From the NCBI RefSeq assembly GCF_001517975.1, contig NZ_KQ950181.1, forward strand, positions 600,542 to 642,448: DNA of 41,907 nucleotides. Direction: 5' to 3'. A model generated the notes under the pieces. The model was not told the origin of the DNA, did no database searches, and worked only from the letters and a program-made list of their open reading frames with translations. The translations under genes were made by a program, and so were the position numbers. Within the stretch, counting starts at the first letter, position 1; each line of letters starts with the position of its first letter. Positions 1 to 41,907 of the stretch are shown in pieces. The DNA comes from Thermobifida cellulosilytica TB100 (GTDB lineage: Bacteria > Actinomycetota > Actinomycetes > Streptosporangiales > Streptosporangiaceae).

Positions 1-32
1 GCAGGGCGGCGGGGCGGGGCCGGGACGTCCGG

Positions 33-1705
33 TCAATCACGGCCGTACTCGGCGAGGACCTCGCCGTAGAAGTCGCGGGCCGCGTCGCCGCCGTCGCGTC
101 GCCACTGGGCGACGATGTCGCCGAGTTCGCTCACCTCGCGGCGGCCGCGCAGGATGTCGGTGATCCTGTCCTCGGTGGGCTGCTCGGCGCTGGCGTAGGA
201 GGAGGGGCGCTGGATGCGGATGCCCTCGAAGGGGTTGTCCTCGGTGTACTGCGCGGCGTCGTTGAACCAGGCGGTGAAGGACTCCACGTAGTCGGGGTAC
301 TCGCTTTCGGCGATGGCGTTGTTGCGGCCGCTGATGAACAGGTAGCCGTTGGACACCTCCTTGTGCCCGAGTTCGGTCAGCTCGGGGGCGCCGTCGTCGT
401 TGAGCTCGTGGTGCGTGCCCTCCTCGCCGTAGCGGTAGGCCATGTACTCGGCGGTGCCGAAGGGGGCGGCGCAGTAGTTGAGGATCGCCAGGATCTCGGT
501 GACCTTCTCCTCGCCCAGGCCCTTCTTGATGAACACGCTCTGGTTGGAGGGGTCGTTGCCGTGCAGGGACGGGGTGCCGCCGTCGTGGGCGAAGGCGGGC
601 ACCAGGTCCATGCGGAAGTCGGGGTTCTGCGGCAGGATCGCCTGGTAGGCCTCGGTCCAGCCGCCGAAGCCGTCCTGGGTGAGGAGGATCTTGCCGCTGT
701 TGAACAGCTCCTTGGAGTTGGCGCCGGAGCCCGAGGCGATGTCGGGGTGGACGAGTCTGGCGTCGTAGACGCGGCGCATGAACGCCACGGCCTCCTCGAA
801 CTCGGGGTCTCGTAGCGGTGCACGAGCTCGCCGTCCTCCAGGCGCCACTCGCGGGGGGCGCGGAAGATCTGGCGGGCCACCCGGTAGAAGTCGCCGAAGG
901 CCCAGCGGTTGTTGCTGGGGTCGTTGATCTCCGCGCCGAGCGCGAACAGCTCCTCGGCGGTGGTGGGCAGGGCCCAGCCGTGCTGGTCGAACAGGTCCTT
1001 GCGGTAGAAGATCCACTCCGACAGCGGGTCGGTGGGCCAGGGCACGCCGTGCAGTCGGTCGCCGAAGACGCTCCACTTCCAGGCGTTGGTGGGCAGGCTG
1101 GCCAGCATCGGGTAGGGCTCGACCGCAGCTCCGGCCAGGTAGGGGGTGAGGTCCTCGAACAGCTGGAGGGCGGCCTCGGCGAAGTCGGGGATGAGGTTGA
1201 TGGCCCAGTCGGGGATCATCGTGATGTCGACGACGTCGCCGGCGGCGATCACCGCGTTCATCTTGTCGATGATGGTGTTGCCGTCCTGGAACTGGAAGTC
1301 GACGGTGGCGCCCAGCTGGCCGTTGACGAAGTCGTAGAAGGAGTTCTCCCCCAGTCCCGGCGGGATGGGGCCCCACAGCGGGGCCATCGCCTTGTAGGTC
1401 CCGCCCCTGCCCGGGGTGCCCTCCACCGCGCGGACCAGCTGGTCGGGGTAGGAGGTGAAGCCGGGCGGGGCGCCGTGCCGGCCGGGGATGTCGGGTTCGA
1501 CGGCCTCGAACGGGATGTAGTCGGGGACGAGCGCGTCCAGTTTGTCGAGGTCGGCGGCCGATCCGCTGCTGCCCGGGCGGGGTCCGTCGGGGGCGCAGGC
1601 CGACAGCAGGCCGCCGCCGGCCAGCAGTGCGGCGGCGGTGCCGGTCAGGCCGAGGAAGCGGCGCCGGCTCGTCGTCCAGGCGGGTGAGGGGCGGGAGTGT
1701 CTCAT
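33..1705 (-). pseudogene. Sugar ABC transporter substrate-binding lipoprotein, LplA-like, one frameshift
   Basis: Captures an oligosaccharide outside the membrane for an ABC importer. The ATG at 1705 has an AAGGGA ribosome site. The N-terminus has a twin-arginine motif (RRRFLG), a hydrophobic stretch and a lipobox (LSAC), so export is by Tat with lipid anchoring. The mature part resembles the large (about 550 residue) LplA-type binding proteins of CUT1 importers. The frame breaks at 804-807: upstream sequence runs to HRYET, and the downstream part (EFEEAVAFM to YGRD) is in another frame. Adding one G to the G4 run rejoins them as a 557-residue protein. It diverges from a ROK repressor and a GH3 glycosidase, so a plant oligosaccharide ligand is likely; permeases would lie beyond the left edge. 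The ligand cannot be read from sequence. Error or true mutation is undecided. Confidence 0.8.
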
Positions 1706-1780
1706 GGTGGTCCCTTCGGGGGAGGGAGGCCCTGTTGTTTTGCGGTCACTCTCTGGAGTCCGGAGGGCGACCGCGATAGA

Positions 1781-1807
1781 ATTAGTTCGGGTTATAGACA
1801 AACAAAT
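1781..1807. promoter_or_regulatory. Candidate ROK operator in divergent intergenic region
   Basis: The 169-bp gap between the divergent lipoprotein and ROK genes holds an AT-rich patch in otherwise GC-rich DNA. ATTAGTT (1781-1787) and AACAAAT (1801-1807) form an imperfect inverted repeat (6 of 7) with a 13-bp spacer. TAGAAT on the plus strand and TATAAC on the minus strand could serve as -10 boxes, but no good -35 partner was seen. The half-site recurs before xylB at 26153-26159. Binding by the adjacent ROK protein is inferred. Confidence 0.45.
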
Positions 1808-1874
1808 TACTCGTGAGTGATGCGGACCACAAGATCCGCAACCGAAGCGCTGCGAAACGGGAACGGGACACACG

Positions 1875-3126
1875 GTGATCGGCAGGACAAGAGACCCCAA
1901 CAAGGCAGAGGTGGGCGACGTCCGCGCCACCAACCTGGCCCTGGTGCTGCGCTGCGTCCGCGAACAGGGCCCCTGCTCGCGGGCCGACATCGCCGCGGCC
2001 ACCGGACTGAACAAGACCACCGTCTCCAGCCTGGTCTCCGAACTGCTGCGGCGCCGGCTGCTGCGCGAGACCGGCACCACCGAGAACCGGGTGGGCCGCC
2101 CCGCCATCATGCTCACCCTGGACGGCGCCTCGTGCGCGGCCATCGGCATCGAGGTCAACGCCGACTACCTCACCGCCGTCGCCGTCGACCTGGCCGGCCG
2201 CCCCGTGCTGTCGTGGCGGCGCGCCTTCCCCGCCAGCACCGTCCCCCCCGCGCGCGCCGTCACCGCCGTCACCGCCCTGGCCCGCCGCGTCGTCACCCGC
2301 ATCGAGCACGACGGCCGCCAGGTCCTCGGCCTGGGCGTGGCCCTGCCCGGCCTGGTCGACCCCGACGGCCGAGCCCGCCTCGTCCCCGCCCTCCACTGGC
2401 GCGACGTCGACTTCGCCGCCGAACTCGTCGACGCGCTGCGCGGCCCCGGCTTCCCCGTGGAGATCGGCAACGACGCCAACTACGCGGTCCTGGCCGAACA
2501 CCGCTTCGGCGAGCACGTCGGCACCCGCGACCTCGTCTACCTCACCGGCGGCACCAGCCTGGGCGCGGGCCTGCTCGTCGACGGGGCACTGCGCCGCGGC
2601 CACTCCGGCTACAGCGGCGAGGCCGGACACATCCCGGTGCCCGCCCCCGGCGGCTCGGCGCGCCTGGAGACGGTCGCGTCGGTGACCGCGATCGCCCGCC
2701 GCACCCTGCCCGACGAGGCCCGCGATGACGGACACCTGTCGCTGGCCGAGGTGGAACTACGCATCGACGAGATCGTCGCCCGTGCCCGCGCCGGCGACAC
2801 CACCACCCTGACCCGCCTCGACGAGGCCGCCCACGACCTGGCCGCAGGTGTGTTCACCCTGGTCAGCGTGCTCGACCCCGAACGCGTCATCCTCGGCGGC
2901 TACTACGCCGAACTCGCGCCCTGGCTGCTGCCCGTGGTCAACGGCCTGCTCGACACGCGCGGCGTGGCGGTCGAGGAGCCCATCGCGGTGCCCTCCACCC
3001 TCGGCCTGGACGCCCCCGCGCTGGGTGCTGCCGCCCGCATCCTCGACGCCGTCGAGGAGGGCCCGCCTCCCCGACGGCACCACCCCGACCCACGACCTCG
3101 CCGCGGCCGCCCGCGCCCCCCGCTGA
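1875..3126 (+). CDS. ROK-family transcriptional repressor (frameshift near 3' end)
   Basis: Sugar-responsive repressor of the NagC/XylR type. It has an N-terminal winged helix (about residues 15-75, with SRADIAAATGLNKTTVSSLV as recognition region) followed by a ROK sugar-binding domain (GNDANYAVLAEH, GGTSLGAG, GEAGHIP). The GTG at 1875 is the best start. The usual ROK zinc motif CxCGxxGCxE is absent; a Pro/Gly stretch stands in its place. The frame as given runs past the natural end and through the GH3 gene to 5558. Removing one C from the C3 run at 3062-3064 gives RLPDGTTPTHDL and a stop at 3126, a 416-residue protein of normal family length. It probably controls the divergent lipoprotein and the downstream GH3 gene. 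Confidence 0.8.
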
Positions 3127-3162
3127 CCCCGGCCCGCCCTCACGACCAGATTGGGACCCACC

Positions 3163-5949
3163 GTGACCGAACCCTTCCGCGACCCCTCCCTCAGCCCCCG
3201 AGAGCGGGTCCGCGACCTCGTGGCCCGGCTCACCACCGAGGAGAAGATCGGCCTGCTCCACCAGTACCAGCGGCCCGTGCCCCGCCTGGGCATCGGCCCG
3301 TTCCGCACCGGAACCGAGGCCCTGCACGGCCTGGCCTGGCTGGGCCCGGCCACCGTGTTCCCCCAGGCCATCGGCCTGGCCAGCACCTGGGACCCCGACC
3401 TGGTGCGCCGGGTGGGCGCGGCCACCGCCGCCGAAGTGCTCGCCTTCCACACCAAGGACCCCGCCGGAGCGGGCCGCAACGTCTGGGCGCCGGTCGTCAA
3501 CCCGCTGCGCGACCCCCGCTGGGGCCGCAACGAGGAGGGCTACTCCGAGGACCCCTGGCTCACCGGCGTCATGGCCGTCGCCTACGCCCGCGGCCTGGCC
3601 GGGGACGACCCCGACCGGCTGGACACCGCCCCCACCCTCAAGCACTTCCTCGCCTACAACAACGAGACCGACCGCTGCACCAGCTCCAGCCACCTGCCCC
3701 CGCGCGTACTGCACGAGTACGAACTGCCCGCGTTCCTGCCCGCGCTGCGCGACGGCTCCGCGGTCGCCGTCATGCCCTCCTACAACCTGGTCAACGGCCG
3801 CCCCGCGCACCTGAGCCCTCTCATCAACGAGGTGCTGCGCGCCGCCGCCCCCGACGAGCTGATGGTGGTCAGCGACGCCATGGCCCCCGGCAACCTCGTC
3901 GACCCGCAGCACTACCACGCCGACCACGCCACCGCCTACGCCCACGCCCTGCGCGCCGGGGTCGACAGCTTCACCCAGGACGACGACCGCGCCGAGGCCA
4001 CCCTCGGCCACCTCCGCGACGCCCTGGCCCGCGGCCTGCTCACCGAGGCCGACCTGGACCGGGCCGTCACCCACATCCTGTCGGTGCGCACCCGCCTGGG
4101 CGAGTTCGACCCCGGCCTGCCGCTCCGCGTCGGCACCGACGTCGTCAACTGCCCGGCCCACCAGGCGCTGGCGCGCACCGCCGCCCGCCGCTCCATGGTG
4201 CTGCTCAAGAACGACGGCCTGCTGCCGCTGTGCGCCCCGCGCCGCGTCGCCGTCATCGGCCAGCTCGCCGACACCCTCATGGAGGACTGGTACAGCGGCA
4301 CCCTGCCCTACGCCGTCACCGCCCGGACGGGACTGGCCGAACGCACCGAGACCGTGTTCTGCGAGGGCGTGGACCGCATCGCGCTGCGCACCGACGAGGG
4401 GTACCTGACCGCCGGAGCCGAGGGCACGCCGCTGACGCTGACCCCCGCCCCCGGGTTCGGACCCGTCGCCGAGTCCGCGGCCTTCGACCTGTTCGACTGG
4501 GGCGGGGCGTGGGCGCTGCGCGCGGTCGTCAACGGCCGCTACGTCTCCGAGACCGAGGACGGCCACCTCACCAACGACCAGCCCGGACCCAACGGCTGGG
4601 AGGTGCGCCAGACCTTCCGCTGGCAGCCCGACCCCGGCGGCACCGGCGTGCTGCAGCACCTCGCCACCGGCCGCTACGTCGCCGTCGGCGAGGGCGGCGT
4701 GGTGACGCTGACCCCCGACGCCGACGCGGCGGCGGTGTTCACCGTGGACGTGCTGCGCTCGGGCGCGGCCGAGGCCGCCGCGGTCGCCGCCACCGCCGAG
4801 GTCGCGATCGTGGTCGCCGGAGACCACCCGCTGGTCAACGGACGCGAGACCGAGGACCGCGCCGACCTGGACCTGCCCGCCGCCCAGGAGGAGGTGCTGC
4901 GCGCGGTGCGCGCCGCCAACCCCGCCACCGTCCTGGTGCTCAGCAGCGGCTACCCCTTCGGAGTGGTCTGGGCCGACGAGCACGTCCCGGCGATCCTGTG
5001 GTCGGCGCACGGCGGACAGGAGTACGGGCGGGCACTGGCCGAGGTGCTCTTCGGCGACGCCGACCCGGCCGGGCGCCTCACCCAGACCTGGTACCGCTCC
5101 GCCGCCGAACTGCCCGACCTGTTCGACTACGACATCATCGCCAACGACGCCACCTACCTGTACTACCTGGGCTCGCCGCTGTACCCCTTCGGGCACGGGC
5201 TGAGCTACACCACCTTCGACTACGCCGACCCCCGGGTGCACGTGGACGGCGACCGGGTGGCGGTGGAGGTGAGCGTCGCCAACACCGGGGACCGCTTCGG
5301 CGAGGAGGTCGTGCAGTGCTACACCCACCAGCGGGTCTCCCGGGTCAAGCAGCCGCTGCGCAAACTCCAGGGGTTCGCCCGGGTGGCCCTGGAACCGGGG
5401 GAGACCCGGCGGGTGCGCGTGGAGTTCCCCGTCGCGGCGCTGGCGGTCTGGGACGTCACCCGATCCCGGTTCGTGGTGGAGGACGCGCCCCGCACCGTGC
5501 ACCTGGGACGCTCCGCCAAGGACCTGCGGGTGTGCGCGCCGCTCCAGGTCCCGGGTGAGGCCATCGGGCCGCGCGCGGCCGCACGCATCCAGGCCGCCGA
5601 CAACGACGAGTACCACGGGGTGGTGCTGTGCGCCGCGGCGAAGGAGAGCGGCGACGCGGTGCGCGCCACCGAGTCCGCGGCGTGGGTGGCCTTCCTCGAC
5701 GTGGACTTCTCCGCGCGGCCCGAGCAGGCGGTGCTGTCGGTCAACGCCGCCGAGGCGGGACGGCTGACCCTGCGGGTGGACAACCCGATCGGCGGACCCG
5801 TGGTCGGCACCGCCGAGGTGGCGGCATCAGCTGACCGGTTCGACTTCACCGAGGTCCGCGTCCCGGTGGCCGGCCTGTCCCAGCGGCGCGACCTCTACGT
5901 GGTGTTCGAGACCGCCGGGACGGCCCTGGCCTGGGTCGACCTGTCCTGA
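3163..5949 (+). CDS. Glycoside hydrolase family 3 beta-glycosidase
   Basis: Hydrolyses terminal beta-linked glucose or xylose from oligosaccharides. The GTG at 3163 follows a GGGA ribosome site; 928 residues. No signal peptide, so probably cytoplasmic, acting on sugars brought in by the adjacent importer. The GH3 barrel domain carries nucleophile Asp238 in VVSDAMAP; LKHFLAYN and the WGRNEEGYSEDP loop are substrate-site motifs. The second GH3 domain is interrupted around residues 440-530 by a beta-trefoil/fascin-like insert (NGRYVS, TGRYVAV). It resumes with VVAGDHPLVNGRETEDR and ends in a fibronectin III-like domain. The last 130 residues look like a CBM6-type module. Beta-xylosidase or beta-glucosidase are both possible; context slightly favours xylo-oligosaccharides. 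Confidence 0.88.
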   Translation: MTEPFRDPSLSPRERVRDLVARLTTEEKIGLLHQYQRPVPRLGIGPFRTGTEALHGLAWLGPATVFPQAIGLASTWDPDLVRRVGAATAAEVLAFHTKDPAGAGRNVWAPVVNPLRDPRWGRNEEGYSEDPWLTGVMAVAYARGLAGDDPDRLDTAPTLKHFLAYNNETDRCTSSSHLPPRVLHEYELPAFLPALRDGSAVAVMPSYNLVNGRPAHLSPLINEVLRAAAPDELMVVSDAMAPGNLVDPQHYHADHATAYAHALRAGVDSFTQDDDRAEATLGHLRDALARGLLTEADLDRAVTHILSVRTRLGEFDPGLPLRVGTDVVNCPAHQALARTAARRSMVLLKNDGLLPLCAPRRVAVIGQLADTLMEDWYSGTLPYAVTARTGLAERTETVFCEGVDRIALRTDEGYLTAGAEGTPLTLTPAPGFGPVAESAAFDLFDWGGAWALRAVVNGRYVSETEDGHLTNDQPGPNGWEVRQTFRWQPDPGGTGVLQHLATGRYVAVGEGGVVTLTPDADAAAVFTVDVLRSGAAEAAAVAATAEVAIVVAGDHPLVNGRETEDRADLDLPAAQEEVLRAVRAANPATVLVLSSGYPFGVVWADEHVPAILWSAHGGQEYGRALAEVLFGDADPAGRLTQTWYRSAAELPDLFDYDIIANDATYLYYLGSPLYPFGHGLSYTTFDYADPRVHVDGDRVAVEVSVANTGDRFGEEVVQCYTHQRVSRVKQPLRKLQGFARVALEPGETRRVRVEFPVAALAVWDVTRSRFVVEDAPRTVHLGRSAKDLRVCAPLQVPGEAIGPRAAARIQAADNDEYHGVVLCAAAKESGDAVRATESAAWVAFLDVDFSARPEQAVLSVNAAEAGRLTLRVDNPIGGPVVGTAEVAASADRFDFTEVRVPVAGLSQRRDLYVVFETAGTALAWVDLS

Positions 5950-5958
5950 CAGGCGCGG

Positions 5959-5988
5959 GTGGGCGGCGTCGCGCGCAACGCCGCCCAC
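5959..5988. terminator. Bidirectional terminator hairpin
   Basis: A perfect 11-bp inverted repeat, GTGGGCGGCGT at 5959-5969 and its complement at 5978-5988, with an 8-base loop. It lies between the convergent GH3 gene and membrane-protein gene. There is no U-tract, which is usual in actinobacteria. Confidence 0.75.
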
Positions 5989-5994
5989 CCCGGG

Positions 5995-6663
5995 TCACGC
6001 CGCGCCCATGCCCAGGCCCATCTTGGACCCCAGACCCATCTTGGACCCCAGGCCCATGCGGGAACCCGTCTTGGCTCCCATGCCCATGCGCGAGCCCATC
6101 GCCCGCATGAACCCCAGCTTCTGCTGGGTGGCCTTCTGCTGTTCGCCGTGCAGGGCGTTGAGCACCACCAGGGCGCCGGTCAGGGCGGGCACCGCCCACT
6201 GCGCGATCCGCAGCTTGCGCGAGGTGTCCTCCAGCGTCTCGGGGCTGTTCGCGGAGGACGCGCTGTCGAGCGGCTCGGGCGAGGTGGCGGCCTCCTCGGC
6301 GCGCCGTCCCAGCATCCGGGAGTAGGCGGTGGCGCCCAGCGCCGCGGCGGTCACCGCGGTCTTGGCGACGGTCGAGGCGCCCACGCCCTTCTGGTTCATC
6401 ACCCGTTCCCGGTTGGCGCCCAGCAGTCCGGCGCCGCCGACCAGGTGCGCGCCGATCGCGACGAGGTTGAGCGGGGCCCACTTGTCCCATCCCGCGCCGG
6501 AGATGCGGATCGACTCGTTGAGTCCTTTGGACTCCTGGTCCGCGGCCTTGTTCAGACCGACCGCCCCCATGAGGGAACCGCCGAACCACGCGGCCAGGCC
6601 CAGGTCGTGCAGTCCGCGCACCACGGTGTTGCGCTGGGCCATCTGCATCATCTGCATCTGCAT
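5995..6663 (-). CDS. Hypothetical membrane protein with Met/Gly repeat tail
   Basis: The ATG at 6663 has GGAGG about 10 bases upstream; 222 residues. The N-terminus is Met/Gln-rich (MQMQMMQMAQR). Hydrophobic stretches follow around LGLAAWFGGSLMGAVGL, LVAIGAHLVGGAGLLG, TAVTAAALGATAY and WAVPALTGALVVLNAL, suggesting three or four membrane spans. The last 30 residues are a tandem repeat of a motif like SRMGMGAK / SKMGLG, carried by a roughly 21-bp DNA repeat near 6010-6090. I do not recognise a characterised family. It converges on the GH3 gene and shares its terminator. Function unknown. Confidence 0.7.
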   Translation of the reverse strand: MQMQMMQMAQRNTVVRGLHDLGLAAWFGGSLMGAVGLNKAADQESKGLNESIRISGAGWDKWAPLNLVAIGAHLVGGAGLLGANRERVMNQKGVGASTVAKTAVTAAALGATAYSRMLGRRAEEAATSPEPLDSASSANSPETLEDTSRKLRIAQWAVPALTGALVVLNALHGEQQKATQQKLGFMRAMGSRMGMGAKTGSRMGLGSKMGLGSKMGLGMGAA

Positions 6664-7209
6664 CGCAAGCGCCTCCAAAGGCGAGAAGCAGGGTCGAAGG
6701 TCGTGCGGCCCGCTAGCCGAGAAAGCCCAAAGCAATCACTGCTTCGTGTATGGATTTCCCTTCGCGGTCCCTTTGTCCGAGGGGTCTGCTTTGCTCCGGA
6801 CAGCAGGGCAGGGGCGGCGCCGGTGCGGCCGTGGACGGTGGAGCGGACCTGGTCGGGTGCGCCGGGTGGTTGGTGTGGAGTCCTTCAGTGCGTGACTCCA
6901 GGCTTTCGGGGCCCCGGTGTCCGTGGCCGAGGACGGTCCGTGGGCCGCGTCCCACCGCCAGTCCTCCCCGGGGGACCGCAGCCGCCCGCTGCCATGTCCT
7001 CGGCCCGCAGCCACCAGACCGGTCGGGACGGGAGGCTCGCACCGTCTCCACCGGTGGACCGAGTGGGCGTGGGGTGTGTGCGGTCCAGTGGCCGTGTTGC
7101 CTGCAACAAGCCGGTACAGGAACCGGTTTTCAGGGGACGTTTGCGGACGGACGACACAGAAGACCGGCAAGGAGAGGTCCCTTTTCCGCGCTGCAGATAT
7201 TCCATAACA
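6664..7209. other. Intergenic region without a supported gene
   Basis: About 550 bases upstream of both the minus-strand membrane gene and the plus-strand regulator operon. Open frames here have no ribosome sites and no protein-like composition. A short inverted repeat (TGTCCG near 6773, CGGACA near 6797) could be a hairpin. The last part, from about 7190, turns AT-rich and leads into a promoter. Confidence 0.5.
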
Positions 7210-7257
7210 CGAATATTCGCGAAATTCGTTGACGTGCTTCGGTGATGGCCGTAAGTT
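7210..7257 (+). promoter_or_regulatory. Promoter with upstream palindrome for regulator operon
   Basis: TTGACG (7229-7234) and TAAGTT (7252-7257) with 17 bases between them make a good vegetative promoter. Transcription would start about 30 bases before the 7291 gene. Just upstream is a perfect 10-bp palindrome, CGAATATTCG (7210-7219), followed by the related GCGAAATTCG. This could be an operator for the XRE protein of the same operon; that is inference. Confidence 0.6.
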
Positions 7258-7290
7258 CGTTTCGCCGTCCCCCATAGCGGAGGTACACCA

Positions 7291-7476
7291 GTGGAACTGG
7301 TCAAGATCGCCGGTACCTGTTCGAAAGACGACTGCCCGAACGTGTTCACGACAGACCGTGGAACGATCGCAGTCCAGGGCTATCTGGTCGCTGGACTCAC
7401 CATCCCGGAAGGCGAGGCCGTTGTGGAGATCCCCCTGGAGCTGTTGAGGGAGGCCGCGCGTGCGCTTGGGACGTGA
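7291..7476 (+). CDS. Small conserved protein, first gene of regulator operon
   Basis: The GTG at 7291 has a good site GCGGAGG seven bases upstream; 61 residues. A Cys pair (CSKDDCP) near the N-terminus is followed by beta-strand-like sequence (TIAVQGYLVAG, AVVEIPLELL). Its 3' end overlaps the DUF6879 gene by 17 bases. Small proteins of this kind often accompany XRE/DUF5753 regulators in actinobacteria and may act with them as a partner or antagonist. No activity can be assigned. Confidence 0.75.
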   Translation: MELVKIAGTCSKDDCPNVFTTDRGTIAVQGYLVAGLTIPEGEAVVEIPLELLREAARALGT

Positions 7477-7993
7477 GGAGTGGCGCGAGTTCTTCGACTC
7501 CTACACCGATTACGCCTTCCGACTGGAGACGCTGCCGGTCTACAAGGTTGCGATCGAGGACGATGAGTACCGTCGTTTCCTGGCAGGGGAGAAGCGACCC
7601 GAAAGCGAACTGCACACCGACGAGTGGCTGCGACGAGTCTCCGGCTACGTCGCCTCGGGGCGACGGCTTCAACGGGTCCACGTGATCACCCCGCCGCTGA
7701 CCGAGTATCTGCGCTACGAGTTCGAGTGGGGCTACGACTTCAACGTGCGGGTAGGAGAGGAGATCGGAATCATCGACACCACCGAGGCTCCGGAGCTTTC
7801 CTTCCCGGCACATGAGGACTTCTGGCTGTTCGACGACAAGCATGTGGTGCTGATGCGCTATGAGGAGGACGGCACCCAGATCGACCGTCTGTTGCTGGAG
7901 GACGTCGACGTCGACGAGTACATCGCCCGCAAGGATGCGGCGCTCGCCATGGCCACCCCCTACCAGGAGTACCGGGCTAGGCTCGACGGATAG
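7460..7993 (+). CDS. DUF6879-like protein
   Basis: The GTG at 7460 lies six bases after GAGGGAGG; 177 residues. The protein is acidic with a pattern typical of actinobacterial DUF6879 proteins: WREFFDSYTDYAFRLETLPVY at the start, RVHVITPPLTEYLRYEFEW in the middle, and an acidic DFWLFDDKHVVLMRYEEDG segment. Genes of this family usually sit beside XRE/DUF5753 regulators, as here: its TAG overlaps the next GTG by one base. The biochemical role is unknown; a modulator of the neighbouring regulator is a reasonable inference. Confidence 0.75.
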   Translation: MRLGREEWREFFDSYTDYAFRLETLPVYKVAIEDDEYRRFLAGEKRPESELHTDEWLRRVSGYVASGRRLQRVHVITPPLTEYLRYEFEWGYDFNVRVGEEIGIIDTTEAPELSFPAHEDFWLFDDKHVVLMRYEEDGTQIDRLLLEDVDVDEYIARKDAALAMATPYQEYRARLDG

Positions 7994-8832
7994 TGCTGGA
8001 ACCAGAAGATCTCGGTAAACGCAAGAGTGACCTCGCACAGGAGTTGCGACGGCTGCGCAGGCAAGCTGGTCTCACGGGAGACCGGCTTGCCGCGCGTGCG
8101 GGTATGAGTCAGAGCAAGATCTCCAAGATCGAAACTGGCAAGATTCTGCCCTCGCTCCTCGACGTGGAGCGCCTCCTCCGCGCGCTCGGTGCCGAGCCGC
8201 GGGTCGTGGAGGAGCTGTCCGCACTCGCTCGCCGCGCCAACACCGACTACCAGGACTGGAAGGCATCCCTGCGCAGAGGCCTTCACCACAAGCAGCAGGA
8301 GCTTGCCACCCTGGAAGCCACTTCCTCGCGGTTCCGCTATTTCCTACCCGCGATGATCACCGGCCTGCTCCACACTCCCGAGTACGCCAGAGCCAGTCTC
8401 GCCACCACCCGGGGGGACCATTCCAAGGCCATAGCCAGACGTCTCGATCGACAGGCGGTGCTTTATGAGGAGGACAAGCACTTCACCTTCATCCTGACCG
8501 AACAGGCCCTGCGATGGCCACTCTGCCGGGGGAAGGCCATGTCGGTTCAGATGGGGCGTCTTTCTTCTCTTTCGGAACTGCCGAATGTTCGTATCGGAGT
8601 CATTCCGCTCCGGTCGTCTCCGATCCCCGAAGGGCCGCTCACCACGTTCACGATCTACGACGACGCTTTGGCTACCGTAGAGATGTTCACCGGGGCCCTG
8701 CTGCTCCGTGACCCTCGTGACGTCCACTACTACCTGGAACTCTTCGCTTCCTTCGAGCGCGCAGCTCTCTTCGATGGCGCAGCTCGCGGATTTATCGCGA
8801 ACATCGCCGAGGACTTCCGCAACCAGTCCTGA
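7993..8832 (+). CDS. XRE-family regulator with DUF5753 domain
   Basis: DNA-binding regulator of 279 residues. An HTH_31-type domain occupies about residues 12-70 (AGLTGDRLAARAGMSQSKISKIE). The rest is DUF5753, the ligand or partner domain of WhiJ/AbaA-like actinobacterial regulators (LLHTPEYARA, RRLDRQAVL, LPNVRIGVIP, DPRDVHYYLELF). It starts with GTG overlapping the previous stop, so translation is coupled. It ends 132 bases before the lasso precursor and is the obvious candidate controller of that cluster, though many such regulators control distant genes. Confidence 0.88.
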   Translation: MLEPEDLGKRKSDLAQELRRLRRQAGLTGDRLAARAGMSQSKISKIETGKILPSLLDVERLLRALGAEPRVVEELSALARRANTDYQDWKASLRRGLHHKQQELATLEATSSRFRYFLPAMITGLLHTPEYARASLATTRGDHSKAIARRLDRQAVLYEEDKHFTFILTEQALRWPLCRGKAMSVQMGRLSSLSELPNVRIGVIPLRSSPIPEGPLTTFTIYDDALATVEMFTGALLLRDPRDVHYYLELFASFERAALFDGAARGFIANIAEDFRNQS

Positions 8833-8840
8833 ATCCATTT

Positions 8841-8858
8841 TATTCCCTTTCGGGAATA
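8841..8858 (+). terminator. Short hairpin after regulator gene
   Basis: A perfect 7-bp stem, TATTCCC and GGGAATA, with a TTTC loop, begins 8 bases after the regulator stop. It could be a terminator or, being just upstream of a promoter, an operator for the lasso cluster. Confidence 0.5.
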
Positions 8859-8861
8859 GCG

Positions 8862-8889
8862 TTGATTTGCTGTGCTCCGTGGCTATCCT
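8862..8889 (+). promoter_or_regulatory. Predicted promoter of lasso cluster
   Basis: TTGATT (8862-8867) and TATCCT (8884-8889) are separated by 16 bases and lie about 75 bases before the precursor start. No other good promoter is visible between the regulator and the precursor. Confidence 0.5.
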
Positions 8890-8964
8890 CATGGGTGTGT
8901 CAGTTTGCTGCTGCGGACAGACACGTGCCGTATTCCTGATTTCTTCTTGCTGCGGAAGGAAAAG

Positions 8965-9081
8965 ATGGACGAGGAGATCTATCAGCCCCCCGAACTGGTC
9001 GAACTGGGAGACGCCCGTGAAGTGACGCTGGGAGCGGCGGACGACGACACCGCCGACATGAACACGGCCAAGTACTACTAG
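8965..9081 (+). CDS. Lasso peptide precursor
   Basis: A 38-residue precursor with ATG after GGAAGGAAAAG. The leader (1-22) carries the recognition motif Y6-x2-P9-x-L11-x3-G15 used by RRE proteins, and Thr21 at position -2 of the cut site. The predicted core is GAADDDTADMNTAKYY. Gly1 would form the macrolactam with Asp9, the only acidic residue at ring positions 7-9, leaving a 7-residue tail ending in two Tyr that could plug the ring. Asp6-Thr7 inside the ring is the dipeptide expected to become an aspartimide under the methyltransferase at 11767. The following genes supply cyclase, RRE protein and protease. From memory this matches the cellulonodin-2/lihuanodin class; I could not compare the sequences. 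Confidence 0.92.
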   Translation: MDEEIYQPPELVELGDAREVTLGAADDDTADMNTAKYY

Positions 9082-9157
9082 GCCGCTCTGTCCGCAGGAA
9101 CTGCGGAACAGCCGTTTCGGCGACGTGGGTGAGCAAGCGGATCTCAGCCGCAGGACG

Positions 9158-9185
9158 GGGTGGGCCTCCCATGAGAGGCCCACCC
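9158..9185 (+). terminator. Hairpin between precursor and processing genes
   Basis: A perfect 11-bp inverted repeat (9158-9168 and 9175-9185) with a 6-base loop lies between the precursor stop and the cyclase start. Such hairpins often act as partial terminators or protect the short precursor transcript, giving more precursor than enzyme. The cyclase ribosome site (GAAGGA) follows within 15 bases. Confidence 0.65.
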
Positions 9186-9207
9186 TTCAAACCGAAGGAA
9201 CGCGTCC

Positions 9208-11046
9208 ATGGCGATACGGAAGTTCTTCATCGGGTCCGTGCGGAAAGCCGCCGGAAGGCGGCAAACCCACAGATCGATACCACTGGCCGAGCAGCACACA
9301 CTAACCCTGGTCGGTGAATGGCCGGAATCCAGGGTTCGACGGTTGCACGCTGAGGGACGCCACGTGACCCTGCTAGGGGAATGCTTCGCCTCCGACCAAA
9401 ATCTTGTAGACGCCCTGACCGATGACGCTTCCCTCCCCGAAGCCGCGGAGGCGTTGGCAAGACTGGCGGGCTCTTACAGCACTGTTGTCACCGACGGAGT
9501 AACCACAGCGGTCACAGGAGACATCGCGGGTCTGCACCGGATCTGGTTTCGCCGTGGTGAAAGAGAAGTCCAGTACGCGTCCAGCCCACTCCCACTGGCT
9601 GCCATGAATGGGTACCGCCTGGATCAGGAGGCACTGGCCGCCCACTTGTTCTGCGCCGAGTTCAGTCCAAGCCTGGGCGGTGATTCGCTGTTCGACAGCG
9701 TCAGAGCGCTGGCACCAGATCAGATACTTCTCGTCCGGAACGGCACGGCAACGGTACTGCGACGCATGTTCCCGACCGAGCAGACGGGCTTCTTCGCCGC
9801 GAGCACAGCACTTCGTCATGCTCTGCAGGAGAGCGTGCACCACCGCACCACGAAAGCTGCCGCTGTTTCTGCAGACTTCTCCGGTGGTCTGGACTCCTCC
9901 ACGCTGGCACTGCTCGCAGCTCAGCACCACCAGGAACCAATACAAGTGGTCACCTACGCCGACCCGTTCGCCCGCAACGACGACGACATCGTCCATGCGG
10001 CGCGTTTCGCAGGAATGGAGTCCTCTCTGAGGCAGACCGTTGTCGAAGGAACCACGCAAACTCTGCCCTTCACCAACATGGCGGCAACGCCGTTCACAGA
10101 GGAACCCAGCCTCGACTCGGTCATCTACGCCCGTGACCGAGCCCGGCTTCTACCCGTCGTGGGCACCTCGGTGCACTTGACCGGAGACGGAGGCGACGTG
10201 GTGCTCGGAGCCCCTCTCACCTACCTTGCTGATCTGGCTCGTCCACGTCATCTGCTCCGCTTCCTCCGAGAGTCCGGGGCCTGGGCAAGACTTCGCCACC
10301 GGCCGGTACACCGTGTTGTGCAAGCCGCCGTGGACACCGCCCGCACAAGCTATTCCGCCACACTCACACACCTGGCCCACGAACTGGAGAGCAACGATCC
10401 CCCTGAATGGAGGCGTCACCCGGCTGTCGAACGCAACATCGTGTGGGCGTCCCTCTCCCGAGCGGCAGACTGGGGGACCCGTGCGGCGCGGACAGCCGTG
10501 GCAGAACGCCTCCGCCGCGCAGCCGAAACCGTGACAGGTATTGAAGGGGCCGACGCACACACACTACGCACGATCCATCGGCACACGGCTGCCTCCCGGT
10601 CCTTCATCGATATCGCCGAACACCTGGGTGTGCAGATCGCCATGCCCTTCTTCGACAACCAGGTCGTGGCAGCCTGCCTCAGCGTTCCTGCCACGCAACG
10701 GGCCTCGGTCGACCGGGTCAAACCTCTGCTCGGGGCAGCTATGACCGGTCTGCTTCCCCCTGAACTGTTCGAACGGCGAACCAAGGGCGACTACAGCGCC
10801 AGTGAGTACCACGGAATCCGCCGCAATGCGGCAGCGCTGCGCTCCTTACTCCGGGATTCCCGGCTCGGTGATCTCGGAATCATCGATCCTTCTTCGGTGC
10901 TGCGCGAACTGGAGGCCGCAGCCAGCGGTGCATACGCGGCGATGGCCTCCCTCGGGGAGGTGTTCGCCTTCGAGGTGTGGTTGCGCGGACTTGACCACCA
11001 ACCCCGTGTGTCTTTCTCCCCATCGACGCTGCTGGAGGTGTGTTGA
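9208..11046 (+). CDS. Lasso peptide cyclase (asparagine synthetase B homologue)
   Basis: Activates the ring acidic side chain (predicted Asp9 of the core) with ATP as the adenylate, so the core N-terminus can attack to form the macrolactam. The ATG at 9208 follows GAAGGA; 612 residues, normal for lasso C proteins. The N-terminal glutaminase-like fold has lost the catalytic Cys, as expected since ammonia is not used. The synthetase domain has the PP-loop SGGLDSS (225-231), the LTGDGGDVVLGAP segment and a late helical region (HLGVQIAMPFFDNQVV, RRTKGDYSASEYHG) typical of the family. It overlaps the next gene by one base. Confidence 0.93.
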   Translation: MAIRKFFIGSVRKAAGRRQTHRSIPLAEQHTLTLVGEWPESRVRRLHAEGRHVTLLGECFASDQNLVDALTDDASLPEAAEALARLAGSYSTVVTDGVTTAVTGDIAGLHRIWFRRGEREVQYASSPLPLAAMNGYRLDQEALAAHLFCAEFSPSLGGDSLFDSVRALAPDQILLVRNGTATVLRRMFPTEQTGFFAASTALRHALQESVHHRTTKAAAVSADFSGGLDSSTLALLAAQHHQEPIQVVTYADPFARNDDDIVHAARFAGMESSLRQTVVEGTTQTLPFTNMAATPFTEEPSLDSVIYARDRARLLPVVGTSVHLTGDGGDVVLGAPLTYLADLARPRHLLRFLRESGAWARLRHRPVHRVVQAAVDTARTSYSATLTHLAHELESNDPPEWRRHPAVERNIVWASLSRAADWGTRAARTAVAERLRRAAETVTGIEGADAHTLRTIHRHTAASRSFIDIAEHLGVQIAMPFFDNQVVAACLSVPATQRASVDRVKPLLGAAMTGLLPPELFERRTKGDYSASEYHGIRRNAAALRSLLRDSRLGDLGIIDPSSVLRELEAAASGAYAAMASLGEVFAFEVWLRGLDHQPRVSFSPSTLLEVC

Positions 11047-11321
11047 TGACAGCTGTCAAGCCGGCCTCGAACGTGTGTTCCGTGGCTACCGACGACGGAG
11101 CGGTACTCCTGGACCTCGGCACCGGGAAGTTTTTCGGGCTCAATCCGACCGCTGCGGTGATCTGGGCCGAGCTCGCCACCGGCAAGGACATGGCCGCGCT
11201 TGTACCGGAGTTGGCGTCCAGATTCGAAGTTGGCGAGGAACGGATGAAAACCGATATTCGTGAGCTCGTTGAGGTTCTGCGCCGACACCGTCTCATCGAC
11301 GAGAGAAGGACAGCCAAGTGA
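11046..11321 (+). CDS. Lasso RiPP recognition element protein (B1, PqqD-like)
   Basis: Binds the precursor leader and delivers it to the protease and cyclase. The ATG at 11046 lies a suitable distance after GGAGG; a GTG at 11040 in the same frame is a weaker alternative. 91 residues with the PqqD fold: beta strands (GAVLLDLGTGKFFGLNPTAAVIW) and then the winged-helix part (LASRFEVGEERMKTDIRELVEVLRRHRLI, shown in part). It overlaps the protease gene by 4 bases (GTGA), so B1 and B2 are probably made together, the split arrangement common in actinobacteria. Confidence 0.92.
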   Translation: MTAVKPASNVCSVATDDGAVLLDLGTGKFFGLNPTAAVIWAELATGKDMAALVPELASRFEVGEERMKTDIRELVEVLRRHRLIDERRTAK

Positions 11322-11737
11322 GCATGCACATGGCTCTGCCTCCTCCTCCCACCGTCCGGCTGAAAATCCGGCATCGTGCCGCGGGTCTGCTCGGCTTCGT
11401 ATTGGCCCTGGTACTGCTCAGATTTCCCATAGGTCGTGCCGTGGTGGTTGTCACCCGAGTCAAAAATTGTGTGGCTTCCCCTGCCTCCCCGGATGAGGCC
11501 CTGACCGCGGTGGTTGCGGCCAGGAACGCGGCCCGCTGGTTTCCTGGCCGGGCGGCCTGTCTGGAGAATTCCCTGGCCGCCACATTCACTTCTCTTCTGC
11601 TGCGTCGCCGTCTCGACTGGTGTATCGGGGCGCGACTCATGCCCTACGCCGCGCACGCCTGGGTTGAAACCGGTAACCGACCTGTGGGGGAACCCCACAC
11701 ACCAGATCGCCCCTATCTACTGCTGCTTCGTGTATGA
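11318..11737 (+). CDS. Lasso leader peptidase (B2, transglutaminase-like)
   Basis: Removes the leader after Leu22 so that cyclisation can proceed. 139 residues, GTG start overlapping B1. The family triad is visible: Cys81 in RAACLENSLA, His113 in AAHAWVE, and a likely Asp130. The N-terminal half is more hydrophobic (LLGFVLALVLLRFPIG), as in many B2 proteins. The gene ends 29 bases before the methyltransferase. Confidence 0.9.
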   Translation: MSMHMALPPPPTVRLKIRHRAAGLLGFVLALVLLRFPIGRAVVVVTRVKNCVASPASPDEALTAVVAARNAARWFPGRAACLENSLAATFTSLLLRRRLDWCIGARLMPYAAHAWVETGNRPVGEPHTPDRPYLLLLRV

Positions 11738-11766
11738 CCCACCACACCTTCTTGGAAAGGCCTGCC

Positions 11767-12792
11767 ATGTCCATCAGTCCGCCTATCGCTGCCGCTCTGG
11801 CCACTGTCGACGAGGACTACTACACGCGCCGTCCCGACGGGAGCGTGCTCGCCCAGACCACGTCGGCGCGGACGATCGCGCGCATGCTGGACGCACTCGA
11901 CGTCCGCCCCGGACACCGAGTGCTGGAGATCGGCACCGGGTCGGGATTCTCCGGTGCCCTGCTGCGGGAACTGGTCGGCGAAACGGGACAGGTCGTGTCG
12001 GTGGACGTGGTGGCGGACCTGGTCGACCGGGCCCGTGACCTGCACACCAAGCGCGGGCGCGAGGACATCGACGTGCTCCTCGGCGACGGACTCCTGGGAG
12101 CGCCCACCCGCGGCCCGTTCGACCGGATCGTCGCCTGGGCGAGCGCCGAACGCATCTTTCGGGCCTGGGTGGAGCAGAGTGTCGCGGGCGCGGTGCTGGT
12201 GGTCCCGGTCGAACTGACCGCGCGGGTGCGCACCACCGCGATCGTCCGCCTGCACACCACCCCTGGCGGCGACCCGGTCGCGGACAAGGTGTTCGCAGGC
12301 GGCTACGTGGAGATGCACTCCGAAGAACTCACCCAGTGGCTGGTGCCGCCCCGGGGCGTCGACGCGCTCGTCCACGACACGCAGGGGCAGCCGTGGTGGC
12401 TCTCCGCCGACTGGGCCGGACGGGACCGGGCTGCGGCCGAACACCTACTCGCTCTTCTCGGTACCGGGGCCGAAGCCCGTCCCCTGTTGGCAGAGGACGA
12501 GTCGGGGCAGGACTTCGTGGCGTTCCTGTACGCCACCCGCCCGGAGGAGTTCGGCGTGGTCGGCCTGGGACAGACCGGATGGCGGCTCGGCGTCACCAGC
12601 CCGTCCGGGGCCGCGCTGGTCACCAGACGCCAGGCCAGTGACGCCGTGTGCGCGGGAGAACAGACCGCGTTCGACCGTCTGTGTTCCTGGGTGGAGGAAT
12701 GGAGGACAGCGGGTCGGCCCGGCTACGCGGACCTGCGCCCCGTGCTGTACCGGCAGGCCGACGGCTGGACCGTGCGCGCGGAGTTGGTCTGA
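11767..12792 (+). CDS. Lasso peptide O-methyltransferase, PIMT homologue
   Basis: Predicted to methylate a ring Asp side chain of the lasso peptide; the ester is then attacked by the next backbone amide to give an aspartimide. The ATG at 11767 has GGAAAGG upstream; 341 residues, clearly longer than housekeeping isoaspartyl methyltransferase (about 220). Residues 1-215 are the PIMT domain with SAM motif VLEIGTGSGFSG (52-63) and the LAQTTSARTIARML region. The last 125 or so residues are a C-terminal extension (HDTQGQPWWLSADW, WRLGVTSPSG) that I recall as characteristic of lasso-associated members and may bind the folded substrate. Codon use is more GC-rich than in the preceding lasso genes. Confidence 0.9.
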   Translation: MSISPPIAAALATVDEDYYTRRPDGSVLAQTTSARTIARMLDALDVRPGHRVLEIGTGSGFSGALLRELVGETGQVVSVDVVADLVDRARDLHTKRGREDIDVLLGDGLLGAPTRGPFDRIVAWASAERIFRAWVEQSVAGAVLVVPVELTARVRTTAIVRLHTTPGGDPVADKVFAGGYVEMHSEELTQWLVPPRGVDALVHDTQGQPWWLSADWAGRDRAAAEHLLALLGTGAEARPLLAEDESGQDFVAFLYATRPEEFGVVGLGQTGWRLGVTSPSGAALVTRRQASDAVCAGEQTAFDRLCSWVEEWRTAGRPGYADLRPVLYRQADGWTVRAELV

Positions 12793-12794
12793 CC

Positions 12795-12831
12795 GTGGCA
12801 GCGGTCCTGCTCCGAGCGGGACCGCTGCCAC
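12795..12831. terminator. Strong bidirectional terminator
   Basis: A perfect 13-bp inverted repeat, 12795-12807 and 12819-12831, with an 11-base loop. It sits exactly between the convergent methyltransferase and gltX genes and closes the lasso operon. Confidence 0.8.
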
Positions 12832-12836
12832 TGCCG

Positions 12837-14252
12837 TCAGGCATTCAGTCTGTCCAGGGCGGCCTGAATCCGGTGCAGGGTGCGGTCACGGCCGAGGACT
12901 TCCAGTGACTCGAACAGCGGCAGCCCGACGGTGCGGCCGGTCACGGCAACCCGTACCGGGGCCTGGGCCTTGCCGAGTTTGAGGCCGTGGCCCGCCCCGA
13001 CCTCCTCCAACGCGCTCTTCAGCGAGGCGGCCTCCCAGGCCAGCGCCGGATCGGTGAAGCGGTCGAGCGTATCGGCGAGCACCGGTCGGGCGGTGTCGGA
13101 CCGCATCGCCTTGGCCCAACTCTTCTCGTCCCGCACCGGTTGCTCCAGGAACAGGAAGTCGACGTAGGCGGCGATCTCACCGAGCACGGAGACACGGCTC
13201 TGCGCCAGCGGCGCCACCCGGGCGAAGGTGGCCGCGTCGTAGGCCTCCTTCGGCCAGGGCACGTTCTCGGCGTGCAGATAGGGGGTGCAGCGTTCGACGA
13301 ACTCCGTGGTGTCCAGGGCGCGGATGTACTCCCCGTTGAACGCGCGCAGTTTCTTCTCGTCGAAGAAGGCCGGAGAGGAGTTGACGTCGGCCAGGTCGAA
13401 CAGCGGCACCATCTGGTCCAACGGCATGATCTCGCGGTCCTCGCCCGGGGCCCAGCCCAACAGCATCAGGTAGTTGACCATCGCCTCGGGTAGAAAGCCC
13501 TCGGCCCGGTAGGACTCCAGGGAGACCTTGTCACGGCGCTTGGACAGCTTCTGCCGCCTGTCGTTGACCAGCACCGGCGCGTGCGCCCACACCGGCGGGA
13601 TGTGTCCCAGGGCCTGCCACAGCAGTTGCTGCTTGGGTGTGTTGGACAGGTGCTCCTCACCGCGGATGACGTGGGCGATGCCCATCTCGGCGTCGTCGAC
13701 CACATTGGCCAGCACGAACAGCGCCGAACCGTCACCGCGGGCGATGACGAAGTCCTCCAGTGCGGAGTGCGGAAACTCCACCCGACCCCGAATCCGGTCC
13801 TCCACCACCGTGGTGCCGCCCTCAGGAACCCGGAACCGCAACGCCCGGCCCGCCGCGGCCTCCAGGCCCCGCTCCCGGCAGTGGCCGTCGTAGCCGAGGT
13901 TGGGATTGTCACGGCGCTGCTGCACCTGCTCGCGAGTGCAGTCGCAGTAGTAGGCCAAACCCTCCGCGAACAGGCGCTGGGCGGCCTTGGCGTGCTTGGC
14001 GGCGTAGTCGGTCTGGAAGTAGGGGCCCTCGTACTGGCTGTCGTCCACACCCAGCCAGGCCATGGCCTGCAGAATGCCCTCGGTCCACTCGGGACGGGAG
14101 CGGGCCGTGTCGGTGTCCTCGATCCGCAGCACCATGGTTCCACCGGATTGTCGCGCGACCACCCAGTTCAGCAGTAGCGACCGGGCGTTGCCCACGTGGA
14201 ACATGCCGGTCGGTGACGGAGCGAACCTGGTGCGAATCGAAGAGTCAACCAC
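12837..14252 (-). CDS. gltX: Glutamyl-tRNA synthetase
   Basis: Charges tRNA-Glu with glutamate. 471 residues, GTG start at 14252 with a weak ribosome site. Class I motifs are present: the HIGH equivalent is HVGN (residues 19-22, in [13 protein letters not shown]) and the KMSKS equivalent is KLSKR (235-239). Cys103, Cys105 and Cys125 lie where zinc ligands sit in some family members. The rest is the anticodon-binding helical domain. HVGN is an unusual form of the signature; whether this is the only gltX in the genome or a second copy beside the lasso cluster cannot be told from the window. About 290 bases upstream hold no gene. Confidence 0.92.
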
Positions 14253-14541
14253 AAGGAAACCCTAGCGCCATTGGAAGGGAACAGAGTACGGACTGATTGG
14301 TGAGAGCTCACTCTTCTGAAAGTCGGAGTGTGGACCATGGTTTTTCTGCGGTCGTTGCGACCAACGTTGTGGCTTCCCCTCGGTTCCATGCGACCAGCAC
14401 CGTCGGAGGGGAAACGACCCGAGGTGTCGTGGCCGGAGAACCGAGGACGAGTAGTTGGAAGGACCGCGGGAAAGCGAAGGAACACAAGGTGAGGAAGGTT
14501 CTCGCCGTGATTGGGGAAACGGCAGGGACAGGAGGAGCATC

Positions 14542-14732
14542 GTGGACCACCACACCTACCGTGTATTGGTCAGCAGGGGACGAGCCCCAGGTCGACACCG
14601 CCGCAGAACTGCTATTCGCCTCCCTGGGGCGTATTCGCCTAAATCAAGGCATTTGGAGGAATTGGGCAGTTCGCTGCCGAAGTCGTTGACGACACGTCCG
14701 CTTGGGAAGCGGAGTGGAAGGGTGTCCGCTGA
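14542..14732 (+). pseudogene. Small hypothetical gene with two frameshifts
   Basis: A strong ribosome site (GGAGGAGC) precedes GTG at 14542. Protein-like pieces lie in successive frames: VDHHTYRVL, then SAGDEPQVDTAAELLFASLG, then AFGGIGQFAAEVVDDTSAWE ending WKGVR. Removing one G from the GG at 14568-14569 and one from the GG at 14648-14649 restores a single 62-residue frame. The family is unknown to me. Confidence 0.45.
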
Positions 14733-14788
14733 GCAGCAGGCTTTATGACTCGTGGCGACGCGGGACGGGTGTCGGGCACTGGGGTTTC

Positions 14789-15058
14789 TCAGAGTCTGCG
14801 GCGGTGCGCTGGTCCGGAGGAACCGGGGCGCCATTGCTCGGCGAGTACGGTCCTGATGGCCTCGGCCACTGTGGCGGGGGGTGACGGCCACGGATGGTGC
14901 GCCCGTTCAGTTGCTCGGGTGGGGGAGTGGGGCAGTGACCATGAGAGCCTGCCCGGGGTTGTCGGCGAGTTCCACGGTGAAGGCCAGCGGTGTCGCACAG
15001 AACCCTTGGGTGTAGGCCGGCCGGTGGCGTCCGCGCCATCGGTGGGTGTCACCGTCAA
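14789..15058 (-). pseudogene. Possible small gene with two frameshifts
   Basis: On the minus strand a TTG-started frame (MTVTPTDGADATGR) can be joined to YTQGFCATPLAFTVELADNP and then to HHPWPSPPATVAEAIRTVLA ending AHRRRL. This needs one added base near 15016-15022 and one removed from the G5 run at 14921-14925. The restored product would be about 88 residues. The sequence reads like real protein, but no family was recognised and the assignment is tentative. Confidence 0.3.
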
Positions 15059-15337
15059 ACGGTGATGAGGCTCGCCCTCTTCTTACCAGTGTCACGCGTT
15101 TTCCTTTGGGGATGGCGTCGGCACTTCGGCGACAGTGGGGTTTTCATGTCTGCCCGGCCCGGGACATCCGCAACCACAACGGCGAGCAACCACGAACCGG
15201 GAACAGGCCGCCGGGCGCGTGGCCGGATCCTGCCAGTTTCCGCGATGGTCTGACGGCTCGGCCCGTGCTGTGGTGGGATACCGGTCGGCGAAGCCCAGCC
15301 CCGTGGCAGCGTGGCTGTGGTCGAGAGGAGGGGGCAG

Positions 15338-15639
15338 GTGCCAGGCGAGTACGAGCGCATCGCGTCGATCGACGATCCGTTCGCTCTGCTCCGGGCGGCG
15401 ACCGAACGCCTTGCCCAAGCACAGCAGGAGGTGACCGATCTGGCTCGGTTGCGTCGCCGTGTGATTCAGGACCTGCACGCTCAGGGTTGTCGTATGCCCA
15501 GATCGCCAAGCAGGCGGGTTTGAGTCGAGGGCGCATCCACCAGATCCGGCGCACCGATCCGGCTTCGGAGGGGACGTTCCCCGCTCCTGTCCCGGAGTCT
15601 GGTGAGGCGGACGTGGACCCAACAGTCAGCCGTCGGTGA
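15338..15639 (+). pseudogene. Sigma-70 region 4-like HTH protein, one frameshift
   Basis: The GTG at 15338 follows an AGGAGGGGGC ribosome site. The first part (IDDPFALLRAATERLAQAQ, LARLRRRVIQDLHAQG) and the second (LSYAQIAKQAGLSRGRIHQI) form a familiar small actinobacterial HTH protein resembling sigma factor region 4. They are in different frames: one T is missing from the run at 15487-15488 (GGTTG where GGTTTG is expected). With it restored the gene is exactly 100 residues. Such proteins are common beside regulators and mobile genes; the target is unknown. Confidence 0.65.
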
Positions 15640-15694
15640 TGGTGTCCCCAGCGCCCTTGGGACAGCTCAGGATGGCACTGGGGACACCATCACC
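15635..15694. repeat. 60-bp palindromic element with related copies
   Basis: A perfect 17-bp inverted repeat: GGTGATGGTGTCCCCAG at 15635-15651 and its complement at 15678-15694, with a 26-base spacer. The left arm overlaps the stop of the HTH gene. Parts of the same motif recur as direct copies: CTGGGGACA at 15708-15716 and CAGGGACACGATCAC at 15740-15754 (12 of 15 bases). It may be a terminator, a protein-binding array, or a short palindromic repeat family. Confidence 0.7.
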
Positions 15695-15809
15695 CGCGAT
15701 CCGGACGCTGGGGACATGCCCGACGTGTGATCCTGGCTCCAGGGACACGATCACGCCGGGTTGGCGGACCAAGTCCCGTGGGTAGTTGGCCACAGAGAGT
15801 GGGTGGAGA

Positions 15810-15992
15810 GTGAAGCCGACACCGCATCCGACCTTCGGCCTGCTCGCTGCGGCCCTGTCCGCATCGATCCTCGCCGTCGACCTCCCCTACTACGCCGTCG
15901 CGGCATCGGCGGCTCTGGTCGTTCTTATCGCCGTCTGGCTCGTGGTGGCGGTCCGCGACGCGAAGAAGAGAGCCCGCGGCGGCCCCCGCTAG
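15810..15992 (+). CDS. Small membrane protein
   Basis: GTG at 15810 (an upstream in-frame TTG at 15786 is the alternative); 60 residues. Two adjacent hydrophobic segments (FGLLAAALSASILAV and VAASAALVVLIAVWLVVAV) are followed by a basic tail (RDAKKRARGG), as in a hairpin inner-membrane protein with the tail inside. It converges on the Wadjet operon, 179 bases from jetD; that gap contains nothing notable. No family recognised. Confidence 0.5.
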   Translation: MKPTPHPTFGLLAAALSASILAVDLPYYAVAASAALVVLIAVWLVVAVRDAKKRARGGPR

Positions 15993-16171
15993 CCGCCTCG
16001 CGGACCCCCGCGCCACCGCCGTGCTCCTTCCGGACAGTTCCCGGAGGATGGCGGGCGCCGCGTCGAGGCCGCCGGGGCCTCCGGGACTGTCCCGGGCCGG
16101 GATCCCCGGAACCGTCGCCTCGGACATGCGGGCTTCACCGCCGCAGACCAGGCCGCCTTCTCCCCGGCCTC

Positions 16172-17443
16172 TCACCCGCTCAGGTCGGAAACCAGCAGGT
16201 CCAGAGCGGACTCCTCGTGGACGGCCACTCCCAGGGAGTGCATGGCCGCCGCCAGTTCGGGGTCCCAGTCAGCCTCGCGGGCGGGACCGGAGAGCGGATT
16301 CAGCGGAGTCCTCCGCTGCCGGGCGCGGGTGACGTGCTCCTCGTAGTCACCGGCGCGCATCCGCCACGGTTGGACGTTGTAGCGGGTCACCAGGCGGTTC
16401 ATCATCGCCACCCCGGGCCAGTCGAAGTCGCAGCGTCCGTGCAGCACCGCTCCGGCCGCGCAGAGCGCGTCCAGCAGGGTGAGAACCACCGTCGTGGCGT
16501 TGCCCGAGGTGCACACGACCGGTGCCGCGCAGCCGTGGTCTGCGGCGGCCTCCACGATCCGAGGATTCTCGCAGACGTACACCACCGGATCGGTTCCGGG
16601 GAAGTCCCACCGCAGCCGGCGGAGGTCCCGCAGGCTCAGATGGGTCTCGGCATGGTGTTCGGCCCGTTCGCGGAGTTGTCGGGCGAGCCAGTCCGGGCCG
16701 GCGGGGCGCAGACCGTACGTCAGCACGGTGCTGGACACGTTGTCCGTGCTCACCCCGGCCTCGGCCCACAGCCAGCGGCGTTGCGCGGCGTCGGCAGGCA
16801 GTGGAAGGTCCAGGGCCAGGGCGAGGGCACGCTGTACGGTCCGTGCCAGCAGCGAGGTGTCGTCGAGGCCGTGCGCGGTGCCGGTGACCCGCTCGGCGAG
16901 TTCGTGGCGTCCCACGGTCCCCGTGCCGTTCCCGGAGAGTGCGGGGATTCCCTCCAGCACACGTACGGCCCGATCGACGAGGTCGGCTGCCTCCGTCGGG
17001 GTCAGACGGCCCAGGATTCCCGACCGGAAGAGTTCGTCCAGCCACTGCTGCACCCAAGGGTCCGCCCCCAGGCGTGCGGCACTCGACTGGGCGGACTCGC
17101 GCAGATGCTGTCGCGCGTCTCTTTGATCGCGCAGCTCACGGGGGCGGTCGGTGATCGTGCCGCGTAGTTCGGCCACCACGTCCACCAGACCGCGCCGGGC
17201 GGCGCTGGCCCGCAACCGGGCGTCGAGGTCCGCCAGGTCCACGGTCACGTTCTCGGCCGTGAGAGTGCGTCGCATCAGCAAGGACAGCGCCTCGCGTTCC
17301 TCCGGAGTCGTTTCGGGCACGCGCAGCCGTCCCCGCACCGCCAGCCCGTTGCGGCGCAGCCGGTCGTGCAGCAGGTCCCACAGCCGCGACAGTTGCGGCC
17401 GGTCGAGGTGGCGTCGGATCTGCGGGGGCAGACCGTCGGTCAT
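16172..17443 (-). CDS. jetD: Wadjet nuclease subunit JetD (TIGR02679, Toprim)
   Basis: Nuclease of the SMC-based anti-plasmid system; it cuts closed circular DNA once the SMC motor has extruded it. 423 residues, ATG overlapping the jetC stop by 4 bases. The Toprim-like acidic residues are present: Glu292 in YVCENPRIVEAA and the DxD pair Asp339/Asp341 in GRCDFDWPG. The N-terminal half is helical and basic, as in TIGR02679/DUF2399 proteins. The residues needed for metal-dependent cleavage are intact, so activity is expected. Confidence 0.88.
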   Translation of the reverse strand: MTDGLPPQIRRHLDRPQLSRLWDLLHDRLRRNGLAVRGRLRVPETTPEEREALSLLMRRTLTAENVTVDLADLDARLRASAARRGLVDVVAELRGTITDRPRELRDQRDARQHLRESAQSSAARLGADPWVQQWLDELFRSGILGRLTPTEAADLVDRAVRVLEGIPALSGNGTGTVGRHELAERVTGTAHGLDDTSLLARTVQRALALALDLPLPADAAQRRWLWAEAGVSTDNVSSTVLTYGLRPAGPDWLARQLRERAEHHAETHLSLRDLRRLRWDFPGTDPVVYVCENPRIVEAAADHGCAAPVVCTSGNATTVVLTLLDALCAAGAVLHGRCDFDWPGVAMMNRLVTRYNVQPWRMRAGDYEEHVTRARQRRTPLNPLSGPAREADWDPELAAAMHSLGVAVHEESALDLLVSDLSG

Positions 17444-20400
17444 GTGGAGACCAGCCTCCGTTCCCTGCCGTTCCAGGTGAAGTGGACGGTGGCGACCCCG
17501 CGCCGGGCCGGGTCGCGCAGGCACTCGTAGATGTGCAGGTCGGGGACGTTGGGAAAAGTGCCCCACAGGCGTTCGCTGGTGATGACGAAGTCGAGGTCGA
17601 AGTCGATGAGCAGCCCCAGCAGGCGGGCGTGGGTGGGCTCGTCGACCTTGGCGAAGGCGTCGTCGAGCAGGATGAGCCGGGGGGCGTGCGGCGCGGTCTC
17701 GGCCAGCGAGGTGAAGTGCGACGCCGCCGCCGCGAACAGCAGCAGGTAGCTGATCACCCGCTGTTCCCCCTGGCTGAGCGCGATGCGGTGGTTGAATGCG
17801 CGGCGGCTCTTGCCGTCCGCGCCGAGTACGTAGGGGTGGAACTCGAACCAGGTGCGGTAGTCCAGGGCCGCCCGCAGGTGCACCCCGTATCCGGCGGTGG
17901 GATCGTCGCGGCGGATCGTCTCGATGTGCCGCCGCAGCGCGTCGCGCAGCCGTGCGGCGTCGTCCGGGTGGCGGGTGGCGGAGGTCTCGTCGAGCAGTGC
18001 GACGGCGAGTTGGACGTCGGGGGAGGCGCCAGGAGAGAGCTTCCACTCCACGGTGGCTCCCATGCCGTGCGAGGAACGCACGTCCTGCAGGGTCCGGTTC
18101 ATCCGCTGCACCGCCTGGCGGGCCTGGAGCAGTTGGTGGGTCAGATGGTCACCCAGTTCGCCGAGCAGGTACCGCTGGAACACCTCCTGTTCCCGGGCGG
18201 AGACGCGGTCCCGGTCGGCTGCGAGGTTGGCTTCGAGCCGCTGTCCCACGGTCGCGATGTCGTGGGTTCCGGTGTCGTCGGCCAGCTCCCACATCTGGAT
18301 GTCGCCGTGCGCCAGGCGGAACGTGGCGTCATAACCGCCGGCGAGCCGGTCCTTGAGTTCGTTGCCCCGATTGAGCAGCGTGTTCGCGGAGACGTCGGAC
18401 TTGGGCGGGCCGAGTGCCGCGGCGACCTCGCCGGCGAGTCGTGCCAGTGCTGCGATGCGGTCGCGTACCGGCCCCTCCTGGGCGGCGTCGAACCGGTCGA
18501 CCATGTCGGCCGCACCGGTGATGCCCGCGGCGGCGGCCAGGCCGGGCGAACCGAGGGGGCCGAGCAGGCGACCGGCCGCCTCAACGGTGGCAGCCTCCTG
18601 CTGCGCGCGGGCCTCGGTGGCGCGACGGTGTTCGACCTCGGCGGCGATCCGGCGGTCGTGAAGGTCCTGGACGTGCCTGGTCAGCCGGGGCAGGTGCTGC
18701 TCGGCGGCGCCGATGCGCCTGCGCAACTCGGCTTCCCGCTGCCGCAGCTCCTCCTCGCCCGCGCCCAGGGAATCGCGGAGAAGAGCGAGCTTCCGCTGTT
18801 CGGTGGTGAGGCGGTCGAACGCGGAGGTGTAGTCGTCCACGGCGTGCTGCACCGTCTCACCGGTTGCGGCCAGGGCGGAGCGGGACACCTCGAACTTCTC
18901 GACCGCCCCGGCCAGGCGTTCCACGTCGTCGACGAAACGGGCCAGTGTCCCCTGGAATCTCTCCAGCGCCACAGCCAGGCGGTCCAGTCCGTCCGCCTCC
19001 TCGGGGAGCCGTTCAGAGCTCGCCTTGGCGCGCGCTCTGGCGTGTGCGGCGGTGGCCTCGGCCCGGGTGGTCTCAGCCCGACGGCGGGCCGTGCGCAGCT
19101 TTTCGGCGGCTGTTGCGATGTCGTCCTCGGTGAGCCGGTGGGCCTCCCAGGCGCTGACGAACGCGCGGCTGGACGGCAGAGCGCCCAGCGCCCGCCGCAG
19201 TCCTTCCCGGCGTTCATCGATCGCGGCCAACTGGTCAGCGAACGCCTCGGCTGCGGCCCGGGCCTCCTCCAGCCGCGCGGTGAGGTCGGCGATCCGGCGG
19301 CGGCGGGTTTCGGCGCGCACTCCCGCGCCGACGTACTCGGCCTGCTGTTTGCCGTGCGTCCCACGCAGCGGGCCCAGTCGCCAGCGGCCGTCCAGAGCCA
19401 CCCAGTGCTCAGCGGCCGTCTCGGTGCCGGCGAGCGCGATCGTGCGCAGCACGTCGGCGACGGCGGTCTCGGACACCGTTTCGGTGGCGACGGGGCGAAG
19501 CACGTCGGCGAGACTGGGACCGTCCACCGGCCGCCCCGGGACGGCGAGGAGATCGCGGGTGCGGGAGTCGCGCAGCCGCCCCGCCGGATCCAACCACGCG
19601 GACAGCAGTCCGCTCGCCTGGAGAGCCGCTTCGAGCCCGGCGCGTTCGGCCGCATCGAGGTGGTCGGCGAAGTCGACCAGACGGTACAGCGCGGCCCCTG
19701 CGTCCTCGGGGCGTGGTGCCACGGCCCAGTCCGGGCGGGGTGGTTCCGGGTCGGCGCGCCGCTGCCACTCGGCGAGTTCCCGTTCCAGGTCGGCGGCCCG
19801 CTGCGCTGCCGCCTGACCTGCGGCGCCGACCCGGTCGCGTTCGGTGTCGAGCTCGGCCAGGCGCGGGGCCAGCAGGAGGCGGGCGGCCTCGGCGACCTGT
19901 TCGGGCGTTTCGGGGCCGGGGACGCGGTCGGCGACGCTGCCTTCGGTCTCTGCGCCGACCGCGGCGAGGGCCACGACGGGGCGGCTCTCCTGCGACGGGG
20001 TCTCGGGGAGCGCCTCGGCCCAGGAGCGGACGGCTTCGGCGTACCGCTCGGCGTGCTCCAGCAGCGCGGCGGCGTGTTCGGTGTGCCGTTCGTGGGCCCG
20101 CGCCAGTTCGTCCTCGCAGCGGTCGGCTTCGGCCTCGGCGCCACGGGCCACGTGCCAGGCCTGCTCGGCCTGTTGGAAGAGACTGCGGACGTCGGCGACG
20201 GTGCGGACGTGGTTGCGTCTGATCTGCTCCACACCGTGCAGCTTGGCGGCCGTGTCCCGCAGGTGTCCGGCCAGCCTGTCAGGCAGGGCGGCGAGCCGAG
20301 GACGGGCGATCTCGACCCGTTCGCCGTCGGGCGAAGTCAGCGGGGTGCTGGGGACGGCGGTGGACGTGTCGCGGACCGGTTGGGGGAGAGTGCCCAGCAG

Positions 20401-21651
20401 CGTCCCGTCGATGCCGCAGTGGTGCGCGGCGTCACGGAGGCCGCGCTGCCGGTCCCGGAGGTCGACAAGGGCCTTGGCGATCGTGGTGAATTCCTCGGTG
20501 AGCCGCTCGGCCTGGCCATGTTCGGTGGTGAGGGTGCGGTGCAGTCCCTGCCAGGTGTTCACCGCGCCGGTGTGCAGCGCCCGCACGGTTTCCTGCTTCT
20601 CGCGCAGGTCGCCGAGGGCCTGGTAGGCCGAACTGTTGACCAGGGTGGCCAGGTCGCCGCGGGCCGTTTCCAGTTGGGCGGCGACCGTTTCCGCCTCGGC
20701 CGCAGCCTCCCGTTCCCGCTCGACCAGTTCGGCGTGTTCGCGTTGCCGATCTCCTGCCGCGCGCCGTCGCTGCGCCAGCTCCCCGAGGAAGCCGCGGACG
20801 TCGTCGACCCGCCCGCGCAGCACTCCATGCAGGTAGCGGCGGTAGTCGCGGAGGAACTGTGCCACGGCCGTGGTGGTCTGCTCCAGCCGGGCCAGTTCGT
20901 CGCGGACGCTGTCCAGGTCGTTGAGGTTGCGGGCGACGGTGTCGATGATCTCGTCGTCGAGCGGGGGAAGGGATTCGTCGAGGATCTTGGTGAGTTCTCC
21001 GGCGAGCACCCGGTCGCCGACCGTCGGCTTGCGCAACTGGTAGAGCAGGTGCAGGAGATTGTGGTACTTGCCGCTGTCCTGCACACCGAACAGGCGGCGC
21101 ATCACCTCGGCGCGGTAGGCGCTCGCCTGGGTGAAGTGGCAGCCCTCGCCGACGGTCTCCCGGAGTTCCCGGACGGTGGGCCTGCGGGTGCGGTCGTGCA
21201 GGGGCAGTCGGGGGCCGACGGGGATGTCGGTGATGAAGTACTCGGCGTCGGCGCGTTTCGCGCTCTGCGACGCGGTGATCGCTGCGCCGAGGGTCAGCAG
21301 GTGCTCCCGGCCCTCGGGGTCGGTGCGGTGGAACTCCACCCACAGGTAGCCGAGGCGGTTGACGCTGTCCCGGTAACCGTCGAGCATCAGCCACTTCAGC
21401 GTGGTCTTGCCGCTTCCGGTGGAGTCGATGGACCGGGTACGGCCGTCCAGCAGGAACGGCAGCAGCATCTCCAGCGCCTTGGACTTGCCCGCGCCGTTGG
21501 TGCCGCGCAGCAGCAGCCGTCCCGTGCCGAAGTGGAACACCTGGTCGTACTGCCACACGTTGTGGATACCGGCCCGGTGCAGGCGGAACCGGTGCGGGAA
21601 GCCGAGCGGGCGCGGGGCGGGCAGTGGGCGGACGGCTCCGGTGTCGCTCAT
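17440..21651 (-). CDS. jetC: Wadjet SMC ATPase JetC (TIGR02680)
   Basis: Motor subunit related to MukB/MksB, predicted to extrude DNA loops. The ATG at 21651 overlaps the jetB stop by 4 bases; longer upstream readings lack a ribosome site. 1403 residues. Walker A is GTNGAGKS (50-57), the ABC signature LSQGEQ begins near 1292, and Walker B LILLDD starts near 1326. Between lie two long coiled-coil arms rich in Glu, Arg and Ala, around a central hinge region near residue 650-760. All ATPase motifs are intact over 4.2 kb, with no frame break. Confidence 0.92.
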   Translation of the reverse strand: MSDTGAVRPLPAPRPLGFPHRFRLHRAGIHNVWQYDQVFHFGTGRLLLRGTNGAGKSKALEMLLPFLLDGRTRSIDSTGSGKTTLKWLMLDGYRDSVNRLGYLWVEFHRTDPEGREHLLTLGAAITASQSAKRADAEYFITDIPVGPRLPLHDRTRRPTVRELRETVGEGCHFTQASAYRAEVMRRLFGVQDSGKYHNLLHLLYQLRKPTVGDRVLAGELTKILDESLPPLDDEIIDTVARNLNDLDSVRDELARLEQTTTAVAQFLRDYRRYLHGVLRGRVDDVRGFLGELAQRRRAAGDRQREHAELVEREREAAAEAETVAAQLETARGDLATLVNSSAYQALGDLREKQETVRALHTGAVNTWQGLHRTLTTEHGQAERLTEEFTTIAKALVDLRDRQRGLRDAAHHCGIDGTLLGTLPQPVRDTSTAVPSTPLTSPDGERVEIARPRLAALPDRLAGHLRDTAAKLHGVEQIRRNHVRTVADVRSLFQQAEQAWHVARGAEAEADRCEDELARAHERHTEHAAALLEHAERYAEAVRSWAEALPETPSQESRPVVALAAVGAETEGSVADRVPGPETPEQVAEAARLLLAPRLAELDTERDRVGAAGQAAAQRAADLERELAEWQRRADPEPPRPDWAVAPRPEDAGAALYRLVDFADHLDAAERAGLEAALQASGLLSAWLDPAGRLRDSRTRDLLAVPGRPVDGPSLADVLRPVATETVSETAVADVLRTIALAGTETAAEHWVALDGRWRLGPLRGTHGKQQAEYVGAGVRAETRRRRIADLTARLEEARAAAEAFADQLAAIDERREGLRRALGALPSSRAFVSAWEAHRLTEDDIATAAEKLRTARRRAETTRAEATAAHARARAKASSERLPEEADGLDRLAVALERFQGTLARFVDDVERLAGAVEKFEVSRSALAATGETVQHAVDDYTSAFDRLTTEQRKLALLRDSLGAGEEELRQREAELRRRIGAAEQHLPRLTRHVQDLHDRRIAAEVEHRRATEARAQQEAATVEAAGRLLGPLGSPGLAAAAGITGAADMVDRFDAAQEGPVRDRIAALARLAGEVAAALGPPKSDVSANTLLNRGNELKDRLAGGYDATFRLAHGDIQMWELADDTGTHDIATVGQRLEANLAADRDRVSAREQEVFQRYLLGELGDHLTHQLLQARQAVQRMNRTLQDVRSSHGMGATVEWKLSPGASPDVQLAVALLDETSATRHPDDAARLRDALRRHIETIRRDDPTAGYGVHLRAALDYRTWFEFHPYVLGADGKSRRAFNHRIALSQGEQRVISYLLLFAAAASHFTSLAETAPHAPRLILLDDAFAKVDEPTHARLLGLLIDFDLDFVITSERLWGTFPNVPDLHIYECLRDPARRGVATVHFTWNGRERRLVST

Positions 21652-22985
21652 CGGGCACCGCCTTTCGGGGAGGGGGTGGTGTGTCGGCGTGGCCGGTCGG
21701 TGCGGCCGGACGTGGTGGGGCGGTAGCGTGCCGCGGCGGCGAGGAGCACCCAGTGGCCTGCCTCGGGCCGGGGCGGTGGTGTGGCGAGCTGTCCGCGTGC
21801 GTTGCTCACGTCGGTGACCTGGCGATTGGGGTGTTCCGCGGCGGTGTCCCGCTCGCGAGCGGCGCGTTCGGCCCGGGTGGGGGCCACGGGGGCCATGAGC
21901 CGCATGTCGCACAGCAGGCGGCACACGTCGGCGCGGAGCGTGCTCACGTCGGTGACGTAGCTTTTGGCCCAGGCCGAGGCGTACTCGGCCGCGAGGTCGG
22001 TCAGGATCGCGTCGAGGCGTTCGGTGGGGACGGCCACCCCGATGACGAGTGTGCCGCCCGTGGCGGGATGGCCGGCCTGTTCGGGGCGCTCGGTCTCCAG
22101 CAGCCGTTCGACGAGCAGCAGCGCGGCCTGGGCGACCGTGCCCGTTCCGGGGAAGTCGATGTCGCTGAAGTCGTCCTGGTCACGGACCAGGGCGACCCCC
22201 TCGGCGCGGATCTCCAGGTCGGCGCCGAGGATCTCGTGGAAGTTGAGCTGTTCGCGGCGCTGGTTCCGGCGCAGCCAGGCGCGTTCGGTCTCGTCGAGGT
22301 CGTCCAGGTAGACGACGGGGGTTTCCACGATGCGCCGCCGCACCGCGAGCCGGGGGCTGTCGCGGTCCGGACGTTCGGCGGCGCGGAGGAACTCCTCGGG
22401 AGTGCGGGAAGCGCCGAGCGGGCCGCTGACGATGCGGCGTGCGAGGTCGGTGTCGATGGTGAGCAGGGCTTCGCGCTCGTCGTCGGCGAGCAGTGCGTCG
22501 ACGCTGCCCTCGGTCTCGGTCAGCACGTCCCATTCGATGAGCGTGCGCAGCGCGGCGGTCAGGTGCCGTTTCTGGGCGCCGTCGGGGTCGCCGAGGTCGA
22601 TCGCGGCGTCGGCCGCGGCGAGTCGGATCTCGGCGACGAGTTCGGACAGCAGCATCTGCTCGGGGGCGGTGACGGTGGCTGCGAGCGCGAGCACCAGGTA
22701 GGTGTAGGTGCGCGGGGAGAAGACGGTTCCGGTGGTGGCGCGGGTGAGCCTGCGGCCGCAGTCCGGGCCCAGACCGGGCTTGTGCAGGCGGGCGAAGCGG
22801 CCTTCGACGACCAGCCGGTAGCCGAGGAACTGGTGGAACTCGCTTTTGAGTTCGTCGGCATACCTGCGGACCAGGGAGAACCCCTCGGGGTCGCGCCGCG
22901 CGGTGAGGAGCGGGGTGCGCAGCAGCAGCCGCATCGCTTCGCGGATCTCGACCTTGGCGGCGCGGTCGTCGGCCAGTGGTTTCAT
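21648..22985 (-). CDS. jetB: Wadjet subunit JetB (TIGR02678, DUF2398)
   Basis: MukE-like kite subunit that with JetA links the SMC heads. 445 residues with ATG start; 4-base overlaps on both sides. Features of the TIGR02678 family include the early RRYADELKSEFHQFLGYRL region, TTGTVFSPRTYTYLVLALAA and the AERPDRDSPRLAVRRRIVET segment. The C-terminal tail (from about 410) is Pro/Arg-rich and probably disordered. Family assignment rests on gene order and these motifs. Confidence 0.85.
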   Translation of the reverse strand: MKPLADDRAAKVEIREAMRLLLRTPLLTARRDPEGFSLVRRYADELKSEFHQFLGYRLVVEGRFARLHKPGLGPDCGRRLTRATTGTVFSPRTYTYLVLALAATVTAPEQMLLSELVAEIRLAAADAAIDLGDPDGAQKRHLTAALRTLIEWDVLTETEGSVDALLADDEREALLTIDTDLARRIVSGPLGASRTPEEFLRAAERPDRDSPRLAVRRRIVETPVVYLDDLDETERAWLRRNQRREQLNFHEILGADLEIRAEGVALVRDQDDFSDIDFPGTGTVAQAALLLVERLLETERPEQAGHPATGGTLVIGVAVPTERLDAILTDLAAEYASAWAKSYVTDVSTLRADVCRLLCDMRLMAPVAPTRAERAARERDTAAEHPNRQVTDVSNARGQLATPPPRPEAGHWVLLAAAARYRPTTSGRTDRPRRHTTPSPKGGAR

Positions 22986-24577
22986 GATCCGGTCGCCTCC
23001 CGGGTTCTGGAGGAGCTGAGGTGGACGGTGCAGCCCTCCAGGACGAGGTCGCCGCCGCGGCTGTGCACGACCGTGGTCCGGTCGGCCTGCTCACGCACTT
23101 CCAGGCTGAGGCGCAGACCGGCGTCGGCGGTGCGGAACACGCGGGAACCCGGTTCTCCCGACGGCTGGGCCATGGCGCGTCCGAGCAGTTCGTTGAAGAG
23201 TTCGAACGCTGCGGCGGAGAAGACGACCGTGTCCTCCCGGCCCGCGGCCGCAACCAGTTCGGCGGCTCCGGCCGCGCGCCGCTCCTCCCGTTCCCGGGCG
23301 GTGCGCAGCAGGTCCCGGCGTGCTTGCGTGTAGTCCTCGCCTTCGCGCCGCACCGCGCCCCGGGGCCTGCGGTCGCCGCGTTCGCGGATGCTGACGGGGA
23401 CGTCGACGGGGTCGTCGTGCCACCAACTGGTGGAGCTGGTGGCGGTGTCCCGGTCACCGCGGGCGCCGCCGAGGTGGCGGACCCCGTACATGCCGAACGC
23501 GGCGGCGACGAGGTCGTGAGCCTGGGAGTCGTCGGCGGCGTCGACCCACCGGGCGAGCCGGAGCAGGTCGTTGCGGCGAGACAGTTCTCCCATGGCGGAG
23601 GAGCGCAGCATCCGCTTGGCGTTTCCCAGCAGCGACTGCAGCGCCTTCATGGTGGCCAGGCGCAGTTGGCCGACGCCGCTGCCCCGTCCGCCGGAGTCGA
23701 TGAACCAGCCGCGCAGTTCCTGCCAGTCGCGCAGGTGCCGTCCGCTGCTGCGGCGGATGCGGACGTCGGAGTCGCCGAGAGCGCTCAGTCCTTGGTCGGC
23801 GGCGTCGATGCGGGCCAGCAGGTCGGGCAGCACCGGCCACAGCCCGTCGAGCGCTTCGCGGATCACCGGGGTCTGGCGGGCCACGTCCTCGGTGATGGTC
23901 TCGGCGTAGTCGAGCAGCACGTCCTTGAAGACGCGGAACTCGGTGTCGCCGAGGTCGAAGCGGTTGAGGACGTGGCCGAGGTAGGCGTAGAACTCGCGGA
24001 CCGATTCCACGAACCGCTCGAACTGGGCGAAGATCGTGGAGACGCGGCCCAGGGCGTCCTGTCCGGCGACACCGCCGGGCTCCTGGGCGAGGTCGCGGAG
24101 GGCGGTGAGCCCCTCGGCGACCAGCCCCAGCAGTTCCCGGCTCACCTCGCGGACGGAGTCGGCGGCGAGGAGTTCGTCGCTGTGCCGCTGCACCATCTCC
24201 CCTGCGGGGGAGAGCTGGTAGCGGCCCCGACTGCGCTGGTACTCGGTGACGGTCGCGGCGCGCACCGGCCGTGCGCTCGGCAGCAGCGCACCCCAGGCAC
24301 GGAGCTGGTCAAGGCGCAGCGCGACCAGGTCGACAGGCTTGGGGTCCCCGCTGTGCGCGAGTTTCTCGGCGACTTCGTGCGCGGACAGGTCGGCCAGCAG
24401 CGTGCCGGTGAAGACCCGCATGACAGCGATGTAGTCGGCCCGTTCCGGCACGGTGAGGTAGGTGTAGGCGGTCAGCCGTGCGTAGTCGGGCGGCGCGGCT
24501 CCGGACGGCCCGGTGGGGGAGGCGCCGTCACCGCCCGGACCGGAGGGCTCGGGTCCGGCGCCGTGGGGTTCGTCCAT
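22982..24577 (-). CDS. jetA: Wadjet subunit JetA (TIGR02677, DUF2397)
   Basis: Kleisin (MukF-like) subunit, first gene of the operon. The ATG at 24577 is preferred; an in-frame TTG at 24595 gives six more residues. 531 residues. A Gly/Pro-rich start is followed by a winged-helix region (TYLTVPERADYIAVMRVFTG), a long helical middle (ARIDAADQGLSALGDSDVR, LRDWQELRGWFID) and a C-terminal beta-rich part. The region upstream (24578-24711) shows no clear promoter. The order jetA-B-C-D is that of the four-gene neighbourhood described for TIGR02677-02680. Confidence 0.87.
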   Translation of the reverse strand: MDEPHGAGPEPSGPGGDGASPTGPSGAAPPDYARLTAYTYLTVPERADYIAVMRVFTGTLLADLSAHEVAEKLAHSGDPKPVDLVALRLDQLRAWGALLPSARPVRAATVTEYQRSRGRYQLSPAGEMVQRHSDELLAADSVREVSRELLGLVAEGLTALRDLAQEPGGVAGQDALGRVSTIFAQFERFVESVREFYAYLGHVLNRFDLGDTEFRVFKDVLLDYAETITEDVARQTPVIREALDGLWPVLPDLLARIDAADQGLSALGDSDVRIRRSSGRHLRDWQELRGWFIDSGGRGSGVGQLRLATMKALQSLLGNAKRMLRSSAMGELSRRNDLLRLARWVDAADDSQAHDLVAAAFGMYGVRHLGGARGDRDTATSSTSWWHDDPVDVPVSIRERGDRRPRGAVRREGEDYTQARRDLLRTAREREERRAAGAAELVAAAGREDTVVFSAAAFELFNELLGRAMAQPSGEPGSRVFRTADAGLRLSLEVREQADRTTVVHSRGGDLVLEGCTVHLSSSRTREATGS

Positions 24578-24711
24578 GTTCCGCACGATAAGCAACCAGA
24601 CCGACTCTTTTGCGGGAAACCGGTGACTGGCCGGAAGCGGTCACGGGCCGGGGCTGCCCCGGGCGTGGGCGGGCCGCCTTCCCCACCGGCCCCGAGGGAT
24701 GAACGACCGAC

Positions 24712-24784
24712 GGCCCGCACCGGTATGGCCCTAGGGACAGGCCCGACGCGTGACCATGGCCCCCGGACCATGCCGGTGCGGGCC
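24712..24784 (-). terminator. Inverted repeat after the ROK gene
   Basis: Arms 24712-24728 and 24768-24784 match at 16 of 17 positions (GGCCCGCACCGG and complement form the perfect 12-bp part). It begins 3 bases after the ROK stop and separates that gene from the Wadjet operon on the same strand. The 39-base loop can itself pair in part. Confidence 0.6.
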
Positions 24785-24787
24785 GGG

Positions 24788-26041
24788 TCAGGCCGCGTTG
24801 CTGCCCGGGGGCAGGGGGAGCGAACCGGTGTCCAGGGCGTCGATGAGGGCCATGGCCCCGCCGCGGGCGGCGGCGCTCAGCCCCAGGGTGGACGGCTCGA
24901 TGCGGCAGTTGCCGCTGTCGGGGGCGAAGGAGTGCGCGGCCATCGCCTCGCGGCACGGCGGCAGCAGCCAGGGCGACAGCGGCACGAAGTAGCCGCCGAG
25001 GATGATGGCGCTGGGGTTGAGCAGGTTGACCAGGGTCGCCGCGGCGCGGCCCAGCCACTCCCCGGCGCTGGTCAGCGCGTCCAGCGCGGTGGGGTCGTCG
25101 GCTTCGGCGCGGCGCGCGGTCTCGGCCACCAGCGACTCCACGACGCTGCCGCGCACCGGTCCGTCGGGCACCAGGTCGGGGACGGCGCGGCGCAGGATGG
25201 AGTCGAGTCCGGCGAGCGCCTCCAGGCAGCCGCGCTGTCCGCAGGCGCACCGCGGCCCGTCCTTGAGCAGCGGGATGTGCCCGATCTCCCCGGCGAATCC
25301 GCTCGCCCCGCGCAGCGGTTCGCCGTTCATGAGCACGCCCGCGCCGATGCCGACCTCGCCGGTCAGGTACACCAGGTCCAGGGTGCGGGCCAGGTGGCCG
25401 CCCCGGTACTCGGCGACCGCGCCCAGGTTGGCGTCGTTGTCGACCAGCACGGGCGCCCCGGCCAGCGCGGTGTCGGCCAGCAGGTCGGTGAGCCGCCGCT
25501 TCAGCGGGAAGCCGCGCCAGCCCAGGTTGGGGGCGTTGGAGACGGTTCCGGAGGCGACGTCGATGAGCGCGGGCACGGCCACGCTCACCCCCAGCAGCGG
25601 GCGGTCGCGCAGCAGCGGGTCGGCGGTGGCCTCCAGCAGCAGGTCGCGCAGCCGCAGAGCGCACTCCTCGGGGCCGGCGGCGCGGGCGTCGAAGGCCACG
25701 TGCCGGGTGAGCACCTCGCGCTCCAGCAGGTCCATCGTGGCCAGGGCGAGGTAGTCGACGTTGACTTCCAGCCCGATCGCGACCAGGGTGGAGCCGTTGA
25801 TGGTCAGCATCATGCCGGGGCGTCCCACCCGGCGCTGGTTGACCAGGCCGGTCTCGCACACCAGGCCCCGGTCGATCAGTTCGGCGACCAGGCTGGAGAC
25901 GGTGGCCTTGGTCAGTCCGGTCGACGCGGCGACCACCGCCCGTGAACAGGGGGCACTGGTGCGGATCGTGCGCAGCACGATGCCCAGGTTGGTCTCCCTG
26001 ACGGCCTGGAATCCGGCCGGTCCCTCGGTAGCGCCCACCAT
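24788..26041 (-). CDS. xylR: ROK-family repressor, XylR-like
   Basis: Predicted xylose-responsive repressor of the divergent xylBA genes. The ATG at 26041 has GGGAGGGGAG upstream; 417 residues. An N-terminal winged helix ([20 protein letters not shown]) precedes the ROK domain with [27 protein letters not shown] and the full zinc motif [10 protein letters not shown]. It is similar to the ROK protein at 1875 but, unlike it, keeps the zinc site. An operator candidate lies in the 151-base divergent gap. Confidence 0.85.
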
Positions 26042-26126
26042 GCGGCGGCTCCCCTCCCGCTTCACGCCCTCCGCGGCGTTCCTCCGTGTTTTCCCACCAG
26101 TCTCCTGGTTACCGCCCCGCCGAGGA

Positions 26127-26159
26127 TTGACAATCAATTCGTTCAAACACAAAACTAAT
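26127..26159 (+). promoter_or_regulatory. xylBA promoter -35 and ROK operator
   Basis: TTGACA (26127-26132) is a consensus -35 box pointing to xylB; the -10 is not clear-cut. Overlapping the expected core promoter are ATTCGTT (26137-26143) and AACTAAT (26153-26159), an inverted repeat with 6 of 7 matches and a 9-base spacer. The patch is AT-rich against the background. The right half-site is the complement of ATTAGTT at 1781. Repression by blocking polymerase is the expected mechanism. Confidence 0.6.
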
Positions 26160-26192
26160 GGATGTCCAGCCGTCCCACCAAAGAGAGGCAGC

Positions 26193-27581
26193 ATGCCGCT
26201 CGTCGCCGGAGTCGACTCCTCCACCCAGGCAACCAAGATCGTCGTGCGCGATGCCGCCACCGGAGCCCTCGTCCGGCAGGCCCGCGCCCCCCACCCCGAC
26301 GGAACCGAGGTCAACCCCCAGGCGTGGTGGCAGGCCCTGGTTGAGGCCGCCTCAGGGGGACTCCTCGACGACGTCGCCGCCCTCTCGGTCGCCGCGCAGC
26401 AGCACGGCATGGTCGCGCTCGACGCCGACGGCGTGCCCGTACGCGACGCGCTGCTGTGGAACGACACCCGGTCGGCGGGCGCGGCCAGCGACCTCGTCGC
26501 CGAACTCGGCGGCCCCGCCGAGTGGAGCCGCGCCGTCGGCTCGGTGCCGGTGGCCAGCTTCACCGTCACCAAACTGCGCTGGCTCGCCCAGCACGAACCC
26601 GACAACGCCGCCCGCGCCGAGAGCATCCTGCTGCCCCACGACTGGCTCACCCAGCGCCTCACCGGCGCAGCCGAACCCGTCACCGACCGCGGCGACGCCT
26701 CCGGCACCGGCTACTACGACCCCGCCACCGACACCTACCGCACCGACCTGCTCACCCTGGCCTTCGGCCGGGAACTGCGCACCCCCCGCGTCGCCGGCCC
26801 AGCCGAGACGGTCGGCGAGGTCACCGCCCCCGAACTGCCGTCCATCGGCGTGGTCGGCGTGGGAACGGGCGACAACATGGCCGCCGCGCTGGCCCTGGAC
26901 GCCCGCCCCGGCGACGTCGTGGTCTCCATCGGCACCTCCGGGACCGCCTTCGCCGTCGCCGAGAAGCCCACCGCCGACCCCAGCGGCGCCGTCGCCGGCT
27001 TCGCCGACGCCACCGGCCGCTTCCTGCCACTGGTGTGCACCCTCAACGCCGCCCGCGTCCTGGACGCCGGAGCCGCCATGCTGGGCGTCACCCACGCCGA
27101 GTTCGACCGGCTGGCGCTGTCGGCCCAGCCCGGCTCGGGCGGCCTGGTGCTGCTGCCCTACCTGGACGGCGAGCGCACCCCCGACCTGCCCGACGCCACC
27201 GGCCGCCTGGACGGCCTCACCCGCGCCAACCTCACCCCCGCCAACCTGGCCCGCGCCTTCGTCGAAGGCATGCTGTGCGGCCTGGCCGACGCCGTGGACA
27301 CCCTCGTCGACCAGGGCGTGCCGGTCAACCGCGTGCTGCTCATCGGCGGCGGCGCCCGCTCCGCCGCGGTCCGCGCCATCGCCCCCCAGATCCTGGGCCG
27401 CCCCGTCACCGTGCCCGCCGAAGGCGAGTACGTCGCCGACGGCGCCGCCCGCCAGGCCGCCTGGGCGCTGTCGGGCAAGCCCACCCCGCCCGAGTGGGAG
27501 AACGCCGTCACCGCCGTGAGCGAGGCCGACCCCACCCCCCAGGTGCGGGAGCGCTACGCCGCCGCCCGCGACCGTCTCTGA
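26193..27581 (+). CDS. xylB: Xylulokinase
   Basis: Phosphorylates D-xylulose to xylulose 5-phosphate for the pentose phosphate pathway. The ATG at 26193 follows AAGAGAGG; 462 residues. FGGY fold: N-terminal phosphate loop [10 protein letters not shown], substrate region QQHGMVALD and LLWNDTRSA, catalytic Asp in [12 protein letters not shown], and the FGGY-C part with [18 protein letters not shown]. It precedes xylA by 35 bases in one operon. Confidence 0.93.
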
Positions 27582-27616
27582 ACCGCAAGTCCCGTACCAC
27601 GACGAAAGAGGCACAC

Positions 27617-28774
27617 ATGAGCAACTACCAGCCCACTCCCGAGGACCGGTTCAGTTTCGGACTGTGGACCGTCGGATGGCGCGGCCACAACACCTTCGGC
27701 GAGGCGGTGCGCCCCGCGCTCGACCCCGTCGACGTGGTGTGGAAGCTGAGCGAGCTCGGCGCCTACGGCATCACCTTCCACGACGACGACCTCATCCCGC
27801 CCGGCAGCAGCCCCGCCGAACGCGACGCCGTCATCAAGCGCTTCACCGAGGCGCTGGAGGCCAGCGGCCTGACCGTCCCGATGGTCACCACCAACCTGTT
27901 CAGCCACCCGGTGTTCCGCGACGGCGGCTTCACCTCCAACAGCCGCGACGTGCGCCGCTACGCCCTGCGCAAGGTGATGCGCAACATCGACCTGGCCGCC
28001 GAGCTGGGCGCGCGCACCTACGTGTGCTGGGGCGGCATGGACGGCGCCGAGTACGAGCCGGGCAAGAACGACGCCGCCGCCCTGGACCGGCTGCGCGAGG
28101 CGTTCAACCTGCTGTGCGAGTACGTCCGCACCAAGGGCTACAACCTGCGGTTCGCCATCGAGCCCAAGCCCAACGAGCCGCGCGGCGACGTGCTGCTGCC
28201 CACCATCGGCCACGCCATCGCCTTCATCAACGAGCTGGAGCACCCCGAGATGGTCGGCCTCAACCCCGAGGTCGGCCACGAGCAGATGGCCGGGCTCAGC
28301 TTCACCCACGGCGTGGCCCAGGCCCTGTGGCACGGCAAGCTGTTCCACATCGACCTCAACGGCCAGCGCGGCGTCAAGTACGACCAGGACCTGCGCTTCG
28401 GCGCCGGCGACGTGCGGGACGCCTTCTTCCTGGTCAACCTGCTGGAGAGCAGCGGCTACGACGGCCCGCGGCACTTCGACTTCAAGACCCCGCGCACCGA
28501 GAACGTCGACGGGGTCTGGGAGGCCGCGCGCAACTGCATGCGCAACTACCTGATCCTCAAGGAGAAGGCCGCGGCGTTCCGCGCCGACCCCGAGGTGCGC
28601 GCGGCCATGGAGGCCTCCCGGGTCTTCGAACTGGAGCAGCCCACCCTGGGCGAGGGCGAGACCCTGGAGGACCTGCTCGCCGAGGACATCGACCTGGAGG
28701 CGGTGGCGCAGCGCGGCTACCACTTCGAGCGTCTCGACCAGCTCGCCCTGGACCACCTCCTGGGCGTGCGCTGA
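27617..28774 (+). CDS. xylA: Xylose isomerase
   Basis: Interconverts D-xylose and D-xylulose, the step before XylB. The ATG at 27617 has GAAAGAGG upstream; 385 residues, the length of the actinobacterial class I enzymes. His55 and Asp58 in TFHDDDLIP form the catalytic pair. The metal ligands lie in [19 protein letters not shown] and HIDLNGQRG, with [10 protein letters not shown] following. All key residues are present. It is the last gene of the operon and is followed by terminators. Confidence 0.96.
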
Positions 28775-28785
28775 CCCCGGCCGCC

Positions 28786-28810
28786 GGGACGGACACCCCG
28801 CGGCCGTCCC
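28786..28810 (+). terminator. Hairpin after xylA
   Basis: GGGACGG (28786-28792) and CCGTCCC (28804-28810) form a perfect 7-bp stem, 11 bases after the xylA stop. Confidence 0.5.
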
Positions 28811-28914
28811 CTCTCTGCCGCGAGGGCGTGGAGAGGAACGGCCCCGTCCCGGCACGGCGCCACCGGCGGAGCGCGTCCCGCCGTGGCGCCGTCACCCCAC
28901 GGGGGGGTCGAAAC

Positions 28915-28954
28915 AGCCCGGCCGACCGGCGTCCCCGCCCCGGTCGGCCGGGCT
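28915..28954. terminator. Bidirectional terminator
   Basis: A perfect 15-bp inverted repeat (28915-28929 and 28940-28954) with a 10-base loop. It lies between the convergent xylA and MDMPI-family genes. Confidence 0.75.
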
Positions 28955-28974
28955 CCCCGAGCAGGACAGGCGGG

Positions 28975-29523
28975 TCAGGGAGTGCGGCCGAGGAAGGCCA
29001 GCAGCCGGTCCTGGAGCGGGGCGTCGGCGGCCACCTCGACCGCGGGGCCGCAGATGCCCTCCATACGCAGGCTGTCGCCCAGCTCCAGGGCGTCGGAGTA
29101 CACGCGGGCGACCTCCTCGGCGGGCAGCGTCTCGTCCTGCCCGGTGGCACGCGCGATGTCCCAGGCGTGCACGAGCAGGTCGAAACAGAGGAAGCGGTCC
29201 ACCGTCGCCGCCAGGCTGGTGCGGCCGAAGAACCCGTCGTACTCCAGGCCGGCGCGTGCCGGATCGGCGAGGATCTCCCGCATCGCGTCGCGCGCCTCGG
29301 CCCACGCGGCGGCCGGGTCCTCGTCCACCGACCCGGTCAGCTCGACGCTCAGCCCCGCGTACCCGGGCATGGCCGCGCAGGTCTCCACCACGTGCCGCAG
29401 GACGTCGCGGGCGCTCCACCCGGCGCACGGCGACGGGGCGTCCCACGCCTCGGGCGAGACGTCGCGGACGCGGCGGGTGAACTCGGCGGCCAGGAAGTCG
29501 TAGCGTTTCAGCACCTGTGTCAT
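28975..29523 (-). CDS. Maleylpyruvate isomerase/DinB-family protein (TIGR03086-like)
   Basis: 182 residues, ATG at 29523. The four-helix DinB/MDMPI fold is indicated by WSARDVLRHVVETCAAMPGY (metal-binding His in RHVVE) and the later pair DLLVHAWDIARATG. The length and ARATGQDETLP signature match actinobacterial TIGR03086 proteins, some of which are mycothiol-dependent metal enzymes. The substrate is unknown. It stands 73 bases from the next minus-strand gene, so an operon with the dehydrogenase is possible. Confidence 0.8.
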   Translation of the reverse strand: MTQVLKRYDFLAAEFTRRVRDVSPEAWDAPSPCAGWSARDVLRHVVETCAAMPGYAGLSVELTGSVDEDPAAAWAEARDAMREILADPARAGLEYDGFFGRTSLAATVDRFLCFDLLVHAWDIARATGQDETLPAEEVARVYSDALELGDSLRMEGICGPAVEVAADAPLQDRLLAFLGRTP

Positions 29524-29596
29524 GCACCCCAGCCTGCCGGGCGCAGCGCGCGCTGTCGTGTACGGATCGGACATGCGCGCCGCCCGGTCCGGGCGC

Positions 29597-30406
29597 TCAC
29601 AGGCCGTGCCTGCGGGCGACCAGGCGCAGCACCGCGGAGCGGGGCAGCAGGCGGCGCAGCGCGAACACCGCGGGCGCGTTGCTGCCCACCGCGTACAGCG
29701 GGCGCGGGCGGCGGGCCCAGACCGCCCGCAGCACGGTCCGCGCGACCCGTTCGGCGGAGACCCCGCGGGCCTCGTTGGCGTCGATCGCCTCCAGCATGGT
29801 GCGGAACTCGGCCGCATAGGGCGACCCCTCGCGCAGGTAGGCGGTGCGGCGCCGGCTGATGCCGGTGTTGACCGACCCCGGTTCCACGGTCGTGACCGCC
29901 ACCCCGTAGGGGGCCACCTCGCGCCGTGCGGCGTCGGCGAACCCCCGCAGTGCGGCCTTGGACGCCACGTAGGAGGAGCGGTAGGCCAGCGGGAAACTCG
30001 CCGCCATCGACCCGACCATCACCACCCGCCCGTACCCGCGCTCCCGCATCCCCGGCAGCAGCAACTGGGTCAGCCGCACCGCCCCGAACACGTTGATGCG
30101 GAACAGCCGCTCCACCGCGTCGGGGGGCAGCTCCTCCAGGGGGCCGCTCTGGCTCTCCCCGGCGTTGTTCACCAGCACGTCCACCTCCCCTGCGGCCTGC
30201 GCGCACGCCTCCACCGACGCGGTGTCGGCCAGGTCGAGCGGCAGGTACTCGACCCGCGGCACGGGATCGGACACGGCTTCGGGGGCGCGGCTGGTGCCGT
30301 ACACGCGCAGCCCTCGGTCGGCCAGCGCGGCGGCGACGGCCGCACCGATGCCCGAGGAGGCACCGGTGACCAGAGCGGTCCGGGGAGGAGGAACGGGGTG
30401 AGGCAC
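29597..30406 (-). CDS. Short-chain dehydrogenase/reductase
   Basis: NAD(P)-dependent oxidoreductase of the classical SDR type, 269 residues. The GTG at 30406 follows GAAAGGA. It has the cofactor motif TGASSGIG, the NNAGES loop, the catalytic Ser in VGSMAASFP, and YVASK with catalytic Tyr and Lys. Arg in the GTSRAPE turn suggests NADP. The long C-terminal part (ERVARTVLRAVWARRP) is typical of the subgroup related to retinol dehydrogenases. The substrate is not predictable. Confidence 0.88.
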   Translation of the reverse strand: MPHPVPPPRTALVTGASSGIGAAVAAALADRGLRVYGTSRAPEAVSDPVPRVEYLPLDLADTASVEACAQAAGEVDVLVNNAGESQSGPLEELPPDAVERLFRINVFGAVRLTQLLLPGMRERGYGRVVMVGSMAASFPLAYRSSYVASKAALRGFADAARREVAPYGVAVTTVEPGSVNTGISRRRTAYLREGSPYAAEFRTMLEAIDANEARGVSAERVARTVLRAVWARRPRPLYAVGSNAPAVFALRRLLPRSAVLRLVARRHGL

Positions 30407-30851
30407 GGGAGTGTCCTTTCGCGGCGCTGGGAGGGCGGTCTCTCCTCGTGCTCTTCCTACCGTCCCACCGTCCCGCAGGCCAGAGGCTGCTGACAGCGGC
30501 GCTGGTACCGGCGTCGCGGTCCTGGGACGGGAGGTGCCGGGCTCGGCTGACCGGGTTCCCGGCAGCAGGCGGCTGACAGGGCAAGCCCGAACCCGGACTC
30601 CCGCCGGGAGGCGGTGCCCGCGGACACCCCGCGAAGACCCGCGCCCGCACCAGGGCGCGGCAGCCGGGACAGAAGGTCCCGCACCCGGTCGGAGCCGTGG
30701 TCCCGTGCTGCCCGGCCGCGGCACGGAAACGTCCGTCCTCCCCGCCGCGGGAGTCCCGTTCCGCGATCGGACAGGACACGGCCGACAGCGGAGGAGCGGC
30801 GCCGCGGAGTGACGGACACGCCGTCAGCACTTCGAGTGTGAGACCATGCAC
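30407..30851. other. Intergenic region without a supported gene
   Basis: About 450 bases between the SDR start and the heat-shock operator. Open frames here lack ribosome sites and have the skewed Arg/Pro composition of non-coding GC-rich DNA. No gene, repeat or RNA was recognised. Confidence 0.5.
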
Positions 30852-30882
30852 ACTCAACAAACTTGAGTTTAAGAGACTCAAC
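30852..30882 (+). promoter_or_regulatory. HAIR element (HspR operator)
   Basis: CTTGAGT (30862-30868), 7 bases, then ACTCAAC (30876-30882) match the HspR-associated inverted repeat CTTGAGT-N7-ACTCAAG except for the last base. A further ACTCAA (30852-30857) pairs with the same TTGAGT at 5-base spacing, so there are three half-sites. The element lies about 85 bases before the Hsp20 gene, which is therefore expected to be derepressed by heat through HspR. Confidence 0.85.
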
Positions 30883-30966
30883 AAGGGGAATGTCAGGGGT
30901 GCAAGGTTCGCAGGTCCAGTAGCCACCCTCCCCGGTGGCCGTACGAGTTCGGAGGAGGCACAGACC

Positions 30967-31431
30967 ATGGCACTGCCCGTCGTCCGTTCTTCTCAGACCC
31001 CGGCCGACTGGGACCCCTTCCGGGAACTGAACGAGCTGCACGCGCAGATGCACCGGTGGATGGACTCGGTGTTCGACCGGACCCTCGCCGTCGGCGCCGA
31101 CCACTCGACCTGGTCGCCGCTGGCCGACCTGTCCGAGACCGAGGACGCCTACGTCGTCGAGGTCGAGCTCCCGGGCGTCACCCGCGACGACGTCACCGTC
31201 GACCTCTCCGGTGCCGAACTGGTCATCGAAGGCGAGCGCAAGGAGCGCGAGCGCGAGGGCTGGTTCCGCCACCGCACCCGCAGCGTCGGCCGGTTCCGCT
31301 ACGCGGTCACCCTGCCCCAGGGCATCGACCCCGAGGGCGTGGAGGCGACCCTGTCCAAGGGGGTGCTGACCGTCCGCGTCCCCAAGAGCCGGGCGCTCAA
31401 GCCGCGCCGGATCGCCATCACCGAACGCTGA
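30967..31431 (+). CDS. Small heat-shock protein, Hsp20/alpha-crystallin family
   Basis: ATP-independent chaperone that holds unfolding proteins in large oligomers. The ATG at 30967 has GGAGGAGG upstream; 154 residues. The N-terminal arm (WDPFRELNELHAQMHRWMD) is typical of Hsp18-type proteins. The alpha-crystallin domain runs from about residue 45 to 140 (YVVEVELPGVTRDDVTV, ELVIEGERKER, FRYAVTLPQGID, LSKGVLTVRVPKS). The end (KPRRIAI) contains the usual I-x-I-like anchor. The HAIR element upstream gives the regulation. Confidence 0.93.
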   Translation: MALPVVRSSQTPADWDPFRELNELHAQMHRWMDSVFDRTLAVGADHSTWSPLADLSETEDAYVVEVELPGVTRDDVTVDLSGAELVIEGERKEREREGWFRHRTRSVGRFRYAVTLPQGIDPEGVEATLSKGVLTVRVPKSRALKPRRIAITER

Positions 31432-31466
31432 CCTGTTCCCGCTCACGGCGCCGCACCGCGCGGCGC

Positions 31467-31515
31467 CGCGTGAGGGCCCGCACTCCGGAATGCCCGGAGT
31501 ACGGGCCCTCACGCG
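31467..31515 (+). terminator. Terminator after hsp20
   Basis: A long hairpin: a 14-bp stem (31467-31480 with 31502-31515) continues, after one mismatch, into a further 7 bp around the 5-base loop AATGC. A second stem-loop (CTCACGGCGCCGC region, 31442-31474) overlaps its left arm. Confidence 0.75.
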
Positions 31516-31665
31516 TGCTGTCCTGTCGCCGCCCCGGCCTTCCGCGCTCTCCAACGGCCAGCGGTCCGGTCATGGCGTCCGGCGGAAAACCGCCGGAACC
31601 CGAACCGCAGGTGCACCGATACGGTCGAGGCGGCTGCGGCGCCCGAGAAGAGACGAGGGGACGTC

Positions 31666-32202
31666 ATGGCGGACGGTTCTGCGGCATTCGCACTCACCCT
31701 GGACGAACTGCGCGAGCTCACCGGCTACGCGGTGGCGTGCGCGCGGCCCGCACCGGCGGTCCTCGAACGCGAACGCCCCGACGACCAGCGGCCACGGGCC
31801 GCGATCGACGTCGCGCAGGCGTTCGCGGACGGGGCCAGGCGGACCAAGGCGCTACGGGACCACGCATGGGCGACACATCGGGCGGCTCAGGAGGCCCGCG
31901 ACGCGGGACAGGCCGCGGCCGGCGACGCCGCGCGCGCCGCCCACGCGTGCGGCGCGGCGTTCCTCCACCCCCTGGCGAAAGCCACCCAGGTCAAGCACGT
32001 CCTCGGATCGGCCGCCCACGCCGCACGCGCGCTCGAACTGGCAGCCGGGGACGACCGCCTCGCGCGGTCGCTGCTCCTCGCAACCCCGGTCGTGGTGGAC
32101 GCCCTGAGACGCCACCCGGCCGCCCCGTCCGGCGGCGGACGGGTGGGGGAGCTGGTCCGCAGGTCGGACGCATCGCTTCGGGGAACGACGGAGACGCGCT
32201 GA
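31666..32202 (+). CDS. Imm5-like putative immunity protein
   Basis: The ATG at 31666 has GAGGGGA upstream; 178 residues, all-helical and Ala-rich. LTLDELRELTGYAVACARPA, the PRAAIDVAQAFADGARRTKALR segment and AWATHRAAQEA match what I recall of the Imm5-like domain, found in predicted immunity proteins of polymorphic toxin systems. No toxin gene is adjacent. The family also occurs as isolated genes whose role is unknown, so immunity is only a suggestion. Confidence 0.65.
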   Translation: MADGSAAFALTLDELRELTGYAVACARPAPAVLERERPDDQRPRAAIDVAQAFADGARRTKALRDHAWATHRAAQEARDAGQAAAGDAARAAHACGAAFLHPLAKATQVKHVLGSAAHAARALELAAGDDRLARSLLLATPVVVDALRRHPAAPSGGGRVGELVRRSDASLRGTTETR

Positions 32203-32342
32203 CCGGCAGCCTCCCACCGCCGGTCCCGGCGTTTCCCGCGCCCCCGCGCAGGCCGCCCCGCGGTCTGCTGCCGTCCTCCGGCAGCACTTCGCCCGGTGGG
32301 GCCTGGAACGGTCTCGCGGAGCGGAAGCGGAGACAATTTTTG

Positions 32343-32372
32343 ATCTACGTCGTAAAGACCGCAGTTCTTGTG
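32343..32372 (+). repeat. 30-bp motif shared with 40196-40225
   Basis: ATCTACGTCGTAAAG here and ATCTACGACGTAAAG at 40196 match at 14 of 15 bases; over 30 bases 23 match, ending in TTGTG/ATGTG. The core TACGTCGTA is near-palindromic. The second copy lies in the 3' end of the sugar-kinase gene, 120 bases before an AraC-type regulator gene. Significance uncertain. Confidence 0.35.
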
Positions 32373-33019
32373 TCTCCAGTCGCACAGACCGTCCGCCTCT
32401 GCGACTCCAGAAGCGCAGGACCGCCCCCACGCCCACGGAAGCACCCGACGGTCGGGCCAAGCGGAGAGGGCGACACGCCAAGCCGCTGCGCACCGGCACC
32501 TTCGCAGTGGGCGGCTTCCAGTACGCCGGACTCCCGGAGGAACCTGAGGGCGGCGCGCCGACCGGCGGGAACCCCCGAAACCGCAGTGGTGCGGCGGCCG
32601 CCCGGAACGCTTCGTGCCCTCTGTCGCTCTTGCCCCCTGGCCTCAAGTCAGGTCGAGTCATCGGGACTGCCCCGGGCAGGACCGTGCTGCTGGTCCGACC
32701 GATCCGCCCGGCGGCGACGTCTCCGGAAGCGTTCGGCCCGAGAGACCGGAGCCGAGGGTGAGGCCGTGAGCCCCGCCTCGCCCTCGGCTCCGGACGCCCA
32801 CCGTGGACGGGGCGCGGCAGCGGGACCCGGCAGCGTGAGGACCACCGAGACGGTGGCCGCACGGGAGGAGCCCGACGGGAGCCACGAGGCCGCGGCTTCG
32901 GCGACAGGCCGGTCCCGCCTCCGGCAGGGCTGCCGCGTCCAGCAGAGGACGGGACCGGCCTGGTCGTCGTGTCTCCGCAGGGTGATGAGAAGCGGACCAT
33001 GCCGAGCGCGCCGTGGCCG

Positions 33020-33048
33020 GAGTCGTCCCCGCGTGCGGGGGAGCACAC
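33020..33048 (+). other. Isolated CRISPR-repeat-like sequence
   Basis: A stem CCCCGCG/TGCGGGG flanked by GTCGT and AGCAC resembles the hairpin repeats of actinobacterial type I-E arrays, shortened by about two bases in the middle. No second copy occurs at repeat-spacer distance on either side and there are no cas genes, so this is at most an orphan repeat; chance is likely. Confidence 0.25.
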
Positions 33049-33158
33049 GTGGCGAACCGCGGCTTTGCTGCCACCCGGCGGTGTTTTCCTCTGCTTCCCG
33101 AGAACCGGCCGGTCGCTCCTCCGACCTGCACCGGCCGTACCCGGATCCGGAAACCCGC

Positions 33159-33986
33159 TCAGGCAGCAGGGGCGGTCTCGACGCCGGTGCCGTCCCGGCA
33201 CCGCTGCCCTCCTGCGGCGAGGCGGGACACGGCCGCCGCCCGCCGCTCGACGTCGGCCAGCAGCCGGCGCGGGCTCACCCCGGCCAGGGCACGGCAGTCC
33301 CGCGACAGGTGCGGCTGGTCGGTGTACCCGGCCGCGCACGCCAGACAGGCCAGGTCGGCCGGTGCTCCGGGGCGGCGCGCCAGCCGCAGGAAGCGTTGCA
33401 GGCGCAGGATGCGGCGCAGCATGGCCGGACCGTAGCCGAACACCGCGGTGCAGCGCCGGTGCAGTTGCCGTTCGCTCAGCCCCGCCTCCCCGGCCAGCTC
33501 CGCGACGGGGGTGGCCAGGTCGTGCTCCAGCATGCGCACCACGGTTTCGCCGACCCGGTCCGCGTCGGGAGCGTCCCGCAACCAGCGGCGCACGTGGCCG
33601 TGGAGGACGTGCAGCCGCGACCGCGCGTCCGGGGCCTCGGCGACCTGCTCGGCCACGTGCCGCTGCACCCGGGAACCGAACACGTCCTCCAGCCGGACCC
33701 GCCGGTCGCGCGCCCCAGGGACGTCCAGTCCCAGCGCGGTGGCGGCCCGACCGGGACGGAACCGCACCCCCACCGCCTCGGTGCCCGGCGGCAGGGAGAA
33801 CGTCCACGCCGTCGTCTCCGGCCCGCACACCACCACCGCCCCGGTGTCGAGCCATAGCACGTCCACGCATCCGTCCGGGACCAGCCGGTGCGTGCCGCCG
33901 CCCAGCCGGGTCGTCCAGCCCAGCACCACGTCGTCGGCGAGGTCGGCGGGCGGGGGAGAGGGAACGTAGGGGGTCACACCGGTCAC
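33159..33986 (-). CDS. AraC-family transcriptional regulator (DUF6597-like N-terminus)
   Basis: 275 residues from GTG at 33986 (GTG at 33977 is an alternative; neither has a strong ribosome site). The N-terminal half (YVPSPPPADLADDVVLGW, RLVPDGCVDVLWLD, GVRFRPGRAATALG) is the DUF6597-type sensing domain. The C-terminal half has two AraC helix-turn-helix motifs: VAELAGEAGLSERQLHRR and LACLACAAGYTDQPHLSR. Such single regulators often control detoxification or DHFR-fold genes. The target is not evident; the next minus-strand gene upstream is 30 bases away. Confidence 0.85.
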   Translation of the reverse strand: MTGVTPYVPSPPPADLADDVVLGWTTRLGGGTHRLVPDGCVDVLWLDTGAVVVCGPETTAWTFSLPPGTEAVGVRFRPGRAATALGLDVPGARDRRVRLEDVFGSRVQRHVAEQVAEAPDARSRLHVLHGHVRRWLRDAPDADRVGETVVRMLEHDLATPVAELAGEAGLSERQLHRRCTAVFGYGPAMLRRILRLQRFLRLARRPGAPADLACLACAAGYTDQPHLSRDCRALAGVSPRRLLADVERRAAAVSRLAAGGQRCRDGTGVETAPAA

Positions 33987-34015
33987 GGTAGCGGGACGGG
34001 GCGACACCCCTCGGC

Positions 34016-34321
34016 TCAGCGCGGCGGGCGGGGCCGCGAGTCGGAGCCGCCCATCTCGATGGTCTGCTCGATGCGCGCCGCCAGCTCCACGTCCGTCTCG
34101 GTGACCCCCTCCCCGGGGGTGGCCACCCGCACCACCAGTCCGCCGGGGACGGGCCGCACGGCCACGTGGCCGGGCTCGTCCGCCGTGACGCCGTCCACCG
34201 CCGCGCGCATGCCCGCCGGATCGTCGGTGGGCGTCGGCCGGGCCAGTGCGCCGGCCCGGTGCTCCCAGTGCGCCAGGCTCACCAGCGCGGTGGAGATCTC
34301 CTCCTCGCTCAGCACCCGCAT
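34016..34321 (-). CDS. Pterin-4a-carbinolamine dehydratase-like protein, degenerate
   Basis: 101 residues, ATG at 34321 with GAGGAG upstream. The start (LSEEEISTALVSLAHWEHR) and end (GVTETDVELAARIEQTIE) match the PhhB family, which dehydrates 4a-hydroxytetrahydrobiopterin. The central catalytic HH-containing segment (usually like ADHHPD) is replaced by ADEPGHVAVRP, with only one His. It is therefore probably not a classical dehydratase, though the fold is likely kept. It may be cotranscribed with the AraC gene. Confidence 0.65.
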   Translation of the reverse strand: MRVLSEEEISTALVSLAHWEHRAGALARPTPTDDPAGMRAAVDGVTADEPGHVAVRPVPGGLVVRVATPGEGVTETDVELAARIEQTIEMGGSDSRPRPPR

Positions 34322-34470
34322 GGTCTGCTCCTCGCTCGTCTCCGGCCGTGCACCGCACCGCTACCCGAGGCACAGCGGTCCACCGCGCCGCGGGTCCCCG
34401 CATCGCCAACCACGGGTCAACGACCGGCCGGTAGGCGCATGACCGCCCCGGCCGGGGGCAGGGTGCGGCC

Positions 34471-34923
34471 ATGGACCAGCAGCACCGCATTCCCGTCCCG
34501 CGCGGCGCGGACCGGCGGCCCCGGGGAGTCGACGACGCCACCGTCGCGGGGGTCGGCAAGCTCACCGAGGCGCTGGAGACCATCGAACGCGCCCGCGGCC
34601 ACCTGTACTCGATGCACCAGTTGACCGGGCACGCCGACGCCATGCTCGACGAGGCGGTGCGGCTGCTGCGGGAGGCCGGGCACCGCACGGTCGCCGAGGA
34701 GGTCCGGCGCCGCCTCATCGGCCGCAACGTCGTCGACGGACGCTGGACCTACCAACTGGTGGAGGAGTACGACGACGGCTACTACGCCGAGTTCCGCCGG
34801 ATCGAGCGGCAGGCCCGCGAGGACCTGCTCGGCGGGGTGCGGCACGTCCACGAGTCGGCGATGAAGGAAGAGCGCCGATCGCCGGGCGAGCCCGGGCACG
34901 AGGCCGAGCCCTCGCGACGGTGA
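34471..34923 (+). CDS. Hypothetical protein, helical
   Basis: ATG at 34471, 150 residues. After a Pro/Arg-rich start it is largely helical (VAGVGKLTEALETIERARGH, DAMLDEAVRLLREAGHRTVA) with a conserved-looking centre (RNVVDGRWTYQLVEEYDDGYY). The C-terminus is charged and probably disordered. I recall proteins with this WTYQLVEEYDD pattern as conserved hypotheticals in actinobacteria, with no assigned function. It converges on the SUKH-4-like gene, 7 bases apart. Confidence 0.7.
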   Translation: MDQQHRIPVPRGADRRPRGVDDATVAGVGKLTEALETIERARGHLYSMHQLTGHADAMLDEAVRLLREAGHRTVAEEVRRRLIGRNVVDGRWTYQLVEEYDDGYYAEFRRIERQAREDLLGGVRHVHESAMKEERRSPGEPGHEAEPSRR

Positions 34924-34930
34924 GCGCCGC

Positions 34931-36190
34931 TCACAGCAGGCCGTCCCACATCTGCTCGACGATGACCGCCCACCAGTGCTCGGGGCCGCCGAACACCGAG
35001 CCGTCGACGTCGGCCAGCGCCTCCTGGAACTCGGCGACGATCCGGCCCGCGCTGTAGGGGTCCTGGTCGCGCATGGTCGGCAGCGTCCGGGACAGCAGCG
35101 CCAGGCAGCGCCCGAACTCCGCCACCGACCGGTTGACGTAGCGGCGGGCGCCGCTGCGCACGTCGACCGCCCACACCGATCCGGCGTCGGGGCCGACGGT
35201 GCGCACCGCCACCGCGCTTCCCCCGTCGCTGCCGATGCGCACGTAGTCGCCGAGGGCGGCGGCCAACTGCGGGTCGGACAGGTCACCGCCGCAGGCGCGC
35301 AGGTGGGTGGCGGTGTCGCAGAACAGCCCGCCGGCGGGCGGAAGATCGGGCAGGTCGGCGGCGAAGAAGTGGGGGACCAGGCCGGGCAGGCCCGCCCTGG
35401 CCAGGGTGCGCCGGGTGGCCTCGGGCAGCCCGCTGACGGCCAGCAGCCCGGGGTCGTACCGCAGCACCTGCGGGAACGTCTCGGCCAGGAGCTGCTCCAG
35501 CGTCCCGTCGTCCGTCGCGGGACCGGTCCGCCCCGCGGGGAACGGCACCCGGTTGGGGCGCGGCAGCGACGGGGCGCCGGGCAGCCGCCGCGCGGTCTCG
35601 GCCTGGCTGACGAGCGCGGCCACGCCCAGGGCGCGGACCGCACGGGTGGGGCCGTAGTCGTGGGAGCAGGACACCTTCACGTCGCCGAAGGTGTCGCGCA
35701 GGAACCGGCCGCGGTAGCCGCCGGGCAGGTCCGCCGGGTACAGGTCGGAGTAGACGCCCACCACCTCCTCGGGACACACCCCCATCCAGCTCAGCTCGGT
35801 CCAGATCTGGATCTCGGGGGGCGGCATGCCCGGACCCGAGGAACGGGAGACGGACGCCTCCCCGCCGTGGGAGTCGCGGTAGGTGAACACCACCGAGTTT
35901 CCGGGGCCGACGACCGGGGGCAGCGCCGGGTCGTAGGAGAAGAAGGGATCGTGGGAGTACTTGTCGCGGTACATCCGCACCACCTCCTCCACCGGTGCCG
36001 AAGGCCAGGTGCTCAGCTCGCCGGTGCGACGGTCGACCACCCCGCACACGCCGCCGGTGCCGGCGGGGGCGGCCCAGACGACCCAGCCCAGGTCGAACTC
36101 GTGGGCCCGTACCTCCCGGCGTCGACCCGGCGGGGAGGCGCCGTTGAGCCACGCGTTCGCGATCGCGACCGCCTGCTCATACGTGACCAT
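34931..36190 (-). CDS. SUKH-4-family putative immunity protein with YrhB-like N-terminus
   Basis: 419 residues, ATG at 36190 after GAAGGAG. The first 90 residues (YEQAVAIANAWLNG, DLGWVVWAAPAG, VVDRRTGELSTWPS) resemble the YrhB/Imm35 domain. The middle (EIQIWTELSWMGVCPEEVVG, YPADLPGGYRGRFL, KVSCSHDYG) resembles a deaminase-associated segment seen in related Streptomyces proteins. The last 180 residues (ETFPQVLRYDPGLLAVSGLP, GDYVRIGSDGGSAVAV, RYVNRSVAEFGRCLALL) form a SUKH-4-like domain. Such proteins are predicted to neutralise polymorphic toxins; none is encoded nearby. Confidence 0.78.
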   Translation of the reverse strand: MVTYEQAVAIANAWLNGASPPGRRREVRAHEFDLGWVVWAAPAGTGGVCGVVDRRTGELSTWPSAPVEEVVRMYRDKYSHDPFFSYDPALPPVVGPGNSVVFTYRDSHGGEASVSRSSGPGMPPPEIQIWTELSWMGVCPEEVVGVYSDLYPADLPGGYRGRFLRDTFGDVKVSCSHDYGPTRAVRALGVAALVSQAETARRLPGAPSLPRPNRVPFPAGRTGPATDDGTLEQLLAETFPQVLRYDPGLLAVSGLPEATRRTLARAGLPGLVPHFFAADLPDLPPAGGLFCDTATHLRACGGDLSDPQLAAALGDYVRIGSDGGSAVAVRTVGPDAGSVWAVDVRSGARRYVNRSVAEFGRCLALLSRTLPTMRDQDPYSAGRIVAEFQEALADVDGSVFGGPEHWWAVIVEQMWDGLL

Positions 36191-36433
36191 CGCTCTCCTT
36201 CGGCGGAAAAATGACACAAAATGCGCCTTGGGTGAGATTACCGTTCTGTCGCATACGTCGCATGGGACGATCCTGCCGTCCTACCACACGGGAACCGTGC
36301 GGGTCATCACGTCCGGTGACGGCCGCGCCCCGTGTCCCCGCCGCCGGGACACGGACCACGAGTGGGGTGCCCGTTGCCCGCCTCGGGCCGCTCGACGCGA
36401 CAACCGGCGGCCGATCAGGGCAGGGTAGAGGAC

Positions 36434-38806
36434 GTGAGCACGGCAGAGACCACACGCAGAACCGGAACGGACGCCGCCGCGGGAGTCGCACGGCGGCCCG
36501 TCGACCTGCTGTTCACCGCCGCCGGTTGGGCGCTGCTGGCCCTGGTCCTCCTCGCCGTCGTGCTCGTCGCCGAGCCGTCCAGGGTCGGTGACACGGCCGA
36601 ACTGCGCTCCCTGCTGCCGCCGTCCCTACTCGGCCTGGTCGCGGGCCTGGCCAACCTCGCCGTCCTGCTGCTGGCCGGAGTCGCGGTGGCCGAACGCCTC
36701 ATCCACCGCGACGTACGCCACGTGGTGCGCGTGCTCTTCGCGGCCGGCCTCGGCTACGGCGCCGCCGTCACCCTCAACACGGTCCTGGCCGCACTGCTGG
36801 GCGAGGCCCGGCCCGACGTCCTCAGCACCTCCACCGCAGGAGGCACGGCCAGCAACCCGCTGCACGCCTACCTCGCCGCCGCCGTCGCCTACCTGCACGC
36901 CACCCGCCCCGTGCACCTGGTGTCCGTCACCGGCCTCATGGCGGCGGGCGTCGCGGTCACCGCGGCCGCGGTGCTGCTGTCCGGCTACACCACGGCACTC
37001 GCCCTGGTGCTCACCCTGCTCGTCGGCGCGGTCTGCGCCTCCCTGGTCAACTACACCGTGGGAGTGAGCATCCCGCCGCCCGACGTCGGGCGGCTCGTCC
37101 GCGAACTGGACCGCCTCGGCCTGGAACCGCTGTGCCTGGACCCCGTCGGCGAGGACCACGAGGGCAACCGGCGCTTCGTCGCCGAGACCGTGGACCGCCG
37201 CCTGGAGGTGACGCTGCTCGGCCCCGACCCGGCCGGCGGGGTGTTCCGGAGGCTGCTGGCGCGGATCGTGCTGCGCGACGCCGCGGCGCCGCCGCTGCTG
37301 CTGGGCCTGCGCGACCGGGTCGAGCACACCGCGCTGCTGGAGTACGCGGCCGCCGCGGCGGGAACGGCCGCCCCGCGCCTGCTGGCCGTCGGAGACCTCG
37401 ACCCCTCCACGGCCTTCCTGGTCCGCGAGTACGTCGCCGTCCGCCCGCTCACCGAACTGGCCGACGCCGACCTCGACGACGACTTCCTCGACGAGGTCTG
37501 GACGCAGTTGCGGCTGCTGCACAGCCGCCGCGTGGCCCACCGCGCGATCGGCCCCGAGGCCGTCTGCCGCCGCACGGACGGGCGCGCCGTCCTCACCGGC
37601 CTGTCCACCGGCAGCGTCGCCGCCGGCTCCTGGGCGCTCTCCCTCGACAACGCCGCCCTGCTGACCACGCTGGCACTGCGGGTGGGACCGCGCCGCGCCG
37701 TGGACTCGGCCGTGCGCAGCCTCGGCACCGACACCGTCGCCGCCGTGCTGCCGTTCCTGCAGAGCATCGGCCTGCCCCCGGCGCTGCGCCGCGCCGTACG
37801 CTTCCGCCGCGACCTGCTGGGACGGCTGCGTGAGGAGATCTCCCGCAGCGCCCCGCACGCGCCCGCCCAGCCGGTGCAGTTGGAGCGGATGCCGCCGCGC
37901 ACCGTGGCCACCGTCGTCGTGGCCACCGCGGTCGGCCTCGCCCTGGCCTACCAGCTTCCCGGCGTGGACTGGACCACCATCAGCGACCCCGACCCGCTGT
38001 GGACGGGCACCGCCGTCGTGCTGTCGCTGCTGTCCGTGCTGGCGCCCGCGCTCGCGCTGCTCGGCTTCTCCCCGGTGCGGCTGCGGCTGTGGCGCACCGT
38101 GCTGGTGCAGTACGCCTCCTGCTTCGTGCGCATCGCCACCCCGGCGGGCGTGGGATCGCTGGCGCTCAACACCCGCTACCTGGTCCGGGAGGGCGCCGGC
38201 ACCGCCCAGGCGGTCTCCGCGGTGGGCGTGTCCCAGCTCGCCGGACTGGCCACCCTGGTCCCGCTGCTGGTGCTGTGCGCCTACCTGTCCCACACCGGCT
38301 ACCCCGGCGACTTCTCCCCGTCGTTCACCCTGCTGGCGGTGGTGGGGGTGCTGTCGGCGCTGGCCGCCGCCCTGCTCGCGGTGCCCAGGCTGCGCCGCGC
38401 CGCGCTGGACCGGCTCCGCCCCCACCTGAGCGGGGTGCTGCCGCAACTGCTCGACCTCGTCCAGCAGCCGCGCCGCCTCGCCCTGGGCTTCGGCGGCACC
38501 CTGCTGCTCACCGTGAGCCTGGTGCTGTGCCTGCACGTCAGCATCCTGGCGTTCGGCGCGACCCCGTCGCTGGCCGCCGTCGGCGTCGTCTACCTGGCGG
38601 GCAACGCGATCGGATCGGCGGCGCCCTCCCCGGGCGGCCTGGGCGCGGTCGAGGCGGCGCTCATCGGCGGCCTGACCACCATCGCCGGAGTGCCCGCCGC
38701 CGCCGCGCTCTCCGGGGTGCTGCTGTTTCGGCTGCTGACCTTCTGGCTTCCGGTGCTGCCCGGCTGGCTGGCCTTCGCCCGCCTCCAGCGCCGCCGGGCG
38801 ATCTGA
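36434..38806 (+). CDS. Lysylphosphatidylglycerol synthase TM-like protein with pseudokinase domain
   Basis: 790 residues from GTG at 36434. The first 220 residues contain about six membrane spans. A cytoplasmic segment (about 225-480) looks like a protein kinase that has lost its motifs: the HRD region reads HRAIGPEAV without the Asp, and no DFG follows. The C-terminal 300 residues form the UPF0104/YbhN-type (LPG_synthase_TM) domain with about eight spans and the conserved GSAAPSPGGLGAVEAALIGG loop. Related actinobacterial proteins are thought to act in lipid or glycolipid flipping. It is 24 bases upstream of the kinase gene, so cotranscription is likely. Confidence 0.85.
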   Translation: MSTAETTRRTGTDAAAGVARRPVDLLFTAAGWALLALVLLAVVLVAEPSRVGDTAELRSLLPPSLLGLVAGLANLAVLLLAGVAVAERLIHRDVRHVVRVLFAAGLGYGAAVTLNTVLAALLGEARPDVLSTSTAGGTASNPLHAYLAAAVAYLHATRPVHLVSVTGLMAAGVAVTAAAVLLSGYTTALALVLTLLVGAVCASLVNYTVGVSIPPPDVGRLVRELDRLGLEPLCLDPVGEDHEGNRRFVAETVDRRLEVTLLGPDPAGGVFRRLLARIVLRDAAAPPLLLGLRDRVEHTALLEYAAAAAGTAAPRLLAVGDLDPSTAFLVREYVAVRPLTELADADLDDDFLDEVWTQLRLLHSRRVAHRAIGPEAVCRRTDGRAVLTGLSTGSVAAGSWALSLDNAALLTTLALRVGPRRAVDSAVRSLGTDTVAAVLPFLQSIGLPPALRRAVRFRRDLLGRLREEISRSAPHAPAQPVQLERMPPRTVATVVVATAVGLALAYQLPGVDWTTISDPDPLWTGTAVVLSLLSVLAPALALLGFSPVRLRLWRTVLVQYASCFVRIATPAGVGSLALNTRYLVREGAGTAQAVSAVGVSQLAGLATLVPLLVLCAYLSHTGYPGDFSPSFTLLAVVGVLSALAAALLAVPRLRRAALDRLRPHLSGVLPQLLDLVQQPRRLALGFGGTLLLTVSLVLCLHVSILAFGATPSLAAVGVVYLAGNAIGSAAPSPGGLGAVEAALIGGLTTIAGVPAAAALSGVLLFRLLTFWLPVLPGWLAFARLQRRRAI

Positions 38807-38830
38807 CCGACGCACGAGAGAGGAGAGCCG

Positions 38831-40318
38831 ATGGCAGGGGAGGCGCTGCTCGGCGTGGACCTGGGCACCAGCGGCGTCAAGGCCGTGGTGGTCGACCTAC
38901 GGGCCGACGTGCTGGGCGAGGCCGACGCCGTCTACCCGGTGCGCTCGCCCCGCGCGGGCTGGGCCGAGACCGACCCCGCCGACTGGTGGACGGCGACCGT
39001 CGCGGCGGTGCGCCGCGCCCTGGCCGCCGCGGGCCGCCCCCGCGTCGCCGCGGTCGGCGTGGACGGGCAGATGCACGGCCTGGTGCTGGCCCGCGCCGAC
39101 GCCGTTCCGGTCCGTCCCGCCCTGCTGTGGGCCGACCGCCGCGCCGAGGCCGAACTGGAGGCATGGCGTGCGCTTCCCGCGGCGGAGCGGCAGGCGCTGG
39201 CCAACCCGCTGGTGCCCGGCATGACCGGTCCGCTGCTGGCCTGGACCGCCCGCCACGAGTCCTCGGCCCTGGCCGAGGCGCGCTGGGCGCTGCTGCCCAA
39301 GGACTGGCTGCGGCTGCGCCTGACCGGGAAGGCCGTCACCGAGCCCTCCGACGCGTCGGCGACCCTGCTGTGGGACGTGCCCGCCGACACCTGGTCCGCG
39401 CCCGCCCTGCGCGCGGCCGGGATCCCCGCGGAGCTGCTGCCGCCCGTGGCGGCCTCCGACCAGGCGGCCGGATGCCTGACGGCCGCGGCCGCCGCCGAAC
39501 TGGGCCTGCCGCCGGGCCTGCCGGTGGCCGCCGGGGCGGGCGACACCCCGGCAGCGCTGCTGGCCGCCGGGACGGCCGGGGAGGAGGCGGCCCAGCTCAC
39601 CGTCGGCAGCGGCGCGCAGATCGTGACGGCCGCCGCCGAGCCCACCGCCGCGCCGGGCGTCCACGTCTACCGCACCGCAGAACGCACCGGCTGGTACCGG
39701 ATGGCGGCGGTGCAGAACGCCGGGGTGGCGCTGGAGTGGGTGCGCACCCTGCTGGGCGCCACCTGGGAGGAGGTCTACGCCGCGGCCGGGGAGGGGGAGG
39801 CGGACAGCGGGGGAGTGGTGTTCCTGCCGCACCTGACCGGGGAGCGCGCCCCCGAACTGGGCCGGTGCGGGGCGCTGGCGGGACTGCGGCTGGACACCGG
39901 CCGAGCCGAGGTCCTGCGCGCCGCCGTGGAGGGCGTGGCCTTCACGATCCGCCACGCCGCCGCCCTGCTGCCCGACGGCCTTCCGCCGGTGGTGCGCCTG
40001 GCGGGGGGAGGCAGCCGCGACCCGCGGTTCCGTGCCCTGCTCGCCGACGTGCTGGGGGTGGAGCTGCGCCCGGTGCGGCTGCGCAGCGCCTCGGCCCTGG
40101 GCGCGGCCCGGTTGGCGGCACGGGCCACAGGGCTGCCGATGGCCCCGCCCCGCCCGCACCGGGACCCGGCGGTGCACCCCACCCGCAGAAAAGAAATCTA
40201 CGACGTAAAGTTCGAGGTTTATGTGAACCACCTCAAAACCCACCAGACCGAACCCCCGAGAAGAGCAGCCGCCTCCCGCCACACGACGGCCCCGACCGGC
40301 CACAGCGAGACGGTCTGA
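38831..40318 (+). CDS. FGGY-family sugar kinase, xylulokinase-like
   Basis: 495 residues; ATG at 38831 after GAGAGGAG. The motifs are GVDLGTSGVKAVVVD (phosphate loop), GVDGQMHGLVL, LLWADRRAEAE, catalytic Asp in GAGDTPAALL, and RLAGGGSRDPRFRALLADVL. It is closer in motif detail (DGQMHG) to classical XylB than the gene at 26193, so this could be the second xylulokinase or a kinase for another ketose. The last 45 residues (from RRKEIYDVKFEVY) use codons unlike the rest (AAA, GTA, GTT, TAT) and end in a stop overlapping the next start. Confidence 0.87.
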   Translation: MAGEALLGVDLGTSGVKAVVVDLRADVLGEADAVYPVRSPRAGWAETDPADWWTATVAAVRRALAAAGRPRVAAVGVDGQMHGLVLARADAVPVRPALLWADRRAEAELEAWRALPAAERQALANPLVPGMTGPLLAWTARHESSALAEARWALLPKDWLRLRLTGKAVTEPSDASATLLWDVPADTWSAPALRAAGIPAELLPPVAASDQAAGCLTAAAAAELGLPPGLPVAAGAGDTPAALLAAGTAGEEAAQLTVGSGAQIVTAAAEPTAAPGVHVYRTAERTGWYRMAAVQNAGVALEWVRTLLGATWEEVYAAAGEGEADSGGVVFLPHLTGERAPELGRCGALAGLRLDTGRAEVLRAAVEGVAFTIRHAAALLPDGLPPVVRLAGGGSRDPRFRALLADVLGVELRPVRLRSASALGAARLAARATGLPMAPPRPHRDPAVHPTRRKEIYDVKFEVYVNHLKTHQTEPPRRAAASRHTTAPTGHSETV

Positions 40319-41025
40319 TGGCGCTGCACATCGAGGACCGGCCGTCGGACTCGCCCCACATCGCCCGCGTGTGGCGCAGCCACAGCAGCGGAGTCGACCG
40401 CATGACCTCGGTGGCGACCTCGCACTGGGAACTCGTCGTGTGGACCCACCGCGGCGCCACCCACGCCGCGGTCCGCGGCCCCGAGACCGCGGCGAGCACC
40501 GCCGAGGTGCCCGACGACTCCGAGTCGTTCGGCGTCAGCTTCGCCCACGGCGTGTCCATGCCGCACCTGCCCGTGCCGCTGCTGGTCGACCGGCAACTGG
40601 ACAGCCCCCACGTGGGCGGGGGCGCCTTCGTCCTCCGGGGAGAGCGCTGGCCCCTGCCCACCTTCGACGACGCCGAGGAGTTCGTGGCACGGCTCGTCCG
40701 CGAGGGAGTGCTCGCCTGCGACCCGCTGGTGGCCGAAGCGCTCGACGGCGGGACCCCGCCGACCAGCAGACGCACCCTGCAACGCCGCGTCGCCGCGGCC
40801 ACCGGGCTCACCCCCAGCGCGATCCGCCAGATCGAGCGCGCCCGCCAGGCCGCACTCCTGCTCGGCGAGGGCGCGGCACCCCTGGACGTGGTCCACCGGC
40901 TCGGCTACTACGACCAGCCCCACCTGTCCAGGTCGCTCAGACGCTTCATCGGCCGCACCGCCACCCAGTTGCGCCGCGCCGACCCCGCCCAGCCCTTGTC
41001 GCTTCTGTACAAGACCCGTACCTGA
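40318..41025 (+). CDS. AraC-type helix-turn-helix regulator
   Basis: 235 residues; the ATG at 40318 overlaps the kinase stop (TGATG). A poorly conserved N-terminal sensing half (SSGVDRMTSVATSHWELVVW, HGVSMPHLPVPLLVD) precedes a C-terminal AraC domain (TLQRRVAAATGLTPSAIRQI and VVHRLGYYDQPHLSRSLRRF). Proteins like this are often paired with a RibD/DHFR-fold gene, as here (41112), and probably regulate it. Coupling to the kinase may be positional only. Confidence 0.83.
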   Translation: MALHIEDRPSDSPHIARVWRSHSSGVDRMTSVATSHWELVVWTHRGATHAAVRGPETAASTAEVPDDSESFGVSFAHGVSMPHLPVPLLVDRQLDSPHVGGGAFVLRGERWPLPTFDDAEEFVARLVREGVLACDPLVAEALDGGTPPTSRRTLQRRVAAATGLTPSAIRQIERARQAALLLGEGAAPLDVVHRLGYYDQPHLSRSLRRFIGRTATQLRRADPAQPLSLLYKTRT

Positions 41026-41111
41026 GCACGTCCATAACCTGGCGCGCGACGAGGTACGGCTCCCACCAGCCGACCTGAACAGCACGCTTCCGGAAACCGA
41101 GGACGAGGACC

Positions 41112-41648
41112 ATGGGCAGGATCGTCGCGAACTTCTTCATCTCGCTCGACGGGGTGGTCGAGTCGCCCGACCAGTGGCACTTCCCCTACTTCAACGACGA
41201 GATGGGCGCCGTGGTGAACGCCGGGCTCGAACGGAACAGGGCGTTCCTCATGGGGCGCAGGCTCTACGACGAGTGGTCCGCGTACTGGCCCGGCAGCACC
41301 GACGAGCCGTTCGCGACCTACCTCAACACCATGCCCAAGTACGTGGTCTCCTCCTCGCTGACCGACCCGGCCTGGGCCAACACGACGGTCCTGCCCGGCG
41401 ACACCGACGCGGTCCGCCGCCTCAAGGACGACGTCGACGGCGACATCGCCATGTCGGGCAGCGCCACCACCGTACGCTGGCTGCTCGCCCACGGACTGCT
41501 CGACGAACTCCAGCTCCTGGTCCACCCGGTCGCCGTCGGCCGCGGACAGCGCCTGTTCGAGGACACCCCCACCCACAGGTTCGACCTCACCCACAGCGCC
41601 ACCCTGTCGACCGGGGTGCTCCACCTCGTCTACACGCCGCTTCCCTGA
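41112..41648 (+). CDS. RibD/dihydrofolate reductase-fold family protein
   Basis: 178 residues, ATG at 41112 after GAGGACGAGG. Motifs of the RibD_C/YwjB-like group are ANFFISLDGVVESPDQWHFP, FLMGRRLYDEWSAYW, KYVVSSSLTDPAW, DIAMSGSATTVRWLL and HPVAVGRGQRLFED. These proteins bind NADP, but most have unknown substrates and are not the essential folate enzyme. It follows the AraC-type regulator by 86 bases on the same strand and ends at a strong terminator. Confidence 0.88.
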   Translation: MGRIVANFFISLDGVVESPDQWHFPYFNDEMGAVVNAGLERNRAFLMGRRLYDEWSAYWPGSTDEPFATYLNTMPKYVVSSSLTDPAWANTTVLPGDTDAVRRLKDDVDGDIAMSGSATTVRWLLAHGLLDELQLLVHPVAVGRGQRLFEDTPTHRFDLTHSATLSTGVLHLVYTPLP

Positions 41649-41700
41649 CCGTCGGGCACGCCCGGCCGAGCCCCGCCGCTGCCTCCACGGGCAGGGCGGG

Positions 41701-41738
41701 GCTGCTCGTCCCCGACCGCCCGACCGGGGACGAGCAGC
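41701..41738 (+). terminator. Terminator after reductase gene
   Basis: A perfect 14-bp stem (41701-41714 with 41725-41738) and 10-base loop. A smaller upstream repeat (AGCCCCGCC near 41669 with GGCGGGGCT near 41695) may form an alternative stem. Confidence 0.75.
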
Positions 41739-41778
41739 CCGTCAAAGCCTCGGGCGCACCCGGTGGGATCCTGGGAGC

Positions 41779-41907
41779 ATGGACCTTCCCTCTCCCGTGA
41801 AGAAGCCGAGGTTCAGCCGCAGGGCCGTGGCCGTCCTGCTGATCGCCACCGCCCTGGTGGCGGTCGCGGTCGGGGCTTGGTCCGGGTGCTGCCGGACGGG
41901 GACCGCG
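41779..41907 (+). CDS. N-terminus of a secreted or membrane protein (cut by window edge)
   Basis: ATG at 41779; 43 codons before the window ends. A basic start (VKKPRFSRRAVAV) is followed by a hydrophobic run (LLIATALVAVAVGAW) and then SGCCRTGTA. It reads as a signal peptide or single membrane anchor; WSGCC may hint at a lipobox but does not fit it well. The family cannot be judged from this fragment. Confidence 0.55.
   Translation, partial: MDLPSPVKKPRFSRRAVAVLLIATALVAVAVGAWSGCCRTGTA

Follow-up and report, generated by a model that had tools for sequence, protein, structure and literature searches.

Thermobifida cellulosilytica is a compost bacterium, and an aspartimide is a rare extra ring. 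Two aspartimide lasso peptides have been characterised according to the available part of the 2026 review PMC13001092, one of them being cellulonodin-2 from T. cellulosilytica. In both, the motif DTAD occupies positions 6–9 of the core, with Asp6 as the methylated residue and Asp9 as the one that forms the ring, and both methyltransferases carry a WXXXGXP motif; the same text defines group 1 lassimiditides by D(T/S)AD at core positions 6–9 (PMC13001092). For the methyltransferases TceM and LihM the threaded peptide is the sole substrate form, as given in the accessible portion of PMC9266682.

The window (the whole stretch of 41,907 nucleotides analysed here) contains consecutive genes for a lasso precursor, a cyclase, an RRE, a B2 protease and a PIMT homologue, all on the forward strand, the next gene being gltX on the reverse strand:

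8965–9081, forward strand: lasso precursor, 38 aa, ATG at 8965 and stop ending at 9081 (NCBIfam lasso_leader_L3, leader profile)
9208–11046, forward strand: lasso macrolactam cyclase, asparagine-synthetase-like, albusnodin/ikarugamycin family, 612 aa (NF033561)
11046–11321, forward strand: RRE, PqqD-like leader-binding protein (B1), 91 aa (Pfam PqqD)
11318–11737, forward strand: lasso leader protease (B2, transglutaminase-like), 139 aa (NF033537)
11767–12792, forward strand: PIMT homologue, lasso-type Asp O-methyltransferase, 341 aa, ATG at 11767 (PF01135)
12837–14252, reverse strand: gltX, second glutamyl-tRNA synthetase, full-length, with catalytic and anticodon-binding domains

The precursor translates as MDEEIYQPPELVELGDAREVTLGAADDDTADMNTAKYY, with a predicted leader MDEEIYQPPELVELGDAREVTL and a predicted core GAADDDTADMNTAKYY of 16 aa. 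Its ATG is directly preceded by GGAAGGA, which resembles a ribosome-binding site, and the translation scores 31.3 bits with lasso_leader_L3 (cut-off 19). With a leader profile built without it, this ORF ranks first among the 629 ORF fragments of the window (E 1.5e-9, the runner-up having E 1.3), so it is no chance ORF. Thr stands at −2 of G1, as in lasso leaders, and the core reads D6-T7-A8-D9, with a predicted ring between G1 and D9 and a predicted aspartimide at D6, next to T7. The predicted monoisotopic masses are 1720.689 for the linear core, 1702.678 for the lasso and 1684.667 for the aspartimide lasso. Against PDB sequences the precursor gave weak matches only (the best one being the MS-271 precursor, E 1), and no fragment of the core appeared in the available portions of the literature matches listed.

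The processing enzymes score above the cut-offs of their families, with 366.8 bits for the cyclase in NF033561 (cut-off 300), 76 bits for the B2 protease in NF033537 (cut-off 33) and 59 bits for the RRE in PqqD (cut-off 23.4), the latter also reaching 68.4 bits in lasso_PqqD_Strm, just below its cut-off of 70. The three genes lie adjacent to each other, as is required of a lasso cluster. No transporter gene was found among the genes examined beside it. Just upstream of the precursor there is a DUF6879 protein and XRE/DUF5753 regulator pair (window 7460–8832, forward strand).

The PIMT homologue scores 97.7 bits with PF01135 (cut-off 20.3) over residues 29–153, carries the SAM motif LEIGTGSG at residues 53–60 and extends some 190 residues past the PIMT domain, where WRTAGRP (residues 312–318 of the C-terminal domain) conforms to WXXXGXP. 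In an AlphaFold2 model made from an alignment (mean pLDDT 88, pTM 0.87) the residues following the PIMT domain are folded. The T. maritima PIMT (1DL5, E 1.3e-16) heads the PDB fold matches of this model, ahead of shorter PIMTs, and no PDB sequence match of the enzyme extends beyond residue 176. 1DL5 is a two-domain protein that has the PIMT fold and a C-terminal extension in common with the window enzyme (PMC13001092, available part), but the placement of the domains differs, as judged from a TM of 0.51 and an rmsd of 9.7. The canonical PIMTs 2YXE and 3LBF have the same PIMT fold; unlike the window enzyme, neither they nor 1DL5 are lasso-linked. The preliminary description had read from the sequence a precursor with a lasso leader and Thr at −2, a predicted ring G1–D9 holding Asp6-Thr7, and, on one strand, a cyclase, an RRE, a protease and a 341-residue PIMT homologue with a C-terminal extension, and all of these elements are confirmed, the coordinates and lengths given there, Thr at −2 and Asp6-Thr7 being correct.

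Two features of group 1 lassimiditides are present in the window, namely DTAD at positions 6–9 and a PIMT homologue bearing an extra C-terminal domain and WXXXGXP. If the cleavage site, the threading, the order of steps and the product are carried over from the published cellulonodin-2 and lihuanodin, the RRE would bind the leader of the precursor, the B2 protease would cleave after Leu-22, and the ATP-dependent cyclase would link the amino group of Gly1 with the side chain of Asp9, closing the ring around the tail, so that a threaded lasso results. On this finished lasso Asp6 would be methylated by the PIMT homologue with SAM, and the backbone nitrogen of Thr7 would attack the Asp6 ester, methanol leaving and a stable ring aspartimide being formed. 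We infer by this analogy that the window peptide is made and bears an aspartimide. The earlier prediction of an aspartimide lasso peptide is supported, its G1–D9 ring, Asp6-Thr7 pair and WXXXGXP-bearing PIMT homologue matching the features described in the available part of PMC13001092.

A first contig scan with the methyltransferase alone as query returned no relative. Cyclase matches at E ≤ 1e-60 were found in 23 of 341 family genomes, the window's own included, and in 18 of the 22 other loci a methyltransferase homologue lies beside the cyclase, with WXXXGXP kept in every one of the 18. The other four loci (L050, L053, L055, and L057) have no methyltransferase within the stretch fetched, and position 6 of their cores is Gly, Gly, Gly, and Ser, respectively, the cores of L053, L055, and L057 being taken from translations with no profile-found precursor, and that of L057, which has a poor leader, being read by eye. 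Tabulated, the presence of the methyltransferase against that of Asp6 gives 18, 0, 0, and 4 (Fisher p 0.00014, a value that ignores relatedness and is not to be leaned on).

Named genomes were scanned with the methyltransferase alignment, keeping the best 80 of 311 relatives; a cyclase or B2 match is present in 59 of these 80, and the 21 loci with neither were left out. Overall, 81 lasso loci from the family and named sets (the latter being the best 80 of 311) were examined and a precursor was found in 62 of them, by means of a profile of leaders only (partly from the surveyed loci) with cuts at more than 3 bits, G, A, S or C as first core residue and a length of 12–32. Among the 19 loci that gave no precursor by profile, 16 have the methyltransferase; these gaps, the overlap between training leaders and surveyed loci and the common descent of the rows bias the core survey. 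Where two collections led to loci of the same genome, an identical core was the sole ground for merging them, and L140, with a DTAD core found by pattern, was left out of the counts. Beside a methyltransferase, each of the 46 distinct cores carries D6, Thr or Ser at position 7, and D9 (81 loci, named set limited to the best 80 of 311). G1 is present in all 46 as well, although the leader profile includes the G1 column. DTAD itself is found in 35 of the 46 and position 8 is K, E, Q, S, R or V in 10 (both with the same best 80 of 311 in the named set), so this position is freer than in the published D(T/S)AD motif. The finding of Asp6 with Thr/Ser7 in each core beside a methyltransferase, and its absence in the four related clusters without one, represents a check of the published chemistry.

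The non-Ala residues at position 8 belong to loci L046, L047, L048, L051, L052, L056, L092, L121, L128, and L142, with the motifs DSED, DSKD, DTKD, DTQD, DSQD, DSSD, DTRD, and DSVD. One of them, L128, comes from a cyanobacterium (Tychonema) and has its methyltransferase on the other strand. Another locus, L079, has precursor, RRE, B2 protease and methyltransferase, with no cyclase match in its 9.4 kb.

A comparison with the lihuanodin cluster had been recommended in the preliminary description, and the Lihuaxuella thermophila locus (L091) was recovered by name, with the core GSKYSDTADESSYRW. Lihuanodin (lih) has the ring G1...D6-T7-A8-D9 in common with the window core, and its methyltransferase is 34% identical to the window's over residues 7–327. 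However, its core has 15 aa compared to 16 aa in the window, its methyltransferase gene (6001–6948) is located before the core (7050) whereas that of the window is the last gene, and its cyclase is only ca. 23% identical to the window cyclase.

Cellulonodin-2 (tce) comes from T. cellulosilytica, the species of the window by an endomannanase match, and likewise has DTAD at 6–9 and a lasso-associated PIMT homologue with a C-terminal WXXXGXP, no difference from the window having been found in a comparison made by description and not by sequence letters. There are two B2 protease matches in the window genome and only that of the window is near a PCMT match, the other one, on contig C4, being ca. 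125 kb from the nearest PCMT match on that contig. Given the species, the DTAD motif, WXXXGXP and the fact that this is, by hits, the sole locus with both a PIMT homologue and a lasso protease, the window cluster is most likely the cellulonodin-2 cluster of T. cellulosilytica, or else no more than a strain variant, a reading by species and described features to which we assign a probability of about 0.92. The aspartimide lasso cluster of the window is already known and not new; the evidence by species and features points to cellulonodin-2 as the described peptide to which, as had been suggested from the sequence, this one may be identical or closely similar. Finding it from the letters alone was a correct rediscovery, to which the comparative check adds modestly.

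The window genome (4.43 Mb in 19 contigs) was compared within the genus through four genomes. For the endomannanase of T. cellulosilytica TB100 the primers are printed and the cloned enzyme has 424 aa (PMC4880297, available part). The gene ends implied by these primers match exactly in one of the four Thermobifida genomes, the window's own, where the end pair spans 1275 bp with one open frame of 424 aa to the stop, as published; one of the two end patterns has a second, unpaired match. It is on this one gene that we assign the window to T. cellulosilytica. The first cutinase of the window genome is identical over 259 residues to PDB 7qjt, presumably a cutinase of T. cellulosilytica TB100; the species assignment does not draw on this match. 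Cutinase 2 (deposited as 5luj, presumably that of T. cellulosilytica DSM 44535) does not fit the assignment, sharing 259 of 260 residues with G319, another genome, and 235 of 260 with the window genome. G319 has no match to the cyclase at E ≤ 1e-60 or to the methyltransferase at E ≤ 1e-30, so at these cut-offs it cannot be the source of cellulonodin-2. Cysimiditide, with two CXXCXGXG motifs, is also described from T. cellulosilytica (PMC13001092, available part). In the regions surrounding the 15 PCMT matches of the window genome, that of the window among them, no ORF carries two such motifs, and an ORF with a single CXXCXGXG lies beside the PCMT match at G000:C2:840865. The missing cysimiditide counts mildly against the assignment to T. 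cellulosilytica.

The cluster is present in a second Thermobifida species (G318), with 99.4–99.9% nucleotide identity over window 1–20428 and ca. 7 kb to its left, falling to 97.7% in the next 8.4 kb and to 88–95% further out; window 7102–7840 is missing in G318. By these identities the shared segment is a recently exchanged one. At the G318 locus (L035, on G318:C1) the cyclase gene is split by a frameshift, through either real decay or a sequencing error, and the precursor and methyltransferase are identical to those of the window. The cutinase of G318 is nearest to PDB 6aid and 3vis, presumably T. alba cutinases.

Both the chemistry and the identity proposed here have alternatives. The methyltransferase could yield isoAsp or repair damaged residues, in which case the mature product would be no aspartimide peptide; in the OlvA pathway, which makes a lanthipeptide, the PIMT homologue gives 70–80% isoAsp, and canonical PIMTs, which in the E. 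coli type have no extra C-terminal domain, repair isoAsp (PMC13001092, available part). Lassimiditides, however, revert to Asp by Thr7-guided hydrolysis and stay threaded according to the same text, and the conservation of Thr/Ser at position 7 (46/46 distinct cores beside the methyltransferase) and the lack of Asp6 in 4/4 related clusters without that enzyme also argue against such a product, which we consider very improbable. It is also unlikely, if somewhat less so, that the peptide differs from cellulonodin-2 in one or a few residues, as a close variant from another strain or a sister species that is so far undescribed. Such a variant would be compatible with a likeness established by species and features rather than by letters, with the misfit to T. 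cellulosilytica of the 5luj and cysimiditide comparisons, and with the named-genome scan, in which no Thermobifida record appeared among the best 80 of 311. Against this, the TB100 endomannanase agrees in both published ends and in length with the window genome alone of the four, and G318, the second species with the cluster, has a precursor gene without a single nucleotide difference, so that little variation of the precursor is to be expected. We thus retain the cellulonodin-2 cluster itself as the preferred reading.

A separate matter is the second gltX, which converges on the methyltransferase gene and is 73% identical to the other copy (G000:C1:481126–482541). As an immunity copy of the peptide target it would be part of the system, and cellulonodin-2 would act on glutamyl-tRNA synthetase or Glu-tRNA, which, if true, would be the first target of an aspartimide lasso peptide. 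Its being an extra copy, kept at the same place in G318, speaks for this possibility, as do the remains of broken gltX genes that Nocardiopsis algeriensis (L076) and Myceligenerans salitolerans (L080) have next to the methyltransferase. Yet these two, both broken, are the only cases of gltX-like sequence in the best 80 of 311 methyltransferase loci, and in the stretches fetched around the intact copies of the same type found in 17 further family genomes (78–80% identical) there is no match to cyclase, RRE or B2. Neither is there any co-occurrence beyond chance in genus g35, with 4 genomes having both the second gltX and the cluster, 6 the cluster only, 10 the synthetase only, and 20 neither (p 0.72; clusters were counted by cyclase match, plus G090 by hand, and some may be missed), leaving gltX as an immunity gene unsupported there. 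The segment shared with G318 at >99% far exceeds the cluster and is therefore no sign of a link between the synthetase and the lasso genes. Among the literature matches listed, no title or abstract opening links a glutamyl-tRNA synthetase to a lasso peptide. We consider it improbable that the synthetase gene belongs to the system, and equally doubtful that cellulonodin-2 acts on the synthetase or its product and is countered by this copy in the producer.

In 11 of the 17 loci with the second gltX type (L212, L213, L215, L217, L220, L222, and L224–L228) the synthetase converges on a divergent ORF grouped with it by blastp, often in an island with a sulfatase-like protein (just below the Pfam cut-off) and an archaeal-type S-adenosylmethionine synthetase. 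A broken second synthetase copy in G320 (L209) has one PIMT-domain match ca. 3 kb off, and no lasso gene there reaches E ≤ 1e-5.

According to PADLOC, the lasso cluster has as a neighbour a JetA2/B2/C2/D2-type Wadjet defence operon, which is complete (window 16172–24595, reverse strand). Some 2–5 kb past the right end of the window there is also a graspetide-type pair (L054, 8615–11571, reverse strand), formed by an ATP-grasp peptide maturase and a PIMT-type methyltransferase, both scoring just under the NCBIfam cut-offs.
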